Source: Methanomicrobiales archaeon (GTDB lineage: Archaea > Halobacteriota > Methanomicrobia > Methanomicrobiales > Methanospirillaceae). From it: a DNA stretch of 57,213 bases. The position numbers and the translations under genes are program-made. Positions 1 through 57,213 of this stretch are shown here, in pieces. Numbering within the stretch: position 1 is the stretch's first letter; every line of letters begins with the position of its first letter. The stretch lies in contig JANXYM010000095.1 in assembly GCA_025350045.1 (NCBI GenBank), forward strand, positions 1 to 57,213. The letters are read 5' to 3'. Under the pieces are notes generated by a model, which saw nothing but the letters and a program-made list of their open reading frames with translations, had not been told where the DNA came from and did no database searches.

Positions 1-356
1 GATGTGAGAAAGAAAAAAATCTGGAAAGATTATTTGGAAAAAACGAGTCAGTAATCTGCTCTTTTCAGTGGGTAAGCAATTAAAGGATCCAACCCGGTCC
101 TTCCCATTCGTTGGTTATCTGGCAGAGGATGGCAGGAAATGAGGTTGGATCCGCAGGCAGCAGTGCAGATTGTTCAGATGCCGATCTTATATGAAGTGGG
201 ATTCCCGGTTAAGTGATACTGTTTCCACCTGTGCGCGAAGGTGAGTATACGTTATTGTTCTCCTTTTCCCCTGTTCCAATTGAATCCTGAAGATAACCCG
301 ATCGAACAGAAAATTCCTGGAATAACCGATACCGTACGAGTGAAATTCAGAAAAAG
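1..356. other. Left-edge region without a supported gene
   Basis: No complete gene is visible here. A plus-strand frame is open from the window edge and closes at a TAA at 52-54, reading a short lysine-rich tail. It could be the last residues of a gene lying mostly outside the window, but 17 codons are too few to judge. The rest has no convincing codon structure on either strand. The T-run just 3' of the tRNA gene (A-run 351-355 on the plus strand) probably ends tRNA transcription. Confidence 0.4.
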
Positions 357-441
357 TGCGAGGGATGGGATTCGAACCCAAGAACTCCTGCGAGACCAGG
401 CCCTGAACCTGGCGCCGTTGACCTGGCTTGGCTACCCTCGC
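357..441 (-). tRNA. tRNA-Leu (anticodon CAG)
   Basis: The minus strand folds as an 85-nt class II tRNA. The acceptor 5' strand GCGAGGG (complement of 435-441) pairs with CCCTCGC before discriminator A at 357. The anticodon arm is CCAGG-TTCAGGG-CCTGG, so the anticodon is CAG. A long variable arm follows, then a GGGTTCGAATCCC T-arm. The long variable arm fits leucine. No CCA is encoded and no intron is seen. A T-run follows directly on the transcribed strand. Confidence 0.95.
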
Positions 442-463
442 GCCTGTATAGATTACGGTTGAA

Positions 464-473
464 ATTAAATAAA
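464..473 (-). promoter_or_regulatory. Putative TATA box of the tRNA-Leu gene
   Basis: On the minus strand an AT-rich box reading TTTATTTAAT lies about 25-30 nt upstream of the tRNA 5' end at 441. That is the usual archaeal TATA spacing. It is inferred from position and composition only. Confidence 0.35.
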
Positions 474-492
474 GATAGGGGGTGATCCGGCC

Positions 493-2403
493 CTATTTGG
501 AGGTACTGTTCTCACTGGATGCTTTCTTCATCTCCTGTTCACGCAGCTCTTTTCTCCGGATCTTTCCGGATATTGTCTTTGGTAAGGAATCCACAAACTC
601 AATTGCCCGGGGATATTTGTAGGGGGCGGTCACGTTCTTGACATGGTTCTGGATCTCCCGGACGAGAGTTTCAGACGGCTGGAACCCGGGTTTAAGGATG
701 ACAAATGCCTTGACGATCAGGCCACGAACATCATCCGGGGATCCGACAACTGCAGCTTCCTGTACCGCGGGGTGCTCTATGAGTGCACTCTCGACTTCAA
801 ACGGTCCGATACGGTAACCGGATGATTTTATCACATCATCATCCCTGCCGATAAACCAGAGATACCCATCCTCGTCTTTGTAGGCTTTATCACCGGTGTA
901 GTAATAGTCGCCAATAAAAGATTTTTTATTTTCCTCGGGATTGTTCAGGTATTCCCGGAACATTCCCACCGGACGCGGATCCATCTTGATTGCGATCCTT
1001 CCTTCTTCATGCATAGGAACGGGTTTTCCGTTGTCATCATGGAGTTCCACATGCCAGCCGGGAGAGGGTCTTCCCATGGAACCGAATTTTGGCGTCATGC
1101 CCGGGAAGGTGCCGATGCAGAGTACCGTCTCGGTCTGTCCGTATCCTTCATAGATAGTCATGCCGGTCGCATCCCTCCATGCCTTGATAACTTCAGGGTT
1201 GAGCGGTTCACCTGCGCTTACGCAGTGGCGAAGCTCAGAGAAATCAAACTTGTCGAGATCGGCTAAGATCAGCATACGGTAAATTGTTGGCGGGCAGCAG
1301 AACGTGGTAATCCCATATTTTTCTATGAGCGGAAGGATCTCGGTTGCATTGAACCGGCTGCGGATATCATACACAAAGATTGCCGAACCTTCGATCCACT
1401 GGCCATAGAATTTTCCCCATGCGCTCTTTGCCCATCCTGTATCGGAGAGCGTGAAGTGGAGATCGTTGGTGCGCAGATCGTGCCAGAACCGTGCAGTGAC
1501 AATATGTCCTAACGGGTAACTCTGCTCATGCACCACCATCTTGGGGTCTCCTGTCGTCCCTGAGGTAAAGAAGATCACGAGCGGGTCGGTGCTCCGGGTC
1601 TTTTTCATGCTGGGAAGATTAACAATTTTTGCTGATACGGGTGCAGGGTAGTCAAGTTCGGTTAAGTAACTGATCCAGCCCGGGCGTTTCCCATCGATCA
1701 GCACTTTACAGGAAAGGGAAGGGCAGTCCTTTGCGATCTCTTCGATCTTGTCTGCCTGTTCTTCCATGGTGATGACCATCTTGATATCGGCAATATTGAT
1801 ACGGTATTTCAGGTCCTTGGGGGTGAGCATCGTAGGAGCGGGAACATAGACGGCACCGCGCTTAATCAGGCCGAGAGTAAACGTCCACCACTCGGGAACC
1901 CGGGGCAGCATAATAAGCACCCGGTCACCTTTGCTGACGCCATACTTGATCATGATGTTGACGATCTGGTTCGAGAGCCGCATCAGATCCCAGAACGTGA
2001 ACAACTTCTCCTTGCCTTCCTGGTTCACCCAGACCATGGCTAGCTTGTTCCGGTCCTTGTTTGCCCATGCATCGATCACATCGAAACCGAAGTTGAAATA
2101 TTCAGGTACTTCAATGGAAAATTTCCGGAACATCTCTTCATAATCCGGCATATTATGATCTTCAGGTCCAAAGACCGGACCGGCAGAGGGAAGGGTTGTC
2201 GCCCCGATCCTGCTCACGCCCGTACTATTTGCGAGTTGTGTGGTGCACGCCTCGTTTATCCAGTCGGACCGGGAAATATTTCGTTTCTCCGACGATTTGT
2301 CAATGCTTTTTGCAAGTGAATCGTCCATAGTGACAGAATACCGCACCATACAGGATGGTTTAGTGGTGCAGAATATGAGCGTTTCGATCAGATCCTGCAC
2401 CAT
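493..2403 (-). CDS. Acyl-CoA synthetase (AMP-forming) with N-terminal ribbon-helix-helix domain
   Basis: An ATP-dependent acid:CoA ligase of the medium-chain acyl-CoA synthetase type, which activates a carboxylic acid through an acyl-adenylate. The adenylation core starts near residue 85. It carries the P-loop TSGTTGDPK near 276, YGQTE near 421, the hinge region SGYRIGPFEVES near 524 and the catalytic-lysine motif PKTISGKIRR near 606. Unusually, residues 19-58 look like a CopG/Arc-type ribbon-helix-helix DNA-binding domain (MVRYSVTMDD strand, then two helices with NISRSDWINEA), joined by a linker of about 25 residues to the enzyme. The paralogue at 2504-4171 lacks this part. Starts at residue 1 (2403) and residue 19 (2349) are both possible; neither has a clear Shine-Dalgarno, and 2349 would begin exactly at the DNA-binding domain. 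Substrate is not readable from sequence. Confidence 0.9.
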   Translation of the reverse strand: MVQDLIETLIFCTTKPSCMVRYSVTMDDSLAKSIDKSSEKRNISRSDWINEACTTQLANSTGVSRIGATTLPSAGPVFGPEDHNMPDYEEMFRKFSIEVPEYFNFGFDVIDAWANKDRNKLAMVWVNQEGKEKLFTFWDLMRLSNQIVNIMIKYGVSKGDRVLIMLPRVPEWWTFTLGLIKRGAVYVPAPTMLTPKDLKYRINIADIKMVITMEEQADKIEEIAKDCPSLSCKVLIDGKRPGWISYLTELDYPAPVSAKIVNLPSMKKTRSTDPLVIFFTSGTTGDPKMVVHEQSYPLGHIVTARFWHDLRTNDLHFTLSDTGWAKSAWGKFYGQWIEGSAIFVYDIRSRFNATEILPLIEKYGITTFCCPPTIYRMLILADLDKFDFSELRHCVSAGEPLNPEVIKAWRDATGMTIYEGYGQTETVLCIGTFPGMTPKFGSMGRPSPGWHVELHDDNGKPVPMHEEGRIAIKMDPRPVGMFREYLNNPEENKKSFIGDYYYTGDKAYKDEDGYLWFIGRDDDVIKSSGYRIGPFEVESALIEHPAVQEAAVVGSPDDVRGLIVKAFVILKPGFQPSETLVREIQNHVKNVTAPYKYPRAIEFVDSLPKTISGKIRRKELREQEMKKASSENSTSK

Positions 2404-2503
2404 AGCGCAAAAAGTTTTGAATTTTTTATTACTGCGATTGATATTATAATGGGGTTTAAAACAAAAACAATGTCCAAAATCAAGGATGATTTAAGTGGTG
2501 CAA

Positions 2504-4171
2504 TCACTTTGCATTCAGGTATTTTTTCAGCTCTGCTGCACGCAGTTCATTGCGCTTGATCTTGCCCGAGATGGTTTTGGGAAGTTCAGGTACAAACTCT
2601 ATCTCCCGCGGATACTTGTAGGGTGCGGTGGTCTTTTTCACATAGGTTTTGATATCCTTGATCAGCGATTCGGAGGGTTCGAAGCCCGTATTGAGAACGA
2701 CAAACGCCTTGACTATCATACCGCGTATGCGATCGGGTGATCCCACCACTGCTGCTTCCTGCACAGCGGGATGCTCGATCAATGCACTCTCCACTTCAAA
2801 GGGCCCGATCCGGTAGCCGGAACTCTTGATCACATCATCGTCCCTTCCCACGAACCAGAAGTAGCCATCCTTGTCACAGTACACTTTGTCTCCGGTGTAA
2901 TACCACCCGTTCACAAAGGACTTTTTATTCTCTTCAGGATTGTCGATATACTCCACAAAAAGTCCGGGTGGCCGGGGGTCAGTACTGATCCCCAGTCTTC
3001 CCTCTTCATGTTCTCCTACCGGTTTTCCATTCTCGTCATGAACTGCGATCTTCCAACCGGGTGAAGGTTTCCCCATGGATCCCGGGTGGGATTCAACATT
3101 GGGAAATGCAGCAACGCAACATGCAGTCTCAGTCTGCCCGTATCCTTCACATATGGTAAGACCCGTACCTTCCTTCCAGACCCGGATTACTTCAGGATTG
3201 AGTGGTTCACCTGCACTTGTGCAGTGACGGAGACTCGAGAGATCGAACCTGTCCAGGTCGGCTAAGATCAGCATGCGGTAGATCGTCGGGGGACAGCAGA
3301 AGGTTGTAACCTGATATTTTTCAAGCAGGGGGAGGACTTCAGTTGCCTGGAATTTGCCGGTGAAATGATAGACAAAGATACAGGCACCTTCAATCCACTG
3401 CCCGAAGATCTTGCCCCATGCGCATTTCGCCCAGCCGGTATCGGCAACCGTGAAATGGAGATCGTTGTGATGGATATCCTGCCAGAGCCGGGCAGTGACG
3501 ATGTGCCCGAGCGGATAACTGTGATCGTGCAGCACCATCTTGGGCTCCCCGGTGGTGCCGGAAGTGAAATAGATCAGCATCGGATCGGCACTTTTCGTCT
3601 TCCGCTGGTCGGGAATGCTGACGGAACGATGGGAGACCGGTGCCGGGTAGAGCAGTTCGTAGGGAAAACTGGCCCATCCTTTCCGTTCTCCATCAGCGAC
3701 AAGGCGGGTGGTAAGCGTGGGGCATTCATCGCAGATCTCTTCAACTTTTTGGGCATTTTCGAGATCGGTAATGATCATCCGGAATTTACCCTTGTTGACC
3801 CGGTATTTGATATCCCGCGAGGTAAGCATCGTCGGGCAGGGGGCAAACACAGCTCCTAACTTGATTAAGGCAATCGCAAATATCCACCATTCCGGGATAC
3901 GGGGGAGCATCACCAGTACGCGATCTCCTTTGTTAATCCCGTATTTCAGCAGAATATTTGCTGCCTGGTTGGAGAGGTTGGCTAGATCGAGATAACTGTA
4001 TTTTTTCTCTTCGCCATTCTGGCTCACCCAGATCATGGCGAGTTTATTACGGTCCTTTCTTGCCCAGGCATCGATCACATCAAAACCAAAATTATAGAAT
4101 TCCGGCACTTCGATGGAGAAGCGTGCGCACATCTCTTCATAGCTCTCTTTGGTAATCGCGCGTTTGCCCAT
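2504..4171 (-). CDS. Acyl-CoA synthetase (AMP-forming)
   Basis: A close paralogue of the downstream gene at 493-2403 and a member of the ANL adenylate-forming superfamily. It activates an organic acid to its CoA thioester with ATP cleaved to AMP. Visible motifs are TSGTTGEPK near residue 201, YGQTE near 343, SGYRIGPFEVES near 455 and PKTISGKIKR with the acylation lysine near 530. At 555 residues it is of normal length for medium-chain acyl-CoA synthetases and begins directly with the catalytic module. The two synthetase genes lie head to tail about 100 bp apart, which looks like a tandem duplication and perhaps co-transcription. In syntrophic or methanogenic archaea such enzymes are usually assigned to acetate or short/branched acid activation; the actual substrate is an open inference. 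Confidence 0.9.
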   Translation of the reverse strand: MGKRAITKESYEEMCARFSIEVPEFYNFGFDVIDAWARKDRNKLAMIWVSQNGEEKKYSYLDLANLSNQAANILLKYGINKGDRVLVMLPRIPEWWIFAIALIKLGAVFAPCPTMLTSRDIKYRVNKGKFRMIITDLENAQKVEEICDECPTLTTRLVADGERKGWASFPYELLYPAPVSHRSVSIPDQRKTKSADPMLIYFTSGTTGEPKMVLHDHSYPLGHIVTARLWQDIHHNDLHFTVADTGWAKCAWGKIFGQWIEGACIFVYHFTGKFQATEVLPLLEKYQVTTFCCPPTIYRMLILADLDRFDLSSLRHCTSAGEPLNPEVIRVWKEGTGLTICEGYGQTETACCVAAFPNVESHPGSMGKPSPGWKIAVHDENGKPVGEHEEGRLGISTDPRPPGLFVEYIDNPEENKKSFVNGWYYTGDKVYCDKDGYFWFVGRDDDVIKSSGYRIGPFEVESALIEHPAVQEAAVVGSPDRIRGMIVKAFVVLNTGFEPSESLIKDIKTYVKKTTAPYKYPREIEFVPELPKTISGKIKRNELRAAELKKYLNAK

Positions 4172-4386
4172 AGGATCAGGAACATATGTTTCATGCGGTT
4201 CTTTTTCAAGTTTGTCGTTTTGAAATGGATCTAAAACAAAAAGAAAAATCCTCTGCTATTTTTTTTAATTCGGCCTCCAATGAAATTCGTTATTTTCAGG
4301 ATAACCCGTTGACGTTCGTAGGAAATAAATCGGGACATAAGGGTTGTCCATTAGTATCATGGTCAGGCCAAATCATACTACCATTA

Positions 4387-4937
4387 ATGGCTGATAAAAA
4401 GTACGAGTCCTTAAAGATTGAGAACATCGCAGCATCCGGCGTTATTGCCGATTCCATTGACCTTATTGAGGTGTCAAAAAAGGTCAAGAACTGTGAACTC
4501 AATACAAAACGGTTCCCCGGTGCAGTCTATCGTATTTGAGGATCCCAAGATTGCGTCCCTGATCTTTTCTTCAGGAAAAGTAGTCTTAACCGGTATACGT
4601 AACAAGAAGGCACTCACCGATGGTCTCAGTATTATTATGAAATCGCTTAAGAGTGCCGGTGTCGGAACCCACAAAAGAGCCAAAAGTTGCTCTCACTAAC
4701 ATTGTCTGTTCGTATGATATAGGCAAATATACAATCTCAACAAAGTGGTCATTACCCTTAATCTCGAAAACATCGAATATGAACCCGAGCAGTTCCCCGG
4801 TCTCGTTTACCGTATCAAGGATCCCAAGATTGTCGCTCTTCTCTTCAGGAAAGATCATCCTGACGGGCGGAAAGAACATGGAAGATATCAAGAAGGGTCT
4901 GGACTTCCTCGAGCAAAAGCCTGAATCCATTATGTAA
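4387..4937 (+). pseudogene. TATA-box-binding protein (TBP) pseudogene, multiply frameshifted
   Basis: Pieces of an archaeal TBP follow in order but in different frames. The first repeat begins with MADKKYESLKIENIAAS at 4387 and reaches FPGAVYRI. One extra T in the run at 4535-4537 puts the next part, EDPKIASLIFSSGKVVLTG, into another frame. A further shift near 4650 gives [16 protein letters not shown]. Another near 4725 gives [20 protein letters not shown] and [19 protein letters not shown] last shift near 4840 returns to [19 protein letters not shown], ending at TAA 4935-4937. Both TBP repeats are recognisable, so the gene was complete before decay. It cannot yield a normal TBP without four frame corrections. 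Other TBP genes presumably exist elsewhere in the genome. Confidence 0.88.
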
Positions 4938-5255
4938 TAAACGATAAACCGTTTTTCCTTTTTTAAAAAATTTGACTCTGTTGAAAACCTCGAGAAAAAT
5001 ATGCAATCGCTCGTAGGATGTCCCTTTTTTGTATGGTATTCCCACCTCTGCCGCCCGGAGATCATCCCAAATTGCGATAACCATCAGAAGGTCGATGAAA
5101 ATATCCGCGATAAAAGGGGGGTAAATGGGATACTCCCCTTAGGCTCCCCCTCAGGAGGATGATACGGGTCTCCCTCCTATATCCCAAAGAGAATCTGCGA
5201 ATAATGGCGAAAGTGAATTTTTAAAAAGCCATAATAATCCTGACTATGATCGCAC
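4938..5255. other. Intergenic region between TBP remnant and helicase operon
   Basis: No coding sequence is supported. Both flanking genes end here (convergent), so termination signals are expected. T-rich stretches occur on the minus strand just after the helicase stop (complement of 5217-5227, reading CTTTTTAAAAA) and on the plus strand at 4950-4975. A G/C-rich patch at 5130-5180 has a short CCTC-AG-GAGG palindrome. Nothing else was identified. Confidence 0.4.
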
Positions 5256-7952
5256 TCATGACCAGTAACGGTGTGTCTGGATAAAATTCCGCTCTGCCTT
5301 GAGGATCTCGCGATAGAATGCATCCCCATCGGCCTGTGTCCCCAGGATCCGGGATGCATTCTCCGGCCCCACACCCCGTGCAGACAGGGCAATTACCGCT
5401 TTCTTCCCACTGGAGAGCACGATATTCGCATTTTTTTTCAATCGCTGCTCGATTGCCCGCTCTTCAGCATTCTTCTTGGGTTTCCTTAACATCGCGAACT
5501 GTTCCTCATCAAAGGGTTTGAGGGCCGCAATCAGGAGTGCCCCGCACTTTGGGCACTGGGGGTGATCCGGGACCCGGGAGACAACGGTCCGGCTCTTCCA
5601 GTCCCGGCAGTTCATACAGGCAAGCACTACATCATCCTGTTCAAGCCTCCTCTTTAAAGTGGCAATGACGGCGTGATCTGCGGTTGGCGGGGGAATCTGG
5701 TCCCGGGAAGAGAGTAATCCTCCAGCGCCAATGAGTGAGTGGGGGCCCAGCTCAACGCGTATTTTCCCCTCTTTGATCAGGGCCACTACTGCAGCAGCGG
5801 TATCAATGTCCATGTAGTCTGACAGCAGCTCCCGGTATGCTTCCTGCTGAACAACCGTATTTTCGAAGAAATCGAGCAAGCGATGGATGCTGATCTTCTC
5901 ATAATCTGCATCCGCATCGATCGCCCCAAACTTCTTTGCAATCTGCACAAGTTTCCATTTGAAGAGTGCAGTGCGTTTCAGGGCAAGCTGAAGTATGCCG
6001 GACATATGGGCAGGATTCAGCGTGAGGAGGAACTCTTTTACATCAGCGGCACGGATGGACGAGGGAAGGCGCAGGAGCATCCGGTAGGCATCCAGTTCGA
6101 GCCCGACCGTAGTTCCGTAACGGGCGGAGATAAGGATAGAGAGCACGCGCCCGAGCGCTTCGTTTGCCTTGTGCCCGGCACAGACATTGCAGACCACACC
6201 ATCATCTGTATTCTCGAGCGTGATGAGATTATCCGTAGGAACGAGCGACCGGTTCTTATCCATCTCTGAAAGAAACGCACTGGCGAATATAACCCCCTCC
6301 TCACCGGCAGTATAATCGGCAATTTTCCGGGTCCTGCGTAATTCTCCAACTTCCCGGGCTACATTGAACGGCACCGGGATCTGCTCTCCTTCCCATGAAG
6401 GGAGCTCCCCCAGTGCCTTTTTTGCCGGTTCTACGGTAAGTCTGCCATCAGCGATCTCCAGCACGCGCCAGAGTTGCCCCTTCGTGATGAAGACTGCACC
6501 CGTATGTACCCATCCAACCACGAACGACTCATCGAGCGTTCCAACGGTTCTCCGCGAGACCATGTCAAAGACCGGCACTTTCCGTTCATCGTGAATCATC
6601 GAGAGGTTGTTGGAGAGATACCGCCGCGCCCGCCCGGTAGTGATGAGACGCCCCCCGTCATTCCGGATAAGCCGGTGCTCTTCCATCTGCCGGCACACAT
6701 CCTCGAGCAGCGTCTCGCACCGGGGAAAAAGAGCAGTGCGCTCAAGAATATCCACAATGGCCGAGCGTTCGATCTCCCCGTACTCAACGGCGATTGCGGC
6801 TACCTGGTTGGCAAGCACATCCGCCGCATTCCGGGGAAGTACAACCGGCTCGATCTCGTTTCCTTTGGCTTTTTTCGCGATGACCAGGGATTCGAGGAGA
6901 TCATCAAAACCCGTAGCAAAAATGGTGCCCCGGGATACGGTATTCAGCTGGTGACCGGCACGCCCTACCCGCTGCACCAGCCGGGCAACTTCGCGGGGGG
7001 AGCCGAACTGGATCACGTGATCCACCCGGCCGATATCGATCCCCAGTTCCATCGAAGATGTGCAGATGAGGGTCCGGATCTCACCTTTTTTAAAACGCTC
7101 TTCCGCATCTATTCGCACTTCCTTCGAGAGCGAGCCGTGGTGCACCTCCACATCCCCGTGCTCGAAGAGGGCATGGCCCAGTGCCTCGGCCGTCACCCGC
7201 GTGTTGACAAAGACCAGCGTGGAACTTTCGCGCTTCAGTGACTTGGAGAGCACCTCTGTCTGGTGTTTGAAATCATCGCCAACATACTTGACCGAGATCT
7301 CCAGGTGTTTTGCAACCGGAACCTGCACAACCGAACAGGGTCGTGCTCCGCAGAGGAAGCGGGCGATCTCCTCGGGATTACCTACCGTAGCCGAGAGGCC
7401 GATGCGCTGGAATTCCCCCGCATACACATGCAGCCGTTCCAGTGCGACAGCAAGCTGTGCACCACGCTTGCTTCCTGCCAGATCATGGACTTCATCCACG
7501 ATCACGTACCGGACCTGCTTAAGATGCTGCCGCAGGACCTTTCCCATGAAGAGTGCCTGCACTGTTTCCGGCGTGGTAATCAGGAGGTCCGGGGGATGGA
7601 GCGCCTGTTTCCGGCGCTCTGCCATTGGCGTATCGCCATGCCGCACTCCGACTGTCAGGCCAAGTTCCCCGCACCACCACTGCATACGGGAAAGGATATC
7701 CCGGTTGAGTGCCCGGAGCGGGGTGATGTAGAGCGCCTTGAAGCCCCCCCCGGCAGGAAGCGAGAGAAGACCGTTGAAGACCGGAAACATTGCGCTCTCG
7801 GTCTTCCCGGTACCGGTGGGTGCGATCAGGACGAGATGTTTCCCGTGAAGGATCAAGGGGATGGCCTGGCTCTGCGCATCGGACAGGCGGGTAAAACCGC
7901 GCTTCCGGATGCACTCCTGCACCTTTGGGTTCAGCAACTCAATCTGCTTCAT
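5256..7952 (-). CDS. Lhr-type superfamily 2 DEAD/DEAH-box helicase
   Basis: A large ATP-dependent nucleic-acid helicase of the Lhr group, which acts in DNA repair or RNA/DNA hybrid processing. The Q-motif-like start leads into APTGTGKTES (Walker A, near residue 44), TPLRALNRD (motif Ia), TTPETVQ, a DEVH box near 150, LSATVGNPEE (motif III), and a helicase C domain with TRVTAEAL, CTSSMELGIDIG and QRVGRAGH. The C-terminal part (about 430-898) is the long Lhr-specific region. It includes a Cys pair CMNC near 775 and CPKC near 800, probably a zinc ribbon. Length fits archaeal Lhr2/Lhr-core proteins. It overlaps the upstream phosphoesterase by 14 nt, so the two are translationally coupled in a three-gene operon with the OB-fold gene. 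Confidence 0.9.
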   Translation of the reverse strand: MKQIELLNPKVQECIRKRGFTRLSDAQSQAIPLILHGKHLVLIAPTGTGKTESAMFPVFNGLLSLPAGGGFKALYITPLRALNRDILSRMQWWCGELGLTVGVRHGDTPMAERRKQALHPPDLLITTPETVQALFMGKVLRQHLKQVRYVIVDEVHDLAGSKRGAQLAVALERLHVYAGEFQRIGLSATVGNPEEIARFLCGARPCSVVQVPVAKHLEISVKYVGDDFKHQTEVLSKSLKRESSTLVFVNTRVTAEALGHALFEHGDVEVHHGSLSKEVRIDAEERFKKGEIRTLICTSSMELGIDIGRVDHVIQFGSPREVARLVQRVGRAGHQLNTVSRGTIFATGFDDLLESLVIAKKAKGNEIEPVVLPRNAADVLANQVAAIAVEYGEIERSAIVDILERTALFPRCETLLEDVCRQMEEHRLIRNDGGRLITTGRARRYLSNNLSMIHDERKVPVFDMVSRRTVGTLDESFVVGWVHTGAVFITKGQLWRVLEIADGRLTVEPAKKALGELPSWEGEQIPVPFNVAREVGELRRTRKIADYTAGEEGVIFASAFLSEMDKNRSLVPTDNLITLENTDDGVVCNVCAGHKANEALGRVLSILISARYGTTVGLELDAYRMLLRLPSSIRAADVKEFLLTLNPAHMSGILQLALKRTALFKWKLVQIAKKFGAIDADADYEKISIHRLLDFFENTVVQQEAYRELLSDYMDIDTAAAVVALIKEGKIRVELGPHSLIGAGGLLSSRDQIPPPTADHAVIATLKRRLEQDDVVLACMNCRDWKSRTVVSRVPDHPQCPKCGALLIAALKPFDEEQFAMLRKPKKNAEERAIEQRLKKNANIVLSSGKKAVIALSARGVGPENASRILGTQADGDAFYREILKAERNFIQTHRYWS

Positions 7953-8694
7953 CAGGAATCAGTGCCCGCAACGGGCCGATGTACGTCCCATCGGCAAGGA
8001 TGATCTCGGTATCCTCTTTTTGCATCAGCCGGGAGAGGGGAGAGAATGGTTTTTTTATGATCTGGAGGATGTCGTACCCAGCTATCTCGTTAAACGCTGG
8101 CATAAAGAGCACACGGGTCGGGGAACAGTTTTTCCCCGGGGACTTCATGCCGGACTCATCCGTATCAATACCTGCCCGCAGGTATGCCGGTGACTGGAGT
8201 GCACAGCCAACTTCATCTTTAAGGGAGAGCAGGGGGTGGTGATGACCGATCACCACAAGTTGCCCGGCAAGAGCCGGTGATGGGTGCATGTGCCCGTGCT
8301 GGTAGCCTACACCATCAAGCACCGCCCCGTCTTTGGGCCGGATCTCCCCCTCGTGCAGGAACCGCTCGATCCCGACATCATGATTACCGGGAAATACATG
8401 GAGCGGTAATCTCGTCCTTAAGGAATCAAGAATTTTCGGCAGCTCGTGATGCTCCTGCCAGGTCAGGGAAGGGATGCTGTGCTTGACATCCCCCAAAAGG
8501 ATCAGGGCATCCGGTTTTGTCCCATCAATAACCCTGTGCAGGCGTTCAAGTCTCTGTTCACTCCTGCTCCTGAAATGCAGGCCGTGGGCAGCAAGATCTG
8601 CTTCAATCCCGAAATGGAGGTCTGCAACAACCAGCATGCGCTGCCCGCCTTCGATGACAAGTGCCGGGCCCTCCCCGATAAATTCCATCTTCAT
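7939..8694 (-). CDS. Calcineurin-like metallophosphoesterase (COG1407/PdeM-like)
   Basis: A binuclear-metal phosphoesterase. The blocks are VADLHFGIEADL (D-x-H), LLGDVKHS (GD), VFPGNHDVG (GNHD) and GHHHPLLSL (GHxH), giving the full set of metal ligands. ATG 8694 was chosen because it forms an ATGA overlap with the stop of the upstream OB-fold gene; a longer reading to 8730 is less likely. The protein is then 251 residues. In haloarchaea a phosphoesterase of this kind is encoded with RPA and RPA-associated protein. In bacteria the related PdeM accompanies an Lhr helicase in a DNA ligase-linked repair cluster. Here it lies between an RPA-associated protein and an Lhr helicase, which supports a role in DNA repair. 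Confidence 0.87.
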   Translation of the reverse strand: MKMEFIGEGPALVIEGGQRMLVVADLHFGIEADLAAHGLHFRSRSEQRLERLHRVIDGTKPDALILLGDVKHSIPSLTWQEHHELPKILDSLRTRLPLHVFPGNHDVGIERFLHEGEIRPKDGAVLDGVGYQHGHMHPSPALAGQLVVIGHHHPLLSLKDEVGCALQSPAYLRAGIDTDESGMKSPGKNCSPTRVLFMPAFNEIAGYDILQIIKKPFSPLSRLMQKEDTEIILADGTYIGPLRALIPDEAD

Positions 8695-9476
8695 AATGGC
8701 TTGACAAATCCCTTCTGGGGCTGGTAGCATTCATCCTCAACAATAAGCGATTCTATCGCTGACAGCACTTCGGCAGGGGCTATTCCTCGTTCTCCAGCCA
8801 GACGGATGATCTCTTCGACTGCAATGCCGCGGGGACTGCTGGTACCTTTCATAATCTCCATCACCAGTTCACGGACATGCGACGGTATGACATCCGGCAG
8901 GAGAGGAGCTGCGGGCTCTGTAGGTTTGATGCTCTGTACTGCACAGCCAATCATCTCAACGAGTGCCTGCAGCTGTTCTGGGGTATGGGCGTAATGGCGG
9001 TGCGCAATGAGGATATTCTTGTCATCACACCTCCCCTGAAGGGCACAATGTGCCTGTTCAAGTCGTCCAAGGGTCGCTTCAGCGGTTGCAAGGGTCCATT
9101 GATCCCGGACCGCACGATCCACCACAACCACATGATCGGGACGAATGGAGAGATCCACGGTATCATTCCTGCGATACAACTGGGCTCTACCGGTCACGGT
9201 CACAAAGGAAGGAATGGGGATTTTCCTGACCTGCTCTGCAAGCGGGGAATTCCTTCCGCCAATAACAAGGTTGAACGCTCCGGTGGGATCTGCAAGCCGG
9301 CATCGCAGCATATCCCCGTTTTCAGTAACTTCGGTAACCGCCCCTGCCAGGTACACATGCCGGCACCAGGCCGCTCCGGGTGTCACTACCCAGGCAGCAC
9401 TCTGCCCGTCATCTGCCTGAACCGAGAGGGTTGATCCGGAAAAATCCCCGGCAAATACCCGTACAGCGCCTTCCAT
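8691..9476 (-). CDS. RPA-associated OB-fold protein (COG3390-like)
   Basis: The first gene of the minus-strand operon with the phosphoesterase and Lhr helicase. The N-terminal half (residues 1-135) has the pattern of archaeal RPA-associated proteins: REV/EGAVRVFAGDF-like start, AWVVTPGAAWCRHVYLAGAV, then an OB-fold with RLADPTGAFNLVIGG and a second beta-rich part SFVTVTGRAQLYRRN. The C-terminal about 70 residues (from VIPSHVRELVMEIMKG) resemble a winged-helix module with GIAVEEIIRLAGERGIA and VEDECYQPQKGF, as seen at the C-terminus of RPA-linked proteins. ATG 9476 (MEGAVRVFAGDF) is preferred over a start at 9557 because the family begins there. It probably binds or modulates single-stranded DNA binding; no RPA gene itself is in the window. 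Confidence 0.8.
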   Translation of the reverse strand: MEGAVRVFAGDFSGSTLSVQADDGQSAAWVVTPGAAWCRHVYLAGAVTEVTENGDMLRCRLADPTGAFNLVIGGRNSPLAEQVRKIPIPSFVTVTGRAQLYRRNDTVDLSIRPDHVVVVDRAVRDQWTLATAEATLGRLEQAHCALQGRCDDKNILIAHRHYAHTPEQLQALVEMIGCAVQSIKPTEPAAPLLPDVIPSHVRELVMEIMKGTSSPRGIAVEEIIRLAGERGIAPAEVLSAIESLIVEDECYQPQKGFVKPL

Positions 9477-9715
9477 GGTATGGTAGTAATTTGGTCCGGA
9501 TGAGATATTCAAGATATAGTCGTTACAATTCGTCCGGAGATCGGCCAAGATCTGCATCTCCCATCAGGTCTTGTTGGAAGGTGCGTGCCGCTGCACACGA
9601 TGCCTGAACCCGAGGGACGATACCGGTACACGGCTGCTCCGCCATGCGGGACCCGGCCTGCCCCCGGGTTTCAGCGGGGACAGAGTGGGGCCCGGGCCGG
9701 AAATAATTGAGCAGA

Positions 9716-10330
9716 CCCTGCCTGAAAATTTTTAACCGATCTCTGATTGAAAACTTTTCATCCGGATTATGATCGCGTTTGAAAAATGGATCCGGTCCGA
9801 TCGAACCTTGATTGAAATTTTCCTGGCAAACCCTGATTGCAAAATTTTAAGCAGACTTTGATTGAAAACTTTTCATCAAACCCTGATTTGGAATTTTCAA
9901 TCGTATCCTGATTGAAAAATTCCGGGCAGATTTCGATTTCAGATTTTTAACCGGACATTGATTCAAAATGGATAGTTGTGCATGTGATTCCGACAGGAAA
10001 TGTAATGAGGGCAGGGTACACTTTTTCATTTCGGATCTTACCGGGAACTTTTTAAGCAGACTTTGATTGAAAACTTTTCACCGAACCCTGATTTGAAAGT
10101 TTCAACCGGTCGTGATGGAAAAATTCCGGGCAGACTTCGATTTAGAATTTTCAACCAGACCCTGATGGAAAATTTTTCATCACGATCATGATCGCGTTTG
10201 AAAAATGGATCCGGATCACTCGAACCTTGATTGAAATTTTCCCGGCACTCCCTGATTGCAAAATTTTATGCAGACTTCGATTGAAAAATTTCTCGTGAAC
10301 CCCGCTTTAAAAAATTTCACACGAACCCGT
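9716..10330. repeat. Degenerate tandem repeat, 25-bp unit
   Basis: About twenty copies of a 25-bp unit with consensus near CCTGATTGAAAATTTTCA plus a variable CCGGAC-like end. Consecutive copies start at 9831, 9856, 9881, 9906 and 9931 with exact 25-bp spacing. Copies differ at many positions. A higher-order duplication is visible. The segment starting AAGCAGACTTTGATTG occurs at 9849 and again at 10054, with a related copy at 10268 (about 205-214 bp apart). ATCGCGTTTGAAAAATGG occurs near 9772 and 10191, 419 bp apart. There are no spacers, so it is not a CRISPR array. The 25-bp period breaks the reading frame, so it is not a repeat protein. Confidence 0.85.
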
Positions 10331-10485
10331 CAGAACGAAAAAAACCCCTCGCCCCTCCTTAAAACCCCTCTCGCAAACCCCCTTTTTTCAGACTTGACAA
10401 CCTCTCCAATCCGGGCTCGTAACGACCTTTATTCACTCAAAAAGAGAAAACAAAGCCCAAAATGAGCCCCGTTTATGCTAAGATC

Positions 10486-10534
10486 ACCCCCTGTTCGATC
10501 GAAATCTCCTGGAAGAATTGCATGAACAGGGGGT
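10486..10534. repeat. Perfect 11-bp inverted repeat with 27-nt loop
   Basis: ACCCCCTGTTC at 10486-10496 is matched by GAACAGGGGGT at 10524-10534. The transcript of either strand could form a stable stem. No gene lies nearby to be terminated by it, and no T-run follows. It could belong to an unannotated RNA or be a protein-binding site. Confidence 0.6.
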
Positions 10535-10830
10535 CCGGAATGGATCGCGAAATTTACGTCAGTATTCGACGTGAGTGAACTTCGTTCCGGGTCTCAAAAA
10601 GGGGGTTCTTTTCTCTTTTCGCCAATATCAGCCCATCCTTCAACCGATCGCCCCTCCAATTGCGCCTATTTGCGCACATTCACCTCTCCGTCATGATTTT
10701 CCGGAATCAGGAGCCTTATCGGGCAGTAAAAACTGAATTTACATCCCGTTTCTCTGAATTACGCACATTTTTCAGGATCATAGGGGGTTCCAGGAATGGG
10801 TCCACTGTCGGAGAATGACGATTTCCCTTC

Positions 10831-10851
10831 CCGGACTATTCCAGAGTCCGG
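10831..10851. repeat. Short perfect hairpin
   Basis: CCGGACT and AGTCCGG form a 7-bp perfect stem around a 7-nt loop in the gene-free region. No T-run follows. Function unknown. Confidence 0.5.
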
Positions 10852-11192
10852 CCCCCTCTGGCGATAGCGGGAGTGGGGTTACTCTGGTCTGCTTATGTTC
10901 ACCGACAAAGAATATCATCTCACCATCAGAGGCCGACCCGCAAAACAAAGGGTTCCTTTCAGATCACCCCCAGGAATACGTCCACCCATGCGATCTTCAA
11001 ACCAAAGCGGTCTAAAGAGGCATATTTTGGAGCCCGCATTATCCCTATATATGCCAAACGGAGCGCATTTTGCGCATATCTGAAAAAAGAGACATGGTTT
11101 TTTGCGAATACGGCACAAAAAATCTGCCGGAGAGAGGAAACGGAGGCTGAAATGACCCCGGTTGACTGCACCTCCCCTCATCCCTCTTCCGC

Positions 11193-11245
11193 ACCCGTCA
11201 CGGGTCCCAGATCCGGCCGGTTCACCGGACCTGTCACAGGTCCGG
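11193..11245. repeat. Two adjacent near-perfect palindromes
   Basis: ACCCGT-C-ACGGGT lies at 11193-11205. A 21-bp palindrome lies at 11225-11245, with 10-bp arms CCGGACCTGT and ACAGGTCCGG around one central C. A related GGACAGGTCCGG string follows at 11292. This clustering is unlikely by chance and suggests an RNA hairpin pair or operator-like sites, but no neighbouring gene explains it. Confidence 0.6.
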
Positions 11246-11641
11246 AGACCGTATAAGGAATCCTAAAAATCCTGCCACAGCCCGGGCAACACGGACAGGT
11301 CCGGGAGAAAATTACCGGCAGACCCTTTCGGGTTGCTTCACCGGCTCAAAGAAATTCTACTCTCCCAATAATGGTGCGCTTGAAAATCAGGATCAAAATC
11401 CCCGTGGCAATCTCTGGATCGTTGGAGGGAAAAACGCCGGTTTTCCGGATACAGGATAGGTATCGATTCCGGTTTGCAAAAACAATTTGAAAACCAAAAT
11501 TGGAGGGAAGGATAAATTTTAAAAAGGACTTTAAGGCTGAAAATTTTTTACGAGAAGATACCCTTTCACTATCCAGAAACGCCCGCTCGTAGTCACGTTG
11601 AGTCAGTGAAAATAAGAGCGGATGAGTGTTGCTCGGGTTCT

Positions 11642-12196
11642 CTACCGTTTACCACGGGTGTAAACGCACCCAATAACAAAAACCAGTGCGAGCGCACCGG
11701 CTGCAAGATACCCTGGAACCGGTGATTTGGCGGTTGTCGGGACCGGGGTGATCGTGGGAGTCAGATCTTTGGGGGGCTGAAGTGTCGGGTCTAATAACTG
11801 GGCCTGTGCAAAAGCAGTTTTTGCCTCATCAAATCTGCCAAGGTGGCGGAGCGCATCACCCTTGTTATACCAGGCAATAGAATGCGTGGTAGTGAGATTG
11901 CCTTCGACTGCCAGCGAAGCATCCGCTGCTGTGAGTGCTTCATCGTATCGCCCGGTTACCGTGAGAATCCCCGCCCGGTTAGCCTGTATTATGGGCATGA
12001 GGGAGCTTACATTGAGGGCAAGTGCCTGATCTGCTGCCAGTAACGCTTCCTTGTATTTCCCTTCATTCGCAAGGTCCACACTTTGAGTGTAGAGCGTGCC
12101 GGCTGTCTGGAGTTCTGGGGGAGATTCAGCTGCATTCACAATGCCCGGAACGAGAAGCAGGATGATGACACATGCTGTAAACAAACGAAAATTCAT
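11642..12196 (-). CDS. Secreted, membrane-anchored TPR protein
   Basis: A 184-residue protein with a Sec signal peptide (residues 1-22, hydrophobic core ending VNAAES). About three tetratricopeptide-like repeats follow (YTQSVDLANEGKYKEALLAADQALAL, then GRYDEALTAADASLAV, then GRFDEAKTAFAQAQLLDP). A Thr/Pro linker leads to a C-terminal transmembrane segment ending in a basic tail (YTRGKR). This is the common layout of methanogen surface proteins, with the TPR part facing outside. It probably mediates protein contacts at the cell envelope. The next minus-strand gene upstream, at 12256-13293, has the same signal peptide, linker and anchor layout. Confidence 0.75.
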   Translation of the reverse strand: MNFRLFTACVIILLLVPGIVNAAESPPELQTAGTLYTQSVDLANEGKYKEALLAADQALALNVSSLMPIIQANRAGILTVTGRYDEALTAADASLAVEGNLTTTHSIAWYNKGDALRHLGRFDEAKTAFAQAQLLDPTLQPPKDLTPTITPVPTTAKSPVPGYLAAGALALVFVIGCVYTRGKR

Positions 12197-12255
12197 ATTG
12201 ATTTACCTGCTCTATTCTTTGAATTCAGATATGATAAAAATAGGTGAAACTCCGG

Positions 12256-13293
12256 TCAAGTATTTTTCCGGACTATTGCAAGGGTCCCCGCAATACCAAT
12301 ACCGAACAGTGCGATCCATCCCGGCAAGGGAGCAAAAGTGGTCTTTTTTGCAACCGGGGATGATGTCGGTATAACAGAAGCAGTGACGGCTACCGGGGTG
12401 GCCGGTGCTGAAATGGGAACTTCTGGTGAAATGGACACGGTAGTTTCCAAAAGTGATGGCACCGTCAATGGATCTGAGGCAAGGAACGTGACAACAGCTG
12501 AGGAAGTCGTAGTTCCTTCTGATCCGATCCCACCGGATGACGGATAGCTTGACTGGATATTGTTGAGGTTCTGAGTGATCGTGAAGGTATAGGTACCCGG
12601 GGGATAGATCATGTCACCCTGAATATTCCGGGCAGCATGATCCCAGGCATTTCCATTTTTCCAAAAATACGGTGATGATGTGACCTGAGGGTTGCTATCG
12701 AAAGGCAGAATCAGAGTAGTTGCCCCGCCATAACTTCCGGAAAAGATGTTGGCTACGTTCCGACCCCGTGGATCGGTCAGTTTTACGGTGAAAAAACGAT
12801 CCGTAGGATTTAAATTGAGACGGTTGAGGTAATTGTGCGCCGGGTACAGATTCGTATCTATGCGATAGGTGATATTTGTCGCGCGGGGAATACTCTTTCC
12901 TGTGACATCCTGATCATTGTCCAGATCCCAGACTGAAATAGCTACCTGAGGATCGCGGAGATCGAAAACCGGGAAGTTTGGTTTTTTATCCTCGCAATAC
13001 CAGGTACCGGTAAACCCGGTAAAACGTTCTGTGCTGATATTGAAGTGATAGATGTTATCTGAAACAGAATTAATCTCATAGACCGTCACATTTTTTGCAG
13101 GCTGTGCATCCATGCTGGTGCCGTTTTGCCACCATGCGATGGTGTGACAACCATTCAGAGCTGCTGATATATCGATATCATTTTCTCCTAAGTATACAGG
13201 GGAACCCGCCGCAATTTTGGCCAGACTTGCAGCAGCGGGGGTAATGAGCAGAAAGATTATGCAAAAAGCAGATAAAATGTATTTTCCTTGCAT
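12256..13293 (-). CDS. Surface protein with DUF3821-like domain
   Basis: A signal peptide (MQGKYILSAFCIIFLLITPA...) is followed by AKIAAGSPVYLGENDIDI, the opening typical of DUF3821 proteins found mainly in Methanomicrobiales. The body is a beta-rich extracellular region of about 270 residues. A Ser/Thr/Pro-rich linker and a C-terminal hydrophobic anchor (LPGWIALFGIGIAGTLAIV) end in RKNT. It is likely exposed on the cell surface, perhaps associated with the S-layer. ATG 13293 was chosen because the signal peptide starts there; the frame remains open to 13386 but that part is not signal-like. The promoter region is shared, divergently, with rfcS at 13425. Confidence 0.72.
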   Translation of the reverse strand: MQGKYILSAFCIIFLLITPAAASLAKIAAGSPVYLGENDIDISAALNGCHTIAWWQNGTSMDAQPAKNVTVYEINSVSDNIYHFNISTERFTGFTGTWYCEDKKPNFPVFDLRDPQVAISVWDLDNDQDVTGKSIPRATNITYRIDTNLYPAHNYLNRLNLNPTDRFFTVKLTDPRGRNVANIFSGSYGGATTLILPFDSNPQVTSSPYFWKNGNAWDHAARNIQGDMIYPPGTYTFTITQNLNNIQSSYPSSGGIGSEGTTTSSAVVTFLASDPLTVPSLLETTVSISPEVPISAPATPVAVTASVIPTSSPVAKKTTFAPLPGWIALFGIGIAGTLAIVRKNT

Positions 13294-13424
13294 GAGAGTA
13301 ATTTCAAAACCATTATGATAAACATTATGACATCCATAAAAAGTAGAGATCGTTTTCCTGTGTATGAAAATGAGTATAACCATCAAAAATCCAGTATATC
13401 ACAATAATAAATAAGAGGACGCCT

Positions 13425-14393
13425 ATGGAGGAGAGCCACACCATCTGGATAGAGAAATACCGCCCATCCCGGCTCGCCGATATTGTGGGCCAGGATGAGA
13501 TCGTGGAGCGATTATCATCCTATGTAAAGAGCGGTAACCTCCCCCATCTCCTATTTACCGGAAGTGCGGGAGTAGGAAAGACCACTGCAGCAGTCACCCT
13601 TGCAAAGGAGTTTTATAAGGAATCATACCAGATGAACTTCCGCGAGATGAATGCTTCTGATGAGCGCGGTATCGATGTCGTGCGCAACCAGATCAAGCAG
13701 TTTGCCCGCACAACACCCCTTGGGGATGCAACTTTTAAGATACTCTTCCTTGATGAGGCGGATGCCCTTACCACCGACGCGCAGGCAGCGCTGAGAAGGA
13801 CCATGGAGACCTATGCACAGACCTGCCGGTTCATCCTTTCCTGCAACTATTCTTCAAAGATCATCGACCCGATACAGAGCCGGTGTGCCATCTACCGGTT
13901 CAAACCGCTGGACCCCGATGCGGTAAAGGAGGAAGTCCGGAGAATTGCCGGTAAAGAAGGACTCAGCATCACTTCTGGAGCCATGGATGCAATTGTGTAC
14001 ATAGCGCAGGGTGATATGCGCAAGGCAATCAATGCACTGCAGGGTGGAGCTATCATCAGTACGACCATCGATGAGAAGATGATCTATGCGATCACTTCTA
14101 CTGCCCGGCCTGATGAAATCAATGAACTGTTGCTCCTTTCTCTGGCCGGGGACTTTGACGGGGCCGAATCGCTCCTGAATCAACTCCTGCACGAACGCGG
14201 GATCGCGCCGAACGAACTGATCAACCAATGTTACCGGGCATTAGTCAAACGGGACATGGACAGGAGCTTAAAAGTACAGTTAATCGACCATATCGGAGAG
14301 ACTGACTTCCGGCTTTCTGAAGGTGCAAACAGTGATATCCAGTTAGAAGCACTGATTGCCCGGTTTGTGCTCACCGCGCAGAAGAACCAGTGA
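13425..14393 (+). CDS. rfcS: Replication factor C small subunit
   Basis: A clamp-loader AAA+ ATPase that opens and loads PCNA onto primed DNA. At 322 residues it has normal archaeal RFC small-subunit length. The RFC box [16 protein letters not shown] is followed by GSAGVGKTT (Walker A), [10 protein letters not shown] (Walker B, DEAD box), and the SRC motif in [11 protein letters not shown] with the arginine finger. A C-terminal collar domain follows. ATG 13425 lies next to a GAGG stretch, and a TATA-like GTATAT occurs about 30 nt upstream. It overlaps mcm by a few bases of leader and starts a plus-strand replication/translation gene run. Confidence 0.96.
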
Positions 14394-14401
14394 GGCATAC
14401 C

Positions 14402-16513
14402 ATGGAGAAAACACCCGATCTTTTAGAATCCGACCGGACCGGGGACTGGAGCCGGTTACTCAAAAGCCGGTACAAAAAAGAACTGGGTGAGATCTCGCGT
14501 GAATATCCCCACAAACGCTCGCTCTATATTGATTACCGGGATATCGAGCGTTTTGGCAAAGCCGGCATCGCCATGGCCGATGAATTGCTCGAAAATCCCG
14601 GGAAAGTCCTGGAAGATGTAGGAGAGGCGATAAAAAGCGGACAGCTCATACGGACGAAAGACGGCAAAGAACCAAAAGGCATCAATATCCGGTTTACCAA
14701 TCTCCCAAAAAAGATCGCTATCCGTAACATCAGGTCGGACGATATCAATACGTTTGTCTCTGCCGAAGGGATCCTGAGAAAAACCACCGAAGTCCGCCCG
14801 CGCGTTGTCGAAGCCGTGTTCAAATGCCCTGCCGGTCATTTCACGGTCAGGAAACAGAAGTACGGGAAGTTCATCGAACCCGACGGGTGCGCTACCGATG
14901 GTTGTGCATTCAAGAAACTCGAACTGCTGCCCAAACGCTCGAAATTTGTAGACTCCCAAAAACTCAGGATACAGGAGTCACCGGAAGGGTTGCGGGGAGG
15001 AGAACAGCCCCAGACCCTGGATATTGATGTCACCGATGATCTCTCGGGAAAGGTATCCCCGGGAGACCGGGTGATCATCAACGGCATCCTCCGCTCCATG
15101 CAGCGGGTGGTTAAAGGCGAGAAAAGTACCGTCTTTGACATTTTCCTCGAATGTAACTCCATCGAGATCGCGGAAAAGGAGTTCGAGGAAGTTGAGATAG
15201 ACGAAGAATCGGAAAATGAAATTATTGCGCTCAGTAAAGATCCGATGATCTACCGGATGATCACGCACTCGGTTGCCCCCACGATCTATGGAAGCGAAGA
15301 TGTGAAACAGGCAATTGTGCTCCAGTTGTTCGGGGGTATTGCAAAAGAGATGCCCGACGGGAGCCGGCTCAGGGGAGATATCCATGTCCTGCTCATCGGA
15401 GATCCCGGTATCGCAAAAAGCCAGCTGCTCAGGTACGTGGTGAAGCTCTCACCCCGCGCCATCTACACGAGCGGACAGTCATCGACCTCTGCCGGGTTAA
15501 CAGCAGCTGCTGTCAAGGATGAATTTGGGGAAGGGCGCTGGACACTCGAAGCGGGCGCGCTTGTGCTCGCAGACATGGGTATTGCGGCAGTCGATGAGAT
15601 GGACAAGATGAACAAGGATGATCGCTCTGCCCTGCATGAAGCCATGGAGCAACAGACGATCAGCGTTGCAAAGGCGGGCATAACGGCCACACTCAAATCG
15701 CGCTGTGCCCTTCTCGGTGCAGCAAACCCGAAGTACGGGCGGTTTGATATGTTTGGCGATATTGCCGACCAGATCAATATGCCTCCTTCCCTCCTCTCCC
15801 GGTTTGACCTGATCTTCATCATGACCGATCAGCCCGAACAGAAGCGGGATCTTGCGATCGCCGAACACATCGTCAAGACCCACAGGGTCGGGGAACTGAT
15901 CGCCCAGCATAAAAAATCCCCCATTCCCGGCGTGACACCGGAATATATCCTCGAGCAGCTCAAACCGGTGATGCCGGATATCGATCCCGTCCTGTTCAGG
16001 AAATACATTGCCCATGCAAAACGCTCCTGTTTTCCCCTGCTCTCCCCGGAGGCAAAGGAAGCACTGATCGGGTACTATCTCCGTCTCAGGGGACTTGCCG
16101 AACCCAACAAAGCTGTACCGGTCACCGCCCGGCAACTCGAAGCTCTGGTCAGGCTCGCCGAGGCAAGTGCCCGCATCCGGCTCTCGAATACGATCGAGGT
16201 TGGTGATGCGGAACGGGTCATCCATATCGTGGATGCGTGCCTGCGGCAGGTTGCCTATGATGCAAAGACCGGCACGTTTGATATTGACAAGGTTACTACC
16301 GGCATCTCCAAGGAGAAGAGGGATATCGTCCGGGTGATCAAGGATGCGATCCGCGACATTGGCGGAGAAGGCAGGCGTGCCGGTATTGATCTTGTGGTCG
16401 ATGCAGTTTCGTCCAAAGGATTCAGCCGGGACAAAGTCAAAGATGGCATTGACATGCTCCTGCGCAACGGGGAAGCAATGGAACCCAAGCAGGGTATTAT
16501 CCAGTTGATTTGA
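14402..16513 (+). CDS. mcm: Replicative minichromosome maintenance helicase MCM
   Basis: The hexameric replicative DNA helicase. The N-terminal domain carries a zinc-binding group (CPAGH near residue 141 and CATDGC about 20 residues on). The AAA+ core has GDPGIAKSQ (Walker A, near 333), AAVDEMDKM (Walker B, near 394), GAANPKYG (sensor 1) and LLSRFDLIF (arginine finger region, near 466). A C-terminal winged helix ends the protein (DAVSSKGFSRDKVKDGID). ATG 14402 is preferred over a GTG at 14390 because a GTGAGG ribosome-binding sequence lies just before it. This makes a 703-residue protein of the usual archaeal size. It directly follows rfcS. Confidence 0.96.
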   Translation: MEKTPDLLESDRTGDWSRLLKSRYKKELGEISREYPHKRSLYIDYRDIERFGKAGIAMADELLENPGKVLEDVGEAIKSGQLIRTKDGKEPKGINIRFTNLPKKIAIRNIRSDDINTFVSAEGILRKTTEVRPRVVEAVFKCPAGHFTVRKQKYGKFIEPDGCATDGCAFKKLELLPKRSKFVDSQKLRIQESPEGLRGGEQPQTLDIDVTDDLSGKVSPGDRVIINGILRSMQRVVKGEKSTVFDIFLECNSIEIAEKEFEEVEIDEESENEIIALSKDPMIYRMITHSVAPTIYGSEDVKQAIVLQLFGGIAKEMPDGSRLRGDIHVLLIGDPGIAKSQLLRYVVKLSPRAIYTSGQSSTSAGLTAAAVKDEFGEGRWTLEAGALVLADMGIAAVDEMDKMNKDDRSALHEAMEQQTISVAKAGITATLKSRCALLGAANPKYGRFDMFGDIADQINMPPSLLSRFDLIFIMTDQPEQKRDLAIAEHIVKTHRVGELIAQHKKSPIPGVTPEYILEQLKPVMPDIDPVLFRKYIAHAKRSCFPLLSPEAKEALIGYYLRLRGLAEPNKAVPVTARQLEALVRLAEASARIRLSNTIEVGDAERVIHIVDACLRQVAYDAKTGTFDIDKVTTGISKEKRDIVRVIKDAIRDIGGEGRRAGIDLVVDAVSSKGFSRDKVKDGIDMLLRNGEAMEPKQGIIQLI

Positions 16514-16521
16514 GGTGAGGA

Positions 16522-16875
16522 ATGAAAACGGACAGGGAACAGGCGATCTTTGAAGCGGGGATCAAACTCGGTGCGCTTTATCACCAGTGGGTGGGCACGC
16601 CCATTTCACGGAATTCCGCATCAAGCATAGAAACGGCAATTGAAAAAGCAGTGATCCTGCAGCCTTTTGTAGAAGAGATCACCGTGCACCTGAACCGGAA
16701 CCTGATGACGGAAAATGCCTTTGGGTACAGTGAACTTTCGGGGCTGATGTTTGAGGCCGAGATCATAACCCGGGTTGGATTTACGTACTGTCGCGCCCGT
16801 CTTGCTCCGGAAAAAGGGTATCCTCTCATGATCATTGTGGAGTGCAATGAAATTGCCGGCCTTTCCCATCACTGA
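16522..16875 (+). CDS. mptD: Dihydroneopterin aldolase, archaeal MptD type
   Basis: A 117-residue protein matching the archaeal dihydroneopterin aldolase family (formerly DUF381). It converts 7,8-dihydro-D-neopterin to 6-hydroxymethyl-7,8-dihydropterin in tetrahydromethanopterin synthesis. The conserved stretch FGYSELSGLMFEAEI and the tail LMIIVECNEIAGLSHH fit the family in length and position. A strong GAGGTGAGG lies just before ATG 16522. The gene follows mcm by 8 nt and overlaps the next gene. Confidence 0.85.
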   Translation: MKTDREQAIFEAGIKLGALYHQWVGTPISRNSASSIETAIEKAVILQPFVEEITVHLNRNLMTENAFGYSELSGLMFEAEIITRVGFTYCRARLAPEKGYPLMIIVECNEIAGLSHH

Positions 16876-17677
16876 CGATCATATCCATATCGATCCGGCG
16901 AACGGGCGTGGCATTGAAGCAGCCAAAGATTTTCTGAGGGTCGGTGGGACACATATGTTCCTCGTATCAAAACCCTCGTGGTCACTTTCCGTGCATCCCA
17001 CAAAAGGCACAGACTACCAGACTGTCTTTGATGAGACGTTACGGGTAGCAGACATGGTCTCGGGGATTGGGATTGGAGTCCATGTTATACTCGGGGTTCA
17101 TCCGGCAGAAATCAGCAGACTCTCCGAACGCATGAGCCTGGACGAGGCGGTTACGGTCATGAAAGGCGGTCTTGACTGCGCTGCCCGGTATGTACGGGAA
17201 GGAAAAGCAGTTGCCCTCAAGAGCGGCAGACCGCATTATGAGGTGAGCCCCGAGATACTTGCTGCATCCAATGATGTACTTGCACACGCGCTCAGCCTTG
17301 CAGCGGATTGCAGCTGTGCACTTCAGATTCATGCGGAAACCGGGCCATGTACCGATGTGGTGGAGATGGCACAAAGAGCAAAGGTACCAACAGAGCGGGT
17401 AGTAAAGCACTACGGATCTCCGGATACCCCGCTGCATCCCTCGCTGATCGCAAAACATGAGGCAATTCCCCAGCTTGTCCGCGATAAGCGGCCATTTACC
17501 ATGGAGAGCGATTACATGGATGAAAATTCCCGGCCGGGGGCAGTGATTGGCCCCAAATCCGTGCCACGGTATACCAACCTGTTGCTTAAAAACGGCCTTA
17601 TAACTGAGGAAGACTGTTACCGGATCCATGCAGAGACGATAGAAAAGGTTTACGGGGTCATAATTACCGTAGGATGA
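16847..17677 (+). CDS. TatD-family metal-dependent hydrolase
   Basis: A TIM-barrel amidohydrolase of the archaeal TatD-related group. The metal-binding DDHIHID motif lies near residue 10, GVHPAEI near 87, LQIHAETG near 160, a histidine in VVKHYGSP near 187 and ESDYMDE near 222. ATG 16847 follows a GTGGAG ribosome-binding sequence inside the end of mptD (29-nt overlap); the upstream in-frame start at 16835 is less likely. The protein is 276 residues. TatD relatives are nucleases or other hydrolases, but the substrate of this archaeal branch is not established. Confidence 0.8.
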   Translation: MKLPAFPITDDHIHIDPANGRGIEAAKDFLRVGGTHMFLVSKPSWSLSVHPTKGTDYQTVFDETLRVADMVSGIGIGVHVILGVHPAEISRLSERMSLDEAVTVMKGGLDCAARYVREGKAVALKSGRPHYEVSPEILAASNDVLAHALSLAADCSCALQIHAETGPCTDVVEMAQRAKVPTERVVKHYGSPDTPLHPSLIAKHEAIPQLVRDKRPFTMESDYMDENSRPGAVIGPKSVPRYTNLLLKNGLITEEDCYRIHAETIEKVYGVIITVG

Positions 17678-17722
17678 TTCTCCTGCTTACCTTTTTCATG
17701 CCACCCGCCCAATGAATATACA

Positions 17723-18016
17723 ATGTTTTTAAAAGTTCATCACTTGCCCGGGTCGGCGGATGTGGTTGCTGTCTGCGACCGTGAACTTCTCAATACTACG
17801 ATCAGTCACGAGAAGCTCACGATAAGAGTCCACGATTCTTTTTATGGCACAACTCCTGCAAGTGAAGAAGAAGTACGGTCCGCGCTGGAAAAAGCCGGAA
17901 ATATCAACCTGATTGGCGAGCGTGCGGTGAACGTGGCCATCAGCATGGGTTATCTCACTCGTCCGGAGTGTATCATGATAGGAAAAATACCGCACGCACA
18001 GATTTACCGGGTTTAA
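17723..18016 (+). CDS. DUF424 family protein
   Basis: A 97-residue archaeal protein of the DUF424 family. Visible features are MFLKVHHLPGSADVVAVCDREL at the start, a central FYGTTPASEEEVRSALEKA and NLIGERAVNVAISMGYL. The family is widespread in euryarchaea and often sits with translation genes. It is followed 2 nt later by nmd3. The function is unknown; the gene context suggests ribosome or tRNA biology. Confidence 0.75.
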   Translation: MFLKVHHLPGSADVVAVCDRELLNTTISHEKLTIRVHDSFYGTTPASEEEVRSALEKAGNINLIGERAVNVAISMGYLTRPECIMIGKIPHAQIYRV

Positions 18017-18018
18017 TT

Positions 18019-19059
18019 ATGAGTATACAGGATCGATTCTGCCCCAAATGTGGCAAACCAACAGAAAATGAAGGGTTTTGTAATGAGTGTCAGGTAAGCA
18101 GTACCAAATGGTACTCCTGCGATAAGCGTGCAATGAGCACCCACTGCCCCAGCTGCGATGCGATTAAAATCCAAAGTACATGGACGGACTCTACCAGGGA
18201 GCGGGCAGAGATTGCACCGGATCTGGCAAGATCCGCTGTGCACCTGCACCCGGATGTAAAAAAGGCAGTTATTGATGTCACCGTGGTGGACATGACCGTA
18301 AACCGGTCGCGCGCATATCTTGAGATCCAGGGCGAGCTGTACGATAAACCTGTGCATGAAAAATGCACGGTAGAACTGGTCTGGCATAAGGAGCAATGCG
18401 ACCGTTGTAACCGTATCAGCGGCAGTTACTATGAGGGTGTCGTGCAGGTACGCGCCGAAGGGAGAATTCCCAATAAATACGAAATCATGATGGCTCAGAC
18501 CATAGCCCAACAGACGGAAGACAATCTCCAGTCCGGGGGCGAGCGCCTCTCGTTTATCAACGATATGAACGAGATCCGTGACGGTCTTGACATCATCATC
18601 GGGTCCCAGCATATCGGCACCCTGATCTGCAAGAATATCATCGCAAAGATGGGGGGTCGTTACACCACTCATCCAAAGCTGGTAGGAGAAAAGAACGGAA
18701 GACAGCTCTTCCGTATAACCTACGCACTGCGGATTCCCCGGTTCCAGAAACAGGATATCGTACTATCCCGGGGACGATATGCAGAGGTTGACCGCGTGGA
18801 GTCCAATCATATCCGGGTGATGGATCTTAGTGACGGCATGTTCCGCGCAATAAAAGACGATGACGTGGAACGGATTGTCGGCAATGCCCGGGATTCAATA
18901 GAGGCACAGGTGGTTTTTTCCGACAAGGACATCATTGGGATTCTTGATCCTGACACTGCGCGAACCATCGAATTCAAGAAATTTGCCTGGATGTGTGCCC
19001 GGCCCGGAGATCATCTCAATATTTTGCGCGACGGGGAGCAGATCATCGTAGTCAGGTAA
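18019..19059 (+). CDS. NMD3-related ribosome biogenesis protein
   Basis: The archaeal homologue of NMD3, which in eukaryotes is the 60S-subunit export adaptor. The N-terminus has treble zinc-binding cysteine pairs (FCPKCGKP, FCNECQ, then HCPSCD), followed by the OB/SH3-like region, with another pair CDRCNRISG near residue 137. ATG 18019 follows the DUF424 stop directly; longer readings overlap that gene and lack the zinc motif at the start. The protein is 346 residues, similar to other archaeal NMD3 proteins. A role in large-subunit maturation is inferred from the family. Confidence 0.85.
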   Translation: MSIQDRFCPKCGKPTENEGFCNECQVSSTKWYSCDKRAMSTHCPSCDAIKIQSTWTDSTRERAEIAPDLARSAVHLHPDVKKAVIDVTVVDMTVNRSRAYLEIQGELYDKPVHEKCTVELVWHKEQCDRCNRISGSYYEGVVQVRAEGRIPNKYEIMMAQTIAQQTEDNLQSGGERLSFINDMNEIRDGLDIIIGSQHIGTLICKNIIAKMGGRYTTHPKLVGEKNGRQLFRITYALRIPRFQKQDIVLSRGRYAEVDRVESNHIRVMDLSDGMFRAIKDDDVERIVGNARDSIEAQVVFSDKDIIGILDPDTARTIEFKKFAWMCARPGDHLNILRDGEQIIVVR

Positions 19060-19062
19060 GGA

Positions 19063-19941
19063 ATGCGCGTCAGAGCGGTACCAAAGGAAAAGATCCGGAC
19101 TATCCAGGAAGAGGACTGGATCGACCGGAGCCGGAGTCCTTACGCGGAGGGCGGGATCCTCTGGGTGCCGGTAAAAGACGGTGCCTCATGTGACCGCGAG
19201 ATTCCCGAGATGTGTCAATACAGAGGAAGAGGTTATTTTATGATCGGCGAGGTAGCCGTCATTCACGGAAAGAAGCCTGCCTGTTCTGAAGTTGAAGAGA
19301 TTGTCCGGTTCCGCCACCCGCAGGGGGTACTCTGGATAGAGTCGCTCAATGAAGTGACACGGACCCCATCAACCGAGGTACTCTGGGGAGATGTCGGCGA
19401 AGTCCGGCATCAGGAAAACGGGTACTCCTATTTTTTAGATCCCCGCAGGGTGATGTTTTCACAGGGAAACCGGGAAGAAAAACTGCGCATGGCTACATTG
19501 GTGCAAGGGAGTGGCCTGCGTGAACGGGTGGCTGACATGTTTGCCGGTATCGGGTACTTCACCCTGCCCATTGGTGGGAGCGGGGGAAATGTCCATGCAA
19601 TGGAGATAAACCCGGTGGCATTTGCGTACCTTGAACGAAATATCATCGTAAACGGACTATCCGATCGCATTACTCCATCCCTTGGTGATTGCAGGGATCT
19701 TCTTTCCGGAACCTATAACCGGATCATCATGGGACATTTTGATGCGATTACCCTGCTGCCTGCGGCCTTGCAGCATGTGGAGGCGGGAAGTACCATCCAT
19801 GTCCACAGCATCGGCACTGTGAGAGAACAGATCGGGGAAATGTGCGAGAGCGCAGGTTTTTCTTCCACCATCATGGTACATAAAGTAAAGAAATACCGGC
19901 CACATGCCTGGCATGTGGTGCAGGATGTGGCACTTACATGA
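19063..19941 (+). CDS. tRNA wyosine-pathway aminocarboxypropyltransferase (Taw2-like)
   Basis: A class I SAM-fold enzyme of the Trm5/TYW2 group. The SAM motif is DMFAGIGYFTLPIGG near residue 160, followed by HAMEINPVAFAYLERN. The motif IV region reads IIMGHFDAITLLPAAL, not the NPP-type motif of Trm5 methyltransferases. This favours Taw2, which transfers the aminocarboxypropyl group of SAM to 4-demethylwyosine at position 37 of tRNA-Phe. The N-terminal about 130 residues carry the usual RNA-binding part. It follows nmd3 by 3 nt and overlaps coaBC by 4 nt (ATGA). A Trm5-like role cannot be fully excluded. Confidence 0.78.
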   Translation: MRVRAVPKEKIRTIQEEDWIDRSRSPYAEGGILWVPVKDGASCDREIPEMCQYRGRGYFMIGEVAVIHGKKPACSEVEEIVRFRHPQGVLWIESLNEVTRTPSTEVLWGDVGEVRHQENGYSYFLDPRRVMFSQGNREEKLRMATLVQGSGLRERVADMFAGIGYFTLPIGGSGGNVHAMEINPVAFAYLERNIIVNGLSDRITPSLGDCRDLLSGTYNRIIMGHFDAITLLPAALQHVEAGSTIHVHSIGTVREQIGEMCESAGFSSTIMVHKVKKYRPHAWHVVQDVALT

Positions 19942-21098
19942 CCCTTGTCCAGACCCTTGCCGGAAAACAGATCATTGTCGCCGTCACCGGCAGTATCGCT
20001 GCGGTTGAAATGATAAAACTCATCCATGCCCTGAGACGGCGTGGTGCGGTTGTCCAGCCGGTAATGAGTTCGGCAGCGGCCGGTATCATTCATCCGGACG
20101 CCCTCACCTATGCCAGCGGAAGGGAGACCATCCAGCGGTTGTCGGGCATGGTGGAGCATGTGCAGTATTGCGGGGATGAGGGAAGTGCAGATCTGCTGCT
20201 CATCGCCCCGTGCACGGCAAATACGATGGGTAAGATTGCTGCCGGAATCGATGACACAACCGTTACAACCTTTGCCACGACCGCCATTGGCAGTAAAAAA
20301 CCGGTGCTCATCGTTCCGGCCATGCACCACAGCATGTATCGTCACCCGGCGGTCCTGGAAAATATCAGGCGCCTGCAACTCTGGGGAATCGCCTGTGCAG
20401 AACCCCGGATAGAAGAGGGTAAGGCAAAGATTGCAGGGACCGAGGAGATCATTCTTATGTGCGAGCGTGCGATCCTGCACCAGCCACTCAGCGGACAGCG
20501 CGTCCTGATCACCAGCGGACCCTGCCGGGAACCGGTTGACGATGTCCGCGTGTTAACCACCCGTTCGAGCGGACTGATGGGCAGGGCGCTTGCTCTCCAG
20601 GCATACCGTCTTGGTGCTGAGGTAACGGTGGTACACCGTGATACATTTCCGTGCGTGAATAATGTGCATTGTGAAACTGCTGATGAGATGCGCACCGCAG
20701 TCCTTGACTGTTTTTCCGGAGAAAGGATTGATTTCTATATCAGTGCCGCGGCGATCTCCGATTTTGCACCAGGGAAAATTGACGGGAAAATCCCCAGCGG
20801 GAAACCTGTGTGTCTTGATCTTGAACCTCTCCCTAAACTTCTGGATGAAGTGTTAAAAAAATATTCTCCCCGAACCATTGCTTTCAAACTGGGCAGGAAC
20901 CAGGAAAAAAAGGCAAAGGAGATGATCGCTACAGGGAATATTGACATGGTACTGATAAATGCACCCGAAACCATGGGGAGCGTACGCGGGGAGTATGTGA
21001 TAGTAACGCGCACGGATACAACCCCTGTAAAAGGGATCAAAGAAGAGATTGCGGTTGCCATCTGGGAGAGATTGTTAGGTAAATCAACTGAGATATAA
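19938..21098 (+). CDS. coaBC: Bifunctional phosphopantothenoylcysteine decarboxylase / phosphopantothenate-cysteine ligase
   Basis: Makes 4'-phosphopantetheine from 4'-phosphopantothenate and cysteine in coenzyme A synthesis. The N-terminal flavoprotein CoaC part has VTGSIAAVE, a catalytic His region in YASGRETIQRLSG, and APCTANTMGKIAAGIDD and PAMHHSMYRHP. The C-terminal CoaB part has VLITSGPCREPVDDVRV, TTRSSGLMGRALA, SAAISDFAP and a lysine-rich FKLGRNQEKKAKE. The start overlaps the previous stop by an ATGA. The archaeal pantoate kinase and phosphopantothenate synthetase that supply its substrate lie 2 kb downstream on the same strand. Confidence 0.94.
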   Translation: MTLVQTLAGKQIIVAVTGSIAAVEMIKLIHALRRRGAVVQPVMSSAAAGIIHPDALTYASGRETIQRLSGMVEHVQYCGDEGSADLLLIAPCTANTMGKIAAGIDDTTVTTFATTAIGSKKPVLIVPAMHHSMYRHPAVLENIRRLQLWGIACAEPRIEEGKAKIAGTEEIILMCERAILHQPLSGQRVLITSGPCREPVDDVRVLTTRSSGLMGRALALQAYRLGAEVTVVHRDTFPCVNNVHCETADEMRTAVLDCFSGERIDFYISAAAISDFAPGKIDGKIPSGKPVCLDLEPLPKLLDEVLKKYSPRTIAFKLGRNQEKKAKEMIATGNIDMVLINAPETMGSVRGEYVIVTRTDTTPVKGIKEEIAVAIWERLLGKSTEI

Positions 21099-21141
21099 AT
21101 ACATTATACGATTCGTAAATTTTTAATAAACGCTGTTTTTC

Positions 21142-21239
21142 ATGAATATTTACATTTCCCGGTAAATCATACATACGGTTTTTTTAATAATACCGGAAAA
21201 AGGCAGGTAATTTTATATGGTGTTTTTGTAAATATTCAT
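21142..21239. promoter_or_regulatory. 13-bp inverted repeat around the HAMP gene promoter
   Basis: ATGAATATTTACA at 21142-21154 is matched exactly by TGTAAATATTCAT at 21227-21239. The second arm ends 2 nt before the HAMP-protein ATG (21242), overlapping the likely transcription start. The first arm lies about 100 bp upstream. The pair brackets a TATA box. It looks like a pair of regulator sites that could loop, or a hairpin; the regulator is unknown. Confidence 0.55.
21211..21218 (+). promoter_or_regulatory. TATA box of the HAMP/roadblock cassette
   Basis: TTTTATAT about 28 nt upstream of ATG 21242 is at archaeal promoter spacing for a leaderless or nearly leaderless transcript. No ribosome-binding sequence is seen before the ATG, which fits. 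Confidence 0.5.
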
Positions 21240-21241
21240 AC

Positions 21242-21670
21242 ATGTCCACTATGAAGAGAAGCGAGGCGAACCAGGTGCAGACTGGTTTTTCTTTCCAGAT
21301 CCCCATTTTTTACAAATTGATGGTAAGTATGCTCTTTGTCGCAACAATACCGATAATTCTCCTCGGGATCGTGTACATGGGTGATACTACCAGCATCATC
21401 AAAAATATAGGACTTGCTAACAGTATATTTATCATCACACTCATCACGCTGTCTGTTGTGGTTATGTGGAGTTTCTTCCTGGCAAACAGTATCACGAATC
21501 CGATAGTCAAGCTCTCTAAGATTGCCAACAGTATGAGTACCGGAGAATTGAAAAATCCTGAAATTGAGTTGCTCAGTAACGATGAAATTGGTGAACTTCA
21601 GACAGCATTCAACCGGATGATCAATACCTATAAAATTCTGGATACCCTGTCAAAAGAAGATACTGAATAG
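21242..21670 (+). CDS. Two-helix membrane protein with HAMP domain and no output domain
   Basis: A 142-residue protein with two transmembrane helices (about residues 22-45 and 58-80) separated by only a dozen residues, so there is almost no extracellular sensor. A HAMP domain follows (SITNPIVKLSKIANSMSTGE and NDEIGELQTAFNRMI, about 80-133). The protein ends soon after, with no kinase, cyclase or chemoreceptor module. It probably passes a membrane signal to a separate partner. The next two genes encode roadblock/LC7-type proteins, and the three likely form one cassette. Confidence 0.75.
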   Translation: MSTMKRSEANQVQTGFSFQIPIFYKLMVSMLFVATIPIILLGIVYMGDTTSIIKNIGLANSIFIITLITLSVVVMWSFFLANSITNPIVKLSKIANSMSTGELKNPEIELLSNDEIGELQTAFNRMINTYKILDTLSKEDTE

Positions 21671-21801
21671 GTAAAATAACCGATATTTCCCGGTCATCAC
21701 CGTATCAAATCCAGAGCAATGGATGCCCGGGAAATCATTTGATCCATCCTCCCGGAACAACCTGCATGATATACAAAACCTGAATACTTCGGTGAATTTC
21801 G

Positions 21802-22152
21802 ATGCTCAAACAGATCCTCAACAAATTTCTCATAATTCCGGGAGTCCAGGCTGCAATTGTGGTAGAAGAGAACGGTGAGATCATCGAAAGCATCAAATCA
21901 GGAATTGTAATTGATAAAAAAAACCTCGATACTATAATCTCTACCGTTATGCTGGACTCAAAATCCACAGCATGGCGTTTTGGAAATGCCCCCCTTTCCA
22001 TGGTGTTTGTCGAATTTTCAGATAATTTTATTATTCTTGGACCGATTGCGGAGGAATTCTACCTGATCCTTATTGCGAAAAACACGGCAAATATCGGGCA
22101 GATCACCTATGAAATGAAGAAGAACCAGGGAGATATCGTTTCAGAATTATGA
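21802..22152 (+). CDS. Roadblock/LC7-like domain protein
   Basis: A 116-residue single-domain protein of the roadblock/LC7 type, related to MglB-like GTPase regulators. The pattern is an N-terminal helix (LKQILNKFLIIPGVQAAIVVEENGEIIES), a central helix with IISTVML, and strands ending in ILGPIAEEFYLILIAKN, then a C-terminal helix. Roadblock proteins dimerise and usually regulate a small Ras-like or Mgl-type GTPase. No GTPase is encoded next to it. Its stop overlaps the next start (ATGA), so it is co-translated with the roadblock fusion downstream. Confidence 0.72.
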   Translation: MLKQILNKFLIIPGVQAAIVVEENGEIIESIKSGIVIDKKNLDTIISTVMLDSKSTAWRFGNAPLSMVFVEFSDNFIILGPIAEEFYLILIAKNTANIGQITYEMKKNQGDIVSEL

Positions 22153-23045
22153 TCGAACAGTTGCCTGAAGGAAAAAGCATCGGATGGATGCAGGCCCCCC
22201 CGCAGTGGATATTTTCTCATACCGTACGATTCATTGGTGTTGTGAGGATCGTTATCCAGGATGGCGAAGGGTTTATTCTCATAAAAAAGGGTAACCCGAT
22301 TTACTATTACTTTAAACACGGGAGAATTGAATTAAAAGGCCATTCAGCCCTGGATTATTTCAACTCCCACCCGACCATTGAATTTAATCTCTGTAAATAC
22401 ACCCCGGAAGAATTTGCACTGGCAATGAAGATCTGCAATATCGAAGAAGCGAGTCCCAAGGAACTCATTGAACCCGAATCTCAAAAATCCGTAATAACCG
22501 AATCCACACCGAAGCGACCGGCACCTGTCGAAGATCCTGCTCCAGAACCCGTGCCAGGACAGGTCCAGGAACTATTCGAGGTGCATGTAGCAGAACCAGT
22601 CTTGTCACCAATGCCTGTGGACACGATTATAAGGCGCTCCTTATTCCCCTCAAATGCGATCCCGGTTGAAGAGCCGCCCACGGTCCCGGAACCGGTGATA
22701 CTGGAAGAATCCGATATCAAACTGATCGGTCAGATTAAAAAACTCAATGGAATTGTTGCCATTTCCGTTTTTAATGATGAGCGCAATATTCTCCTCATGG
22801 GAGATGTGGATATAGACCCGCTCTTAAAGATTGCACGCAGTATGCTTGCAACAACCCGAAAAATCTCTCCTCTGGTTGAATGGGGATCGTTTGTCCACAT
22901 GACACTCCAGATTCCTGAGGGAAATGTGATCATAGCACCATTCCATGATTTTTTCCTCTGTCTGCTAACCACAAGGACGATAAATATCGGGCATATTCGA
23001 AAAATCCTTCGCGATCTCCAGCTTACAACGAATGCCCAGAATTGA
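22149..23045 (+). CDS. DUF4388-like N-terminal domain fused to a roadblock/LC7-like domain
   Basis: Residues 1-95 resemble the DUF4388-type beta-rich module (GVVRIVIQDGEGFILIKKGNP and FKHGRIELKGHSALDYF). A proline/glutamate-rich, disordered linker spans about 100-190. Residues 195-298 form a second roadblock-like domain (IKLIGQIKKLNGIVAISVFND, ending NVIIAPFHDFFLCLLTTRT and a C-terminal helix). The two roadblock proteins could form a heterodimer. The domain assignment rests on pattern only; the N-terminal domain family is the less certain part. Confidence 0.65.
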   Translation: MIEQLPEGKSIGWMQAPPQWIFSHTVRFIGVVRIVIQDGEGFILIKKGNPIYYYFKHGRIELKGHSALDYFNSHPTIEFNLCKYTPEEFALAMKICNIEEASPKELIEPESQKSVITESTPKRPAPVEDPAPEPVPGQVQELFEVHVAEPVLSPMPVDTIIRRSLFPSNAIPVEEPPTVPEPVILEESDIKLIGQIKKLNGIVAISVFNDERNILLMGDVDIDPLLKIARSMLATTRKISPLVEWGSFVHMTLQIPEGNVIIAPFHDFFLCLLTTRTINIGHIRKILRDLQLTTNAQN

Positions 23046-23145
23046 CAATACAGACGCGTACATAATTAAACCTCTTGATCGCATCATCCTGTCCCTCTTT
23101 TACGGCTGGAGAATGTTTACTCCCGTTTCCTGACAGGATTCATTA

Positions 23146-24054
23146 ATGAGGAAAAACGCCCAACTATTTTCACATACTCTTGGAGGACTTCCCATCAGAC
23201 ACAAAACGGTTGTAGCATTCTGCCCGGGCCACATTTCCGGCTATTTTAAAAAAGTGGCGGGGAGCACAGCATTGACTACGGGAAGTATTGGTGCGGGGAT
23301 TGTTATCACGGAAGGAGTGACTGCAACTGTCCGCCATGCTGAATTTCCTTCTGTCATTATCCGGCATCGGGCAGCGAATGGTGCAACATCACTCATCTCA
23401 CAAAAATCCCCCCCAATCAGTTCAATCATGGAACGAATGGGAGTGACTGCAACGGTCACCACGGAATGTCACCTGCCGATTGGAGCGGGATTCGGCCTTT
23501 CTGCTGCAGCTCTTCTGGGAACGGCTACTGCATTGAACCGTCTCTTTTCCCTCGGGTTGACCTCCTGGGATATTGCCCGCCACTCCCATGAGATTGAAGT
23601 TGAACACAGGACCGGACTTGGCGACGTAGCAGCTGCTCAGGAGGGCGGACGGGTCGTCCGGCACGGTCCGGGAATCGATGCAGTGATTGAAAGGAAATTT
23701 GATCTGCCGGAACCCCTGTATTCTGTAAGTTTCGGGCCTATTCATACACCAACGGTTCTTGGTTCCCCCTCCCAGATGGAACTGGTCTCATCTGCTTTTC
23801 CCACAAAAACACCTGCTGGTGCACGGGAGTTCTTCACACTCTCACGGCAGTTTGCCGAGAGGAGCGGACTGATGACAGGCCCGGTACAGCAAGTGTTCAG
23901 GGCATGCGAGGAAGAGGATATCCCGGCTGGTATGACCATGCTTGGCAACGGCGTCTTTGCCTATGGAAAAAACGCCCGGGAAGTCCTTGCTCTTTTTGGC
24001 GAGGTGTACGAGTTCGGGGTATCTCCCACCGGTCCTCGGATCGTGGAGGTTTAA
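23146..24054 (+). CDS. Pantoate kinase (archaeal GHMP type)
   Basis: Phosphorylates pantoate to 4-phosphopantoate, the archaeal replacement for the bacterial pantothenate kinase route. GHMP-kinase motifs are FCPGHISGYF near residue 30, the ATP-binding PIGAGFGLSAAALLG near 110 and an EVEHRTGLGDVAAAQEGG stretch near 150. The C-terminal glycine motif reads GNGVFAYGKNA. The first about 24 residues go beyond the usual family start; no internal ATG is available, so either the N-terminus is extended or a non-standard start is used. The next gene, 2 nt downstream, is the ligase of the following step. Confidence 0.88.
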   Translation: MRKNAQLFSHTLGGLPIRHKTVVAFCPGHISGYFKKVAGSTALTTGSIGAGIVITEGVTATVRHAEFPSVIIRHRAANGATSLISQKSPPISSIMERMGVTATVTTECHLPIGAGFGLSAAALLGTATALNRLFSLGLTSWDIARHSHEIEVEHRTGLGDVAAAQEGGRVVRHGPGIDAVIERKFDLPEPLYSVSFGPIHTPTVLGSPSQMELVSSAFPTKTPAGAREFFTLSRQFAERSGLMTGPVQQVFRACEEEDIPAGMTMLGNGVFAYGKNAREVLALFGEVYEFGVSPTGPRIVEV

Positions 24055-24056
24055 GT

Positions 24057-24788
24057 ATGATTCCAAAGGATCATCCCCGGTACCGGTCACTGGTCACCCG
24101 TGAGAACCTTGCCCGTAGTACCCGTTCCGGCATTGTATCCTTAGAAGGGCTCACCGCTCATGGAAGAGGCGAGGCTTTTGATTACCTGATCGGAGAGAGG
24201 ACAACAGAAAGTGCACACCTCGCGGAACGAATCGCCGCAGCAATACTGATTTCAGCAAAGCATCCGGTTATTTCCGTGAACGGTAACACTGCCGCCCTTG
24301 CAGCCCCGCAGATTGCAGCACTCCAGAAAGCAAGCGGGGCGCTTGTGGAAGTGAACCTGTTCCACAGGACAAAAGAGAGGGTAAAACAGATCGAAGACCT
24401 GCTCCGCGAGACGGGATCCGATGTATTTTCCGGAGAAGCAGAGAGGTTACTCCCGCTTTCCCATGACCGGGCATGGTGCAGGCGTGAAGGAATGTATTCT
24501 GCTGATGTGGTGCTTGTTCCCCTGGAAGACGGGGACCGGTGCGAGGCACTTGTCCGCATGGGAAAAACGGTCATAGCAATCGATCTGAATCCCCTCTCCC
24601 GCACTGCCCGCTCTGCAACCCTTACCATCGTCGATGAGCTGACCCGTGCAATCCCCAATATTGCCGCGGCTTGCAAAGATCTCTCCGCGCCGGAATGCAG
24701 GCAGCTTGCCATGTCAGTTAACAATCATTATCTTTTGTCAGAAGCTATACGTGAGATAACCTTGAGGCTTGACCATGCTATGGATTGA
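24057..24788 (+). CDS. 4-phosphopantoate--beta-alanine ligase (phosphopantothenate synthetase)
   Basis: Joins 4-phosphopantoate to beta-alanine with ATP in archaeal coenzyme A synthesis. The 243-residue protein shows the family start HPRYRSLVTRENLA, VISVNGNTAALAAPQIAALQ, EVNLFHRTKERVKQI and KTVIAIDLNPLSRTA. ATG 24057 has GGAGGT eight bases upstream; the frame is also open further upstream but overlaps pantoate kinase and is not family-like. It overlaps the RFC paralogue by 14 nt. Confidence 0.9.
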   Translation: MIPKDHPRYRSLVTRENLARSTRSGIVSLEGLTAHGRGEAFDYLIGERTTESAHLAERIAAAILISAKHPVISVNGNTAALAAPQIAALQKASGALVEVNLFHRTKERVKQIEDLLRETGSDVFSGEAERLLPLSHDRAWCRREGMYSADVVLVPLEDGDRCEALVRMGKTVIAIDLNPLSRTARSATLTIVDELTRAIPNIAAACKDLSAPECRQLAMSVNNHYLLSEAIREITLRLDHAMD

Positions 24789-25770
24789 GAGATACCGCCC
24801 GAAAGAATTTGGAGAGATTCTCGGTCAGGGTCCATCAATCCGCATTCTTTCATCGTTTGCAAAAAACCGTACCCTGCCTCACGTGATCCTCACCGGGCCG
24901 CATGGTACGGGAAAGAGTGCTGCTGTCGAGTGCTTTGCAAAGACACTGTACGGGGAAAACTGGGAACTCAATACATCTGTGTTCCAGACGGCTGACCTTT
25001 TTTCCCAGGGCAAAGCGTTCCTTGAACAGGATGACCGGTATGCCCACCTCTACCAGAAAAACCAGTCATTAATCAACAATTTCAAATATATCGTCAAATG
25101 GTATGCTTCCCTCCGCCCGCTGGATACGGAGTTCAAGCTAATGGTCTTTGAAGACGCTCATTCCCTCACGCTCGATGCGCAGCAGGCTTTACGAAGGATT
25201 ATGGAACGTTCGAGCGGTACCTGCCGGTTTATCTTCACCACGACAAACCAGAGTTCAATAATTCCTGCAATCGCATCCCGCTGCCTTCCTCTGTTCTTTG
25301 CCCCGGTGGAACAAGACGTGATGCAGCAATTCCTTCACACGATAAAGAATAACGAACAAACTGGCAGGCAGGGATGTTCGGATGATGATCTTGAGCTGAT
25401 CGTCCAGGCGTCACATGGCGATATGCGCAGGGCAATCCTTCTGCTGCAGGTCGCTTTGGAGACCGGAAAGTGTCACAGTCTCTTTGAGATTGACCAGTCT
25501 GAATCGGTAAATGTGTCAGCATCTGCCATGAAGGCAATCAAGGAGGGAGATATTCGCGGCGCGGTCAGGAGACTTGAGTCACTGATGATCGATTACGGAT
25601 TGTCCGGTAGTGAAGTGCTCGAGCAGATACGGACGATCACCAGAAGGGAATATAACCACCCGGCACTTGCTATTGCACTTGCAGATGCAGAAATGCGCAT
25701 GCGACACAGCAACAATGAATTTGTTCAGATCGGGGCATTTGCTACATCAGTCCATAAGGTGTTTTCATGA
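24775..25770 (+). CDS. Second RFC small-subunit paralogue with altered Walker B
   Basis: An AAA+ clamp-loader relative. It opens with the RFC box MLWIERYRPKEFGEILGQ, then GPHGTGKSA (Walker A). The Walker B position reads LMVFEDAHSL, not the LDEAD of rfcS. IASRCLPLFF keeps the SRC arginine-finger motif. It is 331 residues. Methanosarcina-type archaea have a second, divergent RFC small subunit that pairs with the main one; this gene fits that role. It lies in an operon with coenzyme A genes and a methyltransferase rather than with mcm. ATG 24775 was chosen over TTG 24769. Confidence 0.85.
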   Translation: MLWIERYRPKEFGEILGQGPSIRILSSFAKNRTLPHVILTGPHGTGKSAAVECFAKTLYGENWELNTSVFQTADLFSQGKAFLEQDDRYAHLYQKNQSLINNFKYIVKWYASLRPLDTEFKLMVFEDAHSLTLDAQQALRRIMERSSGTCRFIFTTTNQSSIIPAIASRCLPLFFAPVEQDVMQQFLHTIKNNEQTGRQGCSDDDLELIVQASHGDMRRAILLLQVALETGKCHSLFEIDQSESVNVSASAMKAIKEGDIRGAVRRLESLMIDYGLSGSEVLEQIRTITRREYNHPALAIALADAEMRMRHSNNEFVQIGAFATSVHKVFS

Positions 25771-26498
25771 GCACAACCAGACACGATAAAATCCAGCACC
25801 ATTATGATTCGATAGCCGATGTGTATGATCATCATTACGATCATCACCGGGGACGGAGATATCACACCCACGTCAGCAGCCAGCTCATGCACCCGTTACC
25901 CCGGGGGGGAAGACTCCTTGATATCGGATGCGGAACCGGACTTTTTGTAGAAAAATACATTAAAATCGGCGGAACTGCAGTTGGACTTGATATCAGTGGA
26001 AAGATGATCTCGCGGGCACAGCACAGATGCCCGACAAGTGATTTTATTGTCGGAACCGGGGAAAAAATCCCCTTTTCCGAGAACTCCTTTGAAGCGATTT
26101 CCAGCCTTCTTGTGTTCAGCTATGTAAAAGATCCCCAGGCAATGCTGAGGGAATCTTACCGTGTGTTAAAACCCGGTGGCGTTATCTCCATCTGCACCCT
26201 GGGAAAAAAACTTCTTACCCGGGGAATTCCGGCTATCTACCAACTTGGGGAGAAGATGAAGATCCCGCATCTTGTAATGAAGGATTTTGGCGAACATTAT
26301 TACGATAAGGATGAGATGATCAGTCTCTTTTCCCAGGCCGGGTTTTTGGATGTGGGGGTTTCCTGGTGTTCCTTTGCTCATATCGATATGATTGATCCGC
26401 TCTTCAACTTCGCCCAGAAGGTCGAACCATTTGTTGAGAAAAGGGTTCCGCAGCTGGCATACAATATATGCGTGAGTGGCAGAAAGCCGGTAGATTAA
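25767..26498 (+). CDS. Class I SAM-dependent methyltransferase (Methyltransf_11 type)
   Basis: A 243-residue methyltransferase with the SAM motif LLDIGCGTGLFVEKYI near residue 50, GLDISGKMISRAQ next, motif II-like GEKIPFSENSFEAISSLLV and motif III LKPGGVISICTLG. An N-terminal HYDSIADVYDHHYDHH helix is typical of the UbiE/Methyltransf_11 group, which acts on small molecules or lipids. The substrate cannot be named. It starts in an ATGA overlap with the RFC paralogue and closes the operon. Confidence 0.83.
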   Translation: MSTTRHDKIQHHYDSIADVYDHHYDHHRGRRYHTHVSSQLMHPLPRGGRLLDIGCGTGLFVEKYIKIGGTAVGLDISGKMISRAQHRCPTSDFIVGTGEKIPFSENSFEAISSLLVFSYVKDPQAMLRESYRVLKPGGVISICTLGKKLLTRGIPAIYQLGEKMKIPHLVMKDFGEHYYDKDEMISLFSQAGFLDVGVSWCSFAHIDMIDPLFNFAQKVEPFVEKRVPQLAYNICVSGRKPVD

Positions 26499-26503
26499 AG
26501 TTA

Positions 26504-26512
26504 TTTTTTTTT
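26504..26512 (+). terminator. Poly-T terminator after the methyltransferase gene
   Basis: A nine-T run follows six bases after the stop of the methyltransferase gene, the usual archaeal transcription-end signal. The facing minus-strand gene ends 15 nt further on. Confidence 0.5.
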
Positions 26513-26526
26513 AGGAAAAAATGATC

Positions 26527-27849
26527 TTATATCTTGAGCAACTTCTTAAGAACGCGCTCTTTTTTCTTAATAGCAGCTTCTGCTGCATGCAGCACTCCTT
26601 CTTTCATTGCCTCAAAGTTACGTGAATCTTTGTCAACAACCTTTTTTACAGGAGTATAAGCGGATTCCCTGAATCTCGGAGTGAAATCGCACTCCTTTCC
26701 ATCCATAACAAGGACTGATTCCGGTTTTCCGGTTTCTACATAACCAACAGGATGCATCCTGACACCGGCTGTTTGTACTATCCGGCAGATTTCTGCAGCA
26801 GCATCGGGAGGAGCGACAATGAGAAGGGCATCGAGAGATACGCCAAGGTAGTCGATCTCAAGTTTCTCCAACATTTCCCTGACATGGGGTTCGACCAGTG
26901 TGGTTGTAGCTGACTCATCGATCACAATCCGGCAATCCGCTGTCTCTGCCATCTCGTATACATCGCCTCTCAATCCACCGTTCGTCACATCGGTCATGGC
27001 ATGAATGCGGGAGAAAATATCACTTTTCATCAGGGTTTCACAGGCCATAAGGAAGTTGAGATTGATGGTATGTTCCACAACTTCGGGAAATCCAGAATAT
27101 ATTGCTGCAGTTGCGATCGTCCCGCCACCTGCGCCTTCGGACATGAGGATCACATCGCCGGCTTTTGTTGCTTTGCGGGCAGTGAGATGCTCAGCAACCC
27201 CCACTGCACCCACACAGCCGGTCAACCGGCTCCCCAGAACCATATCTCCGCCAATTCTTAATGTTGATCCGGTGACCAGTGGTACATTCATCGCTTCACC
27301 CACGGTCGTGATTCCCGCAGTATAATCAAAAATTTTTGCTACGTCACCATCATCGGCCACATGGATATCGGAAAAGAGCATGACAGGTTTTGCACCCATG
27401 ACATAGGTATCGCGGAGTGTTGCCCGGGTAACATGAAATCCTGCAAGGAACGGGTAATCGGAAAGACGGGAGTGCATGCCGTCAACAGTACAGATGATAT
27501 ATTTCCCCTCGGCACAAACAGCACCTGCATCATCCATCTCATCCACACCTACTGATGCCGATGTTTTCCCGATGATCCGGGCGATCTGACGGTGAGCAAA
27601 AAAGTCGCCCTGTCCCCGTGATCCTACACCGAACTCGCCCATTTTTACCTGAGCAGGTTCGAATTCAAAAAAATCTCCTTTCAACCCGAGGGTGTTTTTG
27701 ACTTCATCTATCACAGCCTGCGAAAATACATCTGCATACGATCGCTTCACATCTTTTATTTCAAGAATCCGATCGGTAAGATTTTTTTGTAAGGTTTTTT
27801 CATCCGCACAGCCGGAAATTCTTCTGCGGACATACTCCTCAACATCCAT
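26527..27849 (-). CDS. AIR synthase-related (PurM-fold) protein
   Basis: A 440-residue PurM-superfamily protein of the group that includes HypE, SelD and PurM (COG1973-like). The ATP-binding glycine-rich start GEFGVGSRGQGDFFAHRQIARIIG and the metal/ATP loop VGVDEMDDAGAV are visible. Typical family blocks RDTYVMGAKPVMLFSD, LTGCVGAVGVAEH, AMTDVTNGGLRGDVYEMAE and the C-terminal GVSLDALLIV follow. An about 75-residue N-terminal region precedes the fold. ATG 27849 was preferred to an upstream start at 27930. The exact reaction is unknown; a methanogen-specific kinase or amidine-forming step is possible. Confidence 0.78.
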   Translation of the reverse strand: MDVEEYVRRRISGCADEKTLQKNLTDRILEIKDVKRSYADVFSQAVIDEVKNTLGLKGDFFEFEPAQVKMGEFGVGSRGQGDFFAHRQIARIIGKTSASVGVDEMDDAGAVCAEGKYIICTVDGMHSRLSDYPFLAGFHVTRATLRDTYVMGAKPVMLFSDIHVADDGDVAKIFDYTAGITTVGEAMNVPLVTGSTLRIGGDMVLGSRLTGCVGAVGVAEHLTARKATKAGDVILMSEGAGGGTIATAAIYSGFPEVVEHTINLNFLMACETLMKSDIFSRIHAMTDVTNGGLRGDVYEMAETADCRIVIDESATTTLVEPHVREMLEKLEIDYLGVSLDALLIVAPPDAAAEICRIVQTAGVRMHPVGYVETGKPESVLVMDGKECDFTPRFRESAYTPVKKVVDKDSRNFEAMKEGVLHAAEAAIKKKERVLKKLLKI

Positions 27850-28060
27850 ACTCTTCTGTTCGTGCGAGATGCATAAAAATGCGGAGCATAATCCCAGAAT
27901 CAAAGATCCCTCAGACTCTCCGGAGTGCATAAAAAACCCAACATTTACCAGGGGATTTCCCCACTACCCTTTGGACAACCAGTAAAAATTTCCCGCCAAT
28001 GATGGTTGACCCGGTAATAGCCCCGGCTGTTTAGTTTGGAAAAAAAGATTAAATGAAAAA

Positions 28061-29026
28061 TTACCTGAGGAGGACCCCATACACATCGGAAAAACATCTG
28101 AGTGCATCGTCGAACTTCCCGCTTTTTAGCAATTTAAGGCCCTTCACTACTCCGCTACGGACATCTTTTGCATCGAGATAATACGCCCGGTCAAATGCAC
28201 GCGCCGACTCATCCAGTTTACCCAGCATGAAGCACGAATTGCTCATCACAACCCAGGCGTCAGCAATAGTTGAATCAATTTCAAGTGCTTTCTCGAGACA
28301 TCGTATCGCGTCTTCATGCCGGGACAGCATACTGAGAGAGAGACCTTTCCGGTAGAGGGCTTTGGCATTATTAGGATCAATGGTCAGGGCACGATCCAGC
28401 ACTTCAATTGCTTCCCGGTACTGTTTAAGGTGAATGAGGGCCATTCCCTTTTTCACGAGTGCCGACTGGAAAAACGGATAAATTTTAAGGGCACGATCGT
28501 AGCAGATGATCTCTTCTTCATACCATCTCAGTTTTCCATAGGCAAATCCTTTGTTCACCCATGCGGAAAGATAACGGGGCCTGAGTTCAATGGCTCTATC
28601 ACAACACCGGACCTCCGCTTCAAACTTACCCAGCATTCCCAGAGCGACACCCTTGTTGTTCCAGGCGACCGCATTCTCCGGATCAATTGAAAGCGCTTCT
28701 TCACAGCATTTGATCTTTTCCTGAAACCGGTCGAGCATACCCCAGGCAAATGCTTTGTTGTTCCAGGCATCAACGCAACGTGGGTCCAGAGAGATCGCTT
28801 TTTCACAGCAGCCGATCTCTTCTTCGTACCGTCCCAGTTTTCCCAAGGCAAAACCCCTGCCTACCCAAGCAAGCGCAAGTGTCGGGTCAGCAGTAAGTGC
28901 CAGAGAAAATGAGTCAAGTGCCTCCGCATGTTGCCCCTCACGCCCCAGTGCAAGTCCTTCAAGATAGAATACCCGGCCTTTTTGCCGGGAGTCGGTTGTC
29001 GGGGAAGCGTCAGGCAGTGTGGACAT
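28061..29026 (-). CDS. TPR repeat protein
   Basis: A 321-residue protein made almost entirely of about eight or nine tetratricopeptide repeats, each with the pattern W-x-NKG-x-A-x-G-L-x-x-x-E-E-x-x-CC-x-A-L. It has no signal peptide and no transmembrane segment, so it is probably cytosolic and acts as a binding scaffold. The many GMLG/GKL-type turns and paired cysteines at repeat ends are striking but common in methanogen TPR proteins. The partner is unknown. Confidence 0.8.
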   Translation of the reverse strand: MSTLPDASPTTDSRQKGRVFYLEGLALGREGQHAEALDSFSLALTADPTLALAWVGRGFALGKLGRYEEEIGCCEKAISLDPRCVDAWNNKAFAWGMLDRFQEKIKCCEEALSIDPENAVAWNNKGVALGMLGKFEAEVRCCDRAIELRPRYLSAWVNKGFAYGKLRWYEEEIICYDRALKIYPFFQSALVKKGMALIHLKQYREAIEVLDRALTIDPNNAKALYRKGLSLSMLSRHEDAIRCLEKALEIDSTIADAWVVMSNSCFMLGKLDESARAFDRAYYLDAKDVRSGVVKGLKLLKSGKFDDALRCFSDVYGVLLR

Positions 29027-29230
29027 GGAATGGCATTCCTTATAGGATGACGGTAATCCTGTGGAAATGCTTAGTGCCGGAGATATTTATGTTCACGGTT
29101 ATTTCTCATCCGGATACAATCCTGAGATATTTGGGTTTTTTTTATTCAACCGATTTCCCTGAGTATTTGGATCGCATCTCTGGAATAAAAATTCAAAAGC
29201 AATATATTGTTGTACATTTTATATCTTGTG

Positions 29231-29749
29231 TTGTCATCTAATCCCGGGCATAATGATGCATCATCACCCGTAATGGGCATCATCCTGATGCTAGTGATCA
29301 CGATAATTCTTGCAGGCGTACTCCTCGCCATGTTACTGATGTTCCAGGTAGCATTGCAGGATACCGATGCACCGGAAATATTCAAGATCACGACAATCAG
29401 GCATGTGGATGAATATGGGGTGCTGAATTATGACAGTCGTATGGTCCTGGTACATACGGGCACGATAGCATACGAGAACCGGAAGCTCATGGCAAAGATT
29501 ATAAAAAATGATGTGCCGCTCAATTTTGTGATTGCTACCTTAAACGGTAATGATTACATTAACCATGCCCATACCACGGGTATCCACATCATTGGCGGGC
29601 CCGGTTGCTCAGGGAACTTCTGGACGCCCGGGGAGATGACGTATATCGAATTTTCCCACGGGACATTCCACCCGGGAGACCGCGTGACATTTGAAGTGTA
29701 TGATAATACAACAAAACAGATCATCTCACGCCATATCTACCGCGCATAA
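29231..29749 (+). CDS. Type IV pilin-like (archaeal pilin N-terminal domain) protein
   Basis: The N-terminus shows SSNPGHNDASSPVMGIILMLVITIILAGVLLAML. This is the archaeal pilin signature: a short polar leader, the SPVxG processing region and a 20-residue hydrophobic helix. The rest is a beta-rich soluble domain that probably faces outside. No ATG lies at the expected place. A TTG at 29231 or GTG at 29228 gives the best leader length; earlier TTGs at 29207/29210 are also in frame. A TATA-like AATATATT near 29200 would fit a leaderless start. The stop at 29747-29749 is clear. Confidence 0.68.
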   Translation: MSSNPGHNDASSPVMGIILMLVITIILAGVLLAMLLMFQVALQDTDAPEIFKITTIRHVDEYGVLNYDSRMVLVHTGTIAYENRKLMAKIIKNDVPLNFVIATLNGNDYINHAHTTGIHIIGGPGCSGNFWTPGEMTYIEFSHGTFHPGDRVTFEVYDNTTKQIISRHIYRA

Positions 29750-29779
29750 AATGAAGAGAAAAAGAGAAGTAATATCGGT

Positions 29780-29971
29780 TCAGTCATCCAGTCGCTTGAA
29801 CACGCCTCTTTTTACCTTAAGAATTTTGCACTCGGGACATCGCCAGGTATCAGGTACATCTTTCCATGCTGTTCCGCAAGCAACACCATTTTTTGGATCT
29901 CCCTTTACCGGGTCAAATATATAGTGACATTCCAAGCATACCCAACGCTCATTTTTTATTTCCTGTGTCAT
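29780..29971 (-). CDS. Rubredoxin
   Basis: A 63-residue rubredoxin. It binds one iron through two cysteine pairs: WVCLECHYIF (CxxC, residues 12-15) and WRCPECK (CxxC, near 45-48). The typical core DP..GDP..G...GTAW.DVPD.W lies between. It probably serves electron transfer to an oxygen- or peroxide-reducing enzyme. GAGGAG upstream of ATG 29971 is a likely ribosome-binding site. Confidence 0.88.
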   Translation of the reverse strand: MTQEIKNERWVCLECHYIFDPVKGDPKNGVACGTAWKDVPDTWRCPECKILKVKRGVFKRLDD

Positions 29972-29977
29972 ATCAGT

Positions 29978-30636
29978 TCAACTCCTCGTTACCGGTTCTG
30001 TATTCTCATTTTTACGTGAATATTTATGAATACTATCCTCTGGGCAATCTGTCCTCTCTGGGGGAGACTGAGGATTGACAGATCCAGGATTTGCCAGATG
30101 GCGTGAGCAGAGCCGCGCCACACGAAGAGGTTCGGGAATCTTTCCCTCAAGGGTGAAATCATTGCATAATTGTCCTGCATCCGCCCTGCTTAAGTCCCCA
30201 GCTTCGCAGGAAGAGGGTCTGGTGTGTGAAGAACGACCGGTATACGCTCGCCCAGTCTGCGGTACGCGATGACTCTTTCCTCATCCCCGGGGAAATGATA
30301 CCTGATATCTGCTTCGAGTCCGTCAGAGTCTTCATACGAGATACAGATCACCGGTAATCCGGTTTCCCCGTAAATCTGTGCAGGATTTATCACATTGAAC
30401 CAGGCAATAACACAGCCAGAGAGCATAACCACATTGATATCACTCGGTTAAGTCTCCTCACCATATCAATGATACTAACGGTCGAATCCATTCCTCCGAC
30501 CGTCACATTACCAAACGCAAAGCCGGTCAATACGGAGATCCTTTCGCATTACCACTCCTGCTATCGTGGAGCAGGTTCGGCCGGAATAGCTTTCTGCAAT
30601 ACCCAATGCGCGCAGCCCTTTTTTTGGGATGTGCAT
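29978..30636 (-). pseudogene. DUF99 family pseudogene, three frameshifts
   Basis: A DUF99 gene can be traced in pieces. It starts at ATG 30636 (MHIPKKGLRALGIAESYSG) and goes through STIAGVVMRKDLRID. An extra base near 30525 is needed to continue into GFAFGNVTVGGMDSTVSIID. A missing base near 30445 is needed to reach NVVMLSGCVIAWFNV, ICISYEDSDG and RRLGERIPVVLHT. A third shift near 30220 leads to FTLEGKIPEPLRVARL, the normal C-terminal block, followed by an extra tail to TGA 29978-29980. Every domain block is present, so the gene decayed recently or the sequence has errors. DUF99 function is not known with certainty. Confidence 0.82.
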
Positions 30637-30674
30637 AGAAGCACTTATGCCACTACATTAAAAATACTATACTA

Positions 30675-31595
30675 ATGAAATTCAACAAAGACGAGGTCTG
30701 CATATTAATTCCCACGTTGAATGAAGGGACAACGATTGGCACTATCGTGCGGGAGTTTACGGCGCTCGGATATACCCATATTCTGGTCATTGATGGTAAG
30801 AGTACAGATACTACAGTTAAAAGTGCCCGTGAAGCCGGCGCAACGATCCGCACACAATCCGGCAAGGGAAAAGGAAATGCGATCATCGAGGCTTTTGAGG
30901 TTATCGAGCAGCCCTATATCCTCATGCTTGACGGGGATGGCACCTATTCTGCTAAAGATGCAGAGAAGATGCTCACCCCCTTATTCCTGGGATTTGATCA
31001 GGTTATCGGCGATCGCCTTATCAATGCTGAAGAGGGATCATTCTCCCATCTCAATCTCTTTGGAAATCATATGCTCAATCTTCTCTTCAAGGTTGCCCAC
31101 AGCCGTGACCTGCATGATATCCTGTCAGGGTACCGCGCTTTTACCAAACTTGCCATTCTGCAGATGCACTTAAAAGAGAAAGGGTTTGAGATTGAGACTG
31201 AGATCTCTGTTGAATCGGTCAGAAACGGCCAACGGATCATGGTAGTGCCGATAAAATATTCCAGCCGCCCGGGCACTGCCACAAAACTCTCGCCATTCCA
31301 TGATGGCATCAAGATTGTCAGCACCATATACCGGCTTGCACGGGTGAACAACCCTATGTTCTATTTCGGTATGATGGGCGCATTCACTTCCCTTCTTGGC
31401 ATACTCATCGGGATCTTTGTTGTGCTCGAATGGATGCGAAACATCGAACATATCCCGCTCACTATTCTGACGGTACTTCTTATTGTGGTGGGTATTGAGA
31501 TCTTCATGTTCGGAATGATCAGCGATATGCTCTTGATCTTTCACCGGGAGATCATACGGGAAATTCAGCTCCTTCAGCCACCAAAGCATCCATAG
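30675..31595 (+). CDS. Glycosyltransferase family 2, AglJ/dolichol-phosphate type
   Basis: A membrane GT2 enzyme resembling AglJ, which adds the first sugar to dolichol phosphate in archaeal N-glycosylation. GT2 motifs are ILIPTLNEGTTIG, VIDGKSTDTT, MLDGDGTYS (DxD region) and LSGYRAF. Two C-terminal transmembrane helices (about residues 236-255 and 268-290) anchor it, with IREIQLLQPP at the end. ATG 30675 is close to an AT-rich promoter region. It may contribute sugars to surface glycans, as the island at 40-49 kb probably does. Confidence 0.8.
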   Translation: MKFNKDEVCILIPTLNEGTTIGTIVREFTALGYTHILVIDGKSTDTTVKSAREAGATIRTQSGKGKGNAIIEAFEVIEQPYILMLDGDGTYSAKDAEKMLTPLFLGFDQVIGDRLINAEEGSFSHLNLFGNHMLNLLFKVAHSRDLHDILSGYRAFTKLAILQMHLKEKGFEIETEISVESVRNGQRIMVVPIKYSSRPGTATKLSPFHDGIKIVSTIYRLARVNNPMFYFGMMGAFTSLLGILIGIFVVLEWMRNIEHIPLTILTVLLIVVGIEIFMFGMISDMLLIFHREIIREIQLLQPPKHP

Positions 31596-31604
31596 TTTTT
31601 TTTT
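31596..31604 (+). terminator. Poly-T run after the glycosyltransferase gene
   Basis: A nine-T run directly after the glycosyltransferase stop, between two convergent genes, fits an archaeal terminator. Confidence 0.45.
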
Positions 31605-31620
31605 AAAAGATAAATAAATT

Positions 31621-32154
31621 TTAAAGAAACTGCCTTTTCAGCGCAAGCACCCGACAGGAATGCTCGGCAAGCGAGGTGAACACATATGCTTCATCGAGCG
31701 TTGCACCAGCAGCAAACGTCCCGTGTCCCCGGGCAATCACCAGTTTCGAACGGGAGAGGGCAAGCGCAACATTAACGGCAACTTCCTGCGTGCCGGGTGC
31801 ACCCGTAACCACCGGAATGAGCGGGCAGAACATCTCACCTTCACTGTCTTCCGGTACAATCATGCCCATCACCAGCGAAGCGGCAACCGCGTACGGGGGG
31901 TGGGCGTGAACGATGGCTGCATGGTTTGTTCTGGAATACACTGCGCGATGGACCCGGTATTCACTCGAAGCTTCTTTTGGTGCATCCCCCGAAAAAGGGA
32001 CAAAAACCGGCTCGGTGGCTACGTCCAGACTGGTGCCTGTGCGCTTGATGAAAAAACCATCTTTAGTTCTCACACTCATATTGCCAAAGTTTCCTCCCAC
32101 AAGGTGTTCGGCAAACAACCTTTTTCCTATCCGTTCAAATTCACCAGAATACAT
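31621..32154 (-). CDS. Class II aldolase/adducin family protein (fuculose-phosphate aldolase-like)
   Basis: A zinc-dependent class II aldolase of 177 residues. The family blocks are VGGNFGNMSVR near the N-terminus, a metal pair in IVHAHPPYAVAAS, and a third His in VIARGHGTFAAG. A catalytic acid lies near SSEYRVHRAVY. In methanogens a fuculose-1-phosphate aldolase-like enzyme supplies lactaldehyde on the path to lactate for coenzyme F420; this may be that enzyme. It overlaps the EndoIII-like gene by 28 nt. Confidence 0.75.
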   Translation of the reverse strand: MYSGEFERIGKRLFAEHLVGGNFGNMSVRTKDGFFIKRTGTSLDVATEPVFVPFSGDAPKEASSEYRVHRAVYSRTNHAAIVHAHPPYAVAASLVMGMIVPEDSEGEMFCPLIPVVTGAPGTQEVAVNVALALSRSKLVIARGHGTFAAGATLDEAYVFTSLAEHSCRVLALKRQFL

Positions 32155-32762
32155 TCACTGCACCTCTTCTTCCCGCAGTACTCTTTGGCATATTCCACCA
32201 TATGAGCATGTGTCTGTCGGTAGAATTTCTGGTCAACAGGAAGTATCTGCTCAAACAGAGGTTTTAATTCCGTACGTTTTTCCTGTACGCCAGCACATCG
32301 CACGATTCTCTCGGTATACGCATCGATAACAAAACTGGTCCGCTGAAACCCAAAACAGAGGATGCAGTCGGCAGTTTCCTCGCCAATCCCTTTCACTCGG
32401 AGCAGGCCATCACGGAGTGTTCCTGTAGGGAATTGCCGCATCTCATCAACACTACCATAGGATTCCATCACATGGGTGGCAAGGGAGTGCAGGCGCTGTG
32501 CCTTGATCCGGAAAAAACCCGTACACCGGATTGCATCTTCAATATCCTGCTTTTTTGCAGAATGTAACGAATGCATCGAGGTCAATCCTTTCCACTGCAA
32601 CTGAAGCAGCGCCCGCTCGACATTCTCCCACCGGGTCTGCTGGGTGAGAATTGCACCAATCATCACTTCGTCGGTATCGCCCGGCCACCAGGCAATCTCG
32701 CCATAGTGGCCGGCAAGGGATAGGATAATCCGCCGCACCTTAACGGAACTGGATACCGACAT
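32127..32762 (-). CDS. Endonuclease III-like DNA glycosylase
   Basis: A 211-residue HhH-GPD DNA glycosylase. TQQTRWENV and the helix-hairpin-helix LLRVKGIGEETADCILCFGF are clear, with the catalytic aspartate in SFVIDAYTERI. The lysine that acts as nucleophile in bifunctional endonuclease III is replaced (IGEETAD, Glu at that place), so a monofunctional glycosylase like MagIII, acting on alkylated bases, is more likely. The C-terminal cysteines (YCGKKRCSEC) have atypical spacing for the usual 4Fe-4S loop. ATG 32762 lies inside the end of fno; a longer reading to 32846 is less family-like. Confidence 0.78.
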   Translation of the reverse strand: MSVSSSVKVRRIILSLAGHYGEIAWWPGDTDEVMIGAILTQQTRWENVERALLQLQWKGLTSMHSLHSAKKQDIEDAIRCTGFFRIKAQRLHSLATHVMESYGSVDEMRQFPTGTLRDGLLRVKGIGEETADCILCFGFQRTSFVIDAYTERIVRCAGVQEKRTELKPLFEQILPVDQKFYRQTHAHMVEYAKEYCGKKRCSECILVNLNG

Positions 32763-33390
32763 CTCGCATCTTGTTGTACCGGGCGATATTGAGCAGGAGC
32801 GGAGTAAGTGACTCCACCATGCAGGAGGCTGCAAGCGGACCCGCATCGAATGCCTGGAGTTTCGACACTTTGTTCACAATACCCATGACCTCATCTTTTG
32901 CATCCGCATCATCCCCGCAGACCGGCACGGAATACGAGAGTTCCTCATCAAGAGCCTTCCACTTGTTGGCGGCAATCGTATTGAAAGCCGTACAGATCTT
33001 CGCATCTTTAGGAAGAAGTCTCTTAATCATGAGTGCCGCAGATCCATCATCCGGGGGAACGCTGGTGAAAAAATCACGTTTTTCCATGGGATTGACGGGA
33101 CTTATCACGGTCTTTCCGTCAAATCCGTGAAGGGTTTCAAGAGTCGAGGCCAGATGTTTAAAGGGGATAGCAAGGATCACCACATCTGCATCATCGATGG
33201 CAGACTGGTTCGAAACACCCGTAAGTGAACATGTCAGTCCTCGCTTTTTCAGGGTTTCAGAACCCAGTTTACAGGTCAGTTCAGCCTTCTCTGTCTCCCG
33301 GGATCCGACAATCACCTCAAAGATCGGGGAAAGGCGCATCGCCATCCCCTCACCAATATCACCGGTTCCCCCGACAATCCCGATCTTCAC
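32740..33390 (-). CDS. F420H2:NADP oxidoreductase
   Basis: Moves hydride between coenzyme F420 and NADP(H). The 216-residue protein starts with VKIGIVGGTGDIGEGMAMR (NADP-binding Rossmann motif), followed by VGSRETEKAE, VVILAIPFKHLASTL, PVNPMEKRD and TAFNTIAANKWKAL. The last two are typical of the Fno family. The GTG at 33390 was chosen because GGTGG precedes it at good spacing and it follows the thioredoxin stop by one base; a start at 33423 would add unrelated residues. Confidence 0.87.
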   Translation of the reverse strand: MKIGIVGGTGDIGEGMAMRLSPIFEVIVGSRETEKAELTCKLGSETLKKRGLTCSLTGVSNQSAIDDADVVILAIPFKHLASTLETLHGFDGKTVISPVNPMEKRDFFTSVPPDDGSAALMIKRLLPKDAKICTAFNTIAANKWKALDEELSYSVPVCGDDADAKDEVMGIVNKVSKLQAFDAGPLAASCMVESLTPLLLNIARYNKMRDVGIQFR

Positions 33391-33391
33391 G

Positions 33392-33664
33392 CTATTCCAC
33401 CAGGGGTCTGAGGTATTTTTCAAGCGCAGACAGGTCCGTCACACCTTCCAGGGACTGCATAATCTTTCCGTCTTTTTCAATAATAAGAGTCGGGACAACG
33501 CGAATCCCGTATTTCTCGGCAAGATCCATATGCTGGTCGATATCAATTTTCTTGATTTCGACCTTATCTCCCATCTTTTTTGCAAGTTCTTCAAGTATGG
33601 GCGTCTGCATCTTGCAGGGACCGCACCATGTGGCAAAAAAATCAAACAACACTGGTTTGCTCAT
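33392..33664 (-). CDS. Thioredoxin
   Basis: A 90-residue thioredoxin fold with the redox motif ATWCGPCKMQ (CGPC) near residue 13, DIDQHMDLAEKYGIRVVPTLII with the cis-proline, and a C-terminal helix. It reduces protein disulfides with electrons from a thioredoxin reductase. It is followed by fno with one base between, so the two are co-transcribed; an F420/NADP-linked redox role is possible. Confidence 0.9.
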   Translation of the reverse strand: MSKPVLFDFFATWCGPCKMQTPILEELAKKMGDKVEIKKIDIDQHMDLAEKYGIRVVPTLIIEKDGKIMQSLEGVTDLSALEKYLRPLVE

Positions 33665-33718
33665 TTATACATACCCGGAAGAGTAGTCGATTAAAAAAAA
33701 GATAAATCTATGGTATTG

Positions 33719-35179
33719 TTACTTGGAGAGGATCTGCATGATGATCTTGCCATATGCCGGCCGGGTAACCAGTACTCCGACAAGCACACCGAGGATGGTG
33801 ATGATGGCAAATCCCTTAAGCGTGGAGAGATCCATCAGCGCAAGGGGCAGCATTGCGATCACTACGGTTGCTGCGGCAACAACGATGATCCCCAAAGCCC
33901 GGGAAAGTCTCTTTAAGTAGAGATTCGGTGAAGGGACCTTTCCTTCATGCAGGATCTCATCGGTAATAACGACCAGTTGATCGATTCCTGTACCAACCAC
34001 GGCAATGAGACCGGCGATGGTGGGAAGATCGAGCTGGAATTTGATGAGACTGATAATTCCCAGAAGGATGACGATCTCGGAGGCATTGATCAGCACCATG
34101 GGTAACACGATACTTGGTTCCCGGTACCGGAAGTAGATGACAAGACCTACGGTGATAAGAGCAAAGATACCCGCAAGCAGGGCCATGGTCTTATACCGTT
34201 CACCTAAGGGTGCTGATACTCCCCCGGAACCGGCAATACTCACATCAACGGGAAGAGCACCTGCCCTCAGGTGGATCTCAAGATTTGTTGCCTGCGTGGT
34301 ACCGGCTTTTCCCGAACCGGTTGAAGCGTAGAGCTGCCGGATATTTTCAGCCTGTAGTTTGCCGGCAAGATCCTGGGACAAAGGTGCTGAGTACACGGTG
34401 TTGTTATCCAGTAGCATGACAAGGTTGTGCTTTTCAGGATCTGTTGTTGCGCCATATTTTATTGCCCCGTTCCGGAATGCAGCTGCCCCGGCCTCACTGA
34501 GCGTAAACCCAACACCCCAGCGGTCGCTTCCCGCGGGTTCCTGGGAGGGATTCTGGACACTGGTGATGGCATCGCCAAACAGTACATGTTCACTCTCGTT
34601 TCCAGCGGTCTGGACACGGATCTCGAATTTGCCCTGCTTACCCATGATGTCCTGTGCCTGTTTCATATCCACGCCGGCAAGTTCGACCCGGATGTACCGC
34701 GCAATATTATTCATGCCGGTCAGGGTGTTGACCTTTGCATCCTTTGTCCCGAGAGTGTTGATCTTGTTTTCAAGAATACGCTTGACATCTTCAGCAGTTG
34801 CCTTTGAGACACCCTGCTGGTACGTGGTTATTTTGCCGCCCGCTGCGGTAAATACCGGCTCGAGATCGGCCTGGGAATAATATTTGCGAATTTCCAGGTG
34901 TGTGGCATCGACAAGGATCACTTCAGTATCCAGTTTCTCGGAGAGGTTCGCAATAAATTCACCGACAGGGCGATCCGAGGTGAACCCGACAACCTCCGCG
35001 CGGAATTCCAGCTGCAACCACGATCCCTGCTGAAGATCCAGGCCATACTGGAGATTTGAGGCCATATTTCCCTGCTGATCGATATGAGGGAATATTGCAA
35101 CTACTGAAAGGAAGATAAGGATGATGAGCGCGGCAACTCTCCAGTCAGAGACCAGTGCTTTTAATTCAGGCCCGTTCAT
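33719..35179 (-). CDS. secD: Preprotein translocase subunit SecD
   Basis: Part of the SecDF complex that assists protein export with proton motive force. It is 486 residues. A single N-terminal transmembrane helix (WRVAALIILIFLSVVAIFP) is followed by the large extracellular P1 domain. The C-terminal part has five membrane helices, including the loop VGTGIDQLVVITDEILHEG. ATG 35179 follows a strong GGAGGTGG ribosome-binding site and overlaps the secF stop (ATGA). The order secF-secD matches several euryarchaea. Confidence 0.92.
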   Translation of the reverse strand: MNGPELKALVSDWRVAALIILIFLSVVAIFPHIDQQGNMASNLQYGLDLQQGSWLQLEFRAEVVGFTSDRPVGEFIANLSEKLDTEVILVDATHLEIRKYYSQADLEPVFTAAGGKITTYQQGVSKATAEDVKRILENKINTLGTKDAKVNTLTGMNNIARYIRVELAGVDMKQAQDIMGKQGKFEIRVQTAGNESEHVLFGDAITSVQNPSQEPAGSDRWGVGFTLSEAGAAAFRNGAIKYGATTDPEKHNLVMLLDNNTVYSAPLSQDLAGKLQAENIRQLYASTGSGKAGTTQATNLEIHLRAGALPVDVSIAGSGGVSAPLGERYKTMALLAGIFALITVGLVIYFRYREPSIVLPMVLINASEIVILLGIISLIKFQLDLPTIAGLIAVVGTGIDQLVVITDEILHEGKVPSPNLYLKRLSRALGIIVVAAATVVIAMLPLALMDLSTLKGFAIITILGVLVGVLVTRPAYGKIIMQILSK

Positions 35180-36036
35180 TTTCCACCTCCTTTTAAGACA
35201 TACCATTTTAATATACCGGCATTGGTGAGCCAGGTGTTCAGAATATCAAAAACCAGTCCGATAAGGAGTACAGCAGATATCTCCATAAGGATCTGAACCG
35301 AGCCAAACCATGAAACGATAAACAGCGCTGCTGTTGCAGCGAGTGTTGTTGAGGTCATGATGATACCCGTCTTGAAGGCACCCGTCAGCTTATCGTTGAG
35401 TTTTCCCTGTCGCTTCAGAACACGGTTCGTGAGCAGGATATCACTGTCTACCGAGTAACCAATCAGCATGAGCAGGGCAGCAACAGTCCCCAGTGACAGA
35501 GGAATCCCGACAATATTCATGGTCGCTGCTGTCATCACCATATCAGCAAATGCTGAAAGAACTACTGCACCTGCAGGAACAAAGGTCCGGAAGGAAATGA
35601 AGATCACAATCGCCATGCCGATGAAGGAAAAGATCAATGCAATAACTGCCTGGTATTGCAGGGTTTTACCAAATGATTCGCCAATCTGGTCGATCTTTGC
35701 ATCCGGGTATTTTTGTGTGATCAGGGTAGTAAGTGACCGGAATTTTGCATCATCCATTGAACTGAATTTCAAAAATTTCCCGTTGTTTACTCCCTCGCTG
35801 ATATCGATAAGTGGATAATCCGTAAATGTAGCTTTGATCTGAGCAGGAGTATCCGAAGTAATTACTGTGACCGCAGTCCCGCCGGAAAAATCAATGCCCG
35901 GGGTAAGCGGCATTCCTGTGTTTATCGTAGTAAAAGCCAGCAGTACTATCGAAATTACCAGAAGTACGAGCGGGATTATCACCAGTTGCTGCGGTGAATA
36001 TTTTTCAATATCATATTTGATCAATCCCATGCCCAT
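35176..36036 (-). CDS. secF: Preprotein translocase subunit SecF
   Basis: The SecF half of the SecDF export motor. The 286-residue protein has an N-terminal membrane helix, the extracellular segment with GIDFSGGTAVTVI (SecF signature) and five C-terminal transmembrane helices with GYSVDSDILLTNRVLK. Two close ATGs, 36036 and 36030, are both possible starts. It is co-transcribed and coupled to secD. The region upstream is shared with the divergent DUF2551 gene. Confidence 0.92.
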   Translation of the reverse strand: MGMGLIKYDIEKYSPQQLVIIPLVLLVISIVLLAFTTINTGMPLTPGIDFSGGTAVTVITSDTPAQIKATFTDYPLIDISEGVNNGKFLKFSSMDDAKFRSLTTLITQKYPDAKIDQIGESFGKTLQYQAVIALIFSFIGMAIVIFISFRTFVPAGAVVLSAFADMVMTAATMNIVGIPLSLGTVAALLMLIGYSVDSDILLTNRVLKRQGKLNDKLTGAFKTGIIMTSTTLAATAALFIVSWFGSVQILMEISAVLLIGLVFDILNTWLTNAGILKWYVLKGGGK

Positions 36037-36210
36037 ACCATCTGTTAATCTACGATTAAATAGTTACCAAATTTTCTCTTGGACGTATTTGAATCCTATT
36101 GTTTTTGTGATAAATTGCGAGTAGTTTTTTTTATTTCGCAGAAAAAAATTGTTCCTTTTAAAAATGGCCCGATTTTCGTTCGGGGATTTTAAAACGCGCA
36201 AAATCAATAA

Positions 36211-36219
36211 TTATATATA
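36211..36219 (+). promoter_or_regulatory. TATA box of the DUF2551 gene
   Basis: TTATATATA centred about 28 nt upstream of ATG 36243 is at the classic archaeal spacing. No ribosome-binding sequence lies before that ATG, so the transcript may be leaderless. Confidence 0.6.
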
Positions 36220-36242
36220 CATAGACTTGAGACACTAAAAGT

Positions 36243-36554
36243 ATGAGATCTCCTTCAGAGATCAAGAGAGTCATTGAAGGGCGCCTGCGATCCTACCTTT
36301 CCCGGGACAGGACCGGAATCCGGCGTGAAGTACTCAGGCTCTTTGTAAAGACCAAATCAATCACCATTGCAGAAATAGTTGCAGAACTGCAAAAGCAGTT
36401 TGTAGTAACATTCCATGCAATTGCATCCATGGTTGGAATCATTGCTTCCCGGATCGGTATACTCCATGCAATCCGAAATGCAGATGGAGTGAACAGCTAT
36501 GAGCTCAAGGAAAAATACTATGATGTCGTGATCAGGATCGTCGGCGTCTGCTGA
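36243..36554 (+). CDS. DUF2551 family protein
   Basis: A 103-residue protein of the DUF2551 family, found in methanogens. It is mostly helical with a winged-helix-like layout: SPSEIKRVIEGRLRSYL, then GIRREVLRLFVKTKSITIAEIVAEL, then a second helical half and a strand-rich end. The layout suggests a small DNA-binding regulator but no function is proven. It may lead an operon with the next gene and archease. Confidence 0.7.
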   Translation: MRSPSEIKRVIEGRLRSYLSRDRTGIRREVLRLFVKTKSITIAEIVAELQKQFVVTFHAIASMVGIIASRIGILHAIRNADGVNSYELKEKYYDVVIRIVGVC

Positions 36555-36608
36555 TGGTATCCTGATCCATAACCGTTTTTACCCCAGACTTCCTATATTA
36601 AGAGCATC

Positions 36609-36896
36609 ATGCATACTCATTCCCATGACCCCGCCGGGTTAAGCGAGGTTACTATTCTTCCTGAAGTTATCGATTTTATCAATAAGCGGAACTGTGATTT
36701 TCGTATCAGTACATCCTGTGGGGGTCCCATTCTCCTGCCAATTCAGGTAAAACCTCCGAAAAAATCCGACCTTCTTTTAAAAGCGGGAGATCATACCATC
36801 TATATTTCCATTCACCAGGCCCGTTTCCTGCACACTATCCATATGGAGATGATCCCGTTCTTTGATGACAACGATCTGATCAGGCATGACCGCTGA
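36609..36896 (+). CDS. Small uncharacterised protein upstream of archease
   Basis: A 95-residue protein without a recognised family. Notable parts are a His-rich N-terminus (MHTHSHDP), a central STSCGGPILLPIQVKPP stretch and a beta-rich end (HTIYISIHQARFLHTIHMEMIPFF). Its TGA overlaps the archease ATG (TGATG), so translation is coupled. That coupling and the codon pattern argue for a real gene. A role connected to RNA ligation is only a guess from position. Confidence 0.65.
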   Translation: MHTHSHDPAGLSEVTILPEVIDFINKRNCDFRISTSCGGPILLPIQVKPPKKSDLLLKAGDHTIYISIHQARFLHTIHMEMIPFFDDNDLIRHDR

Positions 36897-37303
36897 TGAG
36901 TTTTGAAGAGCTATCTCACACGGCTGATGTAAAAATCCGGGCACGGGCAGAGACGCTTGAAGCTCTTTTTACTGATGCTTTCCTTGCGCTTATGCAGGTC
37001 GTGTATGGAACAGATCGCTGCGATGGTATAATAAAAGAGATCAGGATCGAGTCTGACAATATCGAATCACTCTTATGCGATTTCCTTTCAGAAGTACTTT
37101 TTATTTCTGAAGTGGAGGGACTGGTTTTTTCGCGGGCAGGGATAGCGATAGAAAACCTGCACCTGACCGCAGTTCTTCACGGGGAATTTTTTGATCCTCT
37201 GCGGCACTCATCAGGAACTGAAGTGAAAGGAATCTCCTATTCAGGTCTCATCATCCATAAGGATGCGAACGGATATATGCTGGATATCTTATTTGATGTA
37301 TGA
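36896..37303 (+). CDS. Archease, activator of RtcB RNA ligase
   Basis: A 135-residue archease. It starts MSFEELSHTADVKIRARAETLEALF and ends GISYSGLIIHKDANGYMLDILFDV, both characteristic. The Asp residues in HTADV and the C-terminal DILFDV region bind metal. Archease speeds RtcB guanylylation and turnover in tRNA splicing and RNA repair. The target gene rtcB follows 84 bp downstream. Confidence 0.92.
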   Translation: MSFEELSHTADVKIRARAETLEALFTDAFLALMQVVYGTDRCDGIIKEIRIESDNIESLLCDFLSEVLFISEVEGLVFSRAGIAIENLHLTAVLHGEFFDPLRHSSGTEVKGISYSGLIIHKDANGYMLDILFDV

Positions 37304-37387
37304 GGATGGTCAAAAAATGGGATATGGCCATGCAGAGAACAGAAATTGGATCTTTAATTTTCATGGGGCCGACGATGAGGATGAACG

Positions 37388-38821
37388 ATGATTGATAGTG
37401 TGCGACAGACCGGGGTGAATGAATGGGAAGTACCGGTAGGATATGTCCCTGGTATGAGAGTTCCGGGAAAATTTTTTCTGTCTGAATCATTAGGGATCAG
37501 CCTGGAGTCCGGCGCAATCGAGCAACTGGCAAACGTAGCCACCCTGCCCGGTATCATCCGGCATTCTCTTGCTATGCCGGACATTCACTGGGGCTATGGA
37601 TTTCCCATCGGCGGGGTTGCGGCATTCTCCCTCGATGAGGGGGTAATATCTCCCGGGGGCGTAGGATTCGATATCAACTGCGGTGTCCGGTTGCTCACCA
37701 CACCGCTTGCACAGAAAGATATCTCCGGGCGCCGCGACCTGATCGAGGAACTCTTCAGGGCGGTACCTACCGGGGTCGGAGGCAAGAGTACGCTCAGGAT
37801 ATCTCCCCCGGATCTCGAACGAATGATGATCAAAGGGGCAAGCTGGGCGGTGGATGCAGGGTATGGCGTGAAACGCGATCTCATCCGCTGTGAGGATAGC
37901 GGGTACATGAAACAAGCTGACTGCCATGCTGTATCATCAAAAGCAAAACAGCGGGGTGTCCCGCAAGGGGGAACCTTAGGATCCGGCAATCATTTTCTCG
38001 AAATGCAGGTTGTAACCGAGATCTTCGATCCCGAGGCGGCGCAGGCATTCGGGCTCCATTTGGGTCAGATCTGCTGCATGATTCACTGCGGATCCCGGGG
38101 GCTCGGCCACCAGGTCTGCACCGATCATCTCAAACTTCTCGAAAGTGCTACAAAAAAATATCATATTGTTATTCCGGACCGGCAACTTGCCTGTGCCCCC
38201 ATCACATCCGTGGAAGGTAAGGATTATTTCGGTGCAATGGCCTCTTCAGCAAATTATGCATGGGCAAACCGGCAGCTCATCACCCACACCGTGCGACAGG
38301 TGCTTGCAAAGATGTTCCGGATCGAGTACGAGGATATGCCGCTGGTCTATGACGTGGCGCACAATGTCGCAAAGATCGAAGAGCACGAAGTCGATGGGAA
38401 GCGCATGAATGTCTGCGTGCACCGCAAAGGAGCCACCCGCGCTTTTGGCCCGGATACCGATGAACTTCCTTTGGATCTCAAAAAAATCGGACAACCGGTC
38501 ATCATTCCCGGCAGCATGGGCACGTCATCCTTTGTCCTGCGCGGAACGAAAACTGCCATGGAAAAGACGTTTGGCAGCACATGTCACGGTGCAGGTCGCA
38601 TCATGAGCCGCACGCAGGCGAAGAAAAGCCTGAGCGGAAAAGAGATCACCGCAAATCTCCTGAAGGCGGGTATCATCGTGCGGGCACACAGTGAGAATGC
38701 GATCGCTGATGAGGCACCGGAAGTGTACAAATCCAGTGATGAAGTGGTGAACGTTGTGCACGAGGCAGGAATCTCCCGGCTGGTGGCGCGTCTATCCCCG
38801 TTAGGAGTGATCAAGGGATGA
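37388..38821 (+). CDS. rtcB: RNA-splicing ligase RtcB
   Basis: Joins 2',3'-cyclic-phosphate and 5'-OH RNA ends with GTP and Mn2+, as in tRNA exon ligation. The 477-residue protein has GGVGFDINCGVRLL, KQRGVPQGGTLGSGNHF, HCGSRGLGHQV, SSANYAWANRQ, VYDVAHNVAK and GSMGTSSFVLRGTK. The guanylylated histidine lies in TCHGAGRIMSR. No intein is present. The stop overlaps the next gene by ATGA. Confidence 0.95.
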   Translation: MIDSVRQTGVNEWEVPVGYVPGMRVPGKFFLSESLGISLESGAIEQLANVATLPGIIRHSLAMPDIHWGYGFPIGGVAAFSLDEGVISPGGVGFDINCGVRLLTTPLAQKDISGRRDLIEELFRAVPTGVGGKSTLRISPPDLERMMIKGASWAVDAGYGVKRDLIRCEDSGYMKQADCHAVSSKAKQRGVPQGGTLGSGNHFLEMQVVTEIFDPEAAQAFGLHLGQICCMIHCGSRGLGHQVCTDHLKLLESATKKYHIVIPDRQLACAPITSVEGKDYFGAMASSANYAWANRQLITHTVRQVLAKMFRIEYEDMPLVYDVAHNVAKIEEHEVDGKRMNVCVHRKGATRAFGPDTDELPLDLKKIGQPVIIPGSMGTSSFVLRGTKTAMEKTFGSTCHGAGRIMSRTQAKKSLSGKEITANLLKAGIIVRAHSENAIADEAPEVYKSSDEVVNVVHEAGISRLVARLSPLGVIKG

Positions 38822-39393
38822 GTTGCCGGGCCGGGTTCGTGTGGGGTACCTCCCAGCATTTCAACCGTTTCATCGAGGATTGCGGAATCACCTGCGAACT
38901 CGTCACTCCTCACATGCTTGCTTCACCTTTCTACCGGGGTACATTCAACTGCCTGATCATCCCTACGGGTTTTGCAAATCCCCTCTATTCCAATCTTCTT
39001 CCTGCACTAAGGGCCTCATCCCCGCGTATAAAAAAATTTGTCGAGAATGGGGGGAACCTTCTGGTTTATGGCGCAGCCACTGAAAAACAGGATGTGTACG
39101 ACTGGCTTCCATTCGCGGTAACCTACCGGCATGACTGCCACCCGCGAAGGATTGACTGTGTCCCCTCTTCTGCTGCGGGAACCCTTATCGATGATTATGA
39201 TCCCCTCTGTATCGAGTGCGATGGTTCATTTGTATTCCACGAGGGATGCAGTGTTGGCAGGGCAGAGGATTCGGATGTTATTATTGAGAAGCTGGTGGGA
39301 AAGGGAAAAATTGTGGTTACGAGTGTACATGAATACCCCTCCCGGCAGTTTTTACAATCGTTCTGCAATGAAGGATTGCCGACACTGTTCTGA
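38818..39393 (+). CDS. Uncharacterised protein coupled to rtcB, GATase-like fold suspected
   Basis: A 191-residue protein that I could not place in a named family. Segments such as FNCLIIPTGFANP, KKFVENGGNLLVYGAA and KIVVTSVHEYPSRQF recall class I glutamine-amidotransferase-like or BPL_N-type flavodoxin folds. The catalytic Cys-His pair of an active amidotransferase is not evident. ATG 38818 overlaps the rtcB stop, so it is translated with rtcB. A role in RNA repair is possible but unproven. Confidence 0.6.
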   Translation: MSCRAGFVWGTSQHFNRFIEDCGITCELVTPHMLASPFYRGTFNCLIIPTGFANPLYSNLLPALRASSPRIKKFVENGGNLLVYGAATEKQDVYDWLPFAVTYRHDCHPRRIDCVPSSAAGTLIDDYDPLCIECDGSFVFHEGCSVGRAEDSDVIIEKLVGKGKIVVTSVHEYPSRQFLQSFCNEGLPTLF

Positions 39394-39410
39394 TACGATT
39401 GCACATATTG

Positions 39411-39419
39411 TTTTTTTTT
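39411..39419 (+). terminator. Poly-T terminator of the rtcB operon
   Basis: Nine Ts start 17 bases after the stop of the last rtcB-operon gene and are followed by a 6-bp hairpin at 39432-39456. Confidence 0.5.
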
Positions 39420-39817
39420 AGGATTCCATGTGGCTCCTGTCGCGTTTCAAGGAGCCTAATTTACGAATATGTGAAAGAGAAGGGTAAATCGTGCCTGTTC
39501 ATCCGAACTGTGACGTGGATATTGGATGAATGAAGGAATATTTATTGCTTCCTGAGCGATGCCAAACAGGGAGCGCAATCGTTTTCATTATGGAGACATC
39601 TTGCATGATACGGCAGAACCATTATTCCCGGTCTCTGCTTCTGTAAATCCCTGCAATCTTTGCGAAACTCTCACATAATAGCATAATTGGAGCAATCTGG
39701 AGAGCTTTATTTGGGTAACGCCCGCATCATTATATTACACTGACATCAATTTCAACAAAAGACAGAAAATATATCAGAAGCTGATGTAAACATTGCCTAC
39801 AATGAAGATAATTATTG

Positions 39818-39874
39818 TGCAATTTACAAAAAAAGATACGGTTCAAATTACAATATTGGGTAATGTAAATTGCA
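39818..39874. promoter_or_regulatory. 11-bp inverted repeat upstream of the giant glycosyltransferase
   Basis: TGCAATTTACA at 39818-39828 is matched by TGTAAATTGCA at 39864-39874, about 45 bp before ATG 39920. It may be an operator pair. It shares the TGTAAAT core with the repeat at 21227-21239, which could be coincidence in AT-rich sequence. Confidence 0.45.
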
Positions 39875-39919
39875 AAAGACTACTTTATTGATTTGAGGAT
39901 TATCAGAAGTGTTGTCTCT

Positions 39920-42900
39920 ATGGAGCCCAAGCACATTGTTTTTAAGGAAAATACACAAGAATGGGAAAATGACAATCCACATCCAACCACTTATCAAGAT
40001 TCATCTGAGACTCTTGAATACTATAAGCGAATGACTGTGCATCCTTCCGGTATTTCGAAGGATAAAATCCCGCAAAAAGCAGAATTAACCCAAACCGATG
40101 CCGCTCTTGAGGCATTTTATTCCGAGCGATATGCAGATGTGGATGTTGCCGGGTTTTTAGAGAACGAGAGAAAAGAGCGCCTTTTTGGCTTATGCAATAT
40201 GGTGAAGCCCGGGGAATCTTTCCTAGATATTGGTTGTGCCAATGGAGGTCACATGAATGTTCTTTATCAGCGGGGCATCCACGGTATTGGTCTTGATCTT
40301 GCAATAACCAACATCCTTCGCGGACGAGAAAAATATCCTCATCTCAAATTCATTCATGGTTTCGCAGAAGAGATTTCCTTTTCAGATAACTTTTTTGATG
40401 TGGTCCTATTAGGAGATGTAATTGAACATTTCAGAGATCCCAAAGAAGTACTTTCCGAGTGCCTTCGGGTTGCACGAAAAGGTGTCATTATTTGTGTGCC
40501 GATAAAAGAAGAGATCACAGAAGAACACATCAATCCGTTTAATGTGGACAGCATACATTCACTTTTGGATATATTTAATCTGAAAGAGATATTTTACAAC
40601 TCCCGAGGGGAGGAAATTTCGAAAGAAATGGCTATTTCCGATTTAAGTGAATTCCCCTGGCTTTTGATACGTGCTGAAAAGAGCGAGAATTTCGATACCG
40701 AAATCAAAAAATACCGGGGGGTTTACTCCTCAAAAATTGAGGGTCGTAGAAAAACGGAACTACTTGATAATGATCAGTGGAAACGGGGAGATTTCCATTC
40801 CCGAGATCCCACCGAGATTGCACGGTTCAACCTTATCTCCCATTTAGTGGAAGGAAACCGAGTGCTCGAAATTGGTTCTGGTAATGGGGACAGTACATTA
40901 GCATTGCAAAAAACGGGTTGTGTGGTTATTGGGGTTGATATCAGTGAGGTGGGTATACGGGATGCATACCAGTATTCCAAGACTCATGACTCATACGATA
41001 TATCATCATTTTGCCTAATGGATGCTACAGCACTTGCATTTGCGGATAATACTTTTGATACGGTAGTTATTCCCGAAGTTATCGAACACGTAATGAGTTC
41101 CCTGAAGATATTTCAGGAAGCTATCCGTGTTGTGCGGAACGGCGGGAGGATTATTTTTTCGGTCCCGGATGGATTACTGGTTCCCTGGAACGGGCATTTA
41201 CGGATCTTTTTCAAAGATACATTAATGTCAGAATTATCTCAGTATTCTGACGTGATATCCTGGCATGATCTTCCCTTTAAAAAATGGATTATCGGGAGTT
41301 TTTTTGTTAAGAAAGAACATCCGAGATCGATATCAGGTCCAGCTATCGATATCCTGATGCCTAGTTATAACGGAAGAATGACAATTGAGCGGGCAATCCG
41401 GTCGGTAATTGATCAGACCTACAAAAACTGGAATTTAATTATTATTAATGACGGTGGGGAAGAACTCAGGGACATTATTGAGAAATTTCATGATCCACGG
41501 ATTAAATATCTGGCCAGCGAGCACAAAGGTAAGTCTCATGCGTTGAATATCGGGCTACAGAATTCCGATGAAAAATATATCTCTTACCTCGATGATGATG
41601 ATATTTTATACCCGATTCATCTGGAAGAATTAATCAAAGGTATATTAAAAGAGAATGCGGAATTTGTGTACACCGATTGGTACGAGGTTTCCTATGATGA
41701 TAAAAATCGAGAATTTCGGCGTGAAATTGAATTCCGGCAGGATGTCACACCGGATATGCTCATCACTCAGAATTATATTAACCACAAATGCATTCTGCAT
41801 TCCCGTAAACTGCTAAACGAGATCGGTTTGTATGATGAAGATCTATCAGTTCTCATCGATTGGGACATAATTCGCAGGATGTCATTTAAGGCTAAACCTG
41901 TTCATATCTGGTCTTTAACAAGTGAGCGGATCCGGTATTACGATAATAATACTCTGACAAACCGGATCACCGGGTTGTGGACCCGTGATAAAAATAAGGC
42001 TATGAAATCCGTGATGAAAATTGTTCACAAGACCGATACCCTTGGTGCTACGGCAGAGGATCTGAATCGCGCTTTGAAGAGAGCAATGGTGGTTGTATCC
42101 TACTATAACTATCCCCTAATACAGGGATTGAATGAAAATAACAAGATATTGAACGAATCGATTGTAACTAAAGACGATCAAATTTTAGAATTAAAGGGCA
42201 TCTCCCAGTCATTACAGCAGGAGAATGAAGCCCTCCGGAGAAGTATCACGCATAAGGTCACAACAAAATTACACCGGATTGTGGTTGAACGATTATTCCC
42301 TCCAGCTACCGAACGGCGCCGGTTTTACGATCTCGGGCTTGATGGAGGACGGATCCTGATCAACGAAGGAGGGAGCAAATTTTGGGAGCGTGTTCACGAG
42401 AAGATCTCTCTCGGCTGGGAGATAGATCCAATTAACAATTACCAGTTGTGGATTAAGAAAAATGAGTCTGAATATCGTCATAGTAATACCATCAAAAAAG
42501 AGGTCAAGTTATTACGGCATTTGCCAAAAATCAGTATCGTCGTTCCTGTCTGGGATGTTGATATAAAATGGCTAAAACTCATGATCAAATCAGTTCTCAG
42601 CCAGGTTTATGAAAACTGGGAACTATGCATCGTTGATGCAGATTCCAAAAACACATCTATCAAGGAAATTCTTACCCATTACCAGAATAAAGATCCCCGC
42701 ATCAAAGTAAAATTTCTGAATGAAAATCTCGGGATCTCCGGCAATACCAATGAAGCCATGGATATGGTAACCGGAGATTTTGTTGGATTTCTTGATCATG
42801 ATGATGAACTGGCACCGTTCGCACTCTATGAGGTAGTAAAATATATCAATAATCATCCCGGGGTTAAACTGGTCTATTCTGATGAAGATAAAATCACTAA

Positions 42901-44134
42901 TACGGGTATTCGTTTGGATCCATTTTTTAAACCAGACTGGGCTCCTGATCACTTCCTTTCACAAAATTATCTCTGTCATTTTTGTGTGATAGAAAAAGAG
43001 ATATTAACCAAAACGGGGAAACTCCGCAAAGAATTCGATGGTTCGCAGGATTATGACTTATTATTGCGATTAACAGAGATTCTTGATAATAAGGATATCG
43101 GACATATACGGAGAATTCTCTATCACTGGCGAGTTGTCCCAACTTCGACGAGCAATTCAATCAATGCAAAACCCTATGTTATTGCCAACTCAAAAAAAGC
43201 AATTAAAGAGTCATTAATCCGGCGAACGATAGCAGCAGAAGTTTGTGAGGGGATCCTTCCGGACACCTACCGGGTGAAATATTTGATACGGGGCAAACCT
43301 CTCGTCTCTATTATCATTCCTACAAAAGACAATCCCGATGATCTGCACAAATGTATCCAATCCATCCTGAACAAAACAACGTACGACAACTATGAGATCA
43401 TCATTGTTAATAATGACAGCAAGAGGACTGAAACCTACCGGTTATTTGATGACTTGAAGAGAGATAGCAGGATCAAAATTATTGATTACCCGGAGAAGTT
43501 CAATTTTTCCCTTATTAACAATTTTGCTGTTGGCCATACACGCGGTGAATTTATCGTTTTTTTGAATAATGATACGGAGGTTATTGCTGATGAATGGTTA
43601 ACCGCGATGCTTGAGCATGCACAACGAAAAGAGGTAGGAGCTGTTGGTGCTAAACTTATCTATCCTGATAACACCATCCAGCATGCTGGAGTTATCCTTG
43701 GGATTGGATCAAGGAAATCAGCGGTTGCCGGGCATCCTCATAAGTATTTTAATACCGATTCTCCTGGCTATTTTTCAAGTCTTAATATTATAAGGAACTT
43801 TTCGGCTGTAACTGCAGCATGCATGATGATGAGGAAGGATATTTTTCTTGAAGTTGGCGGGTTTGATAAAAATCTGAAAATTGCATTCAATGATGTCGAA
43901 TTGTGCATAAAGGTTCGAAATGCGGGATATTTTATAGTGTATACTCCTTTTGCTCTGTTATATCATTATGAATCCAAAAGCAGGGGATATGAAGACACCC
44001 CGGAAAAGAATAAACGGTTCAATTCAGAAATCAAGTATATCCGAACCAAGTGGGGGAATGTGATCGACAGGGGCGATCCATTTTACAATAGCAATCTGAC
44101 ACTTTTAAAAGAAGATTTTTCATTGAATACTTAG
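39920..44134 (+). CDS. Giant glycan-synthesis protein: two methyltransferase and three GT2 domains
   Basis: A 1404-residue multi-domain protein. It has a SAM methyltransferase at about 95-235 (FLDIGCANGG), a second at 290-450 (VLEIGSGNGDSTLAL), and a GT2 at 470-690 (ILMPSYNGRMTIERAI and SYLDDDDIL). A short coiled coil lies near 745-790 (SQSLQQENEALRRS). A second GT2 follows at 868-1090 (SIVVPVWDVD, LDHDDELAPFAL) and a third at 1125-1395 (VSIIIPTKDNPDD, LNNDTEVI). No transmembrane helix is seen. It probably builds and methylates a repeat-unit glycan at the inner membrane face. ATG 39920 is taken as start; a TTG at 39893 is also open. Codon and base composition are more AT-rich than in flanking housekeeping genes, which suggests transfer. 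Confidence 0.85.
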   Translation: MEPKHIVFKENTQEWENDNPHPTTYQDSSETLEYYKRMTVHPSGISKDKIPQKAELTQTDAALEAFYSERYADVDVAGFLENERKERLFGLCNMVKPGESFLDIGCANGGHMNVLYQRGIHGIGLDLAITNILRGREKYPHLKFIHGFAEEISFSDNFFDVVLLGDVIEHFRDPKEVLSECLRVARKGVIICVPIKEEITEEHINPFNVDSIHSLLDIFNLKEIFYNSRGEEISKEMAISDLSEFPWLLIRAEKSENFDTEIKKYRGVYSSKIEGRRKTELLDNDQWKRGDFHSRDPTEIARFNLISHLVEGNRVLEIGSGNGDSTLALQKTGCVVIGVDISEVGIRDAYQYSKTHDSYDISSFCLMDATALAFADNTFDTVVIPEVIEHVMSSLKIFQEAIRVVRNGGRIIFSVPDGLLVPWNGHLRIFFKDTLMSELSQYSDVISWHDLPFKKWIIGSFFVKKEHPRSISGPAIDILMPSYNGRMTIERAIRSVIDQTYKNWNLIIINDGGEELRDIIEKFHDPRIKYLASEHKGKSHALNIGLQNSDEKYISYLDDDDILYPIHLEELIKGILKENAEFVYTDWYEVSYDDKNREFRREIEFRQDVTPDMLITQNYINHKCILHSRKLLNEIGLYDEDLSVLIDWDIIRRMSFKAKPVHIWSLTSERIRYYDNNTLTNRITGLWTRDKNKAMKSVMKIVHKTDTLGATAEDLNRALKRAMVVVSYYNYPLIQGLNENNKILNESIVTKDDQILELKGISQSLQQENEALRRSITHKVTTKLHRIVVERLFPPATERRRFYDLGLDGGRILINEGGSKFWERVHEKISLGWEIDPINNYQLWIKKNESEYRHSNTIKKEVKLLRHLPKISIVVPVWDVDIKWLKLMIKSVLSQVYENWELCIVDADSKNTSIKEILTHYQNKDPRIKVKFLNENLGISGNTNEAMDMVTGDFVGFLDHDDELAPFALYEVVKYINNHPGVKLVYSDEDKITNTGIRLDPFFKPDWAPDHFLSQNYLCHFCVIEKEILTKTGKLRKEFDGSQDYDLLLRLTEILDNKDIGHIRRILYHWRVVPTSTSNSINAKPYVIANSKKAIKESLIRRTIAAEVCEGILPDTYRVKYLIRGKPLVSIIIPTKDNPDDLHKCIQSILNKTTYDNYEIIIVNNDSKRTETYRLFDDLKRDSRIKIIDYPEKFNFSLINNFAVGHTRGEFIVFLNNDTEVIADEWLTAMLEHAQRKEVGAVGAKLIYPDNTIQHAGVILGIGSRKSAVAGHPHKYFNTDSPGYFSSLNIIRNFSAVTAACMMMRKDIFLEVGGFDKNLKIAFNDVELCIKVRNAGYFIVYTPFALLYHYESKSRGYEDTPEKNKRFNSEIKYIRTKWGNVIDRGDPFYNSNLTLLKEDFSLNT

Positions 44135-44144
44135 GTTTGAACGT

Positions 44145-45251
44145 ATGAAGTTGATAATCATCCATATCGGTGGGCATAAAACGGGATCCACGGCAATCCA
44201 GAAATTTTTATTCCAGAATAAGGTGCTGTTAAAAAAACAGGGTTGGCTGTTTCCGGGATATGTACATGCGCATAATACCATAGGGGTGGAATTAAAAAAT
44301 TCTGGGGCTTTCGGACCAGATTTTGATGCCGATGGTTGTATTGCGCAAGCACCGTTCACAAAAAAAATCATGGATGAGATCAACAAATCTGATGAAGAGC
44401 GGGTGATCATCAGTGCAGAATTTTTTGAACATTTTCCAAAAAGAGGTGTTTCTAATTTAAAGTGTTTTCTTGACAAAACCATTGACGGGGAGAGGAAATA
44501 CAAAATAGTTTATTACTGCAGACGACAGGATTTTCTTCTTGAATCTTCTTACCGGGAGAAAATTAAGATTGAATTTTTAGAAGGTAATGGGTCATCCAGT
44601 ACATTTCGAGAGTTCAAAGCTCTCTCAATACTGAGAAATTACTCTATAATCATCGACACATGGGCTGAAATATTCGGGAAAGATAACATGATAATCCAGC
44701 CGTATGAGAAGGGTCAATTGAACAATAATATTTTCTCTGATTTTTTTAATAAGATAGAGCTGGAATTAACTGATGAATACCTGCCCCCATCTGAAGAGAT
44801 CTCAAATATCGGATTATCTGCGGATTTGACAGAATTTTTGCGTTTGCTGACAAACTCCATGCAGACAGATCAGAAATTCCGGAATAAACTCTATTGGACA
44901 CTGGTGAGATTAAATATTGAGGGAGAACATCCGAAAAAATGGGAATATCTATCTCCAAACGAGAGACAGGAAATCCTGGTACAATGCGAAGATACCAACC
45001 AGAAAGTCGCCCGGGAATATCTCGGTCGCGAAGATGGGAAATTTTTTTATGAACCATGGCCCGATCCGGAGGAACCGTGGGAATCCTATAAAGGCTTGAC
45101 CGTTGAAACGATTGTCCCGATTTTTTGCAGGATGCTTTTTACCAAAAATGAGGAGGTCAATAAAAAAATAAAAAATATCCAGAGGACCCCAAATCCTCTG
45201 CAAAAACTGTATACTATTATGAAAAGGTTAAAAGAAATTTCCTTTCGGTGA
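44145..45251 (+). CDS. Sulfotransferase-like protein, copy 1
   Basis: The first of three tandem paralogues. The start MKLIIIHIGGHKTGSTAIQ resembles the PAPS 5'-phosphosulfate-binding loop of glycan sulfotransferases. KIVYYCRRQDFLLESSYRE resembles the 3'-phosphate-binding segment with Arg and Ser. The body shows VIISAEFFEHFPK. The C-terminal block (residues 288-327) with REYLGREDGKFFYEPWPD and GLTVETIVPIF is nearly the same in all three copies. No membrane segment is seen, so it is probably cytosolic. It likely sulfates a sugar of the glycan made by the upstream enzyme. It starts 11 nt after the giant gene. Confidence 0.7.
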   Translation: MKLIIIHIGGHKTGSTAIQKFLFQNKVLLKKQGWLFPGYVHAHNTIGVELKNSGAFGPDFDADGCIAQAPFTKKIMDEINKSDEERVIISAEFFEHFPKRGVSNLKCFLDKTIDGERKYKIVYYCRRQDFLLESSYREKIKIEFLEGNGSSSTFREFKALSILRNYSIIIDTWAEIFGKDNMIIQPYEKGQLNNNIFSDFFNKIELELTDEYLPPSEEISNIGLSADLTEFLRLLTNSMQTDQKFRNKLYWTLVRLNIEGEHPKKWEYLSPNERQEILVQCEDTNQKVAREYLGREDGKFFYEPWPDPEEPWESYKGLTVETIVPIFCRMLFTKNEEVNKKIKNIQRTPNPLQKLYTIMKRLKEISFR

Positions 45252-45482
45252 GTTCTGATATATTTCTCGAAGGGTAGTCAGAGATGATTAATAGTACAAG
45301 TGGCAATAACAAAATTAGTAACGCTTGGGATACTAAGTTATTATCCGTTTATAGATAATTTCTGAAATCTTACAGGCTGGCATTCAGGCACTAACTTATA
45401 AATGTTCAATTCAGTAAGGGCCAATGAAGGTTTTGTGATTGAAGGTAATATCAGGAATTTGAAAATTGCAGATGGGGATTAC

Positions 45483-46583
45483 ATGATAACCATATATATT
45501 CATGCAGGAGCTGAAAAAACGGGGACCTCAGCGATCCAAGCATTTCTAAATTATAATCGTGAGAATTTAATTAATAACCATTCCTGCCTCTATCCCAATA
45601 ATAACTCACTCGCTATTCATAAAGGTCAAAATTGCCACAATCACTGTAAATCGATTAATCAACCGGACAACGTTACCATTTTGGAAGATATTGAGAAGTC
45701 TATCAATTTTTGTAAAAAAAACGATATTTCAAAAATAATTATCAGTGCGGAAGGATTTTCCGGACGACCTGGTGTTGGAGAGATGATTTTCAAAAAATTC
45801 CAGAATGATTCAAATCTGTCATTTCGTCTCATCGTTTTTATCCGAAGACCGGATCATTTTTTTGAGTCCAGCTGGAAGCAATGGGGATCAAAAAACAGCC
45901 GCTTTTCGTCAATCAAAGAATATATTGAAGAACAAAATATCCGATGGCTGGATAACCTCCGGAAGTTTGCAAATATTTTTGGAAGAGAAAACATTATTGT
46001 TCATCCTTATGAGAAGGAGCAATTACCCGAGGGATTGATCAATGAATTTTTAAAGATAATTGGAATATGCTATTCCGAATATAATTGGATTACTCCCCCA
46101 GAGACGAATCTCAATCTCAACTATGGTTTCAATCGTGACATAATAGAGATATTAGCTCTCAACAAATCATTTTATAAAAATGTTCATGACAATACTCTCC
46201 TCAACTTTTTTTACAACACCCTCCCTGACACGTATCAGAAAAAACCGTATGAACGTTATGATCTTCTTTCTCCTCAGGAAAGGATAATAATCCTGGAAAA
46301 ATATGAAGTTATGACTCAAGCTATAGCTCGTGAATTTCTCGGGCGCGAAGATGGAAAATTATTTTATGAACCATGGCCTGACGTACATGAACCATGGGAG
46401 CCGTACGAGGGTCTTACTGTTGAGAAGATAGTGCCGATATTCACCCAGATCATGTACAATATTGATAAAAAAGAGGACTGTCAAGTTAAATCCAAGCGAA
46501 AAAATGGTTTTAAAAAAACTGTTCTGAACTACTTAAGTTTTATAAAAACCAAGTTATTATCTGTGTTTACCCGGAGATCCTAA
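45483..46583 (+). CDS. Sulfotransferase-like protein, copy 2
   Basis: The second paralogue, 366 residues from ATG 45483 (MITIYIHAGAEKTGTSAIQ); the frame stays open up to 45402. The PAPS-loop-like AEKTGTSAIQAFL and the second motif FIRRPDHFFESSWKQ, with a good Arg-x-Pro-Asp pattern, are present. The shared C-terminal block (about 281-320) with REFLGREDGKLFYEPWPD is well kept. It lies 230 bp after copy 1 and 1 nt before copy 3. The acceptor sugar is unknown. Confidence 0.7.
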   Translation: MITIYIHAGAEKTGTSAIQAFLNYNRENLINNHSCLYPNNNSLAIHKGQNCHNHCKSINQPDNVTILEDIEKSINFCKKNDISKIIISAEGFSGRPGVGEMIFKKFQNDSNLSFRLIVFIRRPDHFFESSWKQWGSKNSRFSSIKEYIEEQNIRWLDNLRKFANIFGRENIIVHPYEKEQLPEGLINEFLKIIGICYSEYNWITPPETNLNLNYGFNRDIIEILALNKSFYKNVHDNTLLNFFYNTLPDTYQKKPYERYDLLSPQERIIILEKYEVMTQAIAREFLGREDGKLFYEPWPDVHEPWEPYEGLTVEKIVPIFTQIMYNIDKKEDCQVKSKRKNGFKKTVLNYLSFIKTKLLSVFTRRS

Positions 46584-46584
46584 T

Positions 46585-47727
46585 ATGAAAAAAACCGTGT
46601 ACCTCCATATTGGTGCACATAAGACTGGAACTACCGCTCTTCAACTTTTTTTATCACACAATCGAAAAATATTGGAAAATAACGGTTATCTTTACCCTGG
46701 AAGAAATGTGGCCCATCATGATATGGCAAGAGAATTTCAATTACTGACATTGCAGGAAATTACGACAGATCCAAGAACTGCCACCAATAAATATTTTGAC
46801 GAGATCAATAATTCAAATTCGGAAAAAATTATATTGAGCGCAGAAAAATTTGAGAACCTGGGCCCTCACATTAACAAATTAAAAGAATTTCTTTTACCCC
46901 GATTCCTAGTAAAAATAATTTTTTATCTCATGTGTCAGGATGAACAAATTGAATCTATGTTTAATGCATCAATAAAAAATCCGGATCATCGATCCAAAAA
47001 GACTTTTTCGGAATTTATAACGAATAAATCCGGAGTGAATCAAAATAATAGTCCGGAGATATTACTATCCTGTAAACGTATCGCGGAATTGGATTATTAT
47101 TCTGCTCTGCGTCCCTGGAAAGATGCATTTGGAGAAGGAAATATTTTCGTAAGAGTTAATGAGCATGAACAATTACCAATGGGCATTTTTCATGACTTTC
47201 TCAGTGTTCTCGGCCTCCAGATCAATGAAAACTACTGGATTCCAGAAAAACGGATTAATAAAAGTCTCAACTGGGATCTCATCGAAGTTATAAGACTGGG
47301 TAATATCCATTTCGGTAATGATCGAAACTATCACGCTTTCCTGTTGAATAACCTCACCCAGATCAATTCAGAAAACAAAGAAGGAAAACAACGTCTGCTC
47401 TCTCCGCAGCAAAGAAGGGACATTATCTCCCTCTTCAAGGAAGCTAATATGAAAGTTGCCCGTGAGTATCTTGGTCGTAGCGATGGCAAACTTTTTTATG
47501 CACCATTGCCAGATTTGGATGAACCCTGGAAACCCTTTGAAGGCCTCACCGTTGAGAAAATTGTGCCCATTTTTACCCAGATGTTATTCAATTTGGATAT
47601 GCGAATAGAAAAGAGAAAGAATAGCCGTCTGAAACGAAGGATGATGATGATAATAAAAAAAATTGGTACATGGTTCGGTCTGTCACCTGCAATGGAATAC
47701 GTGTATCACAGATTTTATTGTTCATAA
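46585..47727 (+). CDS. Sulfotransferase-like protein, copy 3 (altered second motif)
   Basis: The third paralogue, 380 residues. KKTVYLHIGAHKTGTTALQ at the start keeps the PAPS-loop pattern. The segment equal to RRQDFLLESS in copy 1 reads MCQDEQIESMF here, so the Arg expected to bind the 3'-phosphate is missing. It may be inactive, use another residue, or have a different donor. The C-terminal block (about 291-330) with REYLGRSDGKLFYAPLPD and GLTVEKIVPIF is still conserved. A CGGAGATC sequence before ATG 46585 is a probable ribosome-binding site. Confidence 0.68.
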   Translation: MKKTVYLHIGAHKTGTTALQLFLSHNRKILENNGYLYPGRNVAHHDMAREFQLLTLQEITTDPRTATNKYFDEINNSNSEKIILSAEKFENLGPHINKLKEFLLPRFLVKIIFYLMCQDEQIESMFNASIKNPDHRSKKTFSEFITNKSGVNQNNSPEILLSCKRIAELDYYSALRPWKDAFGEGNIFVRVNEHEQLPMGIFHDFLSVLGLQINENYWIPEKRINKSLNWDLIEVIRLGNIHFGNDRNYHAFLLNNLTQINSENKEGKQRLLSPQQRRDIISLFKEANMKVAREYLGRSDGKLFYAPLPDLDEPWKPFEGLTVEKIVPIFTQMLFNLDMRIEKRKNSRLKRRMMMIIKKIGTWFGLSPAMEYVYHRFYCS

Positions 47728-47810
47728 AAAAAGGTGTTAATACTGGGTTATTACGTACATATGGCTACCAATGATGTGGCAAAAAGGATGAAGATCGCAG
47801 GAGCATACAG

Positions 47811-48584
47811 TTGTCGATAAAAGAAATGTGGTTTGTCAAACACTGGGATCTGATAAAAACCCTTACCATCAACGATCTCAAGATCAAATACCAGCATACC
47901 TATCTTGGATTGGTCTGGTCCCTGTTAAGTCCTCTTTTACTCCTGCTTGTTCTGTATTTTATTTTTTATAATATCCGGCACATGGAAGCAAATTTTGCCC
48001 AGTATCTTTTGATAGGAATTCTGACCTGGAGATTTTTTACTTCTGCTACTACATCGTCGTTATCGGTTATCCGGCAGAATGCCTCGCTTCTCTCAAACAT
48101 CGTACTGCCCAGTGAAATCTTTGTTCTGACAAAAAATTTGTCAGCCCTGATCTCATTTACCCTTGAGTTCGTCATCCTTATTCCGCTGGTTGCTCTGATA
48201 ACCGGAACAATCTCCCCGTATGTCATACTGTTCCCCCTTATCCATATTCTCTTCTTACTGGTAACATTCGGTATTTCACTTATTCTGGCATCTTTCTACC
48301 CCTATTTCCGGGATCTGGCCGAGATCTGGCCGGTCATTATCCAGCTTGGGTTTTTCCTCTGCCCTATTATTTATCCGGTAACCATGATCCCCGAAACGGT
48401 CCGGGGTATCTACCTGTTAAATCCAATAACGCAGGTAATGTTGATGTACAGGGATCTTGTTCTGAATAGTGTGTTGCCTTCATCCGTCAGTCTGTGCTAT
48501 GTTCTCCTGTTCGGTATTGGTATCTGTATTATCGGGCATTACCTGTTCAAAAAACTGGAACCCCGGTTTGTTGAGGTGATATAG
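47811..48584 (+). CDS. ABC-2 type polysaccharide exporter permease (Wzm-like)
   Basis: A 257-residue integral membrane protein with six hydrophobic segments and the ABC-2 membrane family features (LIKTLTINDLKIKYQHTYLGLVWSLLSPLLLL at the start, YPYFRDLAEIWPVIIQLGFFLCPIIYP near 165-190). This is typical of Wzm permeases that export O-antigen, teichoic acid or S-layer glycans. The start is a TTG at 47811 with GGAG ten bases before it; ATG 47826 is the alternative. The ATPase partner follows directly. Confidence 0.87.
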   Translation: MSIKEMWFVKHWDLIKTLTINDLKIKYQHTYLGLVWSLLSPLLLLLVLYFIFYNIRHMEANFAQYLLIGILTWRFFTSATTSSLSVIRQNASLLSNIVLPSEIFVLTKNLSALISFTLEFVILIPLVALITGTISPYVILFPLIHILFLLVTFGISLILASFYPYFRDLAEIWPVIIQLGFFLCPIIYPVTMIPETVRGIYLLNPITQVMLMYRDLVLNSVLPSSVSLCYVLLFGIGICIIGHYLFKKLEPRFVEVI

Positions 48585-49433
48585 ATGACAGAGGCTACCA
48601 TAGAGATACGGGATCTGAAAAAATATTACCCTATCTCACGGAAAAAAGGGTTTTCATTCATTGATCTACCAAATATAATCAAGAGGAAACTATCGGAGAG
48701 CGATCCGATTATTAAGGTTCTCGATGGAATTGATCTTGACATCTATAAAGGTGAATGTTTTGGGATAATCGGTCCGAACGGAACGGGAAAAAGTACCCTT
48801 TTACGGTTGATCGCGGGTATAATTCCTCCGGACTCTGGTTCGGTAAAAATTACCGGTTCGCTGATTCCCCTGTTAAGTCTCAATGTCGGTTTCTCGGGGG
48901 AGCTGGATGCCCATGATAATGTCTACCAGTATGGGATGATCCTGGGTTTTACCAAAAAAGAGATGGATGCACTCTATGACGATATAATCGCCTTTTCAGG
49001 TCTTGAAAAATACCAGTATATGCACCTGAAAAATTTCTCCTCCGGTATGCGGGTCAAGCTCGGTTTCTCAACAGCAGTTCAGATAAACCCGGATATTCTT
49101 GTGCTGGACGAAGTTCTCTCGGTTGGTGATGTATCGTTCAAAGAAAAATCCCGGCAGAAGATTCTTGATTTCTGCAACTCAGACAAGACTGTCGTAATTG
49201 TATCTCATTCAATGGGGACCATCACGGATATCTGTGACAGGGCAATGTTTCTCAATGACGGGAAAATTGGCGGGATCGGAGATCCTGAAGATGTTATCGC
49301 TGCCTATATGGAGGTAATGCATGAACCTTGGTCCCGGAATGAGGGTGAGCGTAAACGGGAAGAGGCAGAAAAGAGAAGAGCCCTGAAGAGAGCAGATTCC
49401 GGTGCACTTCGAAAATGCCGGCTGCTGGAGTAA
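48585..49433 (+). CDS. ABC transporter ATP-binding protein for polysaccharide export (Wzt-like)
   Basis: The ATPase partner of the Wzm-like permease. GPNGTGKSTLLRLIAG is Walker A near residue 66, NFSSGMRVKLGFS the signature near 150, ILVLDEVLSVGD Walker B near 170 and VSHSMGTITDICD the switch region. The 282-residue protein lacks the C-terminal carbohydrate-binding domain found in some Wzt proteins, so chain-end recognition may be done elsewhere. It starts one base after the wzm stop. Confidence 0.9.
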   Translation: MTEATIEIRDLKKYYPISRKKGFSFIDLPNIIKRKLSESDPIIKVLDGIDLDIYKGECFGIIGPNGTGKSTLLRLIAGIIPPDSGSVKITGSLIPLLSLNVGFSGELDAHDNVYQYGMILGFTKKEMDALYDDIIAFSGLEKYQYMHLKNFSSGMRVKLGFSTAVQINPDILVLDEVLSVGDVSFKEKSRQKILDFCNSDKTVVIVSHSMGTITDICDRAMFLNDGKIGGIGDPEDVIAAYMEVMHEPWSRNEGERKREEAEKRRALKRADSGALRKCRLLE

Positions 49434-49536
49434 ATTGCTTCCCGTTCAAACAGAATCCCTGGTGATATAAGGTCGGGTATTTACCTTTTCAAAATCAATT
49501 TCACTTTTTTATTGAAATGAAATAGTGCAAGATCTA

Positions 49537-49544
49537 TTTTTTTT
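49537..49544 (+). terminator. Poly-T run between exporter and pst operons
   Basis: An eight-T run with adjacent A-rich sequence lies between the convergent wzt-like and pstB genes and could end both transcripts. Confidence 0.4.
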
Positions 49545-49562
49545 AAAAGAAAACATGCACAC

Positions 49563-50321
49563 TTAGCCAAACACACCCTCGAGATAAGCCTTCGTCCGAG
49601 GATCCTGCGGGTTCGTGAAGACCTCATGAGCAGGGCCGTGTTCCACCAGCTCCCCAAGGTAGAGGAAGACCACGTAATCGGCTAGCCTTTTTGCCTGCCT
49701 CAGGATATGTGTAACAAAGACGATTGTATAATCATTTTTCAGGCAGATCAGTTCATTCTCGATATGCCGGGCAGAGATAGGATCAAGAGCTGATGTGGTC
49801 TCATCGCAGAGGAGAATTTCCGGCTCAACCGCAAGGGCCCGGGCAAGACAGAGCCGCTGCTGCTGCCCGAGGGATAATTGTGATGCGGGATCCTTCAGCC
49901 GGTCATGGACTTCACTCCAGAGTCCGACAGATTGCAGGCACTGTTCGGCTCTTGTATCCAGCGCTGACCGTTCATGGATACCATGAATTCGAAGCCCATA
50001 CACAACGTTGTCATAAATCGACAGTGGCAGGGGATTGGGAGCTTGGGCGATCATTCCTACGTTTTTTCGGAGTAGGGACAGGTTGATGTCGGGATCGAGT
50101 ACATTCTTCCCATTTATGATTATTTCCCCTTCGGCCAATACAGGAGTATACAGATCCACCATCCGATTAATACTTCTGAGCAGGGTTGTTTTCCCGCATC
50201 CGGAGGGGCCAATAATAGCCGTGATCTGGTTTTTCGGGATGTCTACGGATATATTCTTCAGTATCTGCCGGTTTTCAATATACAGGCTGAAATTTTTTAT
50301 CGAGATTTCCGTTTCATTCAT
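49563..50321 (-). CDS. pstB: Phosphate ABC transporter ATP-binding protein PstB
   Basis: The 252-residue ATPase of the high-affinity phosphate importer. GPSGCGKTTLLRSINRM is Walker A, LSLGQQQRLCLARAL the signature (LSLGQ instead of LSGGQ), CDETTSALDP Walker B and FVTHILRQAKRLAD the H-loop. It is the last gene of the minus-strand pstS-pstC-pstA-pstB operon. No PhoU gene follows inside the window. Confidence 0.9.
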   Translation of the reverse strand: MNETEISIKNFSLYIENRQILKNISVDIPKNQITAIIGPSGCGKTTLLRSINRMVDLYTPVLAEGEIIINGKNVLDPDINLSLLRKNVGMIAQAPNPLPLSIYDNVVYGLRIHGIHERSALDTRAEQCLQSVGLWSEVHDRLKDPASQLSLGQQQRLCLARALAVEPEILLCDETTSALDPISARHIENELICLKNDYTIVFVTHILRQAKRLADYVVFLYLGELVEHGPAHEVFTNPQDPRTKAYLEGVFG

Positions 50322-50332
50322 TCAGAACCACC

Positions 50333-51181
50333 TTATTTGACACAATATTTTGTAAATTTTTTTGAAAGATATCGGGAACCGACACAGGTTATCAGTACTA
50401 TTACCAGTAGGATGATACCTGATGCATATGCCCGTTCCTGCACTTCGGGAAAGGGTGTTGACAGCTGAAAAAATATGGCAAGGGGTAGGGTTGCGACAGG
50501 ATCGGTAATCGATACCGGGATTGCATCCGTGTATCCCGCAGTAAACAGAACAGAGGCTGCATCCCCTATACCACGACCAAACGCCACGAGTACGGCCGTG
50601 AGGATCCCCGGAAGCGCCTGTTTTGTTACGACATGGAATACGGTCTCCAGCTTGGTTGCACCAAGAGCGTAAGACGCATCCATAAGTTTTTTAGGTACTG
50701 TTTGCATCACTTCGTCAACAGCCCGTGTCAGCAGAGGAACAAGGAAGAGCGCGACGGTAATAATTCCCCAGAACAGGGATGCTTCTGTCTGAAGAAAAAC
50801 CATGATCAAAAATACAAAAGCGCCGTATATCAGCGAAGGGATACCTGCCGCAATATCGAGCAGGATTCTGGTTGAGGATGCAAACCGTGAGCTCCGGGGG
50901 AAGTTCTGGAGGTACCAGGCTGTGGGAATGCTGATTATCGTGGCAAGGATAACTGCACCTGCAGCCAGGTAGAGAGACCCTACAATTGCATTGAGAATTC
51001 CTCCCCCCCCTCCAAGATAATAACCCCCATGGGGTGTTTCGGTGACCATGGAAATATTGAGTGAAGGTATCCCTTTGATGATGACAATGGCAAAAACGGA
51101 GATAAGGCATCCCAAAACTATAAAAAGGGACACATACATCAATCCCTTGAAGAACCGCTCCTCAGCAATTCTCCTGTCCAT
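50333..51181 (-). CDS. pstA: Phosphate ABC transporter permease PstA
   Basis: A 282-residue inner-membrane permease with six transmembrane helices. The ABC-permease EAA-like loop reads AVDEVMQTVPKKLMDASYALGATKLE, and IGDAASVLFTAGYTD follows as in PstA. It overlaps the pstC stop by one base and pairs with PstC. Confidence 0.9.
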   Translation of the reverse strand: MDRRIAEERFFKGLMYVSLFIVLGCLISVFAIVIIKGIPSLNISMVTETPHGGYYLGGGGGILNAIVGSLYLAAGAVILATIISIPTAWYLQNFPRSSRFASSTRILLDIAAGIPSLIYGAFVFLIMVFLQTEASLFWGIITVALFLVPLLTRAVDEVMQTVPKKLMDASYALGATKLETVFHVVTKQALPGILTAVLVAFGRGIGDAASVLFTAGYTDAIPVSITDPVATLPLAIFFQLSTPFPEVQERAYASGIILLVIVLITCVGSRYLSKKFTKYCVK

Positions 51182-52065
51182 TATTCCACCTTCCTGAGGA
51201 TCATGAGGACGTATTGTGCCATAAGATTGAAGATCACGACAATGGCAAGCAGCAGGAGCGCAGCAAACATCAGCGCAGAATCATAGAGGGGAATCGACAT
51301 CATTTCGCCGTAGTTGTTTGCGATCAGGGCCGGAAGCGGATATGCAGGGTCAAAAACGGATGAAGGTACACGAGCCACATTTCCCACAACCATCAGGACA
51401 GCCATGGTTTCTCCAAATGCCCTGCTGAATCCAAGAATGATGACAGCAATTACTCCCGGGTACGTTTTTTTAAGGACAACATGTTTCACCGCCTCCCAGT
51501 TCGTTGCACCGAGTCCCAGTGCGGCTTCCCGCATCTCGCGGGGAACGGTCTGGAACACTTCAAAAGAGAGAGAGATCAGGATTGGGAATACCATGATCGC
51601 AAGGACAAGTCCGCCGGCAAGTATACAATAGCCAGAACTGTTTATCCCGAGTAATGGAGCAACTGAATTTTTAATCAGCGGAATAATCAGAAGAATTCCG
51701 AAGAGACCGAAAATAACCGAGGGTATCCCTGAAAGAAGGTCAATTACCGGCTGGATTGTATCCCTGATCCGCGGGGGAGCATATTCAGAGAGGTAAATTG
51801 CACTCAACAGCGAAATGGGAATCGCGAGGATCATTGCAAGGGCTGTTACCCAGATTGTTCCCATGATGAAAGGAAGATATCCGAAATTTCCGGCTACAGG
51901 TCGCCATGAGGAGGAGAGAAGGAGGTCCACAAGAGGCTTTGTGGATAAAATTGCTTCAGATTTCCAGAAGAGTACAATGACCATGACAAATAAAAGAATC
52001 GAGGAGAAAACCGCGGGTACGAACAGAACACTGCTGATCACCCGGTCCCGGGAATATCGTGTCAT
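51181..52065 (-). CDS. pstC: Phosphate ABC transporter permease PstC
   Basis: A 294-residue permease. PIDLLSGIPSVIFGLFG-like segment near residue 105, the loop VFQTVPREMREAALGLGATNWEAVKHVVL near 170 and GFSRAFGETMAVLMVVGN near 205 are typical PstC features. Six transmembrane helices are visible. It follows pstS by about 25 bases. Confidence 0.9.
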   Translation of the reverse strand: MTRYSRDRVISSVLFVPAVFSSILLFVMVIVLFWKSEAILSTKPLVDLLLSSSWRPVAGNFGYLPFIMGTIWVTALAMILAIPISLLSAIYLSEYAPPRIRDTIQPVIDLLSGIPSVIFGLFGILLIIPLIKNSVAPLLGINSSGYCILAGGLVLAIMVFPILISLSFEVFQTVPREMREAALGLGATNWEAVKHVVLKKTYPGVIAVIILGFSRAFGETMAVLMVVGNVARVPSSVFDPAYPLPALIANNYGEMMSIPLYDSALMFAALLLLAIVVIFNLMAQYVLMILRKVE

Positions 52066-52089
52066 GGACGGCGGCTCATGATAAAAAAA

Positions 52090-53067
52090 TTAGTCTTTGG
52101 ATAGTTTACTCAGTTGCTGGCGAATCCTTTCATCCGGTAGAGCAATATAACCGGATTCTTGGACATACTGCTGCCCGTCTGTCAGAATCCAGCGCACGAA
52201 CTCCCGGGAAGGGCCGGAGAAATTCCCTTTTGTGACAAGGTTCAGTTCACGGGAGGGCGGTGAGGGGTATTTACCGGTATTGATTGCAGACGTAATCGCC
52301 TCTCGGGTTGCATAGATCTGTTCATCGGGATCAATGGTGCCGTTATCGTTCAGGTCAAGGGGAATAATTACCAGCCCGTCAAGCGGCCGGCCAGTATTGG
52401 CATCGTAGACAAATCCGATATTATTGTACCCGATGCCCATGCGGTCAGTCTTGACTGCATCGGCAAGACCAGGATCCCCAAACACACCGGTACCGTTCAA
52501 ATCTTCCTGCTTGTATCCGAGATATTTTGCCCAGACATCAGCAGCACCGCATGCATCTGAACGGGTATAGACATTGATTTTTTCAGAATGGTCTGACCTG
52601 CTTGTCACCACACCCCAGTCAGTAATTGTCTCGTTTACAAATATCTGCCTGAACACGGATTTGTTAATTCCCCGTTTCTGTAGGTCAGTCACCACGGGAT
52701 TATCCTGATTTGCAGTCACAACCACCGCATCCTTTGTAACAGCAACATATACTGCCCCTTTCGCAGTTTCTTCAGGCAAAATATCCCGCGATACCATCCC
52801 GAGATCGACCATGCCCGTCAAAGCATCGGTCATTCCTTTGCCCGCGCCCCCGGCAGATACTTCAATCCTGACATCCTTGTGAATCTTCTGGTACTCCTCT
52901 GCCCATTTCACCATCATCGGGTATAGGGCAAATGCTCCGGATACTGTAATCTTCTGTCCTCCGGAAGGTGCGATATTACCCGGTGATAAGGCTGGTGATG
53001 ATGTACAACCGGCTGCAACAGCGGCAAGTACAATTAAAATAAAAAAAATGCAGATACTTTTCTTCAT
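52090..53067 (-). CDS. pstS: Phosphate-binding lipoprotein PstS
   Basis: The extracytoplasmic phosphate receptor of the Pst system. It begins with a lipoprotein signal (MKKSICIFFILIVLAAVAAGC, lipobox AAGC) and then an ISVSGAFALYPMM-like phosphate-loop region (KITVSGAFALYPMMVKWAEEY). SAGGAGKGMTDALTG and VYTRSDACGAADVWAKYLG are further ligand-binding segments. ATG 53067 was chosen because it starts the signal peptide; a TTG at 53076 is also in frame. Its promoter region holds the four-site TTGGTAG cluster. Confidence 0.9.
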   Translation of the reverse strand: MKKSICIFFILIVLAAVAAGCTSSPALSPGNIAPSGGQKITVSGAFALYPMMVKWAEEYQKIHKDVRIEVSAGGAGKGMTDALTGMVDLGMVSRDILPEETAKGAVYVAVTKDAVVVTANQDNPVVTDLQKRGINKSVFRQIFVNETITDWGVVTSRSDHSEKINVYTRSDACGAADVWAKYLGYKQEDLNGTGVFGDPGLADAVKTDRMGIGYNNIGFVYDANTGRPLDGLVIIPLDLNDNGTIDPDEQIYATREAITSAINTGKYPSPPSRELNLVTKGNFSGPSREFVRWILTDGQQYVQESGYIALPDERIRQQLSKLSKD

Positions 53068-53069
53068 TG

Positions 53070-53134
53070 CTACCAAATATTACTTCGTTTGAAATAGGAA
53101 AAAGTTTTGGTAGTCTACCAATACCTATTGGTAG
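53070..53134. promoter_or_regulatory. Palindromic operator cluster upstream of pstS
   Basis: The 7-mer TTGGTAG or its complement CTACCAA occurs four times: 53070-53076, 53107-53113, 53115-53121 and 53128-53134. The last two form a perfect 20-bp palindrome (CTACCAATA-CC-TATTGGTAG, 53115-53134). The site next to the pstS start would cover the beginning of the message. This is probably a binding site for a phosphate-responsive regulator, perhaps the AbrB-type protein encoded divergently at 53276. Confidence 0.72.
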
Positions 53135-53275
53135 TAAATAATACATCAGGCTCGCAGGAACCCACCCTCAATGAAGGAAGAAATATGAACTCTCTCGGAT
53201 TGGAAACCCTGAAATAATCTCAAGACGAACGTTCTCTGAAATAATTACTCTGTCTGGAAGGCACGGGGTGTCAGT

Positions 53276-53482
53276 ATGGAAAAAACAAATCCTGATGATA
53301 TCATCTGCATTGAGGAGACGACCGTTACCGTACGATCCTATCGCCACCGTACCACGGTTCCCTCAAAAATTTTTAAATATCTGGATCTCAAACAGGGTGA
53401 TTCCCTGCGCTGGATTGCCATGAATGACGGTACGGTTTTTATAAAAAAGTTAAATGCCCCGGATCCCGCTAAAGAAACCTGA
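53276..53482 (+). CDS. AbrB/SpoVT-type DNA-binding protein
   Basis: A 68-residue swapped-hairpin AbrB-like protein (SYRHRTTVPSKIFKYLDLKQGDSLRWIAMNDGTVFIKK). It is divergent from the pst operon, and GGGGTG precedes its ATG. Archaeal PhoU proteins often carry an AbrB domain of this kind; here only the DNA-binding part is present. It is a likely regulator of pstS through the operator at 53070-53134, but this is inferred from position. Confidence 0.75.
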   Translation: MEKTNPDDIICIEETTVTVRSYRHRTTVPSKIFKYLDLKQGDSLRWIAMNDGTVFIKKLNAPDPAKET

Positions 53483-53528
53483 TCCGGACCTAGTTTTCGC
53501 GTTTTTTTTTTCAAAGATCCTGTATGGG

Positions 53529-55148
53529 TTATGTCAGGAGATTGGGTGTTCCGGTCACGTTGAGGTTTTTCTTCCCAACCACCTCAATAACCCGCTCATC
53601 TGGGAAATACGCAGATTCAATAACCACGGATACCCCGGAATTATTTGAAGCCCGGCAGATGTGGGCAACGCGCTCCAGCCATGCACCTTTCTGGTCCGGG
53701 CCCCCCAAGTCAGAACAGATACCCTGCTTGAGTACCACGTCGTCGAGATAAATACAGCCCCTCCCCTCGGCGGCCTTAATTTCAACCATGCTCCTTCCGG
53801 AACCCGGTTGCCCCACCACCCAGTGGGTCTCTGCCCCGGGAAGTCTGAACGAATGGTCTTCTTCCCTGCCCCTGCATCGCGTGATCATTCCGGCAGCAAC
53901 GGTGTGGTACGTGACCGGGTCGATAAGGATGAAACACCCGGTACGCCGGTTATGCTCGTACGTGTCAGCGTAGACAGGTGTCATCAGCCTGATGGTGACG
54001 CGTCCTATCTCATTGAGGTGTAATGTTCCTGCCGGCTTTCGGTGAAGGTCTTCAGGATCCAGCCGGTAGGATATGTCTTCTACTTCTCCCCGGACTGTAT
54101 GAGTGGTGTGTTTGAAAAGATAGTATTTTTTCAGGGCAAGCGGTATAGTATCCATCCAGACCAGGTTTGATTCGATGCTCTGGGAAATGGTTGGGAGATT
54201 TTTCTTTCGGACAATCATGTCTCCCCGGCTGATATCAAGTTCATCTTCAAGATATATGGTCACAGCCTGAGGGGAGTAGGCGTAGGCTAATTCGCCTTCA
54301 CAGACGATGATTTTTTTCACCCTGCTCTCTTTTCCTGATGGGAGGACCGTAATCACCTCCCCCGGGCGGATAGTTCCGGAAGCGATGGTTCCGCAGTATC
54401 CCCGCATGCCTCTTTCCCTACCCCCCCTATTCACGTACTGGATCGGAAACCGGAAGTCAATAAGATTCCGCCACGTGGAGATATTGACCGATTCCAGATA
54501 GTCAAGAAGCGAGGGTCCGTGATACCATGGCATTCTGTCGCTTTGGTTGATAACATTGTCTCCACGAAGGGCAGAAAGCGGGATAAACTGGATGGATTCA
54601 ACAGGAAGCTTGTCAGAAAAAGCCCGGTAATCATCGGCAATGGCAGAAAAAACCTCTTCAGAGAAGTCCACCAGATCCATCTTGTTGATCGCCACAATAA
54701 GGTGCCGGATGCCAAAGAGGGAGGAGATGAAAGTGTGCCGCTTGGTCTGGGTCAGTATACCTTTTGTAGCATCGATCAGGATTAGGGCAAGGGAAGAGGT
54801 TGAACAACCGGTTGCCATATTCCGCGTGTACTGCTCATGCCCGGGAGTATCTGCTATGATAAACCTCCGTTTCGGTGTGGAAAAGTAACGGTATGCTACA
54901 TCGATCGTGATACCCTGTTCCCGCTCCGATTTAAGGCCGTCGGTAAGAAGGGAATAGTCCAGCTCCATATCGCGGTTAGAGGAGGAATAGTGCTTTATTG
55001 CTTCCAGCTGATCCTCAAAGATGGACTTTGAGTCGTACAGGAGGCGCCCGATCAGGGTCGATTTTCCATCATCAACACTCCCGGCAGTGGAAAACCTCAG
55101 TAGATCATTCTGCTCATTTCTTTTCAGGAGAGATTCCGTTGTTGTCAA
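53529..55148 (-). CDS. cysN: Sulfate adenylyltransferase GTPase subunit CysN with degenerate APS-kinase-like tail
   Basis: The large subunit of the CysDN ATP sulfurylase; it hydrolyses GTP to drive APS formation. GTPase motifs are [15 protein letters not shown] (G1), [15 protein letters not shown] (G3) and NKMDLV (G4), followed by EF-Tu-like beta-barrel domains. At 539 residues it is longer than usual. The last about 100 residues (440-539) look like a shortened APS kinase: VGQPGSGRS where GxxGSGKS is expected, [18 protein letters not shown] instead of a YxLDGDN pattern, and [10 protein letters not shown]. The P-loop lysine is Arg and a helix is missing, so catalysis is unlikely. It overlaps the cysD stop (ATGA). 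Confidence 0.88.
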
Positions 55149-56059
55149 AAATATCCCTCCCGCTTCTTCTGTTCCATGGAGCTGTCCTGGTCGTGATCGA
55201 TAACCCGTGTTATCCGCTCAGAGTGCCTGGCTACCATCATCTCCTCAATGATCTCCGGAAGGGTGACTGCTGTGGATCTGACTGCTCCTGTACAAAAATG
55301 GCAGCCGAGTGTCCTGAACCGGCACATCATCTCGGTGATCTGGTCATTTTCATGAATCCTGGTTTCTGGATACACGGGGATGATCTGCCCATTCCTCTCG
55401 ATTACTTTCCTGTTTTGTGCAAAATAGAGCGGGACAACCGGAATATTCTCGTGATGGATGTAGGTCCATATATCGAGTTCTGTCCAGTTCGAGAGAGGAA
55501 AAACCCGGATTGATTCCCCCTTGTTGATCTTCCCGTTATAGATATCCCAGAGTTCAGGACGCTGATTTTTCGGATCCCATTGTCCGTACTTATCCCTGAA
55601 AGAATAGATCCTTTCCTTTGCACGGGACTTTTCCTCATCCCGCCGGGCACCTCCGAATGCGGCATCATATCCTCCCTCGATCAGGGCATCGAGAAGGGCT
55701 CGGGTCTTGAGTTCGGTGCAGCACTTTACAGTACCGAGATCGAACGGATTTACCCCCCCAAAAAGTGCTTTCTCATTCCGGAAAACTACCAGACGGAGTT
55801 TGTTCTTTTGAATGAATTCGTCCCGGAACCGGTACATTTCGGGGAATTTACATCCCGTATCGACATGGAGGAGCGGGAACGGAACCCGTTCTGGATAGAA
55901 CGCTTTTATGGCGAGATGCGCCATAACGGAAGAGTCTTTCCCGACAGAATAAAGCATCACGGGTTTTTCAAACTCGGCAGCAACCTCCCTTATGATGTGA
56001 ATGCTTTCAGTTTCGAGGGCCTGCAGGTTTGTCAGGGTATACCGTTCATCGCTTTTCAT
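55145..56059 (-). CDS. cysD: Sulfate adenylyltransferase subunit CysD
   Basis: The 304-residue catalytic subunit of CysDN ATP sulfurylase. It adenylates sulfate with ATP to give APS. The PP-loop [13 protein letters not shown] near residue 40 and the later [22 protein letters not shown] and [12 protein letters not shown] blocks are conserved. It lies between cysC and cysN; the start codon at 56059 is 39 nt after the cysC stop. Confidence 0.93.
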
Positions 56060-56098
56060 ACCGTTCTGTGCTCCATGTTATTTGATGAAATGTGTTTG

Positions 56099-56650
56099 TC
56101 AGGCAGGAAGGACAAGGTTTTTTTCATGCAGGCAGGCAAGAATAGTGTCCCGTGCCTCCTCAACTGACATTCTACCCGTATCGACAATGATCTCGGGGTT
56201 TAATGGCTCCTCGTACGGGTCATCAATTCCGGTAAAGTTCTGGATTTCTCCGTTCATGGCTTTCTTATAGAACCCTTTTATGTCCCGGGTGATCAGCGTA
56301 TCAGAGTCGCACTTTACGTAGACTTCGATAAAATTATGGCATAATGCCCGGGCCTTCTCACGCGCCTCCCGGTAGGGGGAGATAAACGACACAAGGGTCG
56401 CAACGCCATTCCTGCTCAACAGCCCTGCGACAAAGGTAACCCTGCGGATATTTTCGTTCCGGTCCTCTTTGGAAAAACCAAGGTCCCGGGTAAGATCCTC
56501 ACGGATAATATCCCCGTCAAGCCGCTGAACGTACGGAATCCCGGATTCCCGGAGAGACTTTTCGATCTCAATGGCGAGGGTAGTCTTTCCTGCCCCAGAC
56601 CAGCCGGTAAACCAGACTGTAAATCCTTCCTGCAGCCTGTTATCGATCAT
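56099..56650 (-). CDS. cysC: Adenylylsulfate kinase CysC
   Basis: Phosphorylates APS to PAPS. The 183-residue protein has TGWSGAGKTTLAIEI (P-loop), RLDGDIIREDLTRDLGFS, NENIRRVTFVAGLL and SFISPYREAREKARA, all typical of active APS kinases. It is the first gene of the cysC-cysD-cysN operon. No cysH or PAPS reductase gene lies beside it, so the product is probably used for sulfonation rather than for sulfide production. Confidence 0.93.
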   Translation of the reverse strand: MIDNRLQEGFTVWFTGWSGAGKTTLAIEIEKSLRESGIPYVQRLDGDIIREDLTRDLGFSKEDRNENIRRVTFVAGLLSRNGVATLVSFISPYREAREKARALCHNFIEVYVKCDSDTLITRDIKGFYKKAMNGEIQNFTGIDDPYEEPLNPEIIVDTGRMSVEEARDTILACLHEKNLVLPA

Positions 56651-56770
56651 GATAATGATGAAGTATGTAAATCCGGAATACTCAAAGTTTTGCTTTCGAT
56701 GTCCGGAGCATAAGCGACGAACTGGTTGTGAAGTGAGGGTTTGATATTATGAGGTGTTATAGTGGTTAAT

Positions 56771-57213
56771 TTAATCGACAATTTCGCTGTCGGCTTCAGT
56801 GAGAATACACAGTCCCGCGGCAATATCCTTCTCCCCAGTACCTTCGAACCTTGGATAGAATGTTACTTTCCTGAGTTGATCATTCCAAACCTGACGACGG
56901 ATCCATTTGGTTCGAACCTGGTGATTATTTTTTTTGTCAGAACCTTCTTTGCTATCACCAAGATCTGTTGCTGGTCTCCTGTTGTAATAAGAAATTGTTT
57001 GGATTTATCGGAGGGAAGCCTTGAGACCATTCCACTTTTTTACAGAATATGCCTTTCCCATTCTGCGTAAACACCAAGCCGGCTGCAAGTGAATGGATCA
57101 CCCCCAAAACAGGTACTCCAGTGGATAAGGGAAATGTTAGCGGGGAAATCCCTCTTAAGTTCAAAATATTCTATATACCATTGAAGAGTTTTATATGTCA
57201 GAACCGATCCGAT
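56771..57213 (-). other. Possible decayed coding remnant at the right edge
   Basis: The minus strand shows protein-like pieces in at least two frames. A frame open from the window edge to TAA 57040-57042 reads WYIEYFELKRDFPANISLIH. Another frame between stops at 57005 and 56771 reads WIRRQVWNDQLRKVTFYPRF and then GEKDIAAGLCILTEADSEIVD up to the stop. Neither has a start codon in the window. This could be the frameshifted 3' end of a gene lying outside. No family was recognised. Confidence 0.3.

Follow-up and report, generated by a model that had tools for sequence, protein, structure and literature searches.

A conserved HAMP-roadblock gene module in Methanomicrobiales is a candidate kinase-free signalling unit acting on an unlinked MglA-family GTPase

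Three adjacent genes, encoding a sensor-less HAMP protein (the HAMP stub), a single-domain roadblock protein (RBL) and a roadblock fusion protein (FUS), form a conserved module of the Methanomicrobiales, found here in a 57,213-nucleotide stretch of archaeal DNA (the window, which means the whole stretch analysed). The module probably acts as a membrane-to-cytosol signalling unit. We give roughly even chances to its being a conservon-like unit without a kinase, in which a HAMP dimer would switch an RBL/FUS platform that acts on an MglA-like GTPase. The three genes span positions 21242-23045 on one strand, between coaBC and a GHMP kinase gene, and the locus is laid out as follows:

19938-21098: coaBC, the left neighbour
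21142..21154, + strand: left arm (ATGAATATTTACA) of a perfect 13-bp inverted repeat, an arm that relatives lack
21212..21218, + strand: TATA-like box, ~27 nt upstream of the ATG (sequence and upstream alignment by eye)
21227..21239, + strand: right arm of the same repeat, after the TATA-like box and ahead of the ATG
21242..21670, + strand: HAMP stub, two transmembrane helices, HAMP domain and short tail (Pfam, hydrophobicity peaks)
21802..22152, + strand: RBL, a single-domain roadblock/LC7 protein (Pfam, AlphaFold, Foldseek)
22149..23045, + strand: FUS, an N-terminal domain joined through a disordered linker to a roadblock domain at the C-terminus (Pfam matches of homologues, AlphaFold, fold comparison)
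23146-24054: GHMP kinase gene, the right neighbour

The HAMP stub (142 residues) consists of a first transmembrane helix, a short loop, a second transmembrane helix, the HAMP domain and a brief tail. Its helices appear as two hydrophobic peaks, at approximately residues 25-45 and 59-81, and Pfam places the HAMP domain at residues 79-128 (PF00672, E 3.6e-11; score 43.6 bits, cut-off 25). Across 19 homologues the loop between the helices measures only ~15 residues, leaving the stub without an extracellular sensor domain. On the cytosolic side, HAMP is the sole domain, the protein stops 14 residues past it, and the Pfam search gave no HATPase match, so the domains of a histidine kinase are absent. 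The initial annotation had described a two-helix HAMP protein with neither sensor nor output, and Pfam, the hydrophobic peaks and the short loop bear this out.

Roadblock proteins are of the kind that control small GTPases. RBL (116 residues) matches Pfam Robl_LC7 (PF03259) at 27.8 bits, above the cut-off of 23, and its AlphaFold model (mean pLDDT 87) has the element order a-b-b-a-b-b-b-a. Foldseek matched this model to Asgard roadblocks (E 4e-9 to one of them), a Streptomyces roadblock and MglB, and CvnB5 is the best match of the RBL profile among PDB sequences. The FUS protein of the window (298 residues) matched no Pfam family by itself, and Robl_LC7 was matched by 12 of 26 FUS homologues. 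Its AlphaFold model contains two confident domains, at residues 1-96 and ~185-298, joined by a disordered linker. The C-terminal domain has a roadblock fold (Z 14.7, rmsd 2.1 and 111 aligned residues against 9jue, an Asgard roadblock), with p14/LAMTOR2 and MglB as the next structural matches; these VIA-align fold comparisons cover the C-terminal domain, and residues 1-96 lie outside them. The roadblock identity of RBL and of the FUS C-terminal domain, which the initial annotation had put forward and exposed to structure prediction as its refutation test, is therefore upheld by AlphaFold and comparison with the PDB. As for the FUS N-terminal domain, a kinship with DUF4388/PATAN or DUF2226 is a lead at most: of 41 members, 3 gave a weak profile match to DUF4388 (lowest E 0.078) and 5 to DUF2226 (lowest E 0.001), and PDB sequences gave no match.

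The stop of RBL and the start of FUS share four nucleotides (ATGA), here and in the other seven loci checked, and this overlap suggests that the translation of the two genes is coupled. In the first survey of 60 genomes, the HAMP stub was present in 19 (own genome counted), and the HAMP-linked, close-type FUS occurred in exactly the same 19. When 20 more loci, drawn from other genera and families, were added, 38 Methanomicrobiales genomes had a long-enough, readable contig, and the order HAMP-(RBL)-FUS on one strand was kept in all 38. RBL is absent only in one family (f5, Methanoculleus-like), where FUS directly follows HAMP. The cassette proposed from the window alone is thus supported by Pfam, structure prediction and a gene order that, apart from the RBL-less family, extends to other Methanomicrobiales; the second refuting outcome named in the initial annotation, a gene order without conservation, likewise did not occur. 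A search of 247 genomes from the phylum found the stub in this archaeal class alone; the wider FUS family extends to at least one more family. In a tree of 40 FUS proteins, a branch supported at 100/99 sets all 31 HAMP-linked ones apart, and these 31 are largely grouped by family. On this tree, the HAMP-linked clade has a single origin and is an old duplicate, inherited mostly vertically. The gene neighbourhood of the module varies between families, the surrounding genes including coaBC, a pantoate kinase-like gene and others. A shared downstream gene as the output of the module was rejected on this account, the neighbours being aminopeptidase-like, UvrD-like or others depending on the family, as judged by eye.

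None of the loci read has a GTPase gene close to the HAMP module, in agreement with the initial annotation, which had found none adjacent and had proposed looking for a co-occurring MglA-like GTPase. Such a GTPase is encoded on another contig of the same genome (G000:C109:755-1264), as a single-domain protein of 169 residues. In two congeners (L169, L170) its gene adjoins one reading like elongation factor 2. The G3 motif GTPGQ, invariant in five orthologues of this GTPase, is a signature of MglA Groups 2-5 (PMC4316618), and by its sequence the unlinked GTPase is a member of the MglA family within these groups. MglA is also included among its PDB matches, though not as the best. Group 4 is the methanogen MglA group, for which no conserved gene neighbours were found (PMC4316618). 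Of the 19 genomes that carry the HAMP module, 18 have the GTPase, versus 18 of the 41 that do not (Fisher p 1.5e-4), and it is present in 35 of 45 genomes with any FUS match versus 1 of 15 without (p 1.4e-6); both comparisons draw on 60 genomes, are uncorrected for shared ancestry and include some counts affected by assembly gaps. Exceptions occur in both directions: G003 has the GTPase and no roadblock at E 1e-4, and G017, which is 82% complete, has the module, the GTPase not being found there. In two genomes lacking FUS, G001 and G016, the GTPase gene is present only as fragments (G001:C72:40215-40701; G016:C1:485756-485950), as if it had been lost together with the roadblock pair. A further candidate for joint decay of RBL, FUS and the GTPase, G006, was set aside because its assembly has further reading frames that seem disrupted.

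All contacts between components in the following scheme are ones that we infer. The HAMP stub would dimerise in the membrane and, because it has no sensor domain, its dimer would change packing state in response to the membrane itself or to another membrane protein that serves as its partner. A roadblock dimer, made up of RBL and the FUS C-terminal roadblock, would sit on the HAMP tail; where RBL is absent, FUS alone would dock there. The docked platform would then control the location or the nucleotide state of the unlinked GTPase. A type IV pilus-like machine is a possible output, because a paralogous RBL-FUS pair adjoins pilB3/pilC-type genes. The co-occurrence given above and the nearest structures of RBL and FUS, which include MglB, CvnB5 and Asgard roadblocks, count in favour of a link between module and GTPase; against it count the unlinked position of the GTPase gene, its frequency in genomes without the module and the dispensability of RBL in one family.

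The same paralogous pair lends itself to a different explanation, in which the roadblock proteins need no GTPase and instead scaffold or directly regulate a membrane machine (for instance, a type IV pilus-like ATPase), with the HAMP stub as anchor and switch. The paralogous pair stands apart from the HAMP-linked clade and belongs to a gene cluster at ten loci, one of them in the own genome. In 8 of these 10 loci it is adjoined by pilB3/pilC-type genes, and in 8 of 10 its opposite flank carries FrhG/FrhA-like hydrogenase genes. Archaeal type IV pilus loci are known to carry roadblock proteins (arCOG02603; PMC4858521), and by gene context the paralogous pair is of this kind. These associations, and the lack of a nearby GTPase gene at every HAMP module locus read, argue for a GTPase-independent function. 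The HAMP-linked pair, in contrast, belongs to a separate clade and had no pilus genes beside it in the loci read; moreover, the module co-occurs with the MglA-like GTPase, and MglB, which acts on MglA, is among its nearest structural relatives. On balance, we consider a role without a GTPase rather unlikely. As an observation on the paralogous cluster itself, the arrangement of FrhG/FrhA-like, RBL-FUS and pilB3/pilC-type genes is kept across Methanomicrobiales families (L073 4666-15154; L074, L076, L077, L078, L080). Other roadblock genes of the own genome were rejected as parts of the module: one copy lies near a Yip1 gene on contig C26, and another is on contig C88. The C88 gene is directly followed by two response regulators with a MetOD2 output domain (L071 225-1983), which hints at another roadblock-coupled signalling unit.

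Alternatively, the stub could form mixed dimers with full-length HAMP receptors, such as chemoreceptors and histidine kinases, with RBL and FUS serving as adaptors or insulators. Its HAMP core is canonical (NDEIGEL) and similar to those of kinases and chemoreceptors, and HAMP receptors are abundant in these genomes. However, members of the stub family are 54-93% identical to the window protein, far above the identity to any receptor HAMP of the same genomes, and the stub is always accompanied by FUS. The stub is also more conserved than RBL and FUS, with invariant residues in the HAMP core and in both transmembrane helices; those in the helices suggest a dedicated partner. Mixed dimerisation is improbable in the light of these features. 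Longer HAMP proteins of the same class (~270-350 residues) also exist, at L082 2009-2956 and 4002-4814 and at L083 4870-5823. They are related to the stub over the second transmembrane helix and HAMP and are probably Af1503-like, a likeness noted for proteins of ~320-350 residues; a roadblock gene did not turn up in their vicinity at either locus.

The reading of the module as a kinase-free unit acting on an MglA-like GTPase can be placed against known systems. The solved HAMP structures closest to the stub by sequence are those of Af1503. Af1503-like archaeal receptors have a sensor domain and no recognisable effector, and Af1503 itself is paired with the STAC protein Af1502 (PMC4834066). The stub resembles them as a two-helix protein with HAMP as its sole cytosolic part, coupled to a small downstream protein; unlike them, it has no extracellular sensor domain, and its partner is a roadblock protein or roadblock fusion rather than STAC. 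The HAMP protein of the actinobacterial conservon CvnA-CvnD is itself a histidine kinase, with the GTPase encoded by an adjacent gene (PMC13343842; also PMC4316618). The likeness here lies in a transmembrane HAMP protein adjoining a roadblock protein and in the match of the RBL profile to CvnB5, whereas the module has no histidine kinase domains, its GTPase is outside the operon and CvnC was not found. With MglA/MglB of Myxococcus and Thermus, the module shares the roadblock fold of RBL and FUS and a genome that encodes an MglA-family GTPase. It differs in its membrane HAMP partner, its roadblock fusion and an unlinked GTPase from another MglA group. In Myxococcus, type IV pili are one output of MglA (PMC7668184). 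In our analysis, the module comes nearest to a conservon stripped of its kinase and with its GTPase gene at a separate site, and it is filed in neither the Af1503-like nor the conservon class because it lacks a defining feature of each.

A search of open-licence papers found no description of a HAMP-plus-roadblock combination in archaea, and a kinase-free membrane-to-GTPase module seems to be undescribed. It is somewhat more doubtful than an even bet that this is a kinase-free archaeal transmembrane G-protein system, with a sensor-less HAMP dimer directly switching a roadblock platform, which in turn gates an MglA-family GTPase whose gene lies elsewhere. If true, HAMP-only proteins would gain a direct effector. 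Af1503-type proteins of this sort are models for transmembrane signalling, and the module offers a candidate effector for them, as well as a candidate regulator for methanogen MglA GTPases, for which earlier work had found no conserved neighbours (PMC4316618). Both ideas are open to bench testing.

The initial annotation had also given the module an inverted-repeat promoter. The TATA-like box lies between the arms, is kept in several congeners and is a putative archaeal promoter element, and its distance from the ATG suggests that the module mRNA is nearly leaderless. The repeat is real, perfect over 13 bp with 72 nt between its arms, and its 13-mer has no further exact copies in the 2.5-Mb genome. 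A length of 13 bp is reached by 0.3% of dinucleotide shuffles (p ~0.003) of the AT-rich 143-bp intergenic region. It is lineage-specific, however: 4 of 10 congeners keep the right arm, immediately ahead of the start codon, with two mismatches, and none of the relatives examined has the left arm, so the repeat was rejected as a conserved element of the module. That the repeat serves a dimeric regulator as its operator and marks a regulated promoter of the module is very doubtful, its perfect arms, shuffle statistics and placement of the right arm between TATA-like box and start codon being outweighed by the loss of the left arm in even the nearest relative and by the mild rarity of one such repeat over all intergenic regions of the window. 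The repeat may be a local operator, which does not define the module. Elsewhere in the genome, the 13-mer CTGAATAGTTACA occurs ~130 bases from the start of contigs C11, C26, C42, C85, C90 and C115, and its position near several contig starts suggests a repeated element that breaks the assembly there.
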